64,000 nt of DNA, taken from assembly GCA_003116875.1 (NCBI GenBank), contig BCKT01000005.1, forward strand, positions 310,001 through 374,000, read 5' to 3'. The DNA is from Takashimella koratensis (Eukaryota > Basidiomycota > Tremellomycetes > Trichosporonales > Tetragoniomycetaceae). Below are positions 1 to 64,000 of the stretch, one piece after another. Every line of letters begins with the position of its first letter. Positions within the stretch are counted from its first letter, which is position 1. The translations under genes were made by a program, and so were the position numbers. The notes beneath the pieces were generated by a model. The model saw only the letters and a list, made by a program, of their open reading frames with translations. It was not told where the DNA came from and searched no databases.

Positions 1-112
1 CAATGGCGAAGGGAAACTTTGATGCCGGGGATAAGGAACTGACAATTGTTCTAGCTATCGTGGAGCTCATGCAGCGAGGTATGTTTGGTGGTTTTGTTTA
101 TCTCTCCCCCTT

Positions 113-143
<31 letters not shown>

Positions 144-371
144 TTCTCTCGTCTCTCCATCTCCCCCGTTTGACCAACCCGCTAACACTCCTCAGACTCC
201 AAACTCGACTGTTTCCTCCTCTTTGGCGAGAAAACAATCGACTACTTCCGTGAACGCTTCCAACTCGGCTTAACAACCTCGGCTGTAGACGCGTACCTTG
301 AGCGATTGATCGTTAGCTCGGCAGGGAGTAACTATACCCGCCTGTACGACACATTCCAGTACTACAGGTGA
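1..371 (+). CDS. PIK1: Phosphatidylinositol 4-kinase, PIK1/PI4KB type (3' end only)
   Basis: Only the last two exons are inside the window: 1-78 (frame beginning at base 3) and 196-371, separated by a GTATGT...CAG intron at 79-195. Spliced, the tail reads ...VELMQRDSKLDCF...FRERFQLGLT...RLYDTFQYYR and stops at TGA 369-371. This matches the extreme C-terminus of type III beta PI 4-kinases, where a DSKLPCF-like segment is followed by an FRDRF helix and a final TKLYDGFQY-like segment. The family makes phosphatidylinositol 4-phosphate at the Golgi. The GTGAG after the last codons resembles a donor but is simply the stop codon context (AGG TGA). The catalytic loop lies outside the window, so the call rests on about 85 residues. 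Confidence 0.8.
114..143 (+). repeat. 30-nt poly-C tract in the PIK1 intron
   Basis: An uninterrupted run of 30 cytosines begins 35 nt after the donor of the PIK1 intron. It is part of the intron's pyrimidine-rich body, and its length is likely to vary between isolates. Confidence 0.9.
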
Positions 372-937
372 GTCCGGGTTAGGTTTGGTTTTCGGACGCG
401 AGTGTAGAAGGCTCGGCGGCGGGAGTAACGGAAACGGTGGGACTAACGGGAATGGTGATGGGGATAGACGCTGACTTGGTACAGTCAAGGAGTGTTGTAA
501 TAGTAACTCGAGGAACGAACGGTATAGAAGAAGAACAACATCAGCGGTGGTGGTGGTGCAGCGGAATCGAAGTACACGTGGTATTGATCGATACTCTGAC
601 CCACTACCTACCGAGATTCGCAATCTTGGTCTCGCGGTCTCGTCAAAAATCTTGTCCAAAGATCCATTCAAAGACGGTCCCCAACTTATTCATTCATCTC
701 GCATTTTTTTGTTTTGGAAATATGCATACAGCAAGCTTGAACTGTCTTGACTTACAACGGGCATCTAAGGAGTCTGACGAGAGTGGCTGACAAAGGACAG
801 ATGGAGAGGGGGATGATCGTGATTATATGTACAAGGGTTAAAGGGGCAACTGATTCCGATAGCGACTGACAACAGGTGAACACAAACAACTTCCCTTCCG
901 ACTCGGTACAAACTCAACAAGCCAAGCTCACCTCTAC
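372..937. other. Convergent intergenic region, PIK1 / Raptor
   Basis: These 566 nt lie between the PIK1 stop and the Raptor stop and must hold both 3' untranslated regions. Short open frames here lack similarity, start context or codon bias. No RNA gene or repeat was seen. Confidence 0.7.
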
Positions 938-3900
938 TCAGGCTCCACCTCTATCCCCGTCCAGGTCTTTACCGAGGTACTGAGCCTGTTGTCTCAAGAA
1001 CACATAACTCCCACTATCCGTATCCGCACCTTTCCCGACCCCACTTCCTCTGAGATAACATGTTCTCCCAAAGCCCACAGCGAGGAAAGGGCGTAACGGG
1101 TGGGTATAGGTATACGGTCTGAGTCCTTGATCCCATACGTCTGAGGCCTGAGATCCAAAGTGGAAAGTGTCGGTGGATACTCGGGAATGGGTCCCGGATA
1201 GACAACGGTACAGCGTCCAGGTGGCTCGTGGGTCAGGGTCTCGAGAGGCAAGAGGGGTAAGGGAGGGGAAGGTAGAAAGGGGGAGGGCAGGGGGGCGAGG
1301 AAGGAGGGTAGAGAGAGAGGTGGAGGTGGAGGTAAGTGCTGGGTGAAGGGTGGAGGTAAGGTGAGTGGAGCGAATAGATGAGGTGGGGTTCGAAGCGTTG
1401 GAAGCGTTGGTGGGGTCGGAGGAGGAGGAAGAAGCGGGGAGGACAGGAGAGTGCAAGTTGGACAACGTCGTAATTAGCCCAGAATGAGGCTGGAAGGTGG
1501 ACGATGATATCCCGTTAGGGTGGGCGAGGACGGACTGAACAGGTGAAGAAAGGTCACGAAGGTCGTGGGTGTTGACGAGACCGTTGGCTCTGTGTAGGAC
1601 GATAAAGTGATCAAGCACATATACGGAGAATCAGCGTTAAGAGTGGTCCCATTGAATGGATGGGTAGAGCGGATAAGTGTGTCAGCGGTAGCGCAGGGAG
1701 CTGAGGGATTCGGAAAGGAGAGAACAAATAACTTACACGGCTGAGGTGATGTACCTAGTTTCGCCTAGCATGACGGCAGCGCACAGAACTTCGCTCTCTC
1801 CAGCTGCATCCACAACGGATGCCGAAATACCCTGTCTGAGCCCCTTCTTCGCAGGCGAGCTGGACGTCGCCACTCCTGCGTTCATCCCACTTTCAACCCC
1901 ATCGGGACCGAACATCCCCGCGGGGGCGGTATCGGCTCGGTACTCGAGTAAAGCGGATCGAGATCGATGTCGCAAGTCGAAGATCTTCACAAGACCGTTG
2001 GTTAAACCTGCAATGATGACGTTGCCGTCCTTCGGCTCGGTATAGAGTACGCTAACGTATTCAGATCCGGTCGTGCCCATGCGCAAGGACTGGGTGCCGA
2101 GCACGGAGCACAGAGAGATGAAAAGAGGGCGTTAGTACACAGTTGTAAAAAGGGGTTACAGTTGTAAGGCAGAAACGTCGGGATCACTTACACAGACTCT
2201 TCGTTCCACTGGACAATCCCAAACATTCACGACATCCGACGCTCCTCCCACACACAACTTGCCCGATTGCCGCCACCAAGTAGTAACCATGTTCCTGACT
2301 CCACCGAGAGGATGTCGAGAGACATCGAGAGCTCGGAAAGAGGAGATGACCCGGATCTGGGTGGGTTCGTCAGGTGGCCCAGAGACAACGTGGACGTCAC
2401 CGGTATCTAACAGGTCAGCGGGGGCACTTGTACAGCGAGCGAAGAGAGACATGGAATCAGGTATAGTCAGCTCCGACTACTCACTAGTCTCGGCAAGCAT
2501 CACAGTCTGCTCATGTAGCTCGTTGACGAATCGAGTTGAATGGATCCTCGCATTTGGCTGCATCTTGATCGTCGTCGAACCCGTCTTTCGCGACGTGCTC
2601 CAGTCCCATAACCTGTAAATGTGAGTTGAACGCCTTCGATTGTGCATTTTACATGCGATTGGAGAGTGAATTTCCGCTTACAAGAGGTCGTGTGAGTTGT
2701 TGACGGAAAGAACAGTGTTCAGGAAACTGTGGCAACAGACGTGAGACCAAGGGTCGGGGCTGAACATGTCTTTCATATGCCACTTCCATGGTAAACCAAC
2801 TAAGGTAAGCAAGTGAGCAGGTCAGCAATAGTTTGAACTGGATGTCAAAAAGAGGTAAGAGGGGATGCACTGCGTCCGTGGGCTTCTGTGACATTGGAGA
2901 GACTTGGGAACAGGATAGTGGAAGAAAAGAGATGGGGGAAGAAAGCACGCAAGGCACCTTTCATACCTTGACGCTCGGCGAGAACGAGCGAATCCTCCAG
3001 TATACGCTGACGAAGTAGCCACGTCTTGTTCTCTGTCGGCTGCTCGAGTGGTTTCTTGAACGGATCCACAGGGGTCTCGTCGGGTGATGCTTCACGCTAG
3101 GTGTGAGTCAGCAAGGGTCGTGCTCCATCTTCCCTTTCCTTAAGCCGTGTCGGTGTTGGTCACGGATACCAAATGATGATTGAACCAGACACTCACCGCA
3201 ATGTACTGTTGCAGTGCCTGTTTGGTCGTCGCGAGCAAATCCGAGTCGATCACTGATACAAAAGTCGCTGAATGCGGTTGTTCGTCCCTTGCCCGCCTGA
3301 TCCTGTCCGCGATCGAGTGACCTGCTGAATACAGTGCTTCCACGTGCGCTTCTGTCCATCCGATAGTAGGTACGAGCGACGAGGAGGACGCAGCTGACGC
3401 GATATCTGCCCAGAAGGGCTCGGGTACGTGTCCGCTCAGGGCGGCGACGTGTATCTTGATCGCTTGGCCGACGGAAGTAGAGACGCGCATGTCGGGGTCG
3501 ACGCGGAGTTCAAGTAAAGCGTTGAGGCATGACATGAGGTGACCCAGCAGTTCGGCGTCGGGTCCGGAGACACCAAGGTCTCTCTTGATCCCTTCCATCA
3601 TTGACATGGCAGCTGGCTGGAGCTCGGGGAGAGCGAGGAGGGCGGAACTCAACGCGTGGAGCCAGAACGCAAAAGTCGTCCAATGCCCCCCGCACTCAAG
3701 AACGTGCTTGAACAAGCTGGCAAGCTCTTTCCTTACCAAAGGGGAAGCATCGCATTGAACTTCGTTGAGCAAGATGCGGGCCAAATCGAGGATGGACGAC
3801 ATGTCGGAGAGCGAGGTGATAGGCCGGCGAGGGATCCAACGGGTCAGTGCGTAAACAGCGGTAGCGCGGGACTCGACAGCGCAACTCAGGACCAGGCTGA

Positions 3901-6221
3901 GCAGCTGTTTGCGAAGTGTCGAGAGGAGGTCGTCGTTGGGTCTCAGCTGGTGTACCGCTCCAAGGACCTGAGCGATTAAGAGGGAGCCCCATTGTTGTAT
4001 AAGAGGTTGGTCTCGACGCAACATGGTGGACGCGCAACGTAAAGCACACATGGCGAATTGTGCGTCTTCGACGCTGTCGGCGTGGCACGCGACGGAAGAG
4101 AGCACCGCCGCGGTTTGAATCACCAGGGAAGTGGATTTCGCACTGGCGGTTGCGGAGGTGGAGAGGGTTTCGAGGTGGTCTTCGAGTTTACCAAGGAAGA
4201 AGCGGATCCCGCCAACTTGGCAGAGGTTGGCCCCGTCTTCGCGCTCAACGAGAGAGGCGGTACATGCGTCGTGTCGGATAAGCGATGACCAGATACTCAC
4301 CATGTGGTTAGCGATCTGATGGTCCCCTATTGCCAAGAGCCGGCCGGCGATGTCAAGAACTCCGCCCTGAATAGCTTGAGAGAGATCGACCACCTCGAGA
4401 CCGAGAAGGCAAGCGTCGAGGGCGTCGCAGGCCCGAAGTCGGAACTCTTCCGACATGGCAGCTTGGCAGATGATCGGGAGCCGACTGAGACCCGCGGAAA
4501 GGTGTGCGTTCTCCCATGATTGCGTGGAGAGGCGGGACTGGTCGGATGTGAGAATTGATTCGAGTTGGTCAGACATGAAAGAGACGAGTTTCAACCCATT
4601 CTCCCATTCTTGATCAGCGTCCTCGGCGTACTGTGGCAGCTGTTCGAAAAAATTGTCGAGGATTAGGTCCCACGTCGTCCATAGTGCGTGGCCGGGTACA
4701 GAAGGGATCGCCGGGATTGATTCCGGGTGGGTGTTGAATGTTGTTAAGATGCGTTGGGCGACAAGGAACCCGCCAGACATGGTAGCTATCAGATCATGAC
4801 TCTGCCCAAAGAGTTTCTGGTACACCCCTCCATCGAGGATCTGCCATGCGATCGTATGGAGGATCGCGAATAGCTCGCTCCATAGCCTATCGATCAAAGT
4901 CTTCGAGATCCGTTCGATCAGAATCAGCATGTAAGCTTCAGTTTTGGGCGTATAACTTCCCCCGTCTGAACTGGTGAGTGGGAAAATCTGGATGTTGTGG
5001 AAGAGTAAACACATCCGTAATGGGCTAACGAGGCAGGAAGTGAAAATGTCGGTCGGTAAACCCGGAACTCGAGGGAGAATTTCGTCTGCGCCACAGGCGG
5101 CAAAGTGGATTTGACGAGCAGAGTAGATAGGAGGGTGCAATTTAGCGATCGTAGGTGATTTTAAACCGACAGCGTGAAGTTGCGAATCGATCTCGGTAGC
5201 TTCGGTACGTGCCGCTCGAATGAACCGACCAGCATATTGAGAGTCCCAGATGTAGCATGTGGAAGCACCTGCCCAGGTCAGGTAGTCGAAGAAGAGGATC
5301 GGGATGTACCTGTAAGCATGACCAGGGGATCAGGAGTCGGCCAGTTAGCTAGAGACAGCAGGGGGAAGTGCAAATGAGTACATAGAGACGTACTCGGACG
5401 GACCAGTGCCCTTGGAGACGCAGTCGTCAAACGCGACGTCGTAACACCACAGCTCGCCGGCTTCGGTGGGAGGCTCTTGGATCCCGTGACCGCAGTAAAA
5501 GGCAGCAACGTAGCTGTCTGCGCCGGCAGCTTGACGTGCGCGCTGGAGGTGGTGCTGGATCACAGAGACGGATGGGTCCGGGGCCTAAGGAGTGGCGTAA
5601 GCAGGGTCGTAGACGACCAGGCGGGAGACAGAATTGCTCAGCGAAAGGAGAATAGAGTAAAGAAGCAGAGCTTCACGTACCGTTCGAAAGTTGATCTGCT
5701 TGTCGCTGCATGCCCGAGCCATCCGAGTGTATCCTAGCATAAGTGAGTATGAGGTATGCTCTGGTAAGGAGGAGGGATAGAGTGGAGCCATCACGGCAGA
5801 CCCAACGCTCACCCTTCATGATGTTGATAGTGCTGGCAGTCGGGTTTTTGCTCGTTGGTTGAGTCCACGCGTACATCCCCACGTCGCGCAGACCCATCTC
5901 GTGTGCCAGGTGAAGACAAGTGACGAACACTGCCTGACTGCACCCCTTGACTAAATGCACCGTCAAGTATCAGCAATGTCACTCGAAGCACGTATACCAA
6001 GCTATCCTCATGTGAAGGAAAGAAGGACCTTAGTAACACCTACCATGGCTCGTGTCCGCGAGGGCAGAGGTCTCGAAAGACGAGGGCTGCTCGCTCAATC
6101 GGTGTCGGATCCCAGTCCATGCAAGCGGGGGACCCCGAAGTTCGCTGTAAGACTGCCGGCTGGAACTCGACCAGCTGCCCGACCAGGACAATTTCTTGGG
6201 AGTAGATTTGGGCGTAGACAT
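938..6221 (-). CDS. KOG1: Raptor / KOG1 homologue, TORC1 scaffold subunit
   Basis: Eleven exons can be placed (6221-6044, 5950-5813, 5733-5681, 5584-5394, 5309-3197, 3096-2967, 2799-2682, 2612-2485, 2406-2192, 2089-1737, 1589-938). They give an open frame of 1422 residues, close to known Raptors (about 1330-1560). In order there is a caspase-like N-terminal domain with YCGHGIQEP (family NGHGVP), a conserved block FAACGADEILPRVPGLPTD, helical HEAT repeats including HTIAWQIL and YQKLFGQ, and C-terminal WD40 repeats. Raptor recruits substrates to TOR complex 1 at the vacuole or lysosome. The position of the pseudo-catalytic Cys (family DCSNAG) reads WDSQYAG, and the first 90 residues are strongly diverged. 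The start is provisional: an ATG at 6221 fits, but an alternative acceptor at 5938/5937 would need a different first exon. Confidence 0.9.
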
Positions 6222-6707
6222 GGGTGTCGTGTCTGTGGCGGTGGGTCAGGGTGTCAATCAACCTATCTTTACCAGCAAAGCCGGCTCATCCCGCGTCAAT
6301 TGGTAAAGTGAAGCGTGAGTCGTGAGGTGTAGGTAGTAGATAGAAAGTGGGCAGAATCATACACGGTGGTCTTCGATAGACAGCGGGTAGTCTTTGTGTT
6401 GGGATTTCTCATCAGCTTGGACAAAGGAGATTTGAAGCGAGGAGAGCGGATGACTGGCGCGGGTCGGGTAGGGTGACCGCCACACTCGCTCCGTTGTCGA
6501 TGCCACGTGGCCAGGGATAGGTGGGATCGCGTCCCGCCCTTGACCACCGGCTGCTCGCCTTGACCACACCATCCACACCATCCATCCATTCTCATCCTCA
6601 TTCCATTGTTCACAAACAGGAGCTCATACCTCGACACGCAGATCTGCATATCCATCTCCACTTGCACCATCCCCCAGCACATCGCGTCGATCTAGACAGC
6701 CGCCAAA
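6222..6707. promoter_or_regulatory. Divergent promoter region, Raptor / GLTP
   Basis: These 486 nt separate the provisional Raptor start from the GLTP start, so the segment should hold both promoters. Minus-strand open frames here could hide an extra upstream Raptor exon, but none gave a consistent splice phase. No recognised regulatory motif was seen. Confidence 0.5.
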
Positions 6708-7681
6708 ATGAGCCAGCCCCAGTTCTTCGAGACTATCACCAAGGTGAGTGCTCTTGCCGGTAGCTAAGCCATCCGGATGCAGCTGCGGTCCCGACAGGTT
6801 GAGTGACAGCTGGGCGTGACTGACTCAAATCACAGTCGTACGTCGACGTCCCAATCACCGAGGCCGGTGTTGACACCGCCGCCTTTGCCGAGGCCTCGGA
6901 GAACCTCGTCAAGATCTTTGGTGAGCTGCAGTCGGCTAGTCGCTCTCTCAACCTGCTCGTGCTCATATCCCACGTCAGGTCTTTTCGGCAACCCCGCATT
7001 CGCCGTTGTCCAGAACGACTTGACCGGTAACATCGCAGTAAGTCTGCACCTCATCCCCATCATAATCTCCTCAACTGCTTTCTGGACGTCCAGCTGTCCA
7101 GCTGACCACCGACCCCTCGCAGAAAGTCCGCGCATACCTCGCTGCCAACCCCGGATCCGCACAGACCCTCGAGTCCTTCCTCGCCCACGAGAAGGTCTCG
7201 GTCCCCAAGGAGAAAGACCGCAAGGCGACCGAGGGACTCATGTGGCTCATCCGTGGTCTCAAGTTCACCGCACTTGGACTCAGGAGCAACGTCGACAACA
7301 AGGACGAAGAGCTTAGTGTTAGCTTCACCAAGGCGTACGAAGGGTCGTTGAAAAAGTACCACGGGATGATGGTCCGCCCCGTCTTCTACGTGAGTATGGA
7401 ATCTCCTTCTACATTGCTTGTTACACTCTGTGCCCTCTGCTCTCGTCTTCCCTTTCATCGTCCCCCACGTAACCTGCCCTCTGTCTCAGATCAAGCTGAC
7501 AAACCACCCCGTCCCATAGCTCGCGATGAAGGCTTGCCCTTACCGCGCGTCGTTCTACCCCAAGATCGGAGAACCCGTGGAGGAGGTCTTGCCCAAGCTC
7601 GAGGCGTGGTTGTCGGCTCTCGAGGACATTATCAAGCGCGAGGAAGGTGTTTTCAAGGCCGGCGGCTACGGTGAGATCTGA
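6708..7681 (+). CDS. Glycolipid transfer protein, HET-C2 type
   Basis: Five exons (6708-6743, 6836-6920, 6979-7037, 7123-7389, 7520-7681) encode 202 residues, the usual size of a single-domain GLTP. The protein begins MSQPQFFETITKSYVDVP. It keeps the ligand-site residues of the family: D and N/K in DLTGNIAKV, the headgroup-stacking Trp in GLMWLIRGLKF, and the His in LKKYHGMMVRPVF, followed by AMKACPYRASFY. GLTP-fold proteins move glycosphingolipids between membranes from the cytosolic side. The Podospora member HET-C2 takes part in vegetative incompatibility, but nothing here shows such a role. All introns have GTGAGT- or GTAAGT-like donors. Confidence 0.95.
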
Positions 7682-8017
7682 AGAGTGGATCTGGTGCGCC
7701 GTATGGACTGTCTTGATTTGCTTTGTCTATCTCTAGTACTCTGCTTTGGCTGTGCTTTGAACTATGCATAGTGGATGTCGGAAGCCGACTGAATGGGGAT
7801 CGACGCTGTGCCCACGGATAAATACCGGCAGATAGTATGGTTGCAGTGATAAGCCCCGCATCTATCAATCAAATGACGTGGCAATAAATGCGATTACACG
7901 GTTACGCCGCGCGTCCCATCAGCATCATTGTCCTCACCACCAACTAGCAACTAGCAACAGCACCACCATTCAACCATCCACCTTTGACTCACACCCTCAC
8001 CCATCCTCGACCTCACC
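7682..8017. promoter_or_regulatory. GLTP 3' region and PRE4 promoter
   Basis: This 336-nt spacer carries the GLTP 3' end and the PRE4 promoter. At 7877-7885 the plus strand reads CGTGGCAAT, seven of nine matches to the proteasome-associated control element GGTGGCAAA known from budding yeast. It lies about 130 nt before the PRE4 start. The match is imperfect and functional use is only inferred. Confidence 0.4.
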
Positions 8018-9272
8018 ATGAACCACGTAAGTATACGACTGCTCCTATCCCGTATCCTGCCTCGCGCTCACACTCCCTAGCACCCAGCAGCATGGGGCCA
8101 GCCCCTCTCCGCCGGCCAGAGCTTCGACATGTACGCCACCTTCCCCGTGGGTCATGCTGCCCGACCGGCCGCTGCTGCTCCCCACGCCCACACCCAGTGA
8201 GTATCTGGTCAGGTATCGGCTTCATTGTCTTCCATTGCGATCTCTATCTGACAAATGAACCCCAGACAACCACTGGTCACCGGTACCTCGGTCTTGGGCA
8301 TCAAGTACGACGGCGGGGTCATGCTCGCAGCGGACAACCTCGGTGAGTAACACAGCTGATCGTCTGTATCTGACGACGGGACTGAAAAAGCTGACTACTC
8401 CCAATCAGCATCGTACGGCTCCCTCGCTCGATTCAAGGACATCTCCCGTATCCACCCACTCGGAACGCACACCGCCCTCGCTGTCGCAGGCGACATGAGT
8501 GATTTCCAGTATCTCAAGAAACAGCTCGACTCGATTTTGTGAGTAACATACCCTTCATCCATTCATATACCCACTATAGGTGTTGTTTTCCTCGACTTGA
8601 TACTGATTATATATTCTAGGCGAGACGAGGAAACCCTTTCCTTGACCGACTCTCACCCCACCCTCTCCCCTCTCAATATCTACACTTACCTCGCCAACCT
8701 CTTCTACGCTCGACGAAGCAAGGTCAACCCGCTCTGGAACGCGTGCCTTGTCGGTGGCTTTGACAAGGTCAAGAACGAGCCGTGAGTTGGGGTATGATGT
8801 CTACAATTTCCACACCACTCTGAACCAGACCGTTGACGAGTACATTTGCTTTCAATCTAGATTCCTGGGTTACGTCGACCTCCTCGGGACTACTTATTCG
8901 GCACCGACACTGGCGACTGGGTTTGGCTCCGCCATCGCACAGCCACTTCTGCGCGAGGCTTACGAGGCCAAGGCGGGGCTCGACGGCACTGGTCCGCAAT
9001 TGACCGCTGACGAGGCCGAGAAGGTGCTTAATGACTGCATGAAGGTGTTGTTCTACCGAGACGCGCGAAGTTTGAACAAGGTATGTGGGAACTCTCTTTA
9101 TCATTGTACCTCGGCTTGCATTGTCACCCCTTTGTATTAGTCTGCTAACCCGAACCAGTACCAAATCGCTACCGTTACCGCCGAGGGCGTGACGATCTCG
9201 GACGGGAAGAGCGCAGAGACCGAGTGGAAGTTTGCCGAGTCGCTCCGCGGTTACGGTGCGCAGGTGCAGTGA
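8018..9272 (+). CDS. PRE4: 20S proteasome subunit beta-7 (PRE4/PSMB4)
   Basis: Seven exons (8018-8026, 8081-8196, 8266-8342, 8409-8538, 8620-8781, 8861-9080, 9159-9272) encode 275 residues. The first exon holds only three codons. After a roughly 45-residue propeptide the chain reads TQQPLVTGTSVLGIKYDGG, which matches the mature N-terminus of Pre4, followed by SYGSLARFKDISRI, YARRSKVNPLWN and LFYRDARSLNKYQIATV. Beta-7 is a non-catalytic subunit of the outer ring of the 20S core and contributes to half-proteasome dimerisation through its tails. The absence of an active-site Gly-Thr processing junction agrees with a non-proteolytic subunit. Confidence 0.96.
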
Positions 9273-9583
9273 GAGTCAACCATTGTAGAGCGAGCAGGAC
9301 GTAGTAGGCAGTGGCCAGAGCGATGTACATAGCCGTGACCAGAGAATGCATGACAAGTCATGACTGCAGTACGATTGCTATGCAGCATTCCGATTTTGAC
9401 TAAAGACGCTGCTCAAAATTACGTAAACCAAAATGTCCACCCAAACAACAACAACAACAAACACGCGCCTGCTCTTGTTGACCACTCCTCCTCTTTGACT
9501 CGCATCCTCATCCTCTCTCACCTTTACCCACCCCACCCACTCTCTTGCATCGACGCCGCCTCTATCGCGAGCAGACGGCAAGC
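9273..9583. promoter_or_regulatory. PRE4 3' region and condensin promoter
   Basis: This 311-nt spacer contains A-rich and CT-rich stretches just before the condensin ATG. Nothing else was recognised. Confidence 0.5.
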
Positions 9584-12500
9584 ATGGAGGAGTTCAACCT
9601 GCAAGAAGAGCTCCTGTCGCTCTCGGCAGACCCATCCATCTACCCGATCCCGCACGAACTCGACATCTCCGACCTTTCCGCATCCGATATCGACTCTCAC
9701 CTCTCGGGAGCCATCGAAGCCGTCGTCCAGGACCCAGACACGATCCTGCACTCTCCCGAAACGACGTTCGACGTCTTCCGCTCGATCCTCAAGTACGCCG
9801 AATCGCCGTCGGTCGATGGTGCCGTGTTCCAGAAGACGTTGGACGCGATCACCTCCAGTTTGACTCATCATGCGAACGCGGTGATGCTTCTTGTCGCTCC
9901 GGGTCAGGAGGACATGGACGCCCCACTCGCACACAAGACACAGCTCGAGAAATGGGCGTTTCTCCTCCAGTGGCTCGTCTCTGCCGCGGAGAAGGGAGCA
10001 GGCAAGGCCCCCGAAGGTGCGGGCGCGGCGGTTGCATCAAAGTCCAAGGCGGGGAGCAAGAAGAAGACCACCGGTCCCGCCGGACGTGCAGGGACAATCT
10101 TTGTCTGGTCCGACAGTCTCCCACTCGTCCTCTCCGCTATGCACCGTACCCTTCGTATCCCGACTTCACGTATTTGGCGCACCACCTCTGAGCGCGAAGC
10201 TTTCGTCTCATGCTTTACGAAACCGGCGTACCAGCTTTCCGAGCACGAGGCGTACCTCAAGATCGCCGACGTCCGACTCGGTATCTACAAAGTCATCTGT
10301 CTCGCTGTCAAGTTTCACGGCCACAGCTTTGGTGCACAAACCAGCGTCGTTCAGAGCTTGACGTACTTTGAACACTTGTCCGAACCCATGGCGGAGCTGC
10401 TCGCGATCCTCGAAAAGGAATTTGATCACGCTCAACTCGCAGAAGAAGTGTTGCGCGACGTGGCGGGGAAGACGTTTGCTCACAACGATGCAAAGGGACC
10501 CAGGAGCTTCTCGAGGTTCCTCGTCAGGCTTGCGGAATTGTGCCCGAGGATCGTGCAGAAGCAAATGCCCCTGCTCTTGGCCCACTTGGACGGCGAGGTG
10601 AGCTGGAACTCTGCTCTGGTGATCTCTTAACGTAGCTGACATTGTCACCAGGCCCACCCGATGCGTATGGCCGTCGTCGAGATCATCGGTATTCTGATTC
10701 GCGACATCTCATCGTCCGACGACGGAGACGACGAGCAGAAGAAGAAGCAGGTGAAGAAGTTCTTCGAGATCCTCATGGAGCGATTCCTCGATCTCAACAG
10801 TTATGTCCGTTCCAAGGTCCTCACGACGTGTATCAAGCTGTGCGAGTGAGTCATCTCTTCCACCTATGTTGCATTGTGTGCTAATCACGCTATCTCAGCC
10901 TCCCTGCCAAGTTCCCTAAAGAGCGTGTTCAGCTTACCGAGCTCACGATTCGCACACTTGAAGACAAGACTTCGTCGGCTCGTCGATACGCGATCCAGCT
11001 TCTCTGCAAGCTCCTCGAGACGCACCCCTTCGGCGCCCTGCATGGCGGTACCCTCAACCTCAACGAGTGGCAAGAACGATACGACAAGATCTGTGAGGAG
11101 CTCGCCAAGATCGATACCCAGGAGATGGAAAAGGCTCGTCAGGACGCTGGGATGGACGATGAGGACGAGGAAGACAAGGACGATGATGAGGAGGAGAAGG
11201 ACAAGTCTGCCGAGGAAGCAGACGAAGAGGAGAAGGAGGAAGATGAGGAGGAGGGTGAAGAGGGTGCTCGATCTCGCCAAGGTACTGCCGAGCCCGAATC
11301 CTCTTCGTCTCAGGACAAGAAGGCTAAGCGCAAGCCTCGCCAGTCCCAGATCGACATTGCCGCCGTCGAAGCTGAACAAACCTCTCTTGACGCTCAAACC
11401 ATCATGAAACTCCGCCTTACCAAGAAATACTACGCCGATGCTCTCCGATTTATCAACCAGATCGAATCGGCCATCCCAACTCTCTGCCAGTTGCTCGTCA
11501 GCACCAACAAGTCGGAAGTACTCGAGTCCATGCGATTCTTCCGAACCGCATACGAGTACAATATCGCCTCTGCGGACCAAGGCATCAAGACAATGCTTCA
11601 TTTGATCTGGACAAAGGATAATAATACAACAACGGAGGAAGGTGTGGATGGACGAGGTGTGAGAGCCAATTTGATCGACGTGTACAGGAGCTTGTACTTT
11701 GACGTCGTCCCGGACTTGTCCCCGAAGCAGCAGGTCAACCGTATTGCCAAGAACATGATCGAGTGAGTTGGAGCTATGGAACATGAGCTACATTGGTAGG
11801 CTAAGCTGATGGCTTCTAGGCGAACATACGGCGCGTCATTGGCGGATCTCACTTCGCTCGAGGAGATGATGCGCACGATGATGACTGACGGCGGTATCCA
11901 TGGTGACGTCGTCAACAAGCTCTGGCAGGTGTACAGTAAGTTTCGCGTTGCTTGGTTCATGGTCAACGGTTTCCTCACGCAGATCATTTCTGACATTCTG
12001 CCACAGGTGCCGAGCAGGAAATCCCCAAGGCTCAGCGCCAGGGCGCTATCCTCATCCTCGGTATGCTCGCGCTCGCTAAGCGTGAAGTCGTCACTGAGCG
12101 TGTCGAGGCGTTGCTCAAGATCGGTCTCGGTCCATTGGGCATGGTGAGTGATCTCGTGCAAATCGATACTGGAAATAATAGTCATGATGATCTGATAAAT
12201 TACAGAACGACTTGGTGCTTGCACGTTACTCCTGTATCGCCCTCCAGCGTCTCGGCGGTAGCGCCAAGAAAGTCAAAGGTGGGTGATACATGACATCTCC
12301 TTTCGTTTGTCGCTAACTCCACCTTCTAGGCTCCCTCACGGACAAGACGATGCGACTCCCAATGGACAACCCCATCTTCCAAAAGCTGCACGACATCATT
12401 CAGTTCTCTCCAAGGTCGCCTCAATGGTTCGGTATGGCGGAGCAAGCGATCAACACCATTTACCTTCTCGGCGAACAACCTGATGCGCTGTGCGGTGCAA

Positions 12501-14595
12501 TTCTCAAGGACCTCACCGCCAAAGTCTTTGCTCGATCGGCCTCAAAGGGCGAAGCCGAGGGTGCTGAGGGAGTGGACGAAGATGACGTAGATGCAGCGGG
12601 AGCAGATAAGTCGCAGGTCGTTCCGCAAACACCAGGGGGTATGTCGAGATCGTCATCAATGAACTCGGTCAAAGCCTGCGGAGACGAGGCTGGCGCCTTC
12701 AACCTCGCTCAACTCGTGTTTGTCGTCGGACACGTTGCGATCAAGCACATTGTTTACCTCGAGTTGGTCGAGAGGGAGTTCAAGCGCCGTAAGGACGAGA
12801 ACGCCAAGTGTAAGTAAGGACCGATCATCGATGTCTTCGTTTGCTGTAGAGGGTCAGCGCTGATGAGGGTTGGATATACAGTGAAAGCAGCTGCCAAAGC
12901 TGCGGACAAGGACGGGAACGACCTCGATGCCGTCGCAGGTAACGCCGAAGACGATATTGGCGACTTGATCGCTGGTGTTCGAGAGAAGGAGATGTTATAC
13001 GGTGACCAATCGTTGCTTGCGGTTTACGGTCCACTTGTTGCTAGCATCTGCGCCAGCCCCAAACGATACCGCGTAAGTTCAGACAAGGTAGCAGAGAGGG
13101 AGACAGAAGCAGCTGACTCTGATACCTTGATTACTTTGATCGTCGTCACAGTCGCCAATGCTTCGTCAGGCAGCGACACTGGCGCTCAGCAAATTGATGT
13201 GTGTCAGCGTACAGTTCTGTGAGGAACATTTGTTGCTCTTGTTCAAGATCTTCGAGACGAGTCGGGACCCCGTCGTCCGGAGCAATATCGTTATCGCGCT
13301 GGGTGATATTGCCGTTTGTTGGGGAAGCTTGATCGATGACGTGAGTGCAAGATCAGGTTCATGTGTGCTCTCGGGGTAGTGCTGACGGAATCCCAGAACT
13401 CTGAACGCCTGTACCAAGGTCTCGCCGACCCCGACCCGGTCGTCAAGAAGAATACACTCATGGTCCTGACCCACCTCATCTTGAACGGGATGATCAAAGT
13501 CAAGGGTCAACTTGGCGAAATGGCTAAATGCCTCGAAGATCCCGACGAACGAATCAGCGACCTTGCGAAACTATTCTTTACTGAACTCAGCACAAAGGAT
13601 AATGCGCTTTACAATAACTTGCAAGATGTTATCTCGCACTTGTCGATTGGAAGTCATGCGGTTGATGAAGAATCGTTTGAGAGGACGATGCGGTTCATCT
13701 TCACGTTTATCGAGAAGGTATGTGATCGGATCGTGAATTGGGTCGTCGATGAGATAGGAGCTGACGAGTGGGAATGAATAGGAGAAGCAAGCAGAATCTA
13801 TCGTGGAGAAACTGTGTCAACGGTTCAGGTTGGCAACCGAGGAGAGGCAATGGCGAGATATCTCGTTCTGCTTGTCGCTCTTGCCATTCAAGTCCGAGCG
13901 CTCGGTCAAGAAACTCATCGAGGGGTGAGTCATGATCTCAGTGCTTCCAAGAAAGAGAAGATGCGGGTGCTGATATCGCGTGTGTGTGAAATAGTTTGCC
14001 GTTCTACCAGGACAAGTTGCACGAGGAGACCGTGTTCCGCCGGTTCACTGAGATCCTGGCAAAGGTGGGTTGAACTTCCGCCATCTCTACATCTGGTTTC
14101 GTCTGAAACAATGGGTCACGAGAAAATTAACTAATGTCATTTTCAGGCGCGGTTGAATAAGAGCGCCGGCAAGCCAGAGACTGAGTTGAAAGAGTTTGAA
14201 GCGGTGAGTTTTGTTTTCTGAGGATGAGATTGAAGACTGGAAAGTGAAGAGTAGTTGTGCTGATATCTGTGTGTCTACGCTAGATCCTTACCGAGCACCA
14301 AGCCAAGGGTCTTGAGGAGCAAGCGCTCGAAGCGGATGTGGCGAAGAAGACCAAGGCTGCGAAACGGAGAGCTGCGAAGCGGACGGTTCAGACTAAGGAG
14401 AAGGCGTCAAAGGCTGCCGCGGGCAGGCGAGGTGGTGAGTGACAAACTAGGCTCTGCCTGTCTCTTCTTCAAAGCTGTGTCTCTGAGCTTGAAGTAGATG
14501 TGGTGGTTCAGAAGAGAAGCGGGAAACTGACGCGTACTCTAGGTCGACGGAAAGTTGTCGAGAGCGACGAAGAGGAAGAAGAGGACGATGAGTAG
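9584..14595 (+). CDS. YCS4: Condensin complex subunit 1 (Ycs4/Cnd1/NCAPD2)
   Basis: Fifteen exons splice to 1350 residues, typical of the family (about 1150-1400). The first exon (9584-10597) and the third (10899-11762) are long; the 3' exons are short. HEAT repeats run through the chain. Diagnostic stretches are RMAVVEIIGILIRDI, FLDLNSYVRSKVLTTCIKL, SARRYAIQLLCKLLETHPF, VRSNIVIALGDIAVCW and the cnd1 block DPVVKKNTLMVLTHLILNG. A very acidic insert (11150-11270) precedes RKPRQSQIDIAAVE, and the C-terminus is basic then acidic, as in other Cnd1 proteins. The subunit binds the Smc2-Smc4 kleisin core and DNA and is needed for mitotic chromosome compaction. Confidence 0.95.
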
Positions 14596-15030
14596 ATTCA
14601 AGTTTGAAGTCTGCTTCGCTGGTGTTGTTGCACAGACAATTTGGACTAAGGCTTGCTCTTCTTCCCCCTATTCTCTATTCTCTCCGTTGGTAAAGGCATT
14701 TTTCATCTCTGGCTGTTGTAGACTATGCACATGAGTAAACCAAATCAAGTTTGAGCACATGGTGTGCGGAACGAGTACACATTACACTCTTGCATATACA
14801 TGCTTGGATTGATACTAGTACAAAGTGACGAAGACGCTCGTCTTTTGGATTGGTTGGTTGATTGGTACTCGGGTGCTTGGGGGTTGGTCGTTACTCTACA
14901 GTCGTGTCTCTCGTACAAAGTCGTTGGGGTCATGATACACCTCGCGATCAGCCTCTGCTTTTTTGTTTCGTGCCTCTTGTCTCATCCTTCCGGGCTCTTT
15001 GCCCTTTCCTTCCTCTTCCCGCTCACCTTT
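14596..15030. other. Convergent intergenic region, condensin / DUF2828 gene
   Basis: These 435 nt separate two converging stop codons. The sequence includes T-rich stretches that could serve as 3'-end signals. A long plus-strand frame that starts here and crosses the next gene is an antisense shadow of that gene. Confidence 0.6.
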
Positions 15031-17352
15031 TCACGCCACGACAACCCCCTTGAAGACGTCCTTGCTGACCATCTTCAGCGCCTCCTCGTTCGGAGTCTTC
15101 CCTTTCTTCTTTGGCCTCTCCGCCTCCTCCTTCTCCTTCTCACCCTCCTCCATCTCCTTCTCCCACTCCTTGTCCATCTCCTCCGCCATCTCCTCGTCCT
15201 CCTCCTCCGCCTGCTGCCCCAGGAAATACTTCATCAGTGCCCCGGACCAGCCAGAGACCAACGAAATTCCCGTCTCGTCCCCTCTCGCTGGCGCCGGCGC
15301 GGCATCCACCACGTCCTCCCCTCCGACCAAGTTCCAATACACCAGTTCAGGCATATCATAACCGGCCTCGACAAACTTGCGCTTGATCTTGGCGTGCTCC
15401 GACATGTGGTCAACGTCTTCCCCGCCAGCTTCGTCAAACTGCATATCAGAGAAGACGAAGAGCTTCTTGACCATCTTATCGCGCGCAAGGCCGTCTCGGA
15501 CCGCGATGGAGAGGATGAGGTCGAATACCTTCCAGAAGTTGGTCTCCATTCCCCAGTCGGCTTGGTGAAGCCGCCCCGCTCGCTCTTCGAGAGGAAGCGA
15601 AGGGTCGACAAACTGGTAGGACGGGTTGCTGGAGAAGGTGAAGAAGGCACCGCGCCAGGGGGCCTCGGACAGCTGACCCAGGAGCAAGGTGAGGGCGATG
15701 CAGACATCGATAGGTTGAGGCTGAGCCTTGTTCTTGTTGTATCCAAAGGACCCCATCGACCCCGACACATCGGCGATCGCGATACAGTTGGAAAACTGGC
15801 TCGACGACGACGACGCTACCGCATCCACCATCACGTCCCACTGAAGGTTGGCGACTCGAGCGAACGCTGGGTGCTTAGGGTTGACCACGTCCATCAACAT
15901 CTCGTGCGGGAACAAGCTGGCGCCCGAGATCGTCGACCGCCCCTCCGCCACCTTGGTCAGGTACGCGTCGTAGCCCTCCGGGTCGTGGACCATGAAGTTG
16001 GCGACGTTGCGCGCCATCGCTCGGGCCGGGACCTTGGTGTAGTCGATCTTCCAGGGGCCGTGGACCATGGCTACCTCGGGGACGCTGAGGGCCTTACGGA
16101 GGGGCGAGAGCACCTCCTTCTGCAGCCGCTGGCGAGCGCGTCCGACCTCGACGCTCGGGAACAGCTTGATCGCGAGTGCCGAAGCGAAGAACGTCTGCCG
16201 GTCGATCCCGTGCGCAGGGGTAGGCGCCCACTTGCCCGCGAACGACATCCCAAAGAGGTGGGGCGAGGCGTCACCCTTGTACCGCCCTCGCTCGGAGGAA
16301 GGGAGCTTGAGGAACGCCGCGTGCTTGGCGAGAAGGTCGAGGTCGGCGCGGAGGTAAGTGACGAAGATGTCGAGCACCTGGAGGTAGAGCGCGGTGAAGA
16401 CCTTGTCCACGACCAAAGCTCGCTCGAGGCGCGCCTGGAACAGGTCGTGCTTGGCCTTCGGGGTTCCAGCGCGGAGGATCTTCCAGTGGAAGCTGTCCTT
16501 GTCGTACCCCTGAGCTACCTTACCCAACCGCTTGAACCCGGACCGGTCCCGAAGGTGCTTCTCGCCGCCCTCGGACGCCTTCGCCTTGGCCTCGCGATCG
16601 GCTCCGAACACCTTGGCGAGCGAGGACGGCGCGCAGGTCTCTTCGACCGACCGGGTAAGGTTCTCGTACGACCCGTCGAGTTGGCCATCGAGGCGGTAGA
16701 CGAGGAGCTCGACGAGGTCGTCGAACGATCCGTGGGGGCGGGCCGGGTACTCGAGCTCCTCCTCCTCGTCGAGGTCCATGACACCGAGGTCGGCGTCGGC
16801 GGCAGCGGCCTTCTTGGCGGCTCCCTGGGCGTCGCGCTTCTTGCTCCTGGGTCGGGGGCAGAGGGGGTCGACGAGCAAGTGCAAGTTGGCGAGCATCACG
16901 TGCGGCGCCTTCTCGAGCAACCAGCCCATGGCCACCCGCCAGCACACCCGGTCGCCTTTGCCCTCGTGGATCGAACGCTGGTGGAGGATCGCCTTGACAG
17001 CCGCCTCGGCGTTCTCGATCCATGCGCGGTCGAGCATCCCCCGAAGTTCCGAAGGGTCGGCGGCGCCAACGTCGAAGCTGAACATGAGGTCGGTGATCGC
17101 CGAGCCGGTGGTGGAGAAGCCCGCGCCGCCCTTGTTGGTGACCGCGTCAGGGGTGTTCCAGAGCGCGGCCATAAAGTCGTTCGACCCGGAGCCGGAGGCG
17201 CCGGCGGGGTTAATGAGAGGAGGGGTAGGGGTAGGGATGGGGGTGCGGGGAGGAAGGAGGGAGGTGAGGGTGGGCTCGAGAGGGGAGGTGAAGAGGGCGG
17301 TGAAGGACTCGGGAAGAGCCCAGGTCTTGCCAGACTGCTTCGAGGTGGACAT
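15031..17352 (-). CDS. DUF2828 protein with von Willebrand A domain
   Basis: A single uninterrupted frame of 773 residues, the only long intronless gene among the conserved genes here. The N-terminal two thirds match the DUF2828 family, a TROVE-like helical-repeat region, with NDFMAALWNTPDAVTNKG near the start. A VWA-like domain follows, with the metal-binding MIDAS signature DVSGSMG around residue 527 and KKLFVFSDMQFDEA further on. The C-terminus is a charged, Glu/Lys-rich tail. Members occur in fungi, plants and bacteria. The likeness to Ro60-type proteins suggests RNA binding, but that is inference and no reaction is known. An exact TTTGCCACC motif lies 107 nt upstream of the start. Confidence 0.9.
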   Translation of the reverse strand: MSTSKQSGKTWALPESFTALFTSPLEPTLTSLLPPRTPIPTPTPPLINPAGASGSGSNDFMAALWNTPDAVTNKGGAGFSTTGSAITDLMFSFDVGAADPSELRGMLDRAWIENAEAAVKAILHQRSIHEGKGDRVCWRVAMGWLLEKAPHVMLANLHLLVDPLCPRPRSKKRDAQGAAKKAAAADADLGVMDLDEEEELEYPARPHGSFDDLVELLVYRLDGQLDGSYENLTRSVEETCAPSSLAKVFGADREAKAKASEGGEKHLRDRSGFKRLGKVAQGYDKDSFHWKILRAGTPKAKHDLFQARLERALVVDKVFTALYLQVLDIFVTYLRADLDLLAKHAAFLKLPSSERGRYKGDASPHLFGMSFAGKWAPTPAHGIDRQTFFASALAIKLFPSVEVGRARQRLQKEVLSPLRKALSVPEVAMVHGPWKIDYTKVPARAMARNVANFMVHDPEGYDAYLTKVAEGRSTISGASLFPHEMLMDVVNPKHPAFARVANLQWDVMVDAVASSSSSQFSNCIAIADVSGSMGSFGYNKNKAQPQPIDVCIALTLLLGQLSEAPWRGAFFTFSSNPSYQFVDPSLPLEERAGRLHQADWGMETNFWKVFDLILSIAVRDGLARDKMVKKLFVFSDMQFDEAGGEDVDHMSEHAKIKRKFVEAGYDMPELVYWNLVGGEDVVDAAPAPARGDETGISLVSGWSGALMKYFLGQQAEEEDEEMAEEMDKEWEKEMEEGEKEKEEAERPKKKGKTPNEEALKMVSKDVFKGVVVA

Positions 17353-17458
17353 CTTGTCAGGTGTCTTTTGGATAGATGGTGTTGTTGAGAGATGGGAAAG
17401 GTAGAGGAGGAAGAGGTGCCCCTTTTATGTCTGTGCGCAAGGAAGGTGAAGAGTTGGT

Positions 17459-17467
17459 TTTGCCACC
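17459..17467 (-). promoter_or_regulatory. PACE-like nonamer upstream of DUF2828 gene
   Basis: The plus strand reads TTTGCCACC, the exact complement of GGTGGCAAA, which in budding yeast is the Rpn4-bound proteasome-associated control element. Relative to the minus-strand DUF2828 gene it is in the forward sense, 107 nt before the ATG. A direct regulator in this fungus is not known. Confidence 0.4.
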
Positions 17468-18009
17468 CAATTTCGAATTTCGAACCACCCAACGAGCTCT
17501 TGCTTGTCCGACTCGAGAGCGCAGTGTGTAATCCCCAGAGCGGCATTTGCAAACGCGGGGCAAGTATCAAGCTCCGGCCGAGGGAGTGAGGGACGGCCGG
17601 GCGTCAAATCATGCACCGGCGGTCTGTGTCGTGCACCTCGTTGTAAAACTAGTTTACTACCGAACGGTCGACAGCGGCCCAATCATCATCACCGCCGGCT
17701 TGCGACTGCCACAAACCCCGGCTCAATGGACACAGGAAAGCGAACGATACACGGCGTCAGGGAAGTGCAAAGAGCTCGGCGGGTGCAGATTCGGCGCTCT
17801 TTTGCAAAAGATGCATTGGCAAATACACAGACCATCGACCGAGGCATTGGCAACGACGTGAACCAGAGAGGTTAAGCATGACCAAAAGAAGGGTAGGTAC
17901 GAATGGTGGATTGGCACTTTGGATACCGGTGCCGAGAACCGCCTCAGGGTCGGAACAGGGCGTCGGCATCTTCGAGTCGATCCGGCGGGGGAGAGTAGTG
18001 AATCTGAAA

Positions 18010-18018
18010 TTTGCCACC
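18010..18018 (-). promoter_or_regulatory. PACE-like nonamer, second copy
   Basis: An exact TTTGCCACC on the plus strand, about 300 nt before the first hairpin element and directly after a CTGAAA stretch. It is one of five exact copies in 2 kb. Confidence 0.35.
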
Positions 18019-18318
18019 CAACGAGGGATACCTCGCGACACCGAAACCGCCAATGTTCTTCGCCACCGCCCCCACGCCACTGAGAACGCTCTGGTACTTG
18101 TTGGTGGCGGGGAGCGTCATGTTACAACCCCGGACGGAGCTTGGGTCCATTGCTGCTCAAACAGTGAATAAGCACCCGGCTTCTTCGCCACTCCACCGAG
18201 TTATCTCCTGCACAGTCAAGACCACCTGTGACCACCTCGAGGCAAAACTCAACGTGCGGAGTATCCATCTCTGCCCTATGCATTCTTGAGCAGGACCACC
18301 TCCCCATGCAAAGGCAGG

Positions 18319-18372
18319 GGCCGCGTAGCATAACATTACCATTCAGCGTTTCTGTTCTGGAAACGCGCGGTC
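18319..18372 (+). ncRNA. Hairpin element copy 1 (putative small RNA)
   Basis: The arms are 18319-18325 (GGCCGCG) and 18366-18372 (CGCGGTC). The hairpin is 18347-18365, with CGTTTC pairing to GAAACG. The linker is the shortest of the set (21 nt). An upstream AT-rich box TATGCATT begins at 18277, and T5 lies at 18393-18397. Confidence 0.5.
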
Positions 18373-18553
18373 GATTCGTTCATCTGGTTCAGTTTTTGTC
18401 TGTCCTTTAGAAGTGAAGCAGACTGCACTCGACGTGAAGAAGTAGACGAATGGGTGAGAAGAGGAGCGAGAGGCTCAGAGGGGAGCGCTGGGTCACCCAT
18501 AGCTGCCCGGGAGGGTATATCAAGGGTGACAAAAATACATCGTATGAGTCAAC

Positions 18554-18623
18554 GGCCGCGTAGCATAATCGTAACAACTCGTCCATCGCCCGAAACGTCT
18601 CTGCATTGCAGAGGCGCGCGGTC
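18554..18623 (+). ncRNA. Hairpin element copy 2 (putative small RNA)
   Basis: The arms are 18554-18560 and 18617-18623. The hairpin at 18596-18616 has a 9-bp stem (CGTCTCTGC with GCAGAGGCG, one G-U) and a 3-nt loop. A TATATC box sits at 18516 and T7 at 18643-18649, the strongest terminator-like run of the set. Confidence 0.55.
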
Positions 18624-18785
18624 GACTCGTACTCTCCTCTTCTTTTTTTCTTTTTGCTCCTCTTCTTCCCTACATCCTCGCGACTAGGTCTGCTGCACCC
18701 CCCTGCCTTTCGGGTGGAAGGCGGAGGGGGAAGGGGGGCCGGTACTTAAACCCTTTTTTGGGAGACAGGATATAGGAGGGTCAGC

Positions 18786-18850
18786 GGCCGCGTAGCGTAT
18801 TCGTATCTTACTCAAACTCAATCGTCTCTTGGTGTAGGAGACGCGCGGTC
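18786..18850 (+). ncRNA. Hairpin element copy 3 (putative small RNA)
   Basis: The arms are 18786-18792 and 18844-18850. The hairpin at 18823-18843 pairs CGTCTCT with GGAGACG around a 7-nt loop. The A-box-like segment is TAGCGTATT. An upstream TACTTAAACCC box begins at 18743 and is shared with copy 4. TTTT lies at 18859 and T5 at 18887-18891. Confidence 0.55.
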
Positions 18851-19035
18851 GACTCTTCTTTTGTCATTCGTCTTTCCTTCGTTCCCTTTTTGCGTCTCGG
18901 TAGCTTCCAGGGGAGGATAGGGACGGCGCGCTACGGTGTGAGAGGAAGAGGAAGTCAGGGGGGGAAGAGGCGAGTGAGATTTTGAAATCGCAGAGGCGTT
19001 GGGAGTTTGTACTAGCTAAGCCAATGGTGGTTCGT

Positions 19036-19044
19036 TTTGCCACC
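19036..19044 (-). promoter_or_regulatory. PACE-like nonamer, third copy
   Basis: An exact TTTGCCACC on the plus strand, 172 nt before hairpin copy 4. A TTTTGAAATC stretch lies about 60 nt upstream; a similar stretch precedes the 19445 copy. Confidence 0.35.
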
Positions 19045-19207
19045 CGGGCTGCACACTCTGTCGAGGAGGTGTTAGAAGTTTGTATCGCCTCTCAACACCC
19101 TGACCTCGGTCGTCGATATGGCTGAGTTTGTACGACACTCCAGGGCCGAAGGGCCGAGGGAGCGGTACTTAAACCCACTTTTGGGGTAGAGGGTATAGAA
19201 GGACTAT

Positions 19208-19279
19208 GGCCGTGTAGCATAACAGCCTACATCAACAGACTTGTGAGCTCGCCCGGTCTCAGGGCTTGGGCGCGCGGTC
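19208..19279 (+). ncRNA. Hairpin element copy 4 (putative small RNA)
   Basis: The 5' arm is GGCCGTG (19208-19214), which still pairs with CGCGGTC (19273-19279) through a T-G wobble. The hairpin at 19250-19272 pairs CGCCC with GGGCG. The upstream box TACTTAAACCC begins at 19166, and T6 lies at 19307-19312. Confidence 0.5.
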
Positions 19280-19444
19280 GATTCTTCTTTTATTGTTCTT
19301 GTCTCCTTTTTTGCGCCTCGGATGGTACAGAGGAGGCAGGGACGGGGCTCAAGTAGCTGGGGAGGCGTGAGAGAGGGAGAGGGGACGAGAGAGGGAGGAG
19401 AGGAGGGGGCGAGGCAAGGGATTTGAAATGACCGAGAATCTGCA

Positions 19445-19473
19445 TTTGCCACCACCTCTGTCATTTTGCCACC
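19445..19473 (-). promoter_or_regulatory. Pair of PACE-like nonamers
   Basis: Exact TTTGCCACC copies lie at 19445-19453 and 19465-19473, 11 nt apart and in the same orientation. They precede hairpin copy 5 by about 320 nt. A TTTGAAAT stretch lies just upstream. Confidence 0.35.
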
Positions 19474-19791
19474 CGCTTTGCCTCGGTCCCTATCGAGTGG
19501 GGACTGAGGTCGTACTCGCCTCTCGACACTATAGGCTCTGCCGTTAAGACCTCTAACCCTTGGTGACTGAGCAATTCTTCATCCGTCTTGTAACGCAGTC
19601 GATAGCTCTAGGCAGACAGCATCCTCCTCCACTCGCTCTGATTGCGCGAGGAGGAGAAACCAAGCTCTTGCTATCCCCGCAAACCTCCTCGAAGCGCATG
19701 TACGGCGACAAACTGTCCCAAATCCAGCACCTCGTCATCCACGCTCGCGCGCGGTATGTAAAGGCATATCTACACAACACCCAAGTTAAAT

Positions 19792-19860
19792 GGCCGCGTA
19801 GCAAAAACCCACATCGCACAGCTTCGGCGGATCTCGTCAGACGTGAACTGGCGCGCGGTC
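19792..19860 (+). ncRNA. Hairpin element copy 5 (putative small RNA)
   Basis: The arms are 19792-19798 and 19854-19860. The hairpin at 19835-19853 pairs CGTCAG with CTGGCG, including a compensating G-U. The box after the 5' arm is TAGCAAAAA, and the 3' arm is followed by GGC rather than GAY. An upstream TATGTAAAGG begins at 19755, and T5 lies at 19887-19891. Confidence 0.45.
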
Positions 19861-20130
19861 GGCTTACCGTCGCACCATTTCTCTTCTTTTTGTCGCTTCC
19901 CTTACCTCACACTCCCCCTCTGGCTTCCGCTGCTTCCCTCTCGTCCTGGGCGCAGCTCTGGTGCTTGAACCCGAGTTGCCAGGCGTTGTTTTGGGTCAGG
20001 GCCGCACGGTGCACGGTGCAGCAAGGAGCAAGGCGATGATCGAGTCGGGATTGCCAATTCGCCACTCTCAGGAACAACACTGCAAGGCTATATCAAGGCT
20101 TTTTAGAGACCTATAGCAAAATGTTAGAGA

Positions 20131-20200
20131 GGCCGCGTAGCATAATCTTACAGCCTGTCACGCTCCACTCCGTTCCCACACTTAGAAGGAACGCGCGGTC
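20131..20200 (+). ncRNA. Hairpin element copy 6 (putative small RNA)
   Basis: The arms are 20131-20137 and 20194-20200. The hairpin at 20171-20193 pairs CGTTCC with GGAACG. The upstream box TATATCAAGG begins at 20089 and matches the box of copy 2. T5 lies at 20226-20230. Confidence 0.55.
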
Positions 20201-20424
20201 GATTTTCAATTGAAGAAGCTCTAGCTTTTTGATATCTTTTGTCCCAGCTGCGGCTGGGCTGCACCGGTCGCTGCTTGATCATGTACCATCTTCCCACAAC
20301 GGGCTGGTCATTGAATGGGGTGGTGGAGGAAAGAGTTGCTAAAGCCTGGTCCGTCCCCAATTTACTCAAGAGCGGAACAGTCGAAGTACAAGAAAGCACT
20401 TCTCCATTATGAACAAGCTGAAGA

Positions 20425-20499
20425 GGCCGCGTAGCATACTTTGCCGTCCGCTCTATTGAGCTTAAAATTCCGTCCAGGTGAGAGCCTGGACGCGCGGTC
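20425..20499 (+). ncRNA. Hairpin element copy 7 (putative small RNA)
   Basis: The arms are 20425-20431 and 20493-20499. The hairpin at 20471-20492 has an 8-bp perfect stem (CGTCCAGG with CCTGGACG) and a 6-nt loop. The linker is the longest (39 nt) and may hold a second small stem, GCTC-TATT-GAGC. An upstream TACAAGAAAG begins at 20387, and T5 lies at 20525-20529. Confidence 0.55.
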
Positions 20500-20530
20500 G
20501 ACTTTCTTCCAAAAGGCTTCTACCTTTTTG

Positions 20531-20925
20531 CTTCCGCCTGTGTCGACACATGTGTCGATCGGTCCGCAATCACCTTCCTCGCCACCCACCTTTTGCTGCA
20601 GTGTGTCCCTATTCACACCCTCCGCCACACTGACAATACAGGAGGGGTCCACCTTTCACTTTGTGAAGCCAGTGACGCCAATCAACTCAGCCGGAACGAG
20701 GTACGCCATAGCATGAGTCCAGGTCGGTGATAGCGGTCTGTGGGACGTCTGGTCGAAGTTGCGCTTCCTGGCGCCCGACGCAACAGTATGCTCTGGCTGG
20801 AACGGTGACAGTGCCACACTGTTCCGATCAGACCTATTTCTTCCGACATCTCCAGGCACACACATCTCAACTTCTCAACCGATCGTCATCTCTTCATCCC
20901 TCCCCCTCCTCCACTCCTCCACACC
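20531..20925. promoter_or_regulatory. COQ4 upstream region
   Basis: This segment runs from the last hairpin terminator to the COQ4 ATG. It ends in a CT-rich leader typical of fungal promoters in this window. A partial motif TCGCCACCC at about 20579 resembles the PACE-like nonamers. No gene was seen. Confidence 0.5.
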
Positions 20926-22148
20926 ATGGCGTCCCAGTCTATCTCCTCCATGTCTTCCACAGCACACCTCCTCTCTCGTCGCCTTCGACCCCTCGCCTCG
21001 TCCTCGCGCCGCGTCCTCACCCCTTCCACGGCTCGAACAGCGCACCTCAGCTCGACCGCTCCTTCCCCCGCCTCCGCGTCTGCTTCCACGTCCACGTCTG
21101 CGTCCGACCTCGGCTCGGCTCGAGGACCAAGCGAGCCCTTTGTACAGGCTGAGACGGTGGACGGCCGAAGAGTCAATTACCCAGGTCATGTACCGTTGAA
21201 TACGTTGCAGAATGCCGTATTGGCTGTTGGGAGTGGAGTTATGGGTGTTCTCGATTACACCCGAGGTGGTGAGTTCTGTAGTCTCTACTCTCTTCATTCT
21301 GTTCTCCATGATCGTGCTCTCGCTGTCGTACCATCACGATATATTGTGCTGACCATGTTCTGGTCCTTGTCTACTAATTCTTTCGCAGACCTCATCGCGA
21401 CCTTGTCCGAATCAACAGCATCAACCTTCCTCCCTTCTCTACACCAATCGATGACCGCGCACCCGGAAGGCAGGCAGATCTTGCGTGATAAACCCCTCGT
21501 ATCGTCCCAGACGGTCGATATTGAAAAGCTTGGGCAGTTGAGGCGGGGGACATTAGGGAGGGAGTACTTTGAGTGGTTGAAGAGGGGCGATATCACACCC
21601 GACTCGAGAGCAGAGGTGGGTGGGTTCGAAATTCTCATAACATGGTGCATTTGTGCTGAACGTACGACCTTCTTATCACCTCGTTCGCGCAAGAACAGGT
21701 TCACTACATTGATTCTCCGACACTCGCGTACACTATGCTTCGATATCGCCAGACTCACGACCTCTACCACACTCTCTTCTCACTCCCTCCTACGCTCGTA
21801 CACGAGCTCTCCCTCAAAGTCGTCGAGTTCTCCAACATGTCTCTCCCCGTTGCTGCCTTGTCCTCGACTTTCGGACCCCTCCGACTCTCGGCGAAACGGC
21901 GTGACATGTGGATCCGGGACTGGGTGCCCTGGGCGCTACGTGTAGGTAGGGAAGGGAGGCCTCTGGTGGGCGTGTACTGGGAGAAGAGGTGGGAGCAGGG
22001 GATCGGAGAGCTCAGAAGGGAATTGGGAGTAAGGAGGAATGATATGGCGAGAGTGGAAGGGAGGTGGAGAGGGTATAGGGAGGTGAGGGAGGAGGAAAGA
22101 ACAGCCAGGCGGAGAGGAGAATGGGTGGACGAGCCGGAGGAGTGGTAG
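20926..22148 (+). CDS. COQ4: Coenzyme Q biosynthesis protein COQ4
   Basis: Three exons (20926-21268, 21389-21615, 21699-22148) encode 339 residues. The first 45 residues are rich in Ser, Arg and Ala with almost no acids, a plausible mitochondrial presequence. The body shows [20 protein letters not shown] and the Zn-ligand signature HDxxH-x11-E, complete here as HDLYH followed by 11 residues and Glu. Coq4 organises the CoQ synthome on the matrix face of the inner membrane and has been linked to removal of the ring C1 carboxyl group. The C-terminus is unusually Arg/Glu-rich. The ATG chosen is the first in a CT-rich leader. Confidence 0.95.
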
Positions 22149-22447
22149 TTGGGTCAAGGAGGGTGGGCTTGTCTTCAAAGGTCAAGCACCCCACGAATCT
22201 CAGGAGGAAGCTACTGTTGACAATGGTATAGATAGGACGAGCAACGATTTGGGTCGAGTGATGGATCAGTCTCGAGCACTACAGACATGAACTTGAACTC
22301 TATAGCCAAAATAGATCCCATGCATATTGGAAAAAAGAAGGGGGCTACCCGAATGCCAAGAGTAATCAGGAATCACGACCCAACTACTAACACACCAAGC
22401 GTGACCCAGTCACGACCCACACATCCTCGACGACACGAGCGACTCGC

Positions 22448-23406
22448 TTAGTAGACGAAAGCGAGGATCTTGCCACCGACGTGCTTGGCACGAGCCTCCT
22501 CGTGGTCCATGATACCGGCCGAGGTGGTAAGGATGATCTTGCCGAACGAACGAGCAGGGAGGAGGTTGTTCATCCAGTTCTCGACTAAAAAGTATGGTCA
22601 GCATGATGCGGAAGGGAGTCGAGGACGAGGTGAAGAGTTGGTATGAAAGAAAGGAGACAGAGGGTAGGAACTGGAAAACTCACTCTGGTCAACGGCAACG
22701 TTGAAGCGGGGGGAGATGACACCGCACTTGTTGAGTCGGCCGTTAAGCTGGATAACGACCTTGCCGCCACGGTGGTCGTCGACGATCTCGAACTCGCCGA
22801 TGTAGCCTGAGCAAGGGAAGTAGATCAACAACGGTTCTGTAGCAAAAATCCATGTACGAGCCATGCCAAGCTACCCCTACATCTCCTCGCCTCGTCTCAT
22901 CTTCCACTCTCCACCATTCGACAGCAGTCTCAACCCCATCAACACTTTCGCAATGTCCTCCCCCAATCAGCCCGGACGCAACCCGCCCCGGCCATGCGGC
23001 CTTGAGCCGACGCCCGGGATTAGTTGAGGAGGATATGATAATAATCAATCTCCCGAGAGTCTTAAAACCCGTCCTGAGTGTGGGTTTGGGTTCAAAGACA
23101 GGTAGTTATAACCCCGGGTTGGAGCAGGAATAGGAAGGAAGGGGAATGGGAAGAGGTATGGGAGATGATGCCGGTCGCTGCTTCTGCCTTGGGTCCCTCG
23201 GCTTCATTCTCTCCCGCTCTCACACGACCACCTCTACTTCTTCAAAAGACCAACACGCCAGTACGCTACTCACCGTGCTTCTGCATGACCGAGAGGACCT
23301 TGACGACGACCTTGGACGAAGGGCGGATCAAGACCTGGCGCTTTCCACGGCGCTCGGCGTTGACAATGTTGTTAAGGGCGTCGTTGAGAATCGAAACGCG
23401 AACCAT
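22448..23406 (-). CDS. RPS22: 40S ribosomal protein S22 (uS8)
   Basis: Three exons (23406-23274, 22806-22684, 22584-22448) encode exactly 130 residues, the eukaryotic uS8 length. The chain starts [14 protein letters not shown] and contains [31 protein letters not shown] and a final GGKILAFVY. It binds helices of 18S rRNA in the body of the small subunit. The first intron (22807-23273) is 467 nt, several times longer than most introns here. I found no box C/D snoRNA signals in it. Expression is probably high, and the coding sequence is strongly C-ending. Confidence 0.97.
22807..23273 (-). other. Long first intron of RPS22
   Basis: This 467-nt intron follows codon 44. In budding yeast RPS22B an intron hosts a snoRNA, so the length is worth noting. 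I see no TGATGA/CTGA pair and no clear H/ACA arrangement. Confidence 0.6.
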
Positions 23407-23876
23407 TTTGATTTGGTTGTTTTGGGTTGGGTGGTTTTTTGGGAAAGAAAAAAAGAAAGCTGGGAAGGGGACGGGAAAGGGGTAAGCTTTGATCTCGATG
23501 CGGGTGTGCGTGTTAAGGCAGCCGTAAAGAGATTAGTTCAAAGTACCTTGTTGACGAAACGTCGAGCAGTCGAGGAGTTGGATATGAATGAGGATGAGGA
23601 GGAGACGAAAATTCATCAAGTCGAGAAAGATTTAGGTGGGTTGCGATATTTCCCCCATGTTCGGGACCCTGGCGGGGCAAGTTTCGCCACATTCTCGGCG
23701 TTTGTATACACACCTCCAGGGTGAATGCAATCTAGTCGGCGTTTCGGCTCTCTAGGAACAAGGTTTTGCCACGTGGTGCTCGCGTGGACACCTCCAGTCG
23801 ATGTTGATAAAATGTTGAACTCGCGCTCTCGGGTCGACCTCGACGACTTCCTCCTCACACCACTCGTTCATCCGCC
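23407..23876. promoter_or_regulatory. Divergent promoter, RPS22 / POP3
   Basis: These 470 nt must hold both promoters. At about 23762 the plus strand reads TTTTGCCACGTGG, one base off the TTTGCCACC nonamer and containing a CACGTG E-box. The order of elements is otherwise unremarkable. Confidence 0.45.
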
Positions 23877-25305
23877 ATGGCTCCCCTGGCCCAGCCCGCA
23901 GGTCAGACAATCAGGCGTCAGGCGAAAGCGCAGAGACTCGGAACAGCCGCGGCGACCGCCGCGTCCGTAGGGGGCAGCTCGGCTGCTGCTTCTGACAAGT
24001 CTCTCGCGAGCAAGGACGCGACGAAAGCAACGCTCGCCAACCCGCTCACCGTCGGCTGGTGAGTTCCCAGTTAGCTAGCCACGAGATTTCATCAGCTGAC
24101 AACATCCAACAGGCCAAATCTCCCGCGACACATTCAGGCGTCCGTCCTTGCGCTCGTGCCTGACCTCATTCCCAGCTCTATCGCAGACTACCACACCGCG
24201 CGAGCTCGATGTCACCGATCGTCTAAGCGGCAGAAGCGCAACAAGCAGGGCAAGCCCGAAAAGAAGACAACAGGAAATGGTGTCGACTCTGCTCCAGAGG
24301 CAATGGCTATTGACAAGGAGCCAACCGAGACCAAGTACCCTCGTCCTGACCCTCCAGCGATCCTCGACCACCTCATCTTGGGTCTGAACGAGACCCTCAA
24401 AGCGCTCGAATCAGCTACAGAGCAGATCCAACTCCGGATGCAGTTCCTACACACTGCCATTCTCTCCACTTCCCACAACCTCCTCCCTACTGCCCCTCCT
24501 CAACCCTCCACCGACGCCGACACCGCCGCGTTCCCCGCGTTCATCCTCGTCCCGAACCTGTCGGTCTCGCCGGCCGCGCTGGTCGCTCCTATCCCGGCAT
24601 ACTGCGCGACCCTAAACGCGAGGATACACCAGCATGCTCAGTTGGTGCGCACGGCGCGAACAAGACTCAGTGAGGCGAGGTTGAACGCCATGGGAGAGGG
24701 TGGTGAGCCGGTTAAAGAGGTCAGGGTGGTGCCAATGGGTAAAGAAGAATTGGCTCTTGCGACGGCCGCTGGGATGCGCCGCGTCTCGTCTGTGCTCATC
24801 AAGGTGGGTGATTGGGTCTACGAAATCCATTCGTATCATCCTCTGACAATTGTTCTCCTAGACATCGCACCCGTCGCTTGCCAAGCTCGAGGCCCTACTA
24901 CCTTCTTCCGTCCTTAGACCACAACGGCACGCTATCACGCTCTCTTTCGCCCCTCTCACATTCATCAACAATAACAATCCTGCACACCCTTCTCTCCCAC
25001 CCAAACCTGTAACTGGTATAGCGTCCGTCTCCACATCCCGGCCTATACCGAGCGCACCTCTCCCGGCGGTACAGTACGCCCCGCTCCACGTGAAAGCCAT
25101 CCGGACCGTCACTCCTGCCGACGCAACGTCGAGGAAGAAGAAACGCCTCGAGGATGTGCGACGTCATAGGGTCGAGAAGAGGGCGAAGAGGAAGGAAATG
25201 AAGGACAAGGTCGAGGCTTCTTGGAAGGTCGCGGGGAAGAAGAAGGGAGCGACCAAGGGAACTCCGGCGGGTGGCAATGGGGAGGGGAAAAGTGGTGTCG
25301 CGTAG
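23877..25305 (+). CDS. POP3: RNase P/MRP subunit POP3-like protein
   Basis: Three exons (23877-24058, 24113-24803, 24862-25305) encode 438 residues. The central part has LPRHIQASVLALVPDLI, then LDHLILGLNETLKALE and FILVPNLSVSPAALVAPIPAY, then VVPMGKEELALATA and RRVSSVLIK. That order (a helix, the 'ILGLNE' helix-strand, a hydrophobic strand 'VPNLS' and a late strand) is the fungal Pop3 pattern, a distant L7Ae-fold relative. Pop3 binds the RNA of RNase P and RNase MRP, which process tRNA and rRNA precursors. The C-terminus is a long Lys/Arg-rich tail, consistent with RNA binding and a nuclear or nucleolar location. Identity beyond the family level is moderately sure. Confidence 0.75.
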
Positions 25306-25769
25306 TCAAAGAAGGGAGAGAAGGACGGTGTCAATGCCGAGCAGACGAAGCAGGTGAAGCAGACGGAGAAGGCTTGACCTTGGTAAGGTCTGCAGCAGAC
25401 TTTGTTATATCGGGCACCTTGTATGCATGTTGCTCAAAGTATGCACTAGGGTAGCGGACCGGGATGCAATACCCAGCGCGTGGACGACCTCCACTTTTCG
25501 GAAGGCAGTTGAAAAGTCGGAAATGTCAGCAGCCTTTACGTGTCCACCGTCGCAGCCTTCAATTCAACTTCAATCCCATCCCATCCATTCCCACTCCACA
25601 CCATCTATCTCCTTTGTCGTCAACCATCGACTCTCAAGTCACCTGCTCATCCTTGGATACCTTCTCACGACCCACCACGAACTACACGACTTTACGACCT
25701 CGTCTCTTCCTCTCCTCTCCACCTCTGTCCCCTTCACTCCCCTCTTTACCTCTCCTCTCATTACACACC
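25306..25769. promoter_or_regulatory. POP3 3' region and NUS1 promoter
   Basis: This 464-nt spacer ends in a long pyrimidine-rich leader before the NUS1 ATG. Overlapping CT-rich open frames in it are compositional and not supported as genes. Confidence 0.5.
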
Positions 25770-27213
25770 ATGTCCTCGCGGTCCGACTCTACCTCTACTC
25801 CACCTACGCGCCCATTCCCATTCCACCTCCTCCTCTTCCCCCTCCTTGCCCTCTTACACCTCCTGTTCACTCTCTCCTCTCTCGTCCTACGCCTCCTTCA
25901 ATCCCTCTCCTTCACACCCGGCTCCTCTCCCTCGCGAGCATCACTCTTCGAACCTCCCGCAACACTCAACAACCCGCCCCCGAAACACCTTGCGGTCGCG
26001 CTCGCCCTCCCGCGCCCACCGAATCGTCGCGCCTGGACAGAAGGAGAGACCGACGTCGCGCTGGATAACAAGGTCGTCAAGTCGGTGAGGCGTGCGGTCA
26101 GCTGGGCAGCAGAGTGGGGAGTCGTCGAAATCAGCATATGGGATAACGGTTCAGGTAAGTTGGGTCTGGGTGCATGGGCGGACAGGACTGATGAAGACCA
26201 AGGCCATGTGCTCCGGCTGCAGAGACAAATAACAGAAGGGCTACTAGACCTTCCCCCATCTCCACCGTCATCAGGCCCATCAACCCCTCCGCAACAAGAA
26301 GCACCTCTCGCTAGCCCCGCACCCCTGTTCACCAACAAAACTCTCACCCTTGCCCCTCTCACTGCTCGTAAGTCGGCTCGGCTCCAACCCAACCCCCGTC
26401 TCCGCTGTTGCTATTCAACTGCCTCCCATCTAGACGGCCGACGACACATCAAAGTCCACCTCCTCGCTCCGGGGGCCAAAGATGCCATTGGCGCCTCGGT
26501 CCGCTCCTTGCATAGCAGACACGTACAGCCCGTCGACATTGATCAGTCTTTACTAGATTCGGAGATCCGGCGTGAGTCGGTCCCCCCCTTTCCTTCCATT
26601 TATTTCATTCCCGAAGTGAGTGCACAACCGCTGACACCCTCGCAGGAACACTCTCCATCCAGAATGATCCAGAACTGCTCATCATCCACCCGCTGTCTCC
26701 GCCTTCTGGATGGCGAGCACTCTTGCCGCGTCCTGCACCCGAGCTGCATGGTTATCCATTCTGGCTCCTGCGCGTTTCTGAGATCTAGTAAGCTGGCTAT
26801 CCATATTCATGTTATGAATTAAGCCGCTAACATCTTCCAGTGCCCACCCTACATCCTTCCCACTCCGGCTCGACTTTCTCTCCTCTCTCCTACGGGCCTC
26901 TCGTCTCCCCATTCTGCGGAAACTCGGGTTCATCATCCCCCAAGACGCAGACATCGATTCGTCTACTGACTCGAAACACGCCGACGCGACCCGAACAAAG
27001 GACGGTGGGCTGAGCAGCGGCGTCGCTGGCGGCAACGGAGCTGTTGGGGGTAGTGGCAGTACAGGTGGTGGGCGGAGGAGGCATGGAAGGCGAAACGGGG
27101 CGATGTCGGCCGATAAGACAGTTGAGGATGGGGAGAAAGGCGTGCTCAGTTTACAGGCTTGGTGGGGCGCCCAGGCGGCTTGGGAGAGAGTAGAACAAAG
27201 GCTCGGGCGGTGA
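25770..27213 (+). CDS. NUS1: NUS1/NgBR-type cis-prenyltransferase subunit
   Basis: Five exons (25770-26154, 26203-26367, 26434-26571, 26646-26787, 26841-27213) encode 400 residues. A strongly hydrophobic segment at residues 16-45 should anchor it in the ER membrane. The core shows VVEISIWDNGSG (family SIYD-G), then IQNDPELLIIHPLSPPSGW and PAPELHGYPFWLLRVSEI, all typical of Nus1. The chain ends QRLGR, preserving the RxG motif that completes the partner's active site. Nus1 has no catalytic Asp of its own. With Rer2/Srt1-type subunits it makes dehydrodolichyl diphosphate for protein N-glycosylation. A Gly/Ser-rich insert lies near the C-terminus. The first intron is 48 nt and in frame, so retention would add 16 residues. 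Confidence 0.88.
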
Positions 27214-27440
27214 GCCTGGGCTTGTACGATACTCCCAGGCTTGGGTGTAGGCTTTGGATAAAATGTACAATGTCATCCTTTGATGCGAGTAGAGCAGGTT
27301 GGAGCAGGCTGGAGCGAGACCAGGAAAAAAGGACAGGGCAAGATGCAGAGGACAGGTGTACTTGACAGTCGCCAGTCTAGTGTGGCTTCTGTTTCACTTG
27401 GACGCTCCTTTACCTTGCCTCTCGGCGGTTCAAGAAAAAG
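27211..27440 (+). repeat. Duplicated upstream module, copy A
   Basis: This segment begins at the NUS1 stop codon and shares ordered blocks with 28799-29030 and 30371-30600. The clearest are GTCATCCTTTGA at about 27271 and CTGTTTCACTTGGACGCTCC at about 27389. It lies about 250 nt before the first orphan-family ATG, so it is probably the gene's promoter region, copied with the gene. Confidence 0.6.
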
Positions 27441-27638
27441 CTGTTGACTATAGGTCTGTTCAGGCTGCCTCCTGGAGATACATAAATTGTTCGTCTGAAA
27501 GCTCAGTCCCCCCGCGGACGTCGATTTTCGCATTCGTTCCCACGTCGCAATCACCGCTTTCATCCCGCACCTCGACAACGTCCTCACTTACTTATACGAC
27601 AATCACTTGACAATTTGCATTGTACGCCACACTGCAAC

Positions 27639-28421
27639 ATGCCAGAATCCGAATACCGGGTTTACGTTTACACTGGAGTGGACGACGACCCCTTCCCCAC
27701 GTACGATCAATCGAACTTCGAGCACTTTGATGGAGTTCGCCGAAAGACAGATGTGGAACGAGAGACGGCATTTGCAAAGATCTGCACCAATGACTTTTCG
27801 GACCATCCCACGGCACCCCAGACACTGAGTGGAATCGTCATCCACTCCCTCATGCACGTTGACCCCAACAAACGCAGGGTGACTCTCAGCAACGTTTTTC
27901 TCGAGCCTCTTCTCGAGCCTCTCCTCGAGCCTCTTCGATCACGTTCCACCGACTCAGAGAAGTTCTTTTGCCCTCCCGATCGCGTCCTCTCCACTTGCTT
28001 GTTCGATATCCAAGACGAACTTCGCAGCTTTCTCACAAGCAGGTTTCCAGGCGAGGAAGCGCTCACTCTCGACCAGTGCAAGTCCATCGGAATCTACCTC
28101 GAAGACAAGTTCACTGCTGCCTTGACAGAGAGGCTGAAGAACGGCTCCTGGGCGATTGTCAACAAACTACCTCTCTCTCCTGTTGCGCTCAACTTGGAGG
28201 GTGAAGGACTCCGACACCGCTTCGAACTGACCTTCGGTCATATCACGGTCGCCATCGACAACCGATACCGCATGCGACTCCGCCAGTCGAAGAGGAAGTC
28301 GAAGAAGAAGACGACTACAGGCGGAACCACTGCGCAAGTCGCCGCCACGCAAGACATTTCGTCTGTTTCCCAGGCTTCGCGCATTGGTCCTGATGATTCA
28401 GTCTCACAGGCTGGTGACTGA
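27639..28421 (+). CDS. Orphan tandem-family protein A
   Basis: An intronless frame of 260 residues, not recognised. It is the left-most and best preserved member of a local family. Shared landmarks are FEHFDGVRRK near the N-terminus, HSLMHVD-x-RRVTLSNVFLEP, the CPPDRVLSTCLF block, a KNGSW motif and a C-terminal strand pair ending GHITVAIDNRYRMRLR. A Lys/Arg-rich patch and a Ser/Gln-rich tail follow. An internal repeat of Leu-Glu-Pro-Leu (27898-27938) reflects tandem 12-nt DNA repeats. There is no signal peptide or membrane segment. The predicted mix of helices and strands suggests a soluble domain. No function can be assigned. Confidence 0.7.
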   Translation: MPESEYRVYVYTGVDDDPFPTYDQSNFEHFDGVRRKTDVERETAFAKICTNDFSDHPTAPQTLSGIVIHSLMHVDPNKRRVTLSNVFLEPLLEPLLEPLRSRSTDSEKFFCPPDRVLSTCLFDIQDELRSFLTSRFPGEEALTLDQCKSIGIYLEDKFTAALTERLKNGSWAIVNKLPLSPVALNLEGEGLRHRFELTFGHITVAIDNRYRMRLRQSKRKSKKKTTTGGTTAQVAATQDISSVSQASRIGPDDSVSQAGD

Positions 28422-28798
28422 GCAGATTATGAGAGCTATCTAGACGCGGAGTAAAGGGGACCCGGGGGGAAGAGGGGAGGGGGGGAGGGGGGAAGGGGGC
28501 TCGATTCAGATACAATCATTGTTTTCCCTGCTTTTTTTTACGCTTCAGTCGATCTCTTTCTGTCTCTCCTTCTTGTGCAGACACACTGCCCTACTATTCT
28601 GTGCATGCCCTTGGTTCGTCGTCGACTGTGAGTGTGCTCCACTGTGACAGGGATACTCGTAGGTATGGCAGCTTTAGCAGAGGGAGGATGCATTTTTGGC
28701 GAAGGGTCCCAGTGAGAACAAAGGGCAAAGGCGTGCTCCATCATGAGGTATAGCGTGGCAAACAGACGGCATGTCAGAGGATTGAACATTGCCTTGGG
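28422..28798. other. 3' region of orphan gene A with G-rich tract
   Basis: Just after the stop, 28456-28499 is almost purely G and A with several runs of four to seven G on the plus strand, enough for a possible G-quadruplex in the transcript. No gene is seen in the rest. Confidence 0.6.
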
Positions 28799-29030
28799 TG
28801 GTGAGACTGAGCTTGGTCGGGGAGCCGCACGTAGGCAAAGGCTTTGGAGGGAATGAACCCTGTCATCCTTTGAAAATGGAGCAAGATGGTCAAGGTCTGA
28901 AAGAAAAAACGGGGCCAGGAGCAGAGGGTAAAGTTGTCGAAATGCGCTTTTTCTCTTCCAGTTCTGTTTCACTTGACCGCTCCTTTATCTTAGACCTCAA
29001 CGGTGCGTGAAGACGTTGTTATCAACAGGT
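28799..29030 (+). repeat. Duplicated upstream module, copy B
   Basis: It shares GTCATCCTTTGA (about 28862), GTTCTGTTTCACTTGACCGC (about 28962) and the following CTCCTTTA with copy A. It ends in GACCTCAACGG, shared with copy C. The spacing to the downstream ATG (about 250 nt) equals that of copy A. Confidence 0.6.
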
Positions 29031-29210
29031 TGTTCACCTGGTTCCCCGGATTACATAACCTGTACGCTTGTGACCTCATTTCCCCCTTCTCCCTCAACTT
29101 CGCCCTTCTTTATCGCCGCCACACAAACCGTCTGGCGCCTCGACTTGTCCAAACATACTATTGAGCCAGCACACCTCGCGACACTGCCTAGTACGTCCAA
29201 GCCAGCAACA

Positions 29211-29897
29211 ATGCCGATAAGCTTTCAGAAAGTTTTGCGCGACAAATTCCCACAGAGCCGGCAGTCGAGCTTCGATCATTTCGATTCAGTTCGCCAAGAA
29301 GAAAACTCGAAACGACAGAGCTACTTCGACGCGATCTGCCCCCTTAATTTCTCGAACAACCCTCCATCGAATCAAATAGTGACTCGCATTCAGCTTCACT
29401 CCGTCATGCACGCTCTTCCCAGCGAACAAACTGTGACTCTCAGCAACGTGTACATGTCAGTTGCTCCGTTCGACTCTGCCATCTTGTCCCGTCGCGATTC
29501 GGTCCTCCCCGACCATGTCCTACCCATCTGCGTGGCTGACTCGCACAGCGCCATCAAAACATTTCGAGCCAGCTCATTGCCGACCAATCGACCGCTCAAC
29601 CTCGAGGAGTTGAAGAAGCTCGGTGTCTTCCTCGAGTAGAGCATCCGCGCAACATTCGAATCCAAGCTGAGAGATGGCTCCTGGGTGACCGCCAAACGCG
29701 ACACGCTACCTACCGAAGTCGTACCGGAGATGATCATTTGCAAAGACGAAGGCCGTCGCAAAAGGTTCTTGATGACCTGCGGACACGTCAAGGTGGGATT
29801 CGACAATCGATTCCGCATGAAGCTTGCACCCGCAAAACCTTTGCCGAGCACTGACGATAGCACTACGCCGGACGGCTCGTCTGTTACTTCGACCTGA
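29211..29897 (+). pseudogene. Orphan tandem-family protein B, interrupted by in-frame TAG
   Basis: The frame starts at ATG 29211 and meets TAG at 29637-29639 after 142 residues. Without a frame change it then continues open to TGA 29895-29897, for 228 codons in all before the final stop. Both halves align with member A: FDHFDSVRQEENSKRQ, LHSVMHALPSEQTVTLSNVY and LEELKKLGVFLE before the stop; LRDGSWVTAKRDTLP and GHVKVGFDNRFRMKL after it. The stop sits where member A reads EDKFTAAL. Since the downstream part keeps family residues with no second lesion, this is either a recent nonsense mutation, a read-through product or an assembly error. Confidence 0.65.
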
Positions 29898-30370
29898 TCA
29901 GTCGACCCTGTCTGGTTTGCTCCCAAGCGACCATTTTGAATACATACGGGCCCATCGAGTTGCGCATTGGATGGTTGAGCAGTTGTCGAAGGGTCTAGAG
30001 TGTTGGGATCAGATTGGAATGGACTCCACGGAATCAGCGGAAGGATATACTTTCAGATGCATGAGCTATCTCCCCAGACCTTTTTTTGCACGATCCACCG
30101 TATTTTTTCTTCGCTGGCTCTAGTATAAACAGTACCAACCGGATGTTGAGTCAAAATGGGCGTCTGTTTGTCGTCTACAGCTGGGCCCCTTTTCGGTCGC
30201 AAGTCGGAGGCAGTCGTACTCTACAGCTGCTGTGGGGGAAGCTGTCTTCGCTGCCGACAAGAGGCGAGTGAACAAGGAGATCGAGGACGAGGGGGGATAA
30301 TGGCGTACTTAGTTCTGGGCTTGAGGGATATGCTCAGACGGTGTGGAGAGGGTAGGACAGAGGTTTGAAC
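29898..30370. other. Spacer between orphan member B and module C
   Basis: These 473 nt hold no frame with family similarity. The segment ends at the third copy of the upstream module. Confidence 0.5.
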
Positions 30371-30600
30371 GGTGAGCTGGGCGTGGACGCTAAGCGAGGG
30401 CTTGGGCGGTGAACTTGACGTAGGTGCAGGACGAGGAGAAACTGTACCATCTCATCCCGTTGCAGCTAGACTAAAAGAAAGGACAGGGTGGGGTGCAGAG
30501 GACAGTATCGTCGAAAAACTCTTGTCCTCATTCAGTTCTGTCTCACTCGGATGCTCCTTTGCAATGACCTCAACGGAGGGTGAAATCGTAGTCAACAGCA
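30371..30600 (+). repeat. Duplicated upstream module, copy C
   Basis: It carries GGTGAGCTGGGCG at its start, GCAGAGGACAG at about 30497, GTTCTGTCTCACTCGGATGC at about 30534 and GACCTCAACGG near its end. It precedes a truncated family relic rather than a complete gene. Confidence 0.55.
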
Positions 30601-30828
30601 GTTCTAGACCCGCCGTCAAATATGCTGCACACCTGGATTATTGTCCACTCTAACCCTCAAGTCTAAGTCCCACTTGTATTCCTGGAAACTCGACTCCACA
30701 TTCTTCCCGTCAATTCTTCGACTTGCCGTCAACGACCGGAAATGGTTATCGTCGCTCCGTTCAGAAGCAATACCTCTCTCCCCCTGTCCAATCAAGCAGA
30801 CTTTTACCTACATCATGCCGCAAGTTGC

Positions 30829-31029
30829 ATGACGGACGCCGACCGACAAGAGAGCTTCACTCAGGTTCACCGGGATTATACGGGCGAAAACATGACGAGA
30901 ATCAACTTCTCTTGCACTCTGGATCCGGATTTCGAAGAATCATTTGACGCCATCCCAAGTGCATCTACGGTACAGCGAGGAAAACTGATGCCAAACAGTA
31001 CAAAACAAAGGTGTTGTCATACAGTATAA
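30829..31029 (+). pseudogene. Truncated relic of the orphan tandem family
   Basis: From ATG 30829 the frame reads MTDADRQESFTQVHRDY and NFSCTLDPDFEESFDAIP, resembling MSDEDRHTAFTDFQ and CSMQISLDPRP of member C. It then loses similarity and stops at 31029 after 66 residues, so two thirds of the domain are missing. The upstream module C is at the expected distance. Confidence 0.5.
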
Positions 31030-31233
31030 AGGAGGGAACAAAGGAGCTGATACAGCGCACGTCTGTCTGGACTCTGGATGTCCGTGGTAACCTTTCACCA
31101 CAATCTTGGCAGAGCGACAAGAACAACAGCAAGCCTCGCAGTTCAGACTCCATCTAGTTCTTGTTTTCGCCCAAATTTCACCGTCTCATTTGGCAGCTCT
31201 CACCTACCCTCTTCCCTGTCGATCGTTGTCTCG

Positions 31234-31926
31234 ATGGCTCCCGATATGTTATACAACTTCGTACGCTCAAAGATCCCTCACCTGCGTCTCGAATCATTTG
31301 CAGGCTTCGATGCGGCTCGCAGGATGTCCGATGAAGATCGACATACAGCCTTTACCGACTTTCAAGCAGCTTTCCAGAAGACAACACTACGTAGCGTGGA
31401 CATTTATTGTTCCATGCAAATTTCGCTGGATCCTCGCCCAGTCACCATCAACCTGTCCAACATCAACGTCCGGTTTTCACGACTTTCAGCAAATGCTTTA
31501 GAAGAAGAAATATTATGCTTGCCTGACACGGTCGTTGCGGCCTGCTTTGAAAAGACGCTTCCGGTGTTGCAAGGGTACCTTGAGGACGAACCGGTGTCTG
31601 GTGCCTCCGAGTGGACAGATAGTTTGGGACGTTGGGTAGGAAGAGCGTTTGGAGACTTTCTCGCCTGGAAAATGTTTGACAGCATGGACGGGAGCTTTGA
31701 CAACGGCGACGGATATGTAAAAGAGGTTCCCGGCGACAATGAAACGGCTGATCATACAGAAGCAGGCTCCGAGGCGAGATCCGAGTTGTTCCAATACCCT
31801 ATCGAATCAGAAGACGGTGTGGACTGTCCTCGATTTAGGTATCAAGCCGTCGTCAACGGGATTTTGTTCTCTGTTGATACGAGATATCCAATGACACTCC
31901 GCCCAGACGATGTGAGGTACGCTTAA
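31234..31926 (+). CDS. Orphan tandem-family protein C
   Basis: An intronless frame of 230 residues, not recognised outside this family. It keeps FAGFDAARRMSDEDR near the N-terminus, a strand TINLSNINVRFS where member A has VTLSNVFLEP, the LCLPDTVVAACFEK block shared with member D, a SLGRWVGRAFGDFLAW segment matching member D's RWVWCAFANGFTGAL, and the C-terminal strand pair ending FSVDTRYPMTLRPDD. It lacks the basic tail of member A. The duplicated upstream module was not seen before this gene, so it may be an older copy. Confidence 0.65.
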   Translation: MAPDMLYNFVRSKIPHLRLESFAGFDAARRMSDEDRHTAFTDFQAAFQKTTLRSVDIYCSMQISLDPRPVTINLSNINVRFSRLSANALEEEILCLPDTVVAACFEKTLPVLQGYLEDEPVSGASEWTDSLGRWVGRAFGDFLAWKMFDSMDGSFDNGDGYVKEVPGDNETADHTEAGSEARSELFQYPIESEDGVDCPRFRYQAVVNGILFSVDTRYPMTLRPDDVRYA

Positions 31927-32503
31927 GCCAATAGAACGGACGAGGTCAGAAATGACATGACGGACGGTTGGGAAGAGCTGGCGATGTCGATGGAGAAAGG
32001 AGATGCGAGTCGATCGACTACCACACTTGACTCTGACACTCCAAACTCCCCTCTACGGGAATGGGTCATTGTTGAGTGAAAGTGGGATAGCCGATACGAC
32101 TAGTCTTCTGCCTAGCACGCAACTTTCGACCCAGCCACTTTGCCAATCTCCGAGGCAAATCCCACACCCATATACTCACGTCGGAAACACGGTATCTATC
32201 TTACCCACACCCACACCTCCTTTCGCCTTATCACCTTTGTACGCACCACTCACACGCACCTTTGTCCACGTGGTGGTCAAAGCAAAGCTTTTGTCACACC
32301 TTTGAAATCGGTTGAGCGACAACCGAGCGGGCGGTAGGCTGTTATGAAAACTCGTTTGTGAGGCGTATGTAAGGATATCGCTCTGATTTTGATGATCGCC
32401 AACATACTTAAGCGCGGATGATGCTTGTCCTCTTGTCCACCTCACTCAGACCTCGTTTACCCGTTCACCCGCTCATAGAGAAGCCAACCTCACAGCCACG
32501 ACC
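31927..32503. promoter_or_regulatory. Spacer between orphan members C and D
   Basis: A 577-nt spacer with no frame showing family similarity. It presumably holds the promoter of member D. Confidence 0.45.
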
Positions 32504-33127
32504 ATGTCCCCGCTCCAGTTCCATGTCCACACTGTCCAAAGTCAGCCCCCTATGTCCGAGTGCCATCTTTGTGCCCCCTCCTTGTTAACAACCAATGAAA
32601 GAGTAGCCCAGCTCAAATCTTTCCTCTCTCGACCACCTGGTTCCACCACCGACGTTGAGATCCATCTGACTGTGGACCTAAACCACGAATTAATGCCACC
32701 TCAGATACAGGTAAGCGATGTGCACTTGGAATACCAGGACCTCATGGGTTCAAGGACTCAATGTGGAGCTTCAACCACAATAATCATCTGTCTCCCTGAT
32801 ACGATTGCGGAGGTAGCGGTTAGCGAGGCACAACGGTTTGCTCGGTCGGCTTGCATGGCGACGGGCAGCAACAGCTGCGACCAAGGGGAGGGGCGTTGGG
32901 TGTGGTGTGCATTCGCCAATGGTTTCACAGGAGCACTCATGTCTGAATTGTCTCAAATAGACCAAGAGAACGGCGACTCATACCTGTACGCCTCATTGAC
33001 CAACACCAGCGGGGAGTGGGCCGGAATCCCCTATGGCGTCAATCAGATTAAGCAGGATCTATTGGTCTCAATAGATACGAAGATTGTTCTCGATGAAGGC
33101 GCCGAGGGGTGCTGGTTAAAGCTCTGA
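32504..33127 (+). CDS. Orphan tandem-family protein D
   Basis: An intronless frame of 207 residues and the most diverged member. It is tied to the family by the ICLPDTIAEVAVSEAQRF block (member C LCLPDTVVAACFEK), the RWVWCAFANGFTGALMSEL helix and the C-terminal LLVSIDTKIVLDEG strand (family VAIDNRYRM). The N-terminus has CHLCAPS, a Cys pair not present in the others. No signal peptide or membrane helix is visible, and the function is unknown. Its shorter N- and C-termini account for most of the length difference. Confidence 0.6.
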   Translation: MSPLQFHVHTVQSQPPMSECHLCAPSLLTTNERVAQLKSFLSRPPGSTTDVEIHLTVDLNHELMPPQIQVSDVHLEYQDLMGSRTQCGASTTIIICLPDTIAEVAVSEAQRFARSACMATGSNSCDQGEGRWVWCAFANGFTGALMSELSQIDQENGDSYLYASLTNTSGEWAGIPYGVNQIKQDLLVSIDTKIVLDEGAEGCWLKL

Positions 33128-33882
33128 GCTACTTAAATCCGGGGAACGAGAAGACCGTTGCTGAGCTCTTCGAAGATCTTGGATTGCCATGGCCTTATGT
33201 GGTCGATGTCAGCGTGGCCCCCACTTCCTCTAATAGGACGACAATAGGACGACAAGACTGAACACTCCGAGCGTTTGCGACAAAATCAACTCCTTTGTTC
33301 AATTTGTCAGGGGAAGTAGTTGTTGGTTCGGCAGTCGATGAACGAAGATGGCACGCCGAGTCAAGATCGATTATGTACATGACCAGATTGCATGCATCAT
33401 GTAGGTATTCATGAGACCAGGTTACTTGAGCAGACGGGGAACATAGATCGTGGGTGTTGTGTCGTGAATGGTGGCGATTTTTCTTTGCTCTATCTACAAG
33501 GGTCTACAACCAGGTGCCACGTGAGGGAACGTACGATCGGGACTGGGCCTGAGTCTGAGACTAGCTCGATGAATGTGGAGAGGAAAGCAGAACTTGGGAA
33601 CGCAGCAGTCATGTAAAGAGAAGTTTATCACAAGAAAAGTGAGAGAGGGGAAGAAGAATAGGGGAAGAAGAATAGGGGAAGAAGGCAGTCGATAGTTTGA
33701 GAAGTGACGAAGTAAGGTACTCCAGATATCACGGAAACCGAAACAATGAAAGAATCGAAACAATATGTCGTGTCGCGTCGTAAAGCACAACGAGAGAAAA
33801 GATCGGGATCCGCATAGTGTATTTTGTCGTGAGACCGGGTAAATCAACCTTTGCGCGAGTCCACCGTTTCCCAAACCAGCCA
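33128..33882. other. Convergent intergenic region, orphan D / SNF2 gene
   Basis: These 755 nt contain a threefold GGGGAAGAAGAATA-type repeat near 33650-33685 and no supported gene. Both neighbouring 3' untranslated regions should lie here. Confidence 0.5.
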
Positions 33883-36800
33883 TTAATAATCGTCGTCCTC
33901 GTCAGGCTCGTACTCGGGCGCGACACCGAACAGCTCCCTGAGCTCTGCGATTCCAAGCCGGCCCATGCGGCCTGCTTCCCCTTCGCCCAGGGCACCAGCA
34001 GCCAAAGCGCCCTTTCGCTCTTGGATCTTCATAAGTCGCTGTGGTGCTGTCAGTGCTTTCCTCCTTATGGCGGTCAATTCAGCACGAGAGACAACTCACG
34101 TCCTCAACACTGTTGCGGATGACAACGCGCTGGACGTCGACGGGCTTGGTCTGGCCGATTCGGTGTGCTCGGTCGACGGCTTGGTTCTCCGTCGCGGGGG
34201 ACCAGCACAGGTCGAGGCAGAGAACTGCGTCGAGTTAGCTCGTGCATCCAAAAGACCAAAACAGCTTGACTCACCTTTGTTGGCGACAGTCAAGTTGAGC
34301 CCGACTCCACCTGCTTTGGTCGAGAGAAGCATCACCCTGGGGCTTGTGGGATCGACAGCGATTGGAGTCGAGAAACGACGGACAGCCTCGTTACGTGCGT
34401 TCTGGGTCATCCCGCCTCGGTACATGTAGTGATTGATCTGTTTCCTGACGAGGAAAGCTTTGATGATATCGAGGAACCCAACGAATTGGGAGAAAACCAG
34501 AACCTTGATGCTTGGGTCCTCTTGGAGCCAAGTGTCGAGCAACTCGCTGAGGGTGTGGTCAGTTGATGGATTCCCATCTCGAGAGGCAAACTCACGCCAT
34601 GCGGATCATCTTGGTAGAGGGCGGGGCGACGCTCGTATCCTCATCCTCGAGCTCGTCGACTTCAGCGGCCTCGACCTGCTCCTCGATCTCGGCATCGCTG
34701 TCGGCCGCCTCTGTGCTGGGCCCAGCAGACGCCGAGGCGGAGGCGATGCGCGGCTTCGAGTCGACACTCGAGGCATCCAGCTTGACTCGCTTGATCGGCT
34801 TGACATCATCATCGGCCTGAATCGCGGGATCAGCGACATATTTCTATTATGTAGACAATACCCATATCCACACGACACGTTCACATACCTTGAAGGCTCG
34901 CTTGGACGACCCACTTGCGGCATGCTGGCCGAAGAAAGACTTTATGTCTGGCTTAGTATCAGCCACCGGCGCAGGCTCTGGCGTCGGCGTCGGCGGTCTG
35001 AAGATCGCTCTCGCACGGAACACTCGACCCTTCTCCAACACTCCCCGACACATCGGGCACGCCCGACATCCTCGCGCCTGCTGCTCTTCGTTCAACGCCT
35101 CGATCAGACCTTCACGCAACGGCGCTTCGAAGAGGTTCAGGAGGCATGCGTCGCAAAATGAGTGACAGCATGGGGTGATCATTTCGTTGATCGGCGAGAG
35201 AGGTTCGAGACAGATGCTGCATTCCTGAAATAGGCTGTTAGTTCGTTCGAAGTAAGAGACAGGGGAGGATTTGGGAGCAAGATGAGGAAAAAGGCAAAGA
35301 TAGGCAGATAGGCAGATACTCACGATTTCCACTTCCGCGTTGGAATCGTCCCCGCTCTGAAGGCTGTTGTACATCTCCTCGAGCTTTTGCCTCATTCTCT
35401 CCACGACCTGATGACCGAGTAACTGGACCGCCCTATCCATCTCGTCTACATCGGCCTTGACATCCTGCGGCCCCAGGCCAAGGTCGTATAAGTCATCGTT
35501 CTCATCCAGGAGCAAGTCGCCCGGCTGTGCTTCCTCTCCGGGCTTACGACGAAGCAGCCAGGGGTGGTTGCATAGCTGGCGCAGGCGAGTGAGCATCACC
35601 AGGACTTGGTGATAGTTTTTGATGACTTCGCCGCGCTTGAGGAACTGGTTGAATCGGATCTGAGCACGTTGCTGGACGGCTTCGTAGATTGCCCGCTCGT
35701 CGGGGGTAAAGTCGAGCTGGACAATGGTGGTCTCTTTGGGAGGGAGTTGAAGGATCCTGTGGCCGTTGATCTCCGAGTCTTTGGTGCGGCGCATCATGAC
35801 GGGCTTAAGAATTGCCATGGCTCTCTTGGCGGCGAGCTTAGGTTTCTGGAAGGGAATCAGCACGTAGTAAGACGAGGTAGAGAATTTGACGGCTCACCTT
35901 CTTCTCGAACTTGAACACTTTGTCTCGGAATTCCTCCCAAGTGACGACGCCTAGGAAGCGAAGTTGAGGGAAGAGGTCACCGAGCGAGTTGACGATCGGG
36001 GTACCCGTCAACACCCATGGGTGGAGGACGTCGAGTTGACTGATCGCCTTTGCAGTTCGGGTGTTCTTGTTGCGAGCCTATTGAGATTTGTCAACACGGC
36101 TACAATTTCTCTCCAGATACGATGAGCCGACTCACGTATTGCGCTTCGTCCAAGATCACACGGAACCATCGGCACGCCATCACTGGTCCAGGCTTCTTGA
36201 ACTCGATCTCGAGATCCGATTCATCCGAGTCGTTTGCGTCCCCGGGAAGCTTCTTGCGTCTGGGCTTGGGCTGCGCGACGTCAATACTGAATCAACAAGA
36301 CAAGATCAAACCAAGAAGTACTCACGTCGGACTTGCTCTCCGACGCCAAAATGCTGTAAGAGGTGATAACGATATCGTATTGCCTCAAAGACGCCGCCTG
36401 CTTGGGACGACCGGGGCCGTGGTAGATGCAGATCTTCCAGTTGGTCGTTGTCTTGCTCTCAATCTCCGCCTTCCACCTGATCACAAGTCAGACTCATTTC
36501 TCGGGATGAAGGGAAGGTGTTTCGCCAAACTCACTGCTGCATAAGCGCGACGGGGCACACGATGAGGACCGGTGCCTTCTTGTAGTCCTTGGGCCTCTCG
36601 TTCCGGGCAAGAAGCAAGGCGATACACTGAACCGTTTTGCCCAGACCTGATATCGTCAGCTTCCATGTCTCTGGAATTCTAGAGAGAGCAGCTCACCCAT
36701 CGCATCGGCCAAGATCCCGCCCTTGCAAGACTGCCTCTTCTCGCGTTCGATCATGAAAGAGACACCGAGAACTTGATGGGCCATGAGCTGGAAGGTAGCA

Positions 36801-39783
36801 CCTGGAATCCGGGATTCGATGGTCTCAAGACCGAGCTTCTTCAAGGCATCGTCGACCTTTTCATCTTCCGCAAACTCCTCGATACTATTCTGCAAGAAGG
36901 TACCGAGACTGTAACGAAGTTAGCACAAGTGTGGGCCAAACAGGCGGGATTGGAGGGAAAGAAGGGGTCTACTCACTCTCGCTGGTTTCGAGGTCGGTCA
37001 TGCTCGTAACCCAGTTCCTCAATGTATGCGGCCATCTCGGGATTAACGGGGGGTGGAACGATGGCTTTGTGAGGGCCAAACAAGCTCGAAGTCGTGAACA
37101 ACTTGGACGGGCCCGCCATGGCGTTGTGAAGACCTTGCGAGAGCTGCCCAGCCATAGGCGGATTCGAGAACGACGAAGACGGTGCGGTATCGTAACGGGG
37201 ACCGAAGCCTCCCGAGCCAGAAAGAGCTTCCATCGCTGCGGCAAAGTTGCGTTCTACGAGGGTTTGAGGGTTGGCGAGTTGTTGGGAAGCCGCTTGCGAG
37301 ATACGGTTCGCGAGGATTCCGATGAGGTTTTGGTTCGCGGACGGGGCGATTACGTTGGTGTTTGAGGAAGGGAAAGGCGACGACGACGACGACGCAGCAG
37401 CAGCGTAGGGAGCAAATGCGGGGCGAGGTGCTTTCGGACCGGGTGGAACAGCGGAGGCTGGCCAGCCGCCCTATGATGTTATCGTCAGCCAAAGTCTCTC
37501 ACAATCAAGTAAACGTGAAGGGGCAACAGGTAAAAGGGGAGATCATCGATATCACTTACAGGAAGTGCCTTGTCCTGGACAGGAGGTTTGACAGGAGGTT
37601 TTATCTCAGGCAGCGCCGTGTTGAGAGGGTAAGAGAGGTGAGAGCGGTAGCTTGGAAGACGAGCGAGGACCTCTGGAGAAGGAGGAGTCCAAGGAAGTAG
37701 GCCGTTGGAATCGACGAGATCGCAGACCTGGACGAATCGGCGTGCGACAGCACGGGATTCCTCGGGCAACCAGCCGCGGCTAGAGGGGGTGAGCAAGGGT
37801 CGCGGGTGAGAAAGGGCAAGGTGAAGGTGGAGGAGGGTAGGAGAGATAGTATGGAGATGCGAAGGGGGAGGAAGGGGGGAGAGAGTAGCAGTAAGACGAA
37901 GGGTAAGGAAAACGGAAAGGGGAAGGTGGAATGAGTGATGATGGTAGGGAGAGCGTGGAACGAGATGAGGTGGGGTATAAGCGAAACAGGTGTGGCGTGC
38001 AGTCAATGATGGTGCCCGGGATAGGGGCAATGGGGAGGATGAATGAGAGCAAGTGCGGGCGTTGAAGGAAGGACGTTGAAGAGGTGAAGAGGGGAGTGGT
38101 AAGATGAAGGGAGATGGAGAGAAGAAGAAGAGAAGGAAGGTGACATATATACGGGAGCCAGATGGAAGGTGGAAGGTGGAAGGTGGAAGGAAGGTGGATG
38201 AGGTGATGCACTGACCGTTTAGTATCTTTCATATACGGCCGGAGATACTCCTTCTCTCGCTTGTACGCGACACCTTTGGACTGAATCGACATTGATCGCC
38301 ATATCGACAACCACGTGGGGATGGAAGATGATCCCGTGGCTGACGATTGGGTAGATGAGCTCGGTTGACTGGACTTGAGAGGTTGACTAGGCTGGCTGGA
38401 CCCTAGATCTATGTAATAGATTGAATGGACACACGTCAACTGTAATTCAAATGTAAATTGCGACATGTTGACGCGACTTACTCGATGATGAGCGTTCCCA
38501 AGAGTACGTCTTGCGCGGTTGAGGTACTTTTGGCTTGACCAGTATCTCATCCTCGTCGTTGTCATTATCGTTGTCCGAATCAAACACATAGACAGATTTC
38601 CCAGGGCCAGGTCGAGACTTGGCCTTGAGCGCACCTGCAGTCGCTGATAAGAACTCGATCCCGTCGTCTGACTCATCGCTCAGATCAAACCCGTCGTCAT
38701 CACCGATCGTATCTGCTCGGTTCTCATCGTCTTCCTCGTCGCTTGAGATGGAGATGATCTCGTCATCGTCTATGGCTTTGGCTTTGCCCTTGCCCTTGTC
38801 GAGCGTCGAGCCGGATGAGGAGAAGATAGGGAAAGGTTTCTTATCCCGAAAAGTCGAGGGGCCGGGAGTGGATGAAGGGGAGGAAGGAGGAGATGACTTG
38901 GGCTTGGACTTTGCTTCATCCATCTCTTTGATCTTCTGGATGAGCGAGACTTTCTTGCCGCCTGGAGTTGATACTTTGCGCGGGGGGATGATTTGGTCCT
39001 GCATGGTATCAGCCAGGTGCTCAAGAGACAAGAACGATGCGGAGCAGGACAGCAGGGATGAGACAGCAAGACAAGGGTTGAACCTAGACCCAAGACTCAC
39101 GGTTTTGCGCAATCGCTCATTGCGCGCCTTCATATGGTCATCCAAGAAGCAATGTGACTGCGGTGCGAGATCAGCTACTGAGCCCGACAATCGACGCAGC
39201 TCATCGACCCACCTTGTACGCTTCCATGGACCCGAACCCATCCTTCTTCCCGCCCTCAGGCCTGTTCACGTCCGGTCCCAAGATCGTATCGGACCAACAC
39301 AAATCTTCCATACCTATTTGCGAAACATCAACACTCGTCCCAACGCATTAATGTGATCAAAATTCCTCTCATCAAGGAGCGTGGGGGAAAGTGTGATGGT
39401 GAGATGAGAGGTCGGGGGATGTCGGGGCACAACGTACATGTAATCGTTCCATATCCGTTCCCACCGAGCGACTTGTTCTTCTGCGCTCCTAGCTCTATCA
39501 AGAAATTCCCATCGCCTGGGTTGGTAGTCAAGAATGCATCTATCGCTTTTCTGTAGAAGCCCGGTACGACCTATGATGCGCAAGTCAGCGATGAGGTCGA
39601 GGTCAGCTCAAAAGCACCGCCTCGGCCGGTCGGCCTCTCCATCAAAATACGGTAGAAGTTGAGCAAAGAGGAAGAGGAGCAGTCACGTACCTCTGTTTCG
39701 TCCTCGTCGATTCCCAGGGTCTGGCGACATATATCCTCCAAACGAGTAGGAGAGGGTTTGTCCCCGATGGCATTGAGTAACAT
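33883..39783 (-). CDS. ULS1: ULS1-like SNF2 DNA translocase with RING finger
   Basis: A multi-exon gene starting at ATG 39783 (MLLNAIGDKPSPTRLED) and ending ...EPDEDDDY at 33883. The N-terminal third is acidic and disordered and holds DEIISISSDEEDDE, a textbook SUMO-interacting motif. The SNF2 N-lobe follows with Walker A GILADAMGLGKT split by an intron, ITSYSIL, a DEAQ box and LTGTPIVNSLGDLF. A C3HC4 RING (CSICLEPL...CCHSFCDACL...CPMC) is inserted between the lobes. The C-lobe shows KVLVFSQFVGFLDI, LLSTKAGGVGLNLT and QAVDRAHRIGQTKPV. This order plus the SUMO-binding motif fits Uls1/Ris1 better than Rad16 or Rad5. Such proteins clear SUMOylated proteins from chromatin and may ubiquitylate them. 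The exact orthologue is inferred. Confidence 0.85.
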
Positions 39784-40273
39784 GTCGACCGAGTGCAGGG
39801 GACCGGGGCAGGGATCAGAGCGCGCTTCTTTGCTCGAGGGTATCAAATCATGGATATCGGGTCGCGTCGACAAGAGGTTTTGGGTAGGTGGGTAGGTTGT
39901 ATGGGTCTCTCTGTGAGTGTAAGGAGCAAGAAGAGTGTGGATGTGTCTACAGGAAAGAGTCAAGAGAGAGAATGGGTTGCTCGTGAATGAGAAGATTGAA
40001 GAATGGATGAGTGATGGGAATGGTTGACTGGTTGATGCGACTGTCCCGCTCGACCTGCGTGGAAGATGTAAAAAACGAAAACAAGATATTGCCACCCAGA
40101 CGCGCGTAGGTATCACGTGATATCGACAACCACTGTTCACGCCACAAGCGAGCACAAGCACATTTCGCATAGGACCAGAATTCATCTGTTCATCTACCGA
40201 CACTACAAAAAACTCTTCTTCACGCACTCAGCTCTCAGGTGACACAGAGAAGGGGAGGGAGACACGACAGCGT
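39784..40273. promoter_or_regulatory. Polyubiquitin 3' region and SNF2 gene promoter
   Basis: Both flanking genes are on the minus strand, so this 490-nt spacer holds the end of the polyubiquitin transcript and the SNF2 promoter. At 40088 the plus strand reads ATTGCCACCC, one base from the TTTGCCACC nonamer, with a CACGTG-like ATCACGTG 23 nt away. Confidence 0.4.
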
Positions 40274-42120
<1,847 letters not shown>

Positions 42121-43388
42121 CTTCAGTCGATGTGTTCAGTGATAATTAGGTCGTAGAGATGACTGCGGGTGAGTGATGGTGGATGGGGAGGTGGGAAGAA
42201 CGTGAGAGATAAGGGATCGAGGTCAGCGCTGATCAAGCAATGTTGAGGCGGGGCATCCAGCGCGAAACGGACTGGGGAGAGGTGCGAGAGGATGGAGTGT
42301 GCTGGAAGGGTGGAGAGAAGAGGAGGGAGGGTGGATGGGGAAGGGATGAAAGGATGGAAAGCGGTGAGGAGGATGGGGGATGGAAAGTGGGTTGTCGTGG
42401 ATACGGTGGCAACTGCGACCCGGGGCAGTGCCGATGGGCGCGATTGGCGCCGATCGATGATAGAGAGGGGGAGACAGGGTGGCGGTAGCGATGAGGATGG
42501 AGGTGGGTGGGGCGAGGAGAGGGTGGATGGAAGCGGGACTCACGTTTGTGGATGGATGAATGGGTGTGAATGGGTGATGAGTGTTGGGGAAGAAGAGGGA
42601 GATGGCACGATAGCGTCCGGGTATATATATATATATGCACCGCCAGGAGAGGGGGAGGGGAGGGGGACAGGGAAGGGGGACGGGGCCATTACGTCGGTGT
42701 ATCATTCCATCCCTTTCCACCCTCCCACCGTGGAACAATCCCAATGGCTGGTCTGCTGTAGATTTCCTAATCCGAGCAATCCCCTTTGCTAATACCTGGT
42801 CTCGTGCTCGATTTGAAAAAATTGCTAATCCCGTGAATTCGCCCGTAAGTCGTGCCGAGGAGGGGGTCGGGTCCGGGGCCCAGGCTCAGGACGGCCGTCA
42901 GGGGTCCGTCAGGGTAACGCCGCGGGGTGTGGCACCGGGATTACCTAAGCATGGGGAAACGCGTCTCGGCCGGTGTGTGTACCGGTGATTAGAGTGGATT
43001 AGGATTAGGTTTCGACTAGATATCACCACCATCGGTCGACCTCATCTCCTCATCTCCACATCTCATCTCCGTTTACCACCCTCACCGTCCTCACCGTCGT
43101 GACCATCCCCACACCTCCACGACCAGCGTTTGACACGCTCTCTCACTCTTTACGCCTTTCTCTATACTCTACAATCCCGCTGCGCCCGCACTCGCATTCG
43201 CACTCGCGCTCTTTTCTTTTGTCTGCGTCATCACGCGCCCAGCTCCTACCTACCTACGCACAGACCATCATCGCTTTTTCACGACCAACCAACCAACCAA
43301 CCATTGACCTACCTCACGAAGCCATAACGACCACCCAAGTATCCCCTTTTGTTGTTACCTACGACCCCAAACTTTTCCCTCAACCACC
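42121..43388. promoter_or_regulatory. Divergent promoter, polyubiquitin / Thc1-like gene
   Basis: A 1.27-kb region. On the minus strand a GTGAGT donor at 42543-42538 and a CGCAG acceptor near 42165 suggest a 5' UTR intron of about 380 nt for polyubiquitin. An uninterrupted TA tract at 42622-42636 is the best TATA candidate. Toward 43100-43388 the plus strand becomes CT-rich, as in other leaders here. No further gene is supported. Confidence 0.5.
42622..42636 (-). promoter_or_regulatory. UBI4: TATA-box candidate for polyubiquitin
   Basis: TATATATATATATAT on both strands, 79 nt upstream of the inferred 5' UTR donor. A long TA tract agrees with strong, inducible transcription, but no transcript data are at hand. 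Confidence 0.5.
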
Positions 43389-44647
43389 ATGTCCATCTCA
43401 CTACCCAACGGCGCCGTCCTCTCCCTCCCATCAGCAGGGAGCGCGCCGCTCTCCGCCGCCGTCACGCGGATACTCCACCTCGCCAACTTTTCCGCAGAGT
43501 GAGTGGCAAAGGCACCGACCGTTACGATCTCGTTCTCATTATCTCACCTCGACTGAGGTCACTGCTTCCTGTTTCGCCTACTGCCTCCTCTTTCCAATCG
43601 CATTCACTGTACTCCCGGTGACTTCGCTAACATCCATACCTTCGTCTTCCCCTTTTGCCAGGTTGAAAACTCGCGACATTCAGGCCATCTTCAAGGATTG
43701 GGAGAACGAAAAGGGCGGGTTCCGCATCAAGTGGCTCGACGATGTCAACGCGCTTGTCGTCTTCAACGATGCTAGTGTTGGTGCGTGTTCCATTCTCGCC
43801 GTTACCAACTTCTGTTGTCTCTCCGCTTGATCTCTTCGGACCCTCCGCATGTTTCCTCCTCCTCGTGCTGACACTTTTCCCTCGCTCCTCTCATCCTCCC
43901 TCTTCATCCCTCTTCATCCACCCTCACCCCTCAGCGAAACGCGCATACCTCGCCCTCATCCTGAAACGACCTATTGCCCTGTCCCCACCTGCTCTGATCA
44001 AGCCGTACGACCGTCCCGATGCCGCTCAAATCATCCAGTCCCTCGCCGCTCGAGCGATGGGCCACCGCGCCTCTCTCTCTACCGCTCTGACATCCGGCAA
44101 CCTCGCCAACCTGACTCGGGAGACTGAGGCCGCTTCTATCCCCGGTCCCTTCCACTATCGCACGTTATCTTCCGGCGCGACGGTGCCGGGTGCGTCGGGC
44201 GGTGGGTTCGGCGGTTTCAAGATGCCTCTCGTCCCTGCTTCCGCTAGCACTATCGGCGGAATCAGCGGTGCGAGCGGGACTGGAGCTGCTAGTTCCTCTC
44301 GATCCCACCGTATGTCTTTTGGCGGTCAACACCAACGAACCGGGTCCGCCTCTTCCTCATGGGGCCGTCAATCGCTCTCTGGCGCACTGGGCTTCGGGTC
44401 CTCTCTCCCTCCTATCGCGGCCCGCTTGCCCACACACTCCGAGGCATCGTCCGCCGATCCCTCGAGGTCGACCTCGTCTTCGTCGAACGGGGACCCAATC
44501 GTAGTGGTCGACGCTAGCACGCAGTTGAAGAGCACGAGCGCGTCGTTGGGCGGGAGTGGGAGGACACAGAGGAGAGAGAGCGTAACAGCGGATAAGGCGC
44601 TGCGAGAGGTTCAGAAGGCGCTTTTGAGTGTGGAAGCGCAGGGATAG
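43389..44647 (+). CDS. Thc1/R3HCC1-type RRM-like protein
   Basis: Three exons (43389-43498, 43662-43780, 43935-44647) encode 313 residues. The N-terminal 110 residues form an RRM-like fold with LKTRDIQAIFKDWENE, GGFRIKWLDDVNALVVFND and AKRAYLALIL, the pattern of the Thc1 RRM family related to animal R3HCC1. The rest is low-complexity Ser/Gly/Ala with RSHRMSFGG and a final helix EVQKALLSVEAQG. The RRM-like part suggests RNA or protein binding, and no partner is known. Its introns are in the conserved part, while the disordered tail is one exon. Function is inferred only at the domain level. Confidence 0.7.
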
Positions 44648-45809
44648 AGGGTCACGCGAGCAGCCACGATCCGAGGTAACCATCCAACCCTCAGAAATTC
44701 ATTGGCACCGGCCCGTTGGAACTCTCCCCATGGCGTAGACTGTGCATCCGACACCTGTATCTTCCCCCTCCGCCCAATTGTTTCGACACCCTTACTCGTC
44801 TTTCATCTACCCACTCGATACCGCATCGCACTTCATCTCACGTCCTCCGCTTCTCGCACCCCCGCCTTACGCTTCATGACTAATCGACTCTTACTCCTCG
44901 TCCGACTTTAGTCTTCCGCACGCCCCCTCGTTTGGCGCAAGGTCTCAGTCATATGCCGTCCTCACGAACACCTCTTCTCCGCCTACTCTTCACCGTCGCG
45001 TCTTACCTCCCGTTCGCGCTCGACCCTACCTTGGCCATCCATCGTCCACCTTGGCCTTTCTCACTTTCTCCATCGCCCTCCCCCATTCGTCTCACGCACA
45101 TCGGTCACATCGACTCGTCTTTCACTGTTTATATCAACTTGAAGCCTTCACATCCACACCCAGCCCAGGCTGCGACAGTCATTTTTTTCCTGTTCATTGT
45201 TGCCATCAAATCACCACCGTCTACCCCCCTCCGACGGCGTCCAAAAGTCAGATCTGTTCCATCACCTATTCAATCACGTCACGTTCATTGAACCCAACTT
45301 TCATTTTCTCTCCAACCTCAAGTCCATATACTTCGTACTTTCTTCTTCCGCCTACAACCCCCTTTTTTCGTAACCCTTATGTTATATCCTTTGAGAGATG
45401 TACAAACCAAGTCACAGTTACGTATTGACTCTCGCAATGTGGGGGTGATGTTTTCTCTCGATCAACTTTATATGAGTATATCGGAGGTAAGTTTTCGCCC
45501 GACATGAGGCTGATGCCCGACAGGGGCGCGCTCAAACTAGGACTGGGCGGACTGGGTGGGATGGGGTAACATTGAGGATCAATCATGTATGGGCTTTACT
45601 GTATATCATATGAACGTGACTATGTCCACTACCGTTGATTCACATCCTAGGTCTGTATCTTCCTGTTAATGTGTCTGGTGTGATGCGTGGGGTCATTACA
45701 ATCATTACGTCACATTCTCGTCCTCTGCCTACTCTTCGGTTCGTCCTCGTCCTCGTCCTCGTCCTCACTACTCTCCTCTCTCCCCAACTCTGCAGTCTAC
45801 CCGACACTT
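44648..45809. other. Convergent intergenic region, Thc1-like gene / BUD6
   Basis: These 1.16 kb contain pyrimidine-rich stretches that give long but unsupported plus-strand frames, such as 44932-45291. A run of GTCCTC repeats lies at about 45742-45770. No gene is called. Confidence 0.5.
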
Positions 45810-48800
45810 CTACTTATCCCCCTGTATCGACCCTTTGGAAGTCACACTCTCCCCCGGCGACGCGGGTAACAAACCCGATCCACCCGTTCCTTGGGGCGAC
45901 AACACACCTGGCGGACTAGCCCCTCCCCCACCCCCACCCGCTCCTCCTGCACCCACACCTCCATCCGACAACATCCTCTTTACCGTCATATCATGTCTTC
46001 TCTGCCTAATTCGTTCCGCTTCTTCCGTCCCACCCGTCTTCTTCAACTTCTTCCCAACCACAAACCCTGACAACTCGCTCGCAAACTCATCTGTTCTCGA
46101 AGCAAGTTCCCTTTCCCTAGCTTTCTGCTGTTGCTCGATCGCTCGAAGTCGAGATGTTGGATCAGCTTCTTTCGTTCGAATCTCCATCAACAGATTCGTA
46201 ATCCCCCCACCGGCTCCACCTTCACCCCCGGGCCCATCTTCCTCTGCGGGTCGAAAAGCTTTACGTGCTGATCCACCCCCGCCTGAAGCCGCGCGTTGGT
46301 CGACAAACGCCTGGACATTCGCCAACATCTCCGTCGCGTCCTTGATATCGTTCTTCAAATCCGTAGCCAATTTCACCTGGTACGCCAAAAGTCTTTGTTC
46401 CTCCATCACCCGATTCAGCTCCGCCGCCCAAGTCGCGCGCCACGTCGGGTCCGCTAACGTGACGTCCTTGGAGAAAACGTCGACCTGTTCCGTAGCCGCT
46501 TTCAAATCCGCATGAATCCGACTCATAGTCGTTCGAGAAGGTGTGATCCCCCTCCTCAACGCATCTTCCCTCGCTCCATCAATAGTATCCGAGATCTCCT
46601 CGACAGCTTGGATCGTATCCTGACATTGAGCTTCAAGCTTCGACTTGGAATTATCAAGCAAAGCTCGACTTCCGCCCATTTTCGTCTTGACAACATCTCG
46701 CATCGCGCTGTTTTGAGAACGCAGAGCGGTGAACGACGCTTTGGTTTCGGCGAGGAAATCGACATGGAATTGACGCATGATTGCCAGGTCACGTCGAAGG
46801 TTTTGGACTTCGTCGTATTGCGCTCGCAACTCGGTTTCGCGCCCGGCCCCGGTCCCGCTACTGCTGCCAAGAATGGCAGTGTTTGGACCGGTGCTTGGCG
46901 TTGGTGTCATGGGTGATGGAGTAGACGGGCGAGGTGCGGCTCCCTCAGGAGACCGCTCGGATATACCACCGCCGACCTTGTGAGTACTCGGCGAGACGGC
47001 AAGTAGTGAGGATGCCGGTGTGATCGAATGTCGTCGCGGCTGGCTCTGGAACGCAGCCTTGAGCTCTTTCACCTCTTGCGCGAGGGATGCGAATGTCGTG
47101 TCGAAATGTTGCTTGACTTGGTCCAGCGCTGTCGTTAAACAGGATCAGCATTGCTCTACTCGCCCTGGCTCCTTCGGCCCAACCACATCACTCTCCAATA
47201 ACTAGTACAACCCAACTGCAATCCGCGTCGTACTCACGTTCAATATCCAAAGTCAAAACACAATCCTCCCTCAGATCATCCATATCCTCTAGCTCATACT
47301 GCACTCCCGTCCTACTATCTCTCAGATAAACATCTGGGAAATCTTCCAGACCGGGATCGTACTCGAACCTCTCCATGAACAACAGCCTTAGCGCTGCCAT
47401 TGTGACTGGGAGATCGATGATGGCTTTCTTCACTTGCCTTCCAAGCTGGAGGAAGACTTTGACCGAAGTTGGCGGGAAAGGTGGAGCCGCTGCAGCTTGT
47501 GATTGGACTCCGGGTGCTTCTCCAGCGGCGAGAGCGTTGAGTGCCGCGCTTGAAGCGGAAGTCGAAGGGGTAATCCGGTCGGTACTTGTGCTCGGTCCAC
47601 TAGCTCGAGGAGTCACCTCGTCCGAGATATCCCCGTTCCTCTCTTGATCCGGTGTCCTCGCTCTTGCCGGTATTCCCCCACTCGTTTCACTCAACCCCAG
47701 CCCGATCGGATGCAGATTCGGACTTGACAGCTTGATCGCAGCATGTGCTGGTGATCCCTCCCTAATCACCGACCCCTCTCGACTACTCCTGCCCGACCCC
47801 GCATCCCCCTCCTCGTCAGAGGGAGTAATCACCAGCGTCGCAATACTCTCGGGGACAGGCGGCATCGGCGGCATCTTGTTCTCCCCTCTCCGCATTGGTC
47901 TCTGTGGACTCCCATTCGAGACGGACCCTTTCTTCCCTGAATTCGGAGAACCAGGCAACATCTTGTTGAAAGTGTAAGAACTGAATCGTTTCGATGCCCG
48001 GCGCTCAAGTGCATCGGATCGTTGGAGCGCAGCGAGCGTCGATCGACTCCCTGCAAAATCGTCCGCCGAGGGAGGCTGTAGATCTTGCTCAGCGTCGGCA
48101 TCTGCATCGCGAGGGGTCACCGTATCCGCAAGTGAGATATCCGAAGGGAGTTTCAGAATCGGTAGGGTTGGGATAGACGGTGCGATACTATCCGCCGCTG
48201 CTTGTTCAGGTACCTCGCTGAGTGTTGTGATATTCTGCGCAGGACTGTGTGACGCCGACGTTGCGATCGGGGATCCGTTGGTGATATCAGAGTCTGCAGA
48301 GAAGCGGGACTGTGCACGAGGATTCCCAAAGCTGTCGCGGCTGAACCGGCGGTCTGGGTGCGGCGGGGTCCGCTGGGGCGGTCGAGGCGGAGCGGCTGCT
48401 GAGCTCGTGGAGGCCGCGGAGATCGGCGTGCTACTACCCCCCGGTACGGGGACGGGAAATGCCAGCGGTACAGGGCCATCGTGTAATTGGTGTCTCACGA
48501 TAGAAGAGGTATCGGAACCCGAGGCCGTGCTGCCTGCCGAAGTAGGGACAGGCGGTAGTGGAGACTCGGCGCGGCGCGAGGCATCCGACGGACGCGGTCG
48601 AGAAGGGCGGAAAGCATCAGGTGGGGCAGGTCGGGTAGACGTTGATCCGCTTCCTTGGCGATTGGCCGTCCGTTCAGCAAGGGCAATAGAAGGCGGGGGC
48701 TGACCTCGACTACCGGTCGGAGGGAGCTGAGATGAGCTGGACCCGGGACTCGTCGAGCTCTCTCTGTCCGATGACCGTGATTCGGAACCCAGTCTCGCCC

Positions 48801-49824
48801 TCTCCACCTCGGGTGAAAGCGAGATCGATCCTGCTCCAACCCCCAACGCCGCCACCCCGTTGCTGCCGCTCGGACCGGAGATCGAGCCGGACCCCGAAGC
48901 GACCGACGACTCCCTACGCGACCGCGAGAGCGTTACGGGCTGCGTATACGGGTCGGAAGGCGTTGGACTCTGTCCCGTCGATACCGGCCCACCTCGTTCG
49001 GTGACAGTACGCTTGTACGCGAGCTGTTTGGTCTTCAGCCCACTGAGGAGGTTGTAGATGATCGAGCGGATCTCGGGGAGGTAGACGTTGAGCGTCTCTT
49101 GGGATGGTTCCTCGGCAAGTCCCTTCTCCAGTACTTCGCGCAGGTCTTGTGGGACAGAGTCGAGATCGCTGTGGGTGAAGAAGCGGTGAGGGTTGGGCGC
49201 CAAGAGTAAATCAGCCATGGTCACGGGCCGTAATAGGACGAAATGGATCATGTTATACACACTCACGTTGTAGAGATTCCCACACGGCGGAAGGCAGAGA
49301 CACACAGCTCGAATCCGTTCCCAAGTCGGACATAGATATCGCTGACCTGAACCGCAATTGGCTTAGCTCTGGAACCCTGCACAATGCCGGTGATCGCGCC
49401 GGTCACGCCAGCAAACATGAGTAAGCGAGGGGGGGCACCGCTACTCACATCATCTTCGGAAAGCTTGCCCTGCGCCCACTGCTCGAGACCCTGTAGCAGC
49501 TGTTTGGTAACGACTAGCAGTCGTGTGATCGACGAGTCCAGCGCAGTCGTCTGTAGCACCTCGTCAGCTCCCACCTCAACCTTTCAATCAAACAACTCCA
49601 CTCCACCTGACCCGTCTCTCATGGCCGTTCACCAATCACAAAGGACAATGAGAGTGGGGAACATTGGTGACTGGAGAGAGACTCACACTGCCGCGAGGAC
49701 CACTGACGACTCTAACGTCGCTGTCTCGCCTAAATGGGCTGGGCTCAAGCGACGGCCGGGGTCCACCGCCAGGCGCCGGGGCCGAGCTCTGTGGTGTTGG
49801 GTATGATATTGGTGGGCGAGACAT
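45810..49824 (-). CDS. BUD6: BUD6/AIP3 actin-interacting polarity protein
   Basis: Five exons (49824-49687, 49559-49449, 49346-49267, 49168-47238, 47128-45810) encode 1192 residues. A short Pro/Ser-rich start leads into LDSSITRLLVVTKQLLQGLEQW, VSDIYVRLGNGFELCVSAF and SVPQDLREVLEKGLAEEPSQ, all matching Bud6 N-termini. A disordered Ser/Pro-rich centre follows, then the AIP3 block LGRQVKKAIIDL, LRLLFMERFEYDPG and DVYLRDSRTGVQYELEDM. The C-terminal 400 residues are largely coiled coil with a Gly-rich tail. Bud6 binds actin monomers and formins at sites of polarised growth and promotes actin cable assembly. Confidence 0.93.
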
Positions 49825-50779
49825 AAAGCGCCGAGGGTGGGTCCTGAGCTCAGTTGAGGTGTGTAGAGGAGGCGTGGGGCGGGAGTGCGAGAGAAGGAGA
49901 GCGCGGAAGGGTCGTGTGAAGCGTGAAGGTTCGGGTAATCAAACGGTGGCTAGGCGTGAAAAGAGGGCAAAGGTGTGGGATAAGGCGTCAAGTGGCTCGT
50001 GAGACGAAGAAGGTGGGGATGGAGGTGGACGAGAGAAGCGGATGACCGAGGGATGTCGACGAGGAGGGCGGCTAAGATGGGATGCAAGAGCTGGCCGATG
50101 GATGGATGGACAATGAATGAATGACTCGAGCCAAGTTGATGTTGAAACGCGCCCAGGTCGAACTCGTCGAAACAATGGTGTGATGCGTAGTAATCAAGCG
50201 GCCTCGAAGGGACGCATGTGGGTAATTTTGGAAACGGCTTGGTTTCTGGGAAAAGACAGTTTTTGAGCGACTGCCATGCAAATGTCTGAAATAGTGGTTC
50301 CAAGGACGCAGGTGGGTAGACACTGGCGCTTATATGGCGCTAAAGCTGTCCTGTGTCGTTTGGTGTATCACGCACGGTTGCAAGGTGGGATTGAACCTGT
50401 CGGTAGGCGGTAGGCGGTGGGCAACCAAAGGTCACATGACCTTTGCACAAACCAAGGGCTCATTGCCGTAACGTCAAGCCAACCAAGAGACAAGCCGTAT
50501 TCATTGACAAAGAGCTAGAAAGATGGATATTCTATATCACAGCTCATGGCAAGGGTGTCGTGAATTCAAGTCGTGGTAGATGCACAGTGATAAACAAAAT
50601 AAAAGCAGTAAAGAGATATGGCATCTTTATTGTAAATCGGTACGCCCTCGGCACCCTTAGTTAGTGCCGGGCACGAAGGGGTTCTGGATATTAGACAAAT
50701 GAGGACGAGGGTGGTTTTACAAATGTGCGGGAATTGAAAGGAGGAGAGAGCAACAAAGCACACAGTCTACGCCCACGTC
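49825..50779. promoter_or_regulatory. BUD6 promoter and LtrA gene 3' region
   Basis: A 955-nt gap between two minus-strand genes. The BUD6 side has CT-rich leader sequence on the minus strand. Short frames near 50100-50300 lack support. The right third is A/T-rich. Confidence 0.5.
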
Positions 50780-53700
50780 TTATTGAGTCTTATCTTCCTC
50801 GTCGTAAATCCCACCCTTGTGTCGGTGCCACAAGTTGAGAATGATCTGGACCATCGTTTCAGCCAAGTTCCCATCCCACCCACTGCTCACGACCTCCAAC
50901 CACGTCTTCTCCATCATCGCTTAGAGTAACACTCACCTGTGTACCTGAGAAGACGATAAAATAGACCAAATCCACAATTGGCAAAGGCCAATCCTTCTCT
51001 AGCAATTTGTAGAACGGGTTCACATCCGAGTCCTGGATTCCATTCACTACGTCAACGGTTCGGTTGCCGATATCAAGTAGACCGAGGAGACCAAGGGCTA
51101 GACCGATTCCGATCTGAACGCCGTGAACGATCCAATGAGCCGCACCGCGGAAGCGGTACCAGAGCATGGAGCGGATGGCGCTGAGGATGAGAACGCCTCC
51201 CTGGGGTTTCCAACAGACATATCGATCTTAGTCAGCGAGCAGTGACAATCGACACATCCATCAAAGGCTAGATATGATTGACGGTACTCACAGCAACAGG
51301 GAATAGCCACAACGTGCCCGTGAGAGCATCGTTGACCAGATCCGTAGCGATACCGAGTACGAGCTGGCCCGCTTGGTGTTCGATATCGGCGCGGGCGGTA
51401 CTGTTGTCGAGATACGTAGTGTTGAGCGCGTAAAGGGTGTTTACATTCTCAGCGACAGCGTCTCCGACTTCAACTCCGTAGCTCTGTATGAAATGAAGGT
51501 TGATGTAGAGTTAGATCTGCTCTTGCTCGACGATAACCTTCAGCAGAGGGGAGTGGCAAGCAACTCACAGTACACGAGGCGAGCAGTAGCTGGGCATAGT
51601 ACTGATATCCCAACACGTATACGTCCTCTGGAGGTGGGCCCGTCTGGTTGGTATAGGTCCAAAGAATCTCGTACTGCTCGATGAAAGATGGGTAAATCTC
51701 GAGTTTATCGATATAGTATGCGTAATTGTTCAGCGTGTCTTCAGGAAGCCGAGTGTTGTTCAATAGCCCGTTGAGTGCGTCGTTGTAGTATCCCGCGACG
51801 TTGGTGAGACCCTGCGAGAACGACGTAACGATGATTGTATTCTACAAGATAATGAGTAGGGCCAGTCAGCGCATTCCGGCGTTGGTGATGAGCGTAAGGA
51901 GAAAGACGAAGCAAAAAGACATACCACGATAGCCGCGAGCAGCAGAAGCAGGACAAAGTGTAAAGGGAAGTGAATCATCTCCCACATGATAGCTCGGCTC
52001 ATGTCGATCTCATCCGACTGCCTGAAGTATGCGAAGAGGAAAGTCCAGACGAGGAAGATGATGGAGATGGCTAAGATGAAACAAAAAACGATCGCATTGT
52101 GTGTCAGCGGGCCGCATTCATTTTATCTCTCAACGGCTCCAGACTTGTGACCGGGCACTGTAACTCATCAACTCACCGACAAAGACCTGGGCGTACGTCG
52201 AAGAGCTCGAGGTGCTGAGACCAGTGATGGCACTACTGAAAGAGCGAGTGAGATTGATGAAGCCTTCGCCCCTGATCTGCTATCAGCCGAGTTCCAAACG
52301 GCCTCGAAACATGTGAGATACGCACAAGATGATCAGAGTGAACGCTCCGTATCGTTCCCCCACTGCCTCAGTCTTGATGTGCCCATGGCGCTTCTTATAC
52401 AGCTGAGCCCAGGTGGAATAGGTTTCGATAAAGATCCCAAGGTAGAACAACGTGATCTTGGCGATAACTGCGCCTTGGGTGTTGGCCGGGATCGCGGCGG
52501 AGAGGATAGCCAGAACCATGGAGGTAATGAGTGCGCCGAACGAGATCCACATGCCGCTCAATCTTCGTTTGGCCTTGTGACCGTCGTAGATGGCTGCGAA
52601 AGGAATCAAGAGAGCAGAGGAGATTGCGTGTTAGCAGGAGTATCCGACATCTAGACGCGCGAGGATGTTTCCAGGGTGAAGAGGAGCAGACAAGGCCACT
52701 CTATGCTCCTCGGCACTTACCCCATGCGTACTGGCCTGAGAGAAGCGCTCGGTAGAGGATAAAAGCGATCATGACCGTGAGCCAACTATTGGCTGCTTGC
52801 TCTGTTCACGTCCGATGGACACCATCAGCCAAGGTCAGTTCGCTTCTCGAAGAGTCAGACTGTTGGTCGACTCACGGTGCTCCACGATCTGCGCCTGAGT
52901 CTGATCCTCAAGTGATAAGTAGTTTCTAATTCCTCCAGGGTTCCAACCCCCGCTCGCAGCGCCCATGTAGACAAAGACCATGATCTGAAACGCCTTGGCC
53001 GTCCGGTGGAACCGATCTTCGCCTTGGAACCGGACATCGTAGTGGACCTGGGACGACCAGATCCAGGACAGGATGATGTAGTACCTGATTACCGATTAGT
53101 GACACCGACGTATGAAGGGGAAAAGAGGATTACTTACGAGAAGTAGATTCCAATAGCGTCGGGGTTGGCAATCTCGTGTGTGCTCGAGAAGACAGAGAGG
53201 ACAGCGACGACAGTAAGGTCTGAATGGAAGGCAAGTCAGCAGGTGATCGGATTTGAGGTGGACCCCCCTCACGATCATAACTTATGAAACATGACAACAA
53301 GGGGCTCTGGACGTGACCACGCAACGCACCGTAAAACAGATTGAGCCACTCGGTCGCCTCGTCGTGCTCCTCCAACCACGGTCCGTCGCGTCCTTCTTTG
53401 ACCTTGGCGCGCCAAGGGAGTTTGCGCATCGCTTTGACGTGGCCGCGAGACATGGAGGAGAAAGTAGTTCCTGTTCCCCGACGTTCCGAGAGCGGCGCGC
53501 GGCTGTCCGAGAGGAAACCATACATGTCAGTGAAGACCCTCAATGCAGATCCGGTAGAGAGTAAAGAAGTGGATCGAGACAAAAGTGTGTTGCTAGGGAG
53601 TAGGACTTACGGGGGGTACACGGTCAAGCTCGACTTTTCCCCCATGCGCTCGTTGGTGGGGCTCATGGGTGACGGAGGGGTAACGACGACCGTCCCACTG

Positions 53701-54101
53701 CGCCTACTCCCGTCGCTATCGTGAGTATTGGTAGTGTGCAACTTTGGCGGGGGTGTGTGAGCGTGGATCCCCTCGATCTCTTCTGGACTCGAGGGGCTTG
53801 CGATACCCGGTGAGACTGGGGAACCAGGGGATCCCGCCGAGCCCGACGCGGAGGGTCGCATGGGCGGGCGTGAGCGAGGGAGCTGGTGCTGCACGATTGA
53901 CGGGGTGCGGGTCGAGCGCGGCGAAGTAAGGTCGGCGCCTTCGCCACACCCGTCCGCCTGGCCGGCCTCGCCGGCCTCGGCTTGCTCGAGACCAGGCTCG
54001 TTGATGGAGTCAGAATCAGAGTCGAGTCCCTCGGCAGCGGCTTGCCTAGCCTTCTTCCGCTCAGAGTACTTGTACGACAGGTGGGTGAGGATTGCGATCA
54101 T
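50780..54101 (-). CDS. LtrA-family (low temperature requirement A) membrane protein
   Basis: A multi-exon gene from ATG 54101 to TAA 50780. The first exon encodes a long cytosolic, Ser/Pro-rich disordered region beginning MIAILTHLSYKYSERKKAR. The LtrA signature follows across an intron as EWLNLFYDLTVVAVL (family ELFFDLVFV). Multiple hydrophobic helices come next, including IYFSYYIILSWIWSSQVHYD, WLTVMIAFILYRALLSGQYA and LTSMVLAIL-like stretches. The end has VQIGIGLALGLLGLLD, VYFIVFSGTQ and a short charged tail HRHKGGIYDEEDKTQ. The family is found in bacteria and fungi. Its substrate is unknown, and the name comes from a Listeria cold-growth phenotype. The number of helices cannot be set without computation. 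Confidence 0.8.
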
Positions 54102-54996
54102 GTTGAGGGGATGGGAGGATAGGGGAGGGAGCTGGGAGAGGGGGCGAAATGAGATGAGGTGACAAGATGAAGAGATTGAGAGAATACAAGAGTGAAGAGA
54201 AGAGGTGAGATGAGGGTCGACAAGAGGAGCGGTGCGATGGCAGTGGGGCTTTGGGCGGTATAGTGTGATGTGAAGGACAAGGATGTGATGTGATGTGATG
54301 GATGCGCTCTAGACAGTCGCACGACGCAGCACTGCCCACCCTGGCTTTCTTCCGCGCGTCTGGGGTCGAGGCGAGGAACGCTACTAGCGGGGCCAAGACG
54401 AGCGAGGCGAGGACAGCTTGGAGCGGAATGGTTGCAAAGGTTGTATGAACGAGTACGTATCGGCGTATCAAAGCAACTTGTTTCCTCTCGAGAGGCCTCC
54501 GTTCCCACCCCTTGCCGAGTACGCCGAGATTACACCATTTAGCGCGGTTTCCATACTCCCGGTCCTTGTTTTCAAAGTGGTGGAGCAATCACGCCCTGGA
54601 AAAGCGGAACCGACGGGAGCCGAGGCGTCCTTGGCGCCACCGCGCCGACACGGAGTGGAGCTAGCTGTCCGCTTTGACCCATACTGATATACTTACACAC
54701 GTAAAGGACAGCTCGTAGGGTCCCGGGTTGAGCGCAGCAGCACCTCATACTTGGTCTGTCGTAGAGCAGAAGCTAGACGTACAGCTCACGGTGACCGACC
54801 CTCTTTTAATCTTATCTCGTAAGGGTCTGCGGTCGGTCCGGAGCAAAGTCAGAGCTCTCGGTTCGTCTGCCGTCATAAGGAGATGACAACTGAACACCCC
54901 AGCCGCGTACACTGGTCAGTCTATATATCTATGCATCATGATATCTACCATGTTTCATGGATGTACTCTATACGTTGTCGTCACTGTTACTCGTGT
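54102..54996. promoter_or_regulatory. LtrA gene promoter and MFS gene 3' region
   Basis: An 895-nt spacer between two minus-strand genes. Repeated GATGTGATGTGATG at about 54283-54302 is a short tandem repeat. No gene is supported. Confidence 0.5.
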
Positions 54997-57174
54997 CTAC
55001 TTGGGAGGGTCCTTGGGGATAAACTTGGAGCTGTTACGAAGCCTCTCGCCGTATCTGTAGAAGATAAAGGGCGAGAAACCGAGCCTATTGGAGTGCATGT
55101 TAGCGTTGTACTGTAATATGGTTTAAATAGCAGCACTGTGAAAGCTCAACGAGGCAATACTCACACAACACCAAGGCAGCCGAGAAGGGTGCACGCCCAG
55201 CCGGTACCGAGGTTACCGAACAGCGGCTGAGCGATGAGAGGGAAGACCGCAGCGAGGATAGATCGGTTAAACGTGTTGGCGGCGACTGCTGAAGCGCTGA
55301 CTCGAGTGTATGCGTCGATGAGGTAGTTGATCCCGGCCTGAGATGAGATGATGGTGTCAGCGAGACTGTCGCGAAGAGGCGAGAGGCAGGAGGAGCAGGG
55401 TAGCAGAGTGGGTAGCGGGCTTACCTGGAAAATGAGGAGGAAGGACATGCCGACGAAGAAGAAGCCAACGAGGGAAGGGAACCAGTGGATGCTAGGGTTG
55501 GAAGTCCAGCCGACGATGAAGAAGCCGACGGGGAAGCAGACAGCGCCGAGCATCATAGGTGGGAGACTTTGGCAGTCGAGTCAGCAGGAGCAGTCAAGTG
55601 GTACAACCACAAAAAGTGAAGCGATGGAGGAGGGGTACAGTCGATCTGATTTACCGTTTCTCAGGCTTTGCACGGCCACCGTGCTTGTCAACGTTCTTAG
55701 CAAAGACGCGAGACGAGTAGAAAAAGTTGATAGCTGCGGACACGAGGGTGCCGACGAGGACTGCGAGGATGGGTAAAGAGCCGATAACAGGGGACCATCC
55801 GCGGCCTTCTTCGTAGATAATCGGGATGGCGGCGAAGCATAGGTATAGGATGGCGTAGGTGAATGCGTTGTAGCTAGGTGAACCATAAGTAAGCTAAGCA
55901 CTAGGTATGGTGAGACTTGAGGGGTAGCGCTAGCAGCTGGCGAACGATAGAGCTTTACTTACAAAGTGATAACCGTCACCATTGGCTCTTTCACAATCAT
56001 CAAGATCGGCAACCACAAACTCTTGTGAACAAAGTTGCTCAATGTCCTCTCTGTCGTCTCCTGCTGACTGTGCAGGCTCCATCGCTTTGTCGTGAATCGC
56101 AACTTGGCTGCCTTCTTCGACAGGATCGTTGCACCCGAGGTCTCGGGTAGGAAGAGGAGGTCGAGGATGACGACGAAGGAGGTAAGGATGACGACAAGGT
56201 ATTCGGTCCAGCGCCAGGTGAGGTAAGATTGGGAAACGGCGGAACCGATTACGGGTGCCACCGTCGGGCCACCAACAATGCATAAGGAGTAGAGGACGAC
56301 AGCGGAGCCTCGGTCACGCTGGTTCCACATGTCCGCGAGACCACCACCGACGATGGTGACGGGGGACGAGGAAAACCTGGTAATGTTAGTTCACATAACG
56401 CTGAAGTTTGACAGGAGCTGAGGAGGGCCGTGTTCTGAAGTTCACTTACATGCCAGAGAAGAAACGACAGATCATGATTGTTTGCAAGTTCTCGGCCGTT
56501 GCCACAGCAGCGGAGAAGCAAATGAACACGAACATGGGGAAGATGATCGCCAGCTTTCGTCCATACAGTTCGCTCATAGGTGCCCACAACACAGGTCCAA
56601 AGCCGAATCCCCTGAGAGTTGGTCAAAAACTTGTCCGCTCCTCAGAAGAGATGGAACAGGGGAGGTAAAAGGGGGGGGGGGGGGGGGCTCACAGAAGGAA
56701 TAGAGAGAGACCGAGGATTGAGACTTCTGTGGACACTCCGTAGTCTGCAGAGACGTAGTTGGTGGCGGAGGAGAAGATACTCGATGCCTGGTTTCAAAGT
56801 GCCAGGTCAGCACAAGCCTGTCTTTGAGAATCTCGATCCAAAATATTGGGCAAGGCTCAAAGAACTCTCATAAAGTGTCCGTGAACTTACAAACGTTGCA
56901 CACATTGTGTTCACACCATAGAGGATGGTGACGCCAAGCTTATGCCTGTTTGTCCAGTTCTGGGGGTTGGCAGGATCGTCTGGTGAGTCCCAAGTGACCT
57001 AAGAAGAACAATGTCAGCGAAGCTCCGTATCGATCTTGATCGGATTTTGAAGGTGTTGAAACACGCCACACGTACTAGGTCATTCTCCCAAATTCGTTTC
57101 TCAGGATCGAGTGGGGCCTGTTCGCCGCGCTCCAGATCGCGCACGGTTGTCTCTGATGCTCGATCTGTGGACAT
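54997..57174 (-). CDS. MFS transporter, DHA1 multidrug/polyamine type
   Basis: A multi-exon gene from ATG 57174 ([19 protein letters not shown]) to TAG 54997. The cytosolic start leads into [15 protein letters not shown], the standard opening of fungal DHA1 transporters. Later motifs are [15 protein letters not shown] (motif A), [20 protein letters not shown] and [10 protein letters not shown] (motif C, antiporter type). [20 protein letters not shown] leads the central loop, with [20 protein letters not shown] and [17 protein letters not shown] in the second half. Twelve transmembrane helices are expected. Relatives export azoles, cycloheximide or polyamines by proton antiport. The substrate cannot be told from the sequence. 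One intron starts with a long poly-C run. Confidence 0.9.
56670..56687 (-). repeat. 18-nt poly-G/poly-C tract at an MFS intron donor
   Basis: On the coding strand this is a run of 18 C that starts within the donor sequence (GTGAGC then C-run). It is prone to slippage and may vary in length. Confidence 0.85.
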
Positions 57175-58178
57175 GGTGTGTGGGGTGGTGGTATTATGTG
57201 AGATGGAGTGGCCGGTGGAGGAGGGAGACGATGTTTGCCAGAAAATTGTGAAGGGGGGTCTTCTGAGTCTCTAATGAAATCAGTGAATGGGAGGAACGCG
57301 GGTGGAGGTGGTGCGCGGTGGCTCTGCTCTGCGCGATGGAGCGATGGGAAGCGTGTTATCAATGGGTGTTGGGTGTAACGGTAATGGGAGGTGTAGGTTT
57401 CCACGGGTGTAGATGTGAGTGTATGTGGGTGCTGATGTGGGTGTGTGTATCTACTTCCATTTATGAGCTACCTTTATATGAACCATGACACGATGGCCGC
57501 CCTCGGCCCATGGGCTCATGTGTTCAACCCACGCAAAGGGGCGAGACGACGTACGTCGACCGACCCGAGGTCAGAAACTGTACTGTATGAGTGTGTGTGT
57601 GTGGGGTGTGTCGAACGTCTCGGGCTCCGAGCTTGTTTTAGGTGTAACGTTACCGCTCGATGATCTGCCCCCCTGGTCCCTTGTCCCCCCTCTTGACTCC
57701 TTACCCCGAACCCTACCCTTCTCAGCTGTTTATGCTGCTGCGGCCCCCGCCCCGACCCATCGAAGACAGCGGGGTATCCGCTGCTGGGTGGTACAAGCGT
57801 GAGTGGTGTGGTTGCGTCATTTCTGCGATGAAAAGAAAATCTCCGCATACTGGAACGGCGCAACAGGGGCGTGAATCGGGGTCGGCGTCTAAGAATAACC
57901 ATGGCGGCGGTAATTGACACCGCACCACATCATACCCTACCCACAACCACATGCCCAGCAGCAGCAGTGGGCGCAGCAGCAGAAGGCAGCAGGACAAGGA
58001 GCAGCAGAGGAAGAACCATGCCGACCCCGGCGACCGGGGTGTCATACGATCGATGAAAGTTTGTATCATGATTCCCTACTATATGCTGCATAATCTGAAA
58101 CGGAGTTCCCGCAAACCAAAGATAACACGTGCCAGATCTCCACCCACCCTCCCACGCCCCGCCTACGTCTTCGGCCGA
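57175..58178. promoter_or_regulatory. MFS promoter and COQ11 3' region
   Basis: A 1.0-kb spacer between two minus-strand genes. The MFS side is rich in GT/GTG repeats around 57400-57460 and 57590-57610. CAG/AGC repeats at about 57950-58010 form a short low-complexity patch. No gene is supported. Confidence 0.5.
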
Positions 58179-59707
58179 TCACATACCTGCGGCCGATGCC
58201 TGCGACCCACCCACTTGCCCTCGCTGACCGGCTACTTCGAACCCAGCCCACCGCCTCATCGTGTCCACATCCACCACTCTACTCGCTCCTTTGATCCCAC
58301 TGCCGCCGGCTGCCTCGGCTTGCTGCTCGGCGATGACACGCACAATCGCATCGGCCACGTGGTCGACGTGGATCGGGTGGGTTGAGAGCGCCCGGGCGGC
58401 TTCGCTCACGAGGGAGCCGATCGGGCCGAGACCGGGCGCCGAAGATGGAGACGAAGGAGTGGCGAAAGATGGGAGAGGAAGGCGAGAGGAAAGGGCATCG
58501 TGACCTCCAGCAGTGAGGGAGAGGGCGAACGCCGGCAGTGTGGTGAGCGGCCGCACATGAGGGTGATGCATAAGACCTGTGGAAATTCAGCTCAGCGCGA
58601 CGCCATTTGGTCGGTCCAGAAGTGGTGGCAGCCAATACTCATATGACTAGCCGCATCTCATTGGGGAGCTATCACTCCCTTCATCTACCAAGGTTGTAGC
58701 TTGGTCGCAGGCCACTCACCTGGTCGGATAAAAGCCGGCGAGACCACCGAATCAAGACATCTCCGGGCAATCTCCCGCTCAGCCTCGCGCTTGGTCTCAA
58801 TATACCGCCGGGGCACGAGTGGTCTGAACGCGTCCGCGGCAGAGACGTAGACAAATGACCTAGGGAGTCCATCGGCGAGTGCTGTGTCGAGAACTCGGAG
58901 TGCTGGGGTTCGAAGGGGCGGGTTGGTCACGATTGACAGAGAACAAGTCACGAAAGGCAGCCACGTCAGCATCTCTCTCTGCTTTCACTCAGCATCTCGC
59001 TCCCAGCCCTTCGCTGTCACTCTGAAACCATCAGACTTCCAGCACACACCCGTACCCACCTGAATCTCTGTTCATTCCCTCATACCCCCTCTTCTTCTCC
59101 TCATCACTCTTCAACGGGTTCCCTCCTCCTGCACCCATCACCGCCCTCAACAGCCCTACCACATCTCCGCCCCTGACCGCGCTCTTGTACCCTTCGTCCT
59201 CCAGCAGAATCCCGAGCGTGTGCACGACAGCGGTGCTGGGCCCAACGAGGTCGGTGTAGGTAGCAGGGTCAAAGGCGGAGGCGCGGTGCCAGGAGACGGA
59301 ACGAACCCATTTGGGAGTATGGCCTGCTGGGGTCGCGTATGGTTTCCCCGATGAGCTGGGAGTGGGACAAGAAACAACGAAGGGTAGGACGAGGAGAAGT
59401 TGTAGGAAGTATGGTACCAGTGAAGAAGGGCAGCAGAGGGTCACGAGTCAGCAGACCGTGTACTCTAAACGTCCACGCAGATAGTCACTCTCCTGCCAAA
59501 GCCTTGACTCACCTCATACTCGCAACTTCCCATCCTTTCCCGACAGCAGCTTTACACACAGCCGATCCTGTTGCCAAAACCATCAGCTACGCCTTCACGT
59601 TCACCTCGCGGCGACCTCGCTGGCACCGCAGTCGCCTCAGCCGCTGACTTACCAAGATATCCGTTCCCTCCAACTACGAGCAGACGAGGTACAGCCGCTG
59701 ACGCCAT
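58179..59707 (-). CDS. COQ11: COQ11-like mitochondrial NAD(P)-binding protein
   Basis: Five exons (59707-59653, 59567-59513, 59355-59060, 58902-58720, 58576-58179) encode 328 residues. The start MASAAVPRLLVVGGNGYLG carries the Rossmann dinucleotide motif GGNGYLG, which an intron interrupts. SSSGKPYATPAG, VVHTLGILLED and SFVYVSAADAFRPLVP with YIETKREAE (YxxxK) follow the atypical short-chain dehydrogenase pattern of yeast Ylr290c/Coq11 and NDUFA9. Coq11 associates with the CoQ synthome in mitochondria. Its reaction is debated, and it modulates ring decarboxylation. The gene could end a little differently, because the stop overlaps a possible GTATGT donor. Confidence 0.85.
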
Positions 59708-59938
59708 GTTGTTTGTCTGTATAAATGAAGACCAGGATGTGGACGATCGAGCAAACCTCAACTTCGACTTCGGGATCGTGAAATCTCGGAGATGGAAAGT
59801 GTGTGGCGGATAGCACTTTTCAAAACTGGTTTTAGCAAGATGACGGATCTACGCTGACTGAAAAGTTGGGAATCAACTACAGTACCAACATTTGCCTGGC
59901 GTATTGACCTCTTTCTCGACCTCCCAACCGATCTGACC
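59708..59938. promoter_or_regulatory. Divergent promoter, COQ11 / MSD1
   Basis: Only 231 nt separate two ATGs of mitochondrial genes pointing away from each other, so the promoter is probably shared. No known motif was recognised. Confidence 0.55.
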
Positions 59939-62900
59939 ATGCACCGAGCACCTCGCTTGCTCCGCCTATCCCGAGGGGTCACTGGTCCCGGGTCTTCATC
60001 CATCTCCGTACTGCCTCGCGGGCGCGTTATAGCTGTCCCACTTGGATCCTTCGCCCGCCTCCAGTCGACCTCGACCTCCACTTCCTCGGTCAAGCCGTTT
60101 GTCGCCTCGTCTGGTCCTGCCGCACATTACGGTAAGCCTAGACCCCTAGCTCTCTAGCTCTCGATATTGCTTCCTTATGCTGAGTAACATAATCTATTGC
60201 TAACCGTTGATGTCGCGCAGGTCCTCGGCGGACCATCAGCCATGATGTATCCCAGCTCGAACCGAATTTGGCAGGGACCGAAGTCGTCATGGGCGGTTGG
60301 CTCTTCTCCCAACGGTGAGTCTCTCATTTGGTCTGTGCAGCTGCTCCATCGACAAATAGTCAAATTCCTTGGTATATTTGAGCTGACCGTGTGATGCGCT
60401 TTACCCCACTAGGAGAGCATCAGAGAACCTCTACTTCTTTACACTACGATCTAGCTCGTCCTCTGTCCAGCTCGTCGTGCGCGACCCCACACTTGCAAAG
60501 GAGATCATGTCATGGCCTTTAGAGAGTGTGATTCAGGTTCAAGGAGGGGTAATGATCCGGAAACAAAAGGCCAAGGCGGCGGCTGGGGCACAATCTAGTC
60601 CGGTACGTTATCTCGTTTGGAGAAGAGAATAGAATATTGCTAGCTGTAAAGAGCGCGGGAGAAGCTGATTCAGGCCCAGGTGGACGAAGTTGAGATTGAG
60701 GCAAGCAATGTGACGCTGTTAAATCCCGCGGACGCAGAATTGCCGTTCTACCCCAACCGACCAGAGCTGGTGAGTGTTTTTCGGATGGATAAATGGTTTT
60801 GTTGGACTATGCCCACACGAACCCCGCGTAGGCAAACGAGGACCTCCGCGCGCAGTACCGATACCTCGACTTGCGAAGAGCGGAGCTGGCCGAGAACTTG
60901 AAAACCCGAAGCAAAGTCGCTCATATCGTCCGTTGCCATCTGCATGAGGCGGGTACGTCGTCTCACATCCACCTTACTCGCCTCTGTCTGTTTACTGACA
61001 CTCCTTACACAGGCTTCACCGAAGTCGAGACACCCATCCTCCTCAACTCCTCTCCCGAAGGCGCGCGCGAATTCCTCGTCCCTACTCGCCACACCTCCCC
61101 TACTTCTCCCGGCTCACCTACTTTCTACGCGCTCCCTCAATCGCCGCAGCAGCCGAAACAGCTCTTGATCGCTTCAGGCGCAGTGGACAAGTATTTCCAG
61201 ATCGCCAAATGTTTCAGGGACGAAGATGGACGGAAAGACAGGCAGCCCGAATTTACCCAGATCGATATGGAGATGGCATTTGTTGATGGGGCCGCAGAGG
61301 AAGCCGGCAGCGGTCAGGGGCAAGGGGAAGGGATGAGAAGCACATGGGCAATTGGAGGAAAGCAGGTGAGGGAGGTGGTCGAAGGTTTGGTGAAGAGGAT
61401 TTGGAAGGAAGTGAAAGGGGAGGAGTTGGAAGGTTGGTTTAGGGTCATCCCGTACGACGTAGCAATGGACGTGGTGAGTAATGAATGGGCTAGGATAGTG
61501 TTGGATGAAGGTGTGCTGATGTGGTCTCTCAGTACGGCTCAGACAAGCCGGATACACGGTTCGAGATGTATGTGAGTACACCTTCGATCGACCTTTCGCA
61601 AAAAATTGGGCTCAGCTGACTTAGGACAGACTCTGCCGATAGGGTATTACCCCGCGTTAACGGACGACGCGATCGACAAGATCTTGCTTGACCAGTCTCC
61701 CTCGACCGTGGAGTTTATGATCACCCCAGCTGCGCAGGCTAAAGGGCTTGACGTGAATTCCATCGCTGGATCCAATTCTTTCGTGAGTTTCGACTCGTAT
61801 CCCTGCCATCTCTATGGGGCGCAGTAGCGTTCCTTTGAGATGAAACAACAAGCATCAACTCGATTTCTGGTCGCGCTTTTGCTTTTACGGCAGAGCTAAC
61901 GCGATGCTAGATCGACTTTGTCCGAATCACAGAGGACAACGTTCTCAGCTGGCCATCAGAGTCTGTCCTCACCCTTCCGCTGGGCCTTACGCTCGAGGAT
62001 GGGCGGCCCGGTGGTGTCCAGCCCGGAGACATCGTTTGGGTGTCGAGGCGGAATAAGATTGCCGAGGTGAGTAAATGAATAACTGGTGGGATCGGCGGGA
62101 ATGGGTAGAGTTGGAGCTGATAGAGGCGCAGGGCGGGTGGACGCATTTGGGTCGGTTACGAATTCAGATCATGGAAGCGCTCGTGTCCAAGGGTAAGTGT
62201 CCCCTTTATTCTCCATTGAACACGTCTTGATTTTCTTCTGACGCTGTTGCTAATTGTCGCCCGACTCCTCCCTTCGTAAATCCCGATAGGTCTCATGACT
62301 CTCCCCAAGCGCCCACACTTCCTCTGGGTCACCCAATTCCCACTCTTCACCCGGGCCGATGAAGACAAGGCCTTCCTAGCTCGGGGCCGTTGGTCCTCGA
62401 CCCACCACCCCTTCACCGCCCCAATGGCCGAGGACATGGCCGATCTCCTCGCGGGTAAACCCGAGGGCGTACGGGGTCAGCACTACGATCTCGTCCTTGA
62501 TGGACAAGAAGTTGGGGGTGGGTCCGTCAGAGTGCACGATGCAAAGTTGCAGGAGTACATCCTGGGCGAGGTCTTGCAGGTGAGTAGTGTGTAGGGTGGG
62601 GCTGGGAATGGGAAAAGGGAATGAAATGAGAGAGATAGGTGCTGATTGTTGGTTCTTAGCTGAGTGACGAGGAGAAGGGGAGGTTCGGACACCTTCTCCA
62701 GGCACTCAAATTTGGTGCACCCCCTCATGGCGGGATTGCTCTGGGTAAGTCGTGTCCCATCCTTCTCATTACGATACTGTCCTCTCTTTTCAGTTGCCTT
62801 CCTCTCTTCTCGTCTCGCGAATAGCATCCCCCTCTCTGACCGTTGACTCAGGCCTCGACCGCCTCGTCGCTATCCTGTGTGGTGCCAAATCCATCCGCGA

Positions 62901-63045
62901 CGTCATTGCATTCCCCAAGACGGGAGCAGGAACGGACCCCGTCTTCAAGTCGCCGTCAACAAGTACCGACAATGTTTTGAGAGAGTACCGGCTCGTTTCG
63001 GCAAAGAGCGAGGGAGAGAGTGAGGTGTCGGTGAAGAGCGAGTAG
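59939..63045 (+). CDS. MSD1: Mitochondrial aspartyl-tRNA synthetase
   Basis: A gene of about a dozen exons from ATG 59939 to TAG 63045. The first 60 residues are Arg/Ser-rich without acids, a likely mitochondrial targeting sequence. The anticodon-binding OB fold contains [12 protein letters not shown] and [19 protein letters not shown]. The class II catalytic core shows [20 protein letters not shown], motif 1 with FTEVETPIL, a bacterial-type [11 protein letters not shown], motif 2 [20 protein letters not shown] with QIDMEMAF, and motif 3 [14 protein letters not shown]. The GAD-like insertion and HHPFTAP support the bacterial/mitochondrial AspRS type. It charges mitochondrial tRNA-Asp. Confidence 0.94.
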
Positions 63046-63233
63046 AGAGTGTGAAGTGGGTGTTGCAAGGAGAGTAGAGGTCTTTCATGAATACATATAT
63101 TGCATAGGGGCTCTGTCCAATCAAACACATCTCATGCATGAATCGAACGACCCATGATCTGGATTTACCTGCAGAACCACTTCCTTCGTAGCCTCTATAC
63201 TCCACCGTCATGGGCCTCCTCGTTCTAGGCGCA

Positions 63234-63953
63234 TCAGAATCCCCGACTCCGGATCAACCCTGCCCAGCTTCTCGTCACAAATTCTGCGAATCCAATTACC
63301 GGCGCGATCCCATCTGAGAGCCCCGCGGATCGAAGCGTGTCACGGACCTCGTCGTATCGCGACATGTTGGCGGCGAGAGCGGCGCGTGCACTGGGGAGGT
63401 GCGGGTTTGGGCTGGGCCCAGAGGGTGGGGAGGGAGTAGATGGGTCGGCGGGAAGCGGGGCGGATGGAGATGGTTGGAGAAGGTAAGCCTCTGCGACGAT
63501 GTCAGCGGATGATAACGGGTTATGGAATGAGTGTCTTGTTCCCCCCAAATGCCTCAAGTTCCGCGAGCAAATTGTGCGATGCGAACATCTTTGTACCTGT
63601 ACCCAACATATGTGTAGAAAAAGAGAGCAGTAACCGGACTCACCAGATGCGAGGTAGACGAGCGCCAACCCCAATCGGGAGACATACCATTCTGCCCCGG
63701 CGCCTCTCTGCTCACCCATGACACCCATGCCACGAGCGGTGGGGTCCAGCCGTATACCATGGTCGGCGACGCGCCAGGCGTAGGCGAGGGGACCGAGAGG
63801 CGAGACACCGGGGACGGTCGTGCTCGAGGTCTCGGATGAGGATGAGGGGAGGGAAATGGGGAAGGGGAGGGGGAGAGAAGAAGCCAGGGAGAGGAGACGA
63901 GAGGGGATAGGGAGGTTGAGGGTGGACGAGGGGGTCGAGAGGAGAGCGTGAGC
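63234..63953 (-). CDS. Unrecognised protein, 3' end of gene running off the window
   Basis: Two exons can be placed: 63953-63644, after a CCAG acceptor, and 63490-63234, ending at the stop. The spliced frame reads GPLAYAWRVADHGIRLDPTA, AEWYVSRLGLALVYLAS, then EAYLLQPSPS, a Pro/Ser spacer and ARAALAANMSRYDEVRDTL with FAEFVTRSWAGLIRSRGF at the end. I do not recognise the family. The helical C-terminus could be a repeat or membrane-associated segment. The intron is 153 nt and contains an alternative internal acceptor (GTACAG) that would give a different, shorter tail ending NKTLIP. The N-terminus lies beyond the right edge. Confidence 0.5.
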   Translation of the reverse strand, partial: AHALLSTPSSTLNLPIPSRLLSLASSLPLPFPISLPSSSSETSSTTVPGVSPLGPLAYAWRVADHGIRLDPTARGMGVMGEQRGAGAEWYVSRLGLALVYLASGESGYCSLFLHICWVQVQRCSHRTICSRNLRHLGGTRHSFHNPLSSADIVAEAYLLQPSPSAPLPADPSTPSPPSGPSPNPHLPSARAALAANMSRYDEVRDTLRSAGLSDGIAPVIGFAEFVTRSWAGLIRSRGF

Positions 63954-64000
63954 CTGGAAAAGAATTCAGTCAGTCGTTGAATACAGGGGATTTTATAAGG

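Follow-up and report, generated by a model that had tools for sequence, protein, structure and literature searches.

Seven short hairpin-bearing elements in the genome of Takashimella koratensis are probably clustered genes for small non-coding RNAs of ~80-110 nt. These RNAs, likely products of RNA polymerase III (Pol III), would serve as Y-RNA-like partners of a Ro60-like DUF2828/vWA protein. The cluster lies in a 64,000-nt stretch of contig BCKT01000005.1 (positions 310,001 to 374,000), hereafter the window. The computed basis of this reading is the terminal stem, the fixed motif, the compensated hairpins and the T runs of the elements, together with an adjacent DUF2828 gene whose product has a Ro60-like predicted fold, and like elements beside most of the sampled viral DUF2828 genes. 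Our confidence was lowered slightly because fungal and viral elements differ in their strand relative to the gene and because the Foldseek TM-scores of the protein are low.

An earlier note, made from the sequence alone, had described seven same-strand copies, and both a pattern search and a covariance model located them (Table 1). Allowing up to three mismatches, GGCCGCGTAGCATAA matched the window eight times against 0.86 expected, and seven of these matches were the element copies. Genome-wide, up to two mismatches gave 17 matches, seven in the cluster and the remaining ten with two mismatches each; a reversed-pattern control at the same threshold gave 26. The covariance model, which the note had proposed, was built from the seven copies and run on the window, where it recovered these seven at 55-71 bits, with the next match at 8.5 bits. 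In the pattern search of the genome, with the covariance model covering the window, the full element signature was found solely at the cluster. Only short ORFs occur within this stretch, which is flanked by the DUF2828 gene and, on the forward strand, by a Coq4 gene (ORF from 20926).

Table 1. Coordinates of the elements and associated features in the window (position 1 is its first letter)
Feature	Position	Strand	Details
Ro60-like protein gene, DUF2828 (PF11443) + DUF7788 (PF25043), 773 aa	15031..17352	-	Domain matches; AlphaFold model
Y-RNA-like element 1	18319..18373	+	Arms 18319-18325 / 18366-18372; motif TAGCATAA 18326-18333; hairpin 18347-18365; T5 18393-18397
TATA-like site GTATATCAAG	18515..18524	+	Upstream of element 2; starts 39 nt before 5' arm
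Y-RNA-like element 2	18554..18624	+	Arms 18554-18560 / 18617-18623; hairpin 18596-18616; T7 18643-18649, then TTTTTG from 18651
Y-RNA-like element 3	18786..18851	+	Motif TAGCGTAT; arms 18786-18792 / 18844-18850; hairpin 18823-18843; T5 18887-18891
Y-RNA-like element 4	19208..19280	+	5' arm GGCCGTG (G-U wobble); arms 19208-19214 / 19273-19279; hairpin 19250-19272; T6 19307-19312
Y-RNA-like element 5	19792..19861	+	Motif TAGCAAAA; GGC after 3' arm; weakest fold; arms 19792-19798 / 19854-19860; hairpin 19835-19853; T5 19887-19891
Y-RNA-like element 6	20131..20201	+	Arms 20131-20137 / 20194-20200; hairpin 20171-20193; T5 20226-20230
Y-RNA-like element 7	20425..20500	+	Motif TAGCATAC; arms 20425-20431 / 20493-20499; hairpin 20471-20492; T5 20525-20529

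The conserved flanks were borne out in part. The 5' arm GGCCGCG and the 3' arm CGCGGTC form a 7-bp terminal stem in every copy, the altered arm of copy 4 pairing by wobble as the note had read it, and a G follows the 3' arm in all seven. The shared letters beyond the arms were less uniform than described: GAY follows the 3' arm in six of seven copies, and TAGCATAA stands directly after the 5' arm in only four of seven, the other three carrying near variants. AGCA lies inside the fixed motif in 6/7 copies; as background, AGCA and G with a 7-bp stem of element length were found in 26 of 4201 window stems outside the cluster (0.6%). The interiors vary, and the linker differs among the copies in both sequence and length, in agreement with the note. 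Directly upstream of elements 3 and 4, a 52-nt stretch (18728-18779 and 19151-19202) is repeated at 77% identity and includes GGTACTTAAACCC; it may reflect local duplication of a unit.

To characterize the internal hairpins, we counted their base pairs and compared them with 1000 dinucleotide shuffles of the element interiors. The hairpins abut the 3' arm with no intervening base, and their stems comprise 6-9 pairs, with GU allowed. Summed over the seven copies, 54 pairs were found, whereas the shuffles averaged 23.3 and never exceeded 36. Hairpin pairs 1 and 2 are invariant (C-G and G-C), and pairs 3-6 vary while remaining paired, with two to four pair types each, which upholds the earlier observation of changing stems with preserved pairing. 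Tested singly, six of the seven hairpins reached p < 0.05, and copy 5 gave p 0.054. The folding energies of the whole elements were mixed (z for copies 1-7: -2.35, -2.38, -3.02, -1.10, 0.08, -1.37 and -4.75), copy 5 folding no better than its shuffles. The hairpin pairing relative to the shuffles supports selection on RNA structure in the seven elements, as the note had suggested.

Signals at both ends of the elements make transcription by Pol III likely. At least five T followed by G occur within 45 nt of the 3' arm in all seven copies, compared with 0.8% of the 45-nt stretches of the window, and the T runs begin 19-35 nt past the 3' arm and G in every case. As a yardstick, 22 of 30 tRNA loci (30 read of 37 found) carry at least five T then G, and 27 of 30 carry T5. 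From the 5' arm to the G closing the T run, the units measure 79-106 nt. At the other end, TAGCATA fits the first half of the tRNA A box, with TRGCNNA present in 7/7 copies and the next purine in 5/7, and it sits at +8 of the element, as the A box does in tRNAs. The A box consensus here is TAGCTCAGTGG. The 3' arm and the GAYTC after it look like a B box in which G replaces one core T; the elements scored at most 6.3 bits, whereas 29 tRNA B boxes scored 11-17 bits, and the best B-box match of copies 5 and 7 lay elsewhere. TATA-like sites (p < 0.05) precede three of the seven elements, and at elements 3 and 4 they start 18 and 15 nt upstream of the arm; because TATA did not emerge from a free motif search of the upstream regions of all seven, we gave these sites little weight. 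Among the Pol III yardsticks sought in the genome, U6 gave two matches and SRP was not found, and neither discriminated between promoter types for the elements. In addition, TTTGCCACCC has four exact copies in the window (17459, 18010, 19036 and 19465, within 17459..19474 on the forward strand). All four fall in the interval that separates the DUF2828 gene start from the fifth RNA element, where two one-mismatch copies also lie. It is possible that TTTGCCACCC is a regulatory site shared by the protein gene and the RNA genes.

The neighbouring gene was the only DUF2828 match found in the 25.1-Mb genome. Its predicted start codon is 966 nt from the element cluster, and the copies lie ~1.0-3.1 kb away. 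The top PDB matches of the AlphaFold model were Ro60/TROVE structures, over residues 64-716, at 11-14% identity and with low Foldseek TM-scores; the model has low-confidence stretches, the longest inside the domain being 239-297. The HEAT-repeat ring and vWA fold of Ro60 are both present in the predicted structure, and the protein holds DVSGSM, which we take to be a MIDAS-type motif. The protein shares its predicted fold with Ro60/Rsr (TROVE + vWA) but differs from them in carrying DUF2828/DUF7788 sequence; TROVE PF05731 had no match in the genome and was not listed for this protein.

Next to viral DUF2828 genes, similar elements are common. A tblastn search with the fungal protein at E <= 0.01 returned 662 phage records and four plasmids, with 24-37% identity among the matches listed; the single query P0001 found no relative in viral_contigs. 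Some of the phage DUF2828 records are already annotated by others as 'Ro-like RNA binding protein', so this label is known from public records. The viral loci were sampled as the best 80 of at least 569 matches from the search with alignment A2, and counts of viral loci include some near-copies of one another. Among six gaps inspected beside DUF2828 genes matched in this way, five hold elements with stems of at least 7 bp. The viral layout consists of a stem arm, up to three bases, ACAGCAA, a variable middle, the complementary arm and a G. With this stem threshold, the list comprised 104 elements from 59 of 92 loci; 95 share the strand of the gene and nine lie on the opposite one, and 90 of the 104 have a G after the 3' arm. 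In a check less prone to bias, ACAGCAA ranked first among its 105 letter permutations for a preceding arm with a downstream complement (103 vs a mean of 23.9).

For an alignment, 53 of the 104 elements were kept, selected for + strand, dissimilarity, a length of up to 85 and a G next to the 3' arm. Of these, 42 were aligned, and 11 (chiefly longer elements, variants with GCAGCAA and one near-duplicate) were excluded by hand, no rule having been written down. We did not rely on the perfect pairing in this alignment, because the aligned elements had been selected; we relied instead on the permutation check and on the R1 counts below. Model R1, trained on the 42 elements, gave 112 matches in 63 of the 80 viral loci, all 112 on the gene's strand and 104 within 700 nt of the DUF2828 gene; of the 57 loci that contributed no training row, 40 hold 68 of the matches. 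DUF2828 proteins accompanied by Y-RNA-like elements thus recur across the viruses sampled.

Searches of Rfam, another step proposed by the note, gave no credible match at the cluster at either gathering or relaxed thresholds. The relaxed matches there (mir-1282, sR52 and sR44) scored far below their gathering scores and were rejected. YrlA (RF02553) had no match at E <= 5 in 17600-21000, and ARAGORN and Rfam RF00005 detected no tRNA cloverleaf and no tmRNA in the elements. At viral and plasmid loci, relaxed Rfam searches gave matches in six of 12 annotated DUF2828 loci (YrlA in two) and seven of the 80 viral loci (YrlA in one). The YrlA matches overlap one element in locus L046, two in L053 and two in L118, beside Ro-like genes and all below the gathering score; a further sub-threshold match in L053 lies outside the listed elements. 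At L053 1473-1795 and L046 4343-4476, the YrlA matches begin past the ACAGCAA-type motif of the element enclosing them; the Rfam YrlA model thus seems to include neither this motif nor the terminal stem. In L118 (2599-6544), tRNA genes and Y-like elements are interspersed around the DUF2828 gene. In Listeria phage P100 (L048), the DUF2828 gene is preceded by a ROOL RNA match (509-1060; 86 bits, below the gathering score of 99.1) ~1 kb upstream and followed, a few genes on, by a gene for a 'tRNA splicing ligase'.

The note had known of no RNA family with this layout. This held for Rfam, but the layout does match the phage DUF2828 elements and resembles that of Y RNAs. The viral and plasmid elements (L046-L137) share with the fungal ones a terminal stem of ~7 bp, an unpaired fixed motif with AGCA inside the 5' arm, a variable middle and a G after the 3' arm; they are of similar length, commonly 50-70 nt, often in tandem and beside DUF2828. 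They differ in that ACAGCAA lies a few bases past the arm, whereas TAGCATAA follows it directly, and in that their arm sequence varies, whereas it is nearly fixed in the fungus. Features of the fungal copies alone are T-run ends and a hairpin that stacks on the 3' arm. We claim that the fungal elements would work like Y RNAs; membership of a named Y RNA family is not claimed, because R1 did not match the seven copies (E <= 10, filters off), the elements and the gene are on opposite strands, and the distance to the gene is greater than for the viral elements. Metazoan Y RNAs and nematode sbRNAs share with the fungal elements a length of ~100 nt, a 7-bp lower stem pairing the ends, a variable interior, clustered genes, Pol III transcription (likely in the fungus) and a partner of the Ro60 fold (predicted here). 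The bulged C and opposite 3-nt bulge next to the 7-bp helix of metazoan Y RNAs are absent from the fungal folds. Vertebrate Y RNA genes have external promoters, unlike the fungal elements with their internal promoter-like boxes. Y RNAs become less stable when Ro60 is missing.

We considered three other explanations. The elements could be Pol III small RNA genes, tRNA-like or snRNA-like, with another function and adjacent to DUF2828 by chance. The T runs and A box point to Pol III regardless of what the RNAs do, and the lack of a model-level match to the phage elements and the different strand relative to the gene fit this view. However, the sole cluster and the sole DUF2828 gene found in the genome are neighbours, a proximity that would arise about once in 10,000 random placements, and viral relatives show a like layout beside the gene; we regard this explanation as unlikely. 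Guide or antisense RNAs, whose variable linkers would target other RNAs, are the least plausible reading and a very improbable one: the linkers do differ in sequence and length, but no snoRNA family reached its Rfam gathering score at the cluster, the sR52 and sR44 matches were at chance level, and variable loops are usual for Y RNAs too (PMC4726728).

Nor do we give much credence to DNA-level elements, whether cruciforms or TFIIIC-only sites, that would have an insulating or regulatory role between the genes for DUF2828 and Coq4. The A-box-like and weak B-box-like sequences are compatible with such sites, and the palindromic arms could extrude, but T runs in all seven copies and a strand-specific layout would be unexpected for them, which makes this a highly doubtful account.

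If the elements are Y-RNA-like partners of the DUF2828 protein, binding by the protein would involve both the 7-bp stem and the unpaired TAGCATAA, and the stacked hairpin and variable middle would give each RNA its own handle. The RNAs may gate or stabilise a Ro-type ring protein acting on defective or structured RNAs, or may direct it to other targets, and the seven versions could yield seven differently addressed or gated complexes. TAGCATAA may also act as an A box of the tRNA type, and the 3' arm with its GAYTC may act as a degenerate B box; the conserved ends would then serve both promoter and protein. In a broader proposal, which we hold with moderate confidence, fungi have Ro RNPs: DUF2828/DUF7788 would be the fungal Ro60 and, by extension, the Ro60 of other eukaryotes that bear DUF2828, and would have a common ancestry with a widespread Ro-like protein of phages, which carries short Y RNAs of its own; in this fungus the Ro-binding ends of the RNA would have been co-opted as an internal Pol III promoter in a seven-gene cluster.

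A second result of this study is that short Y-like elements with a common ACAGCAA signature lie beside DUF2828 genes in 63 of the 80 sampled viral loci. If our interpretation is true, a protein with a Ro60-like fold and an RNA cluster of its own has been filed under two 'domain of unknown function' labels, which would place Ro RNPs in fungi and hint at what two uncharacterised Pfam families, DUF2828 and DUF7788, do. It would also offer a microbe for testing the open question of Y RNA function. Should experiments confirm it, this would be a fungal version of the Ro60-Y RNA system known in animals and bacteria.
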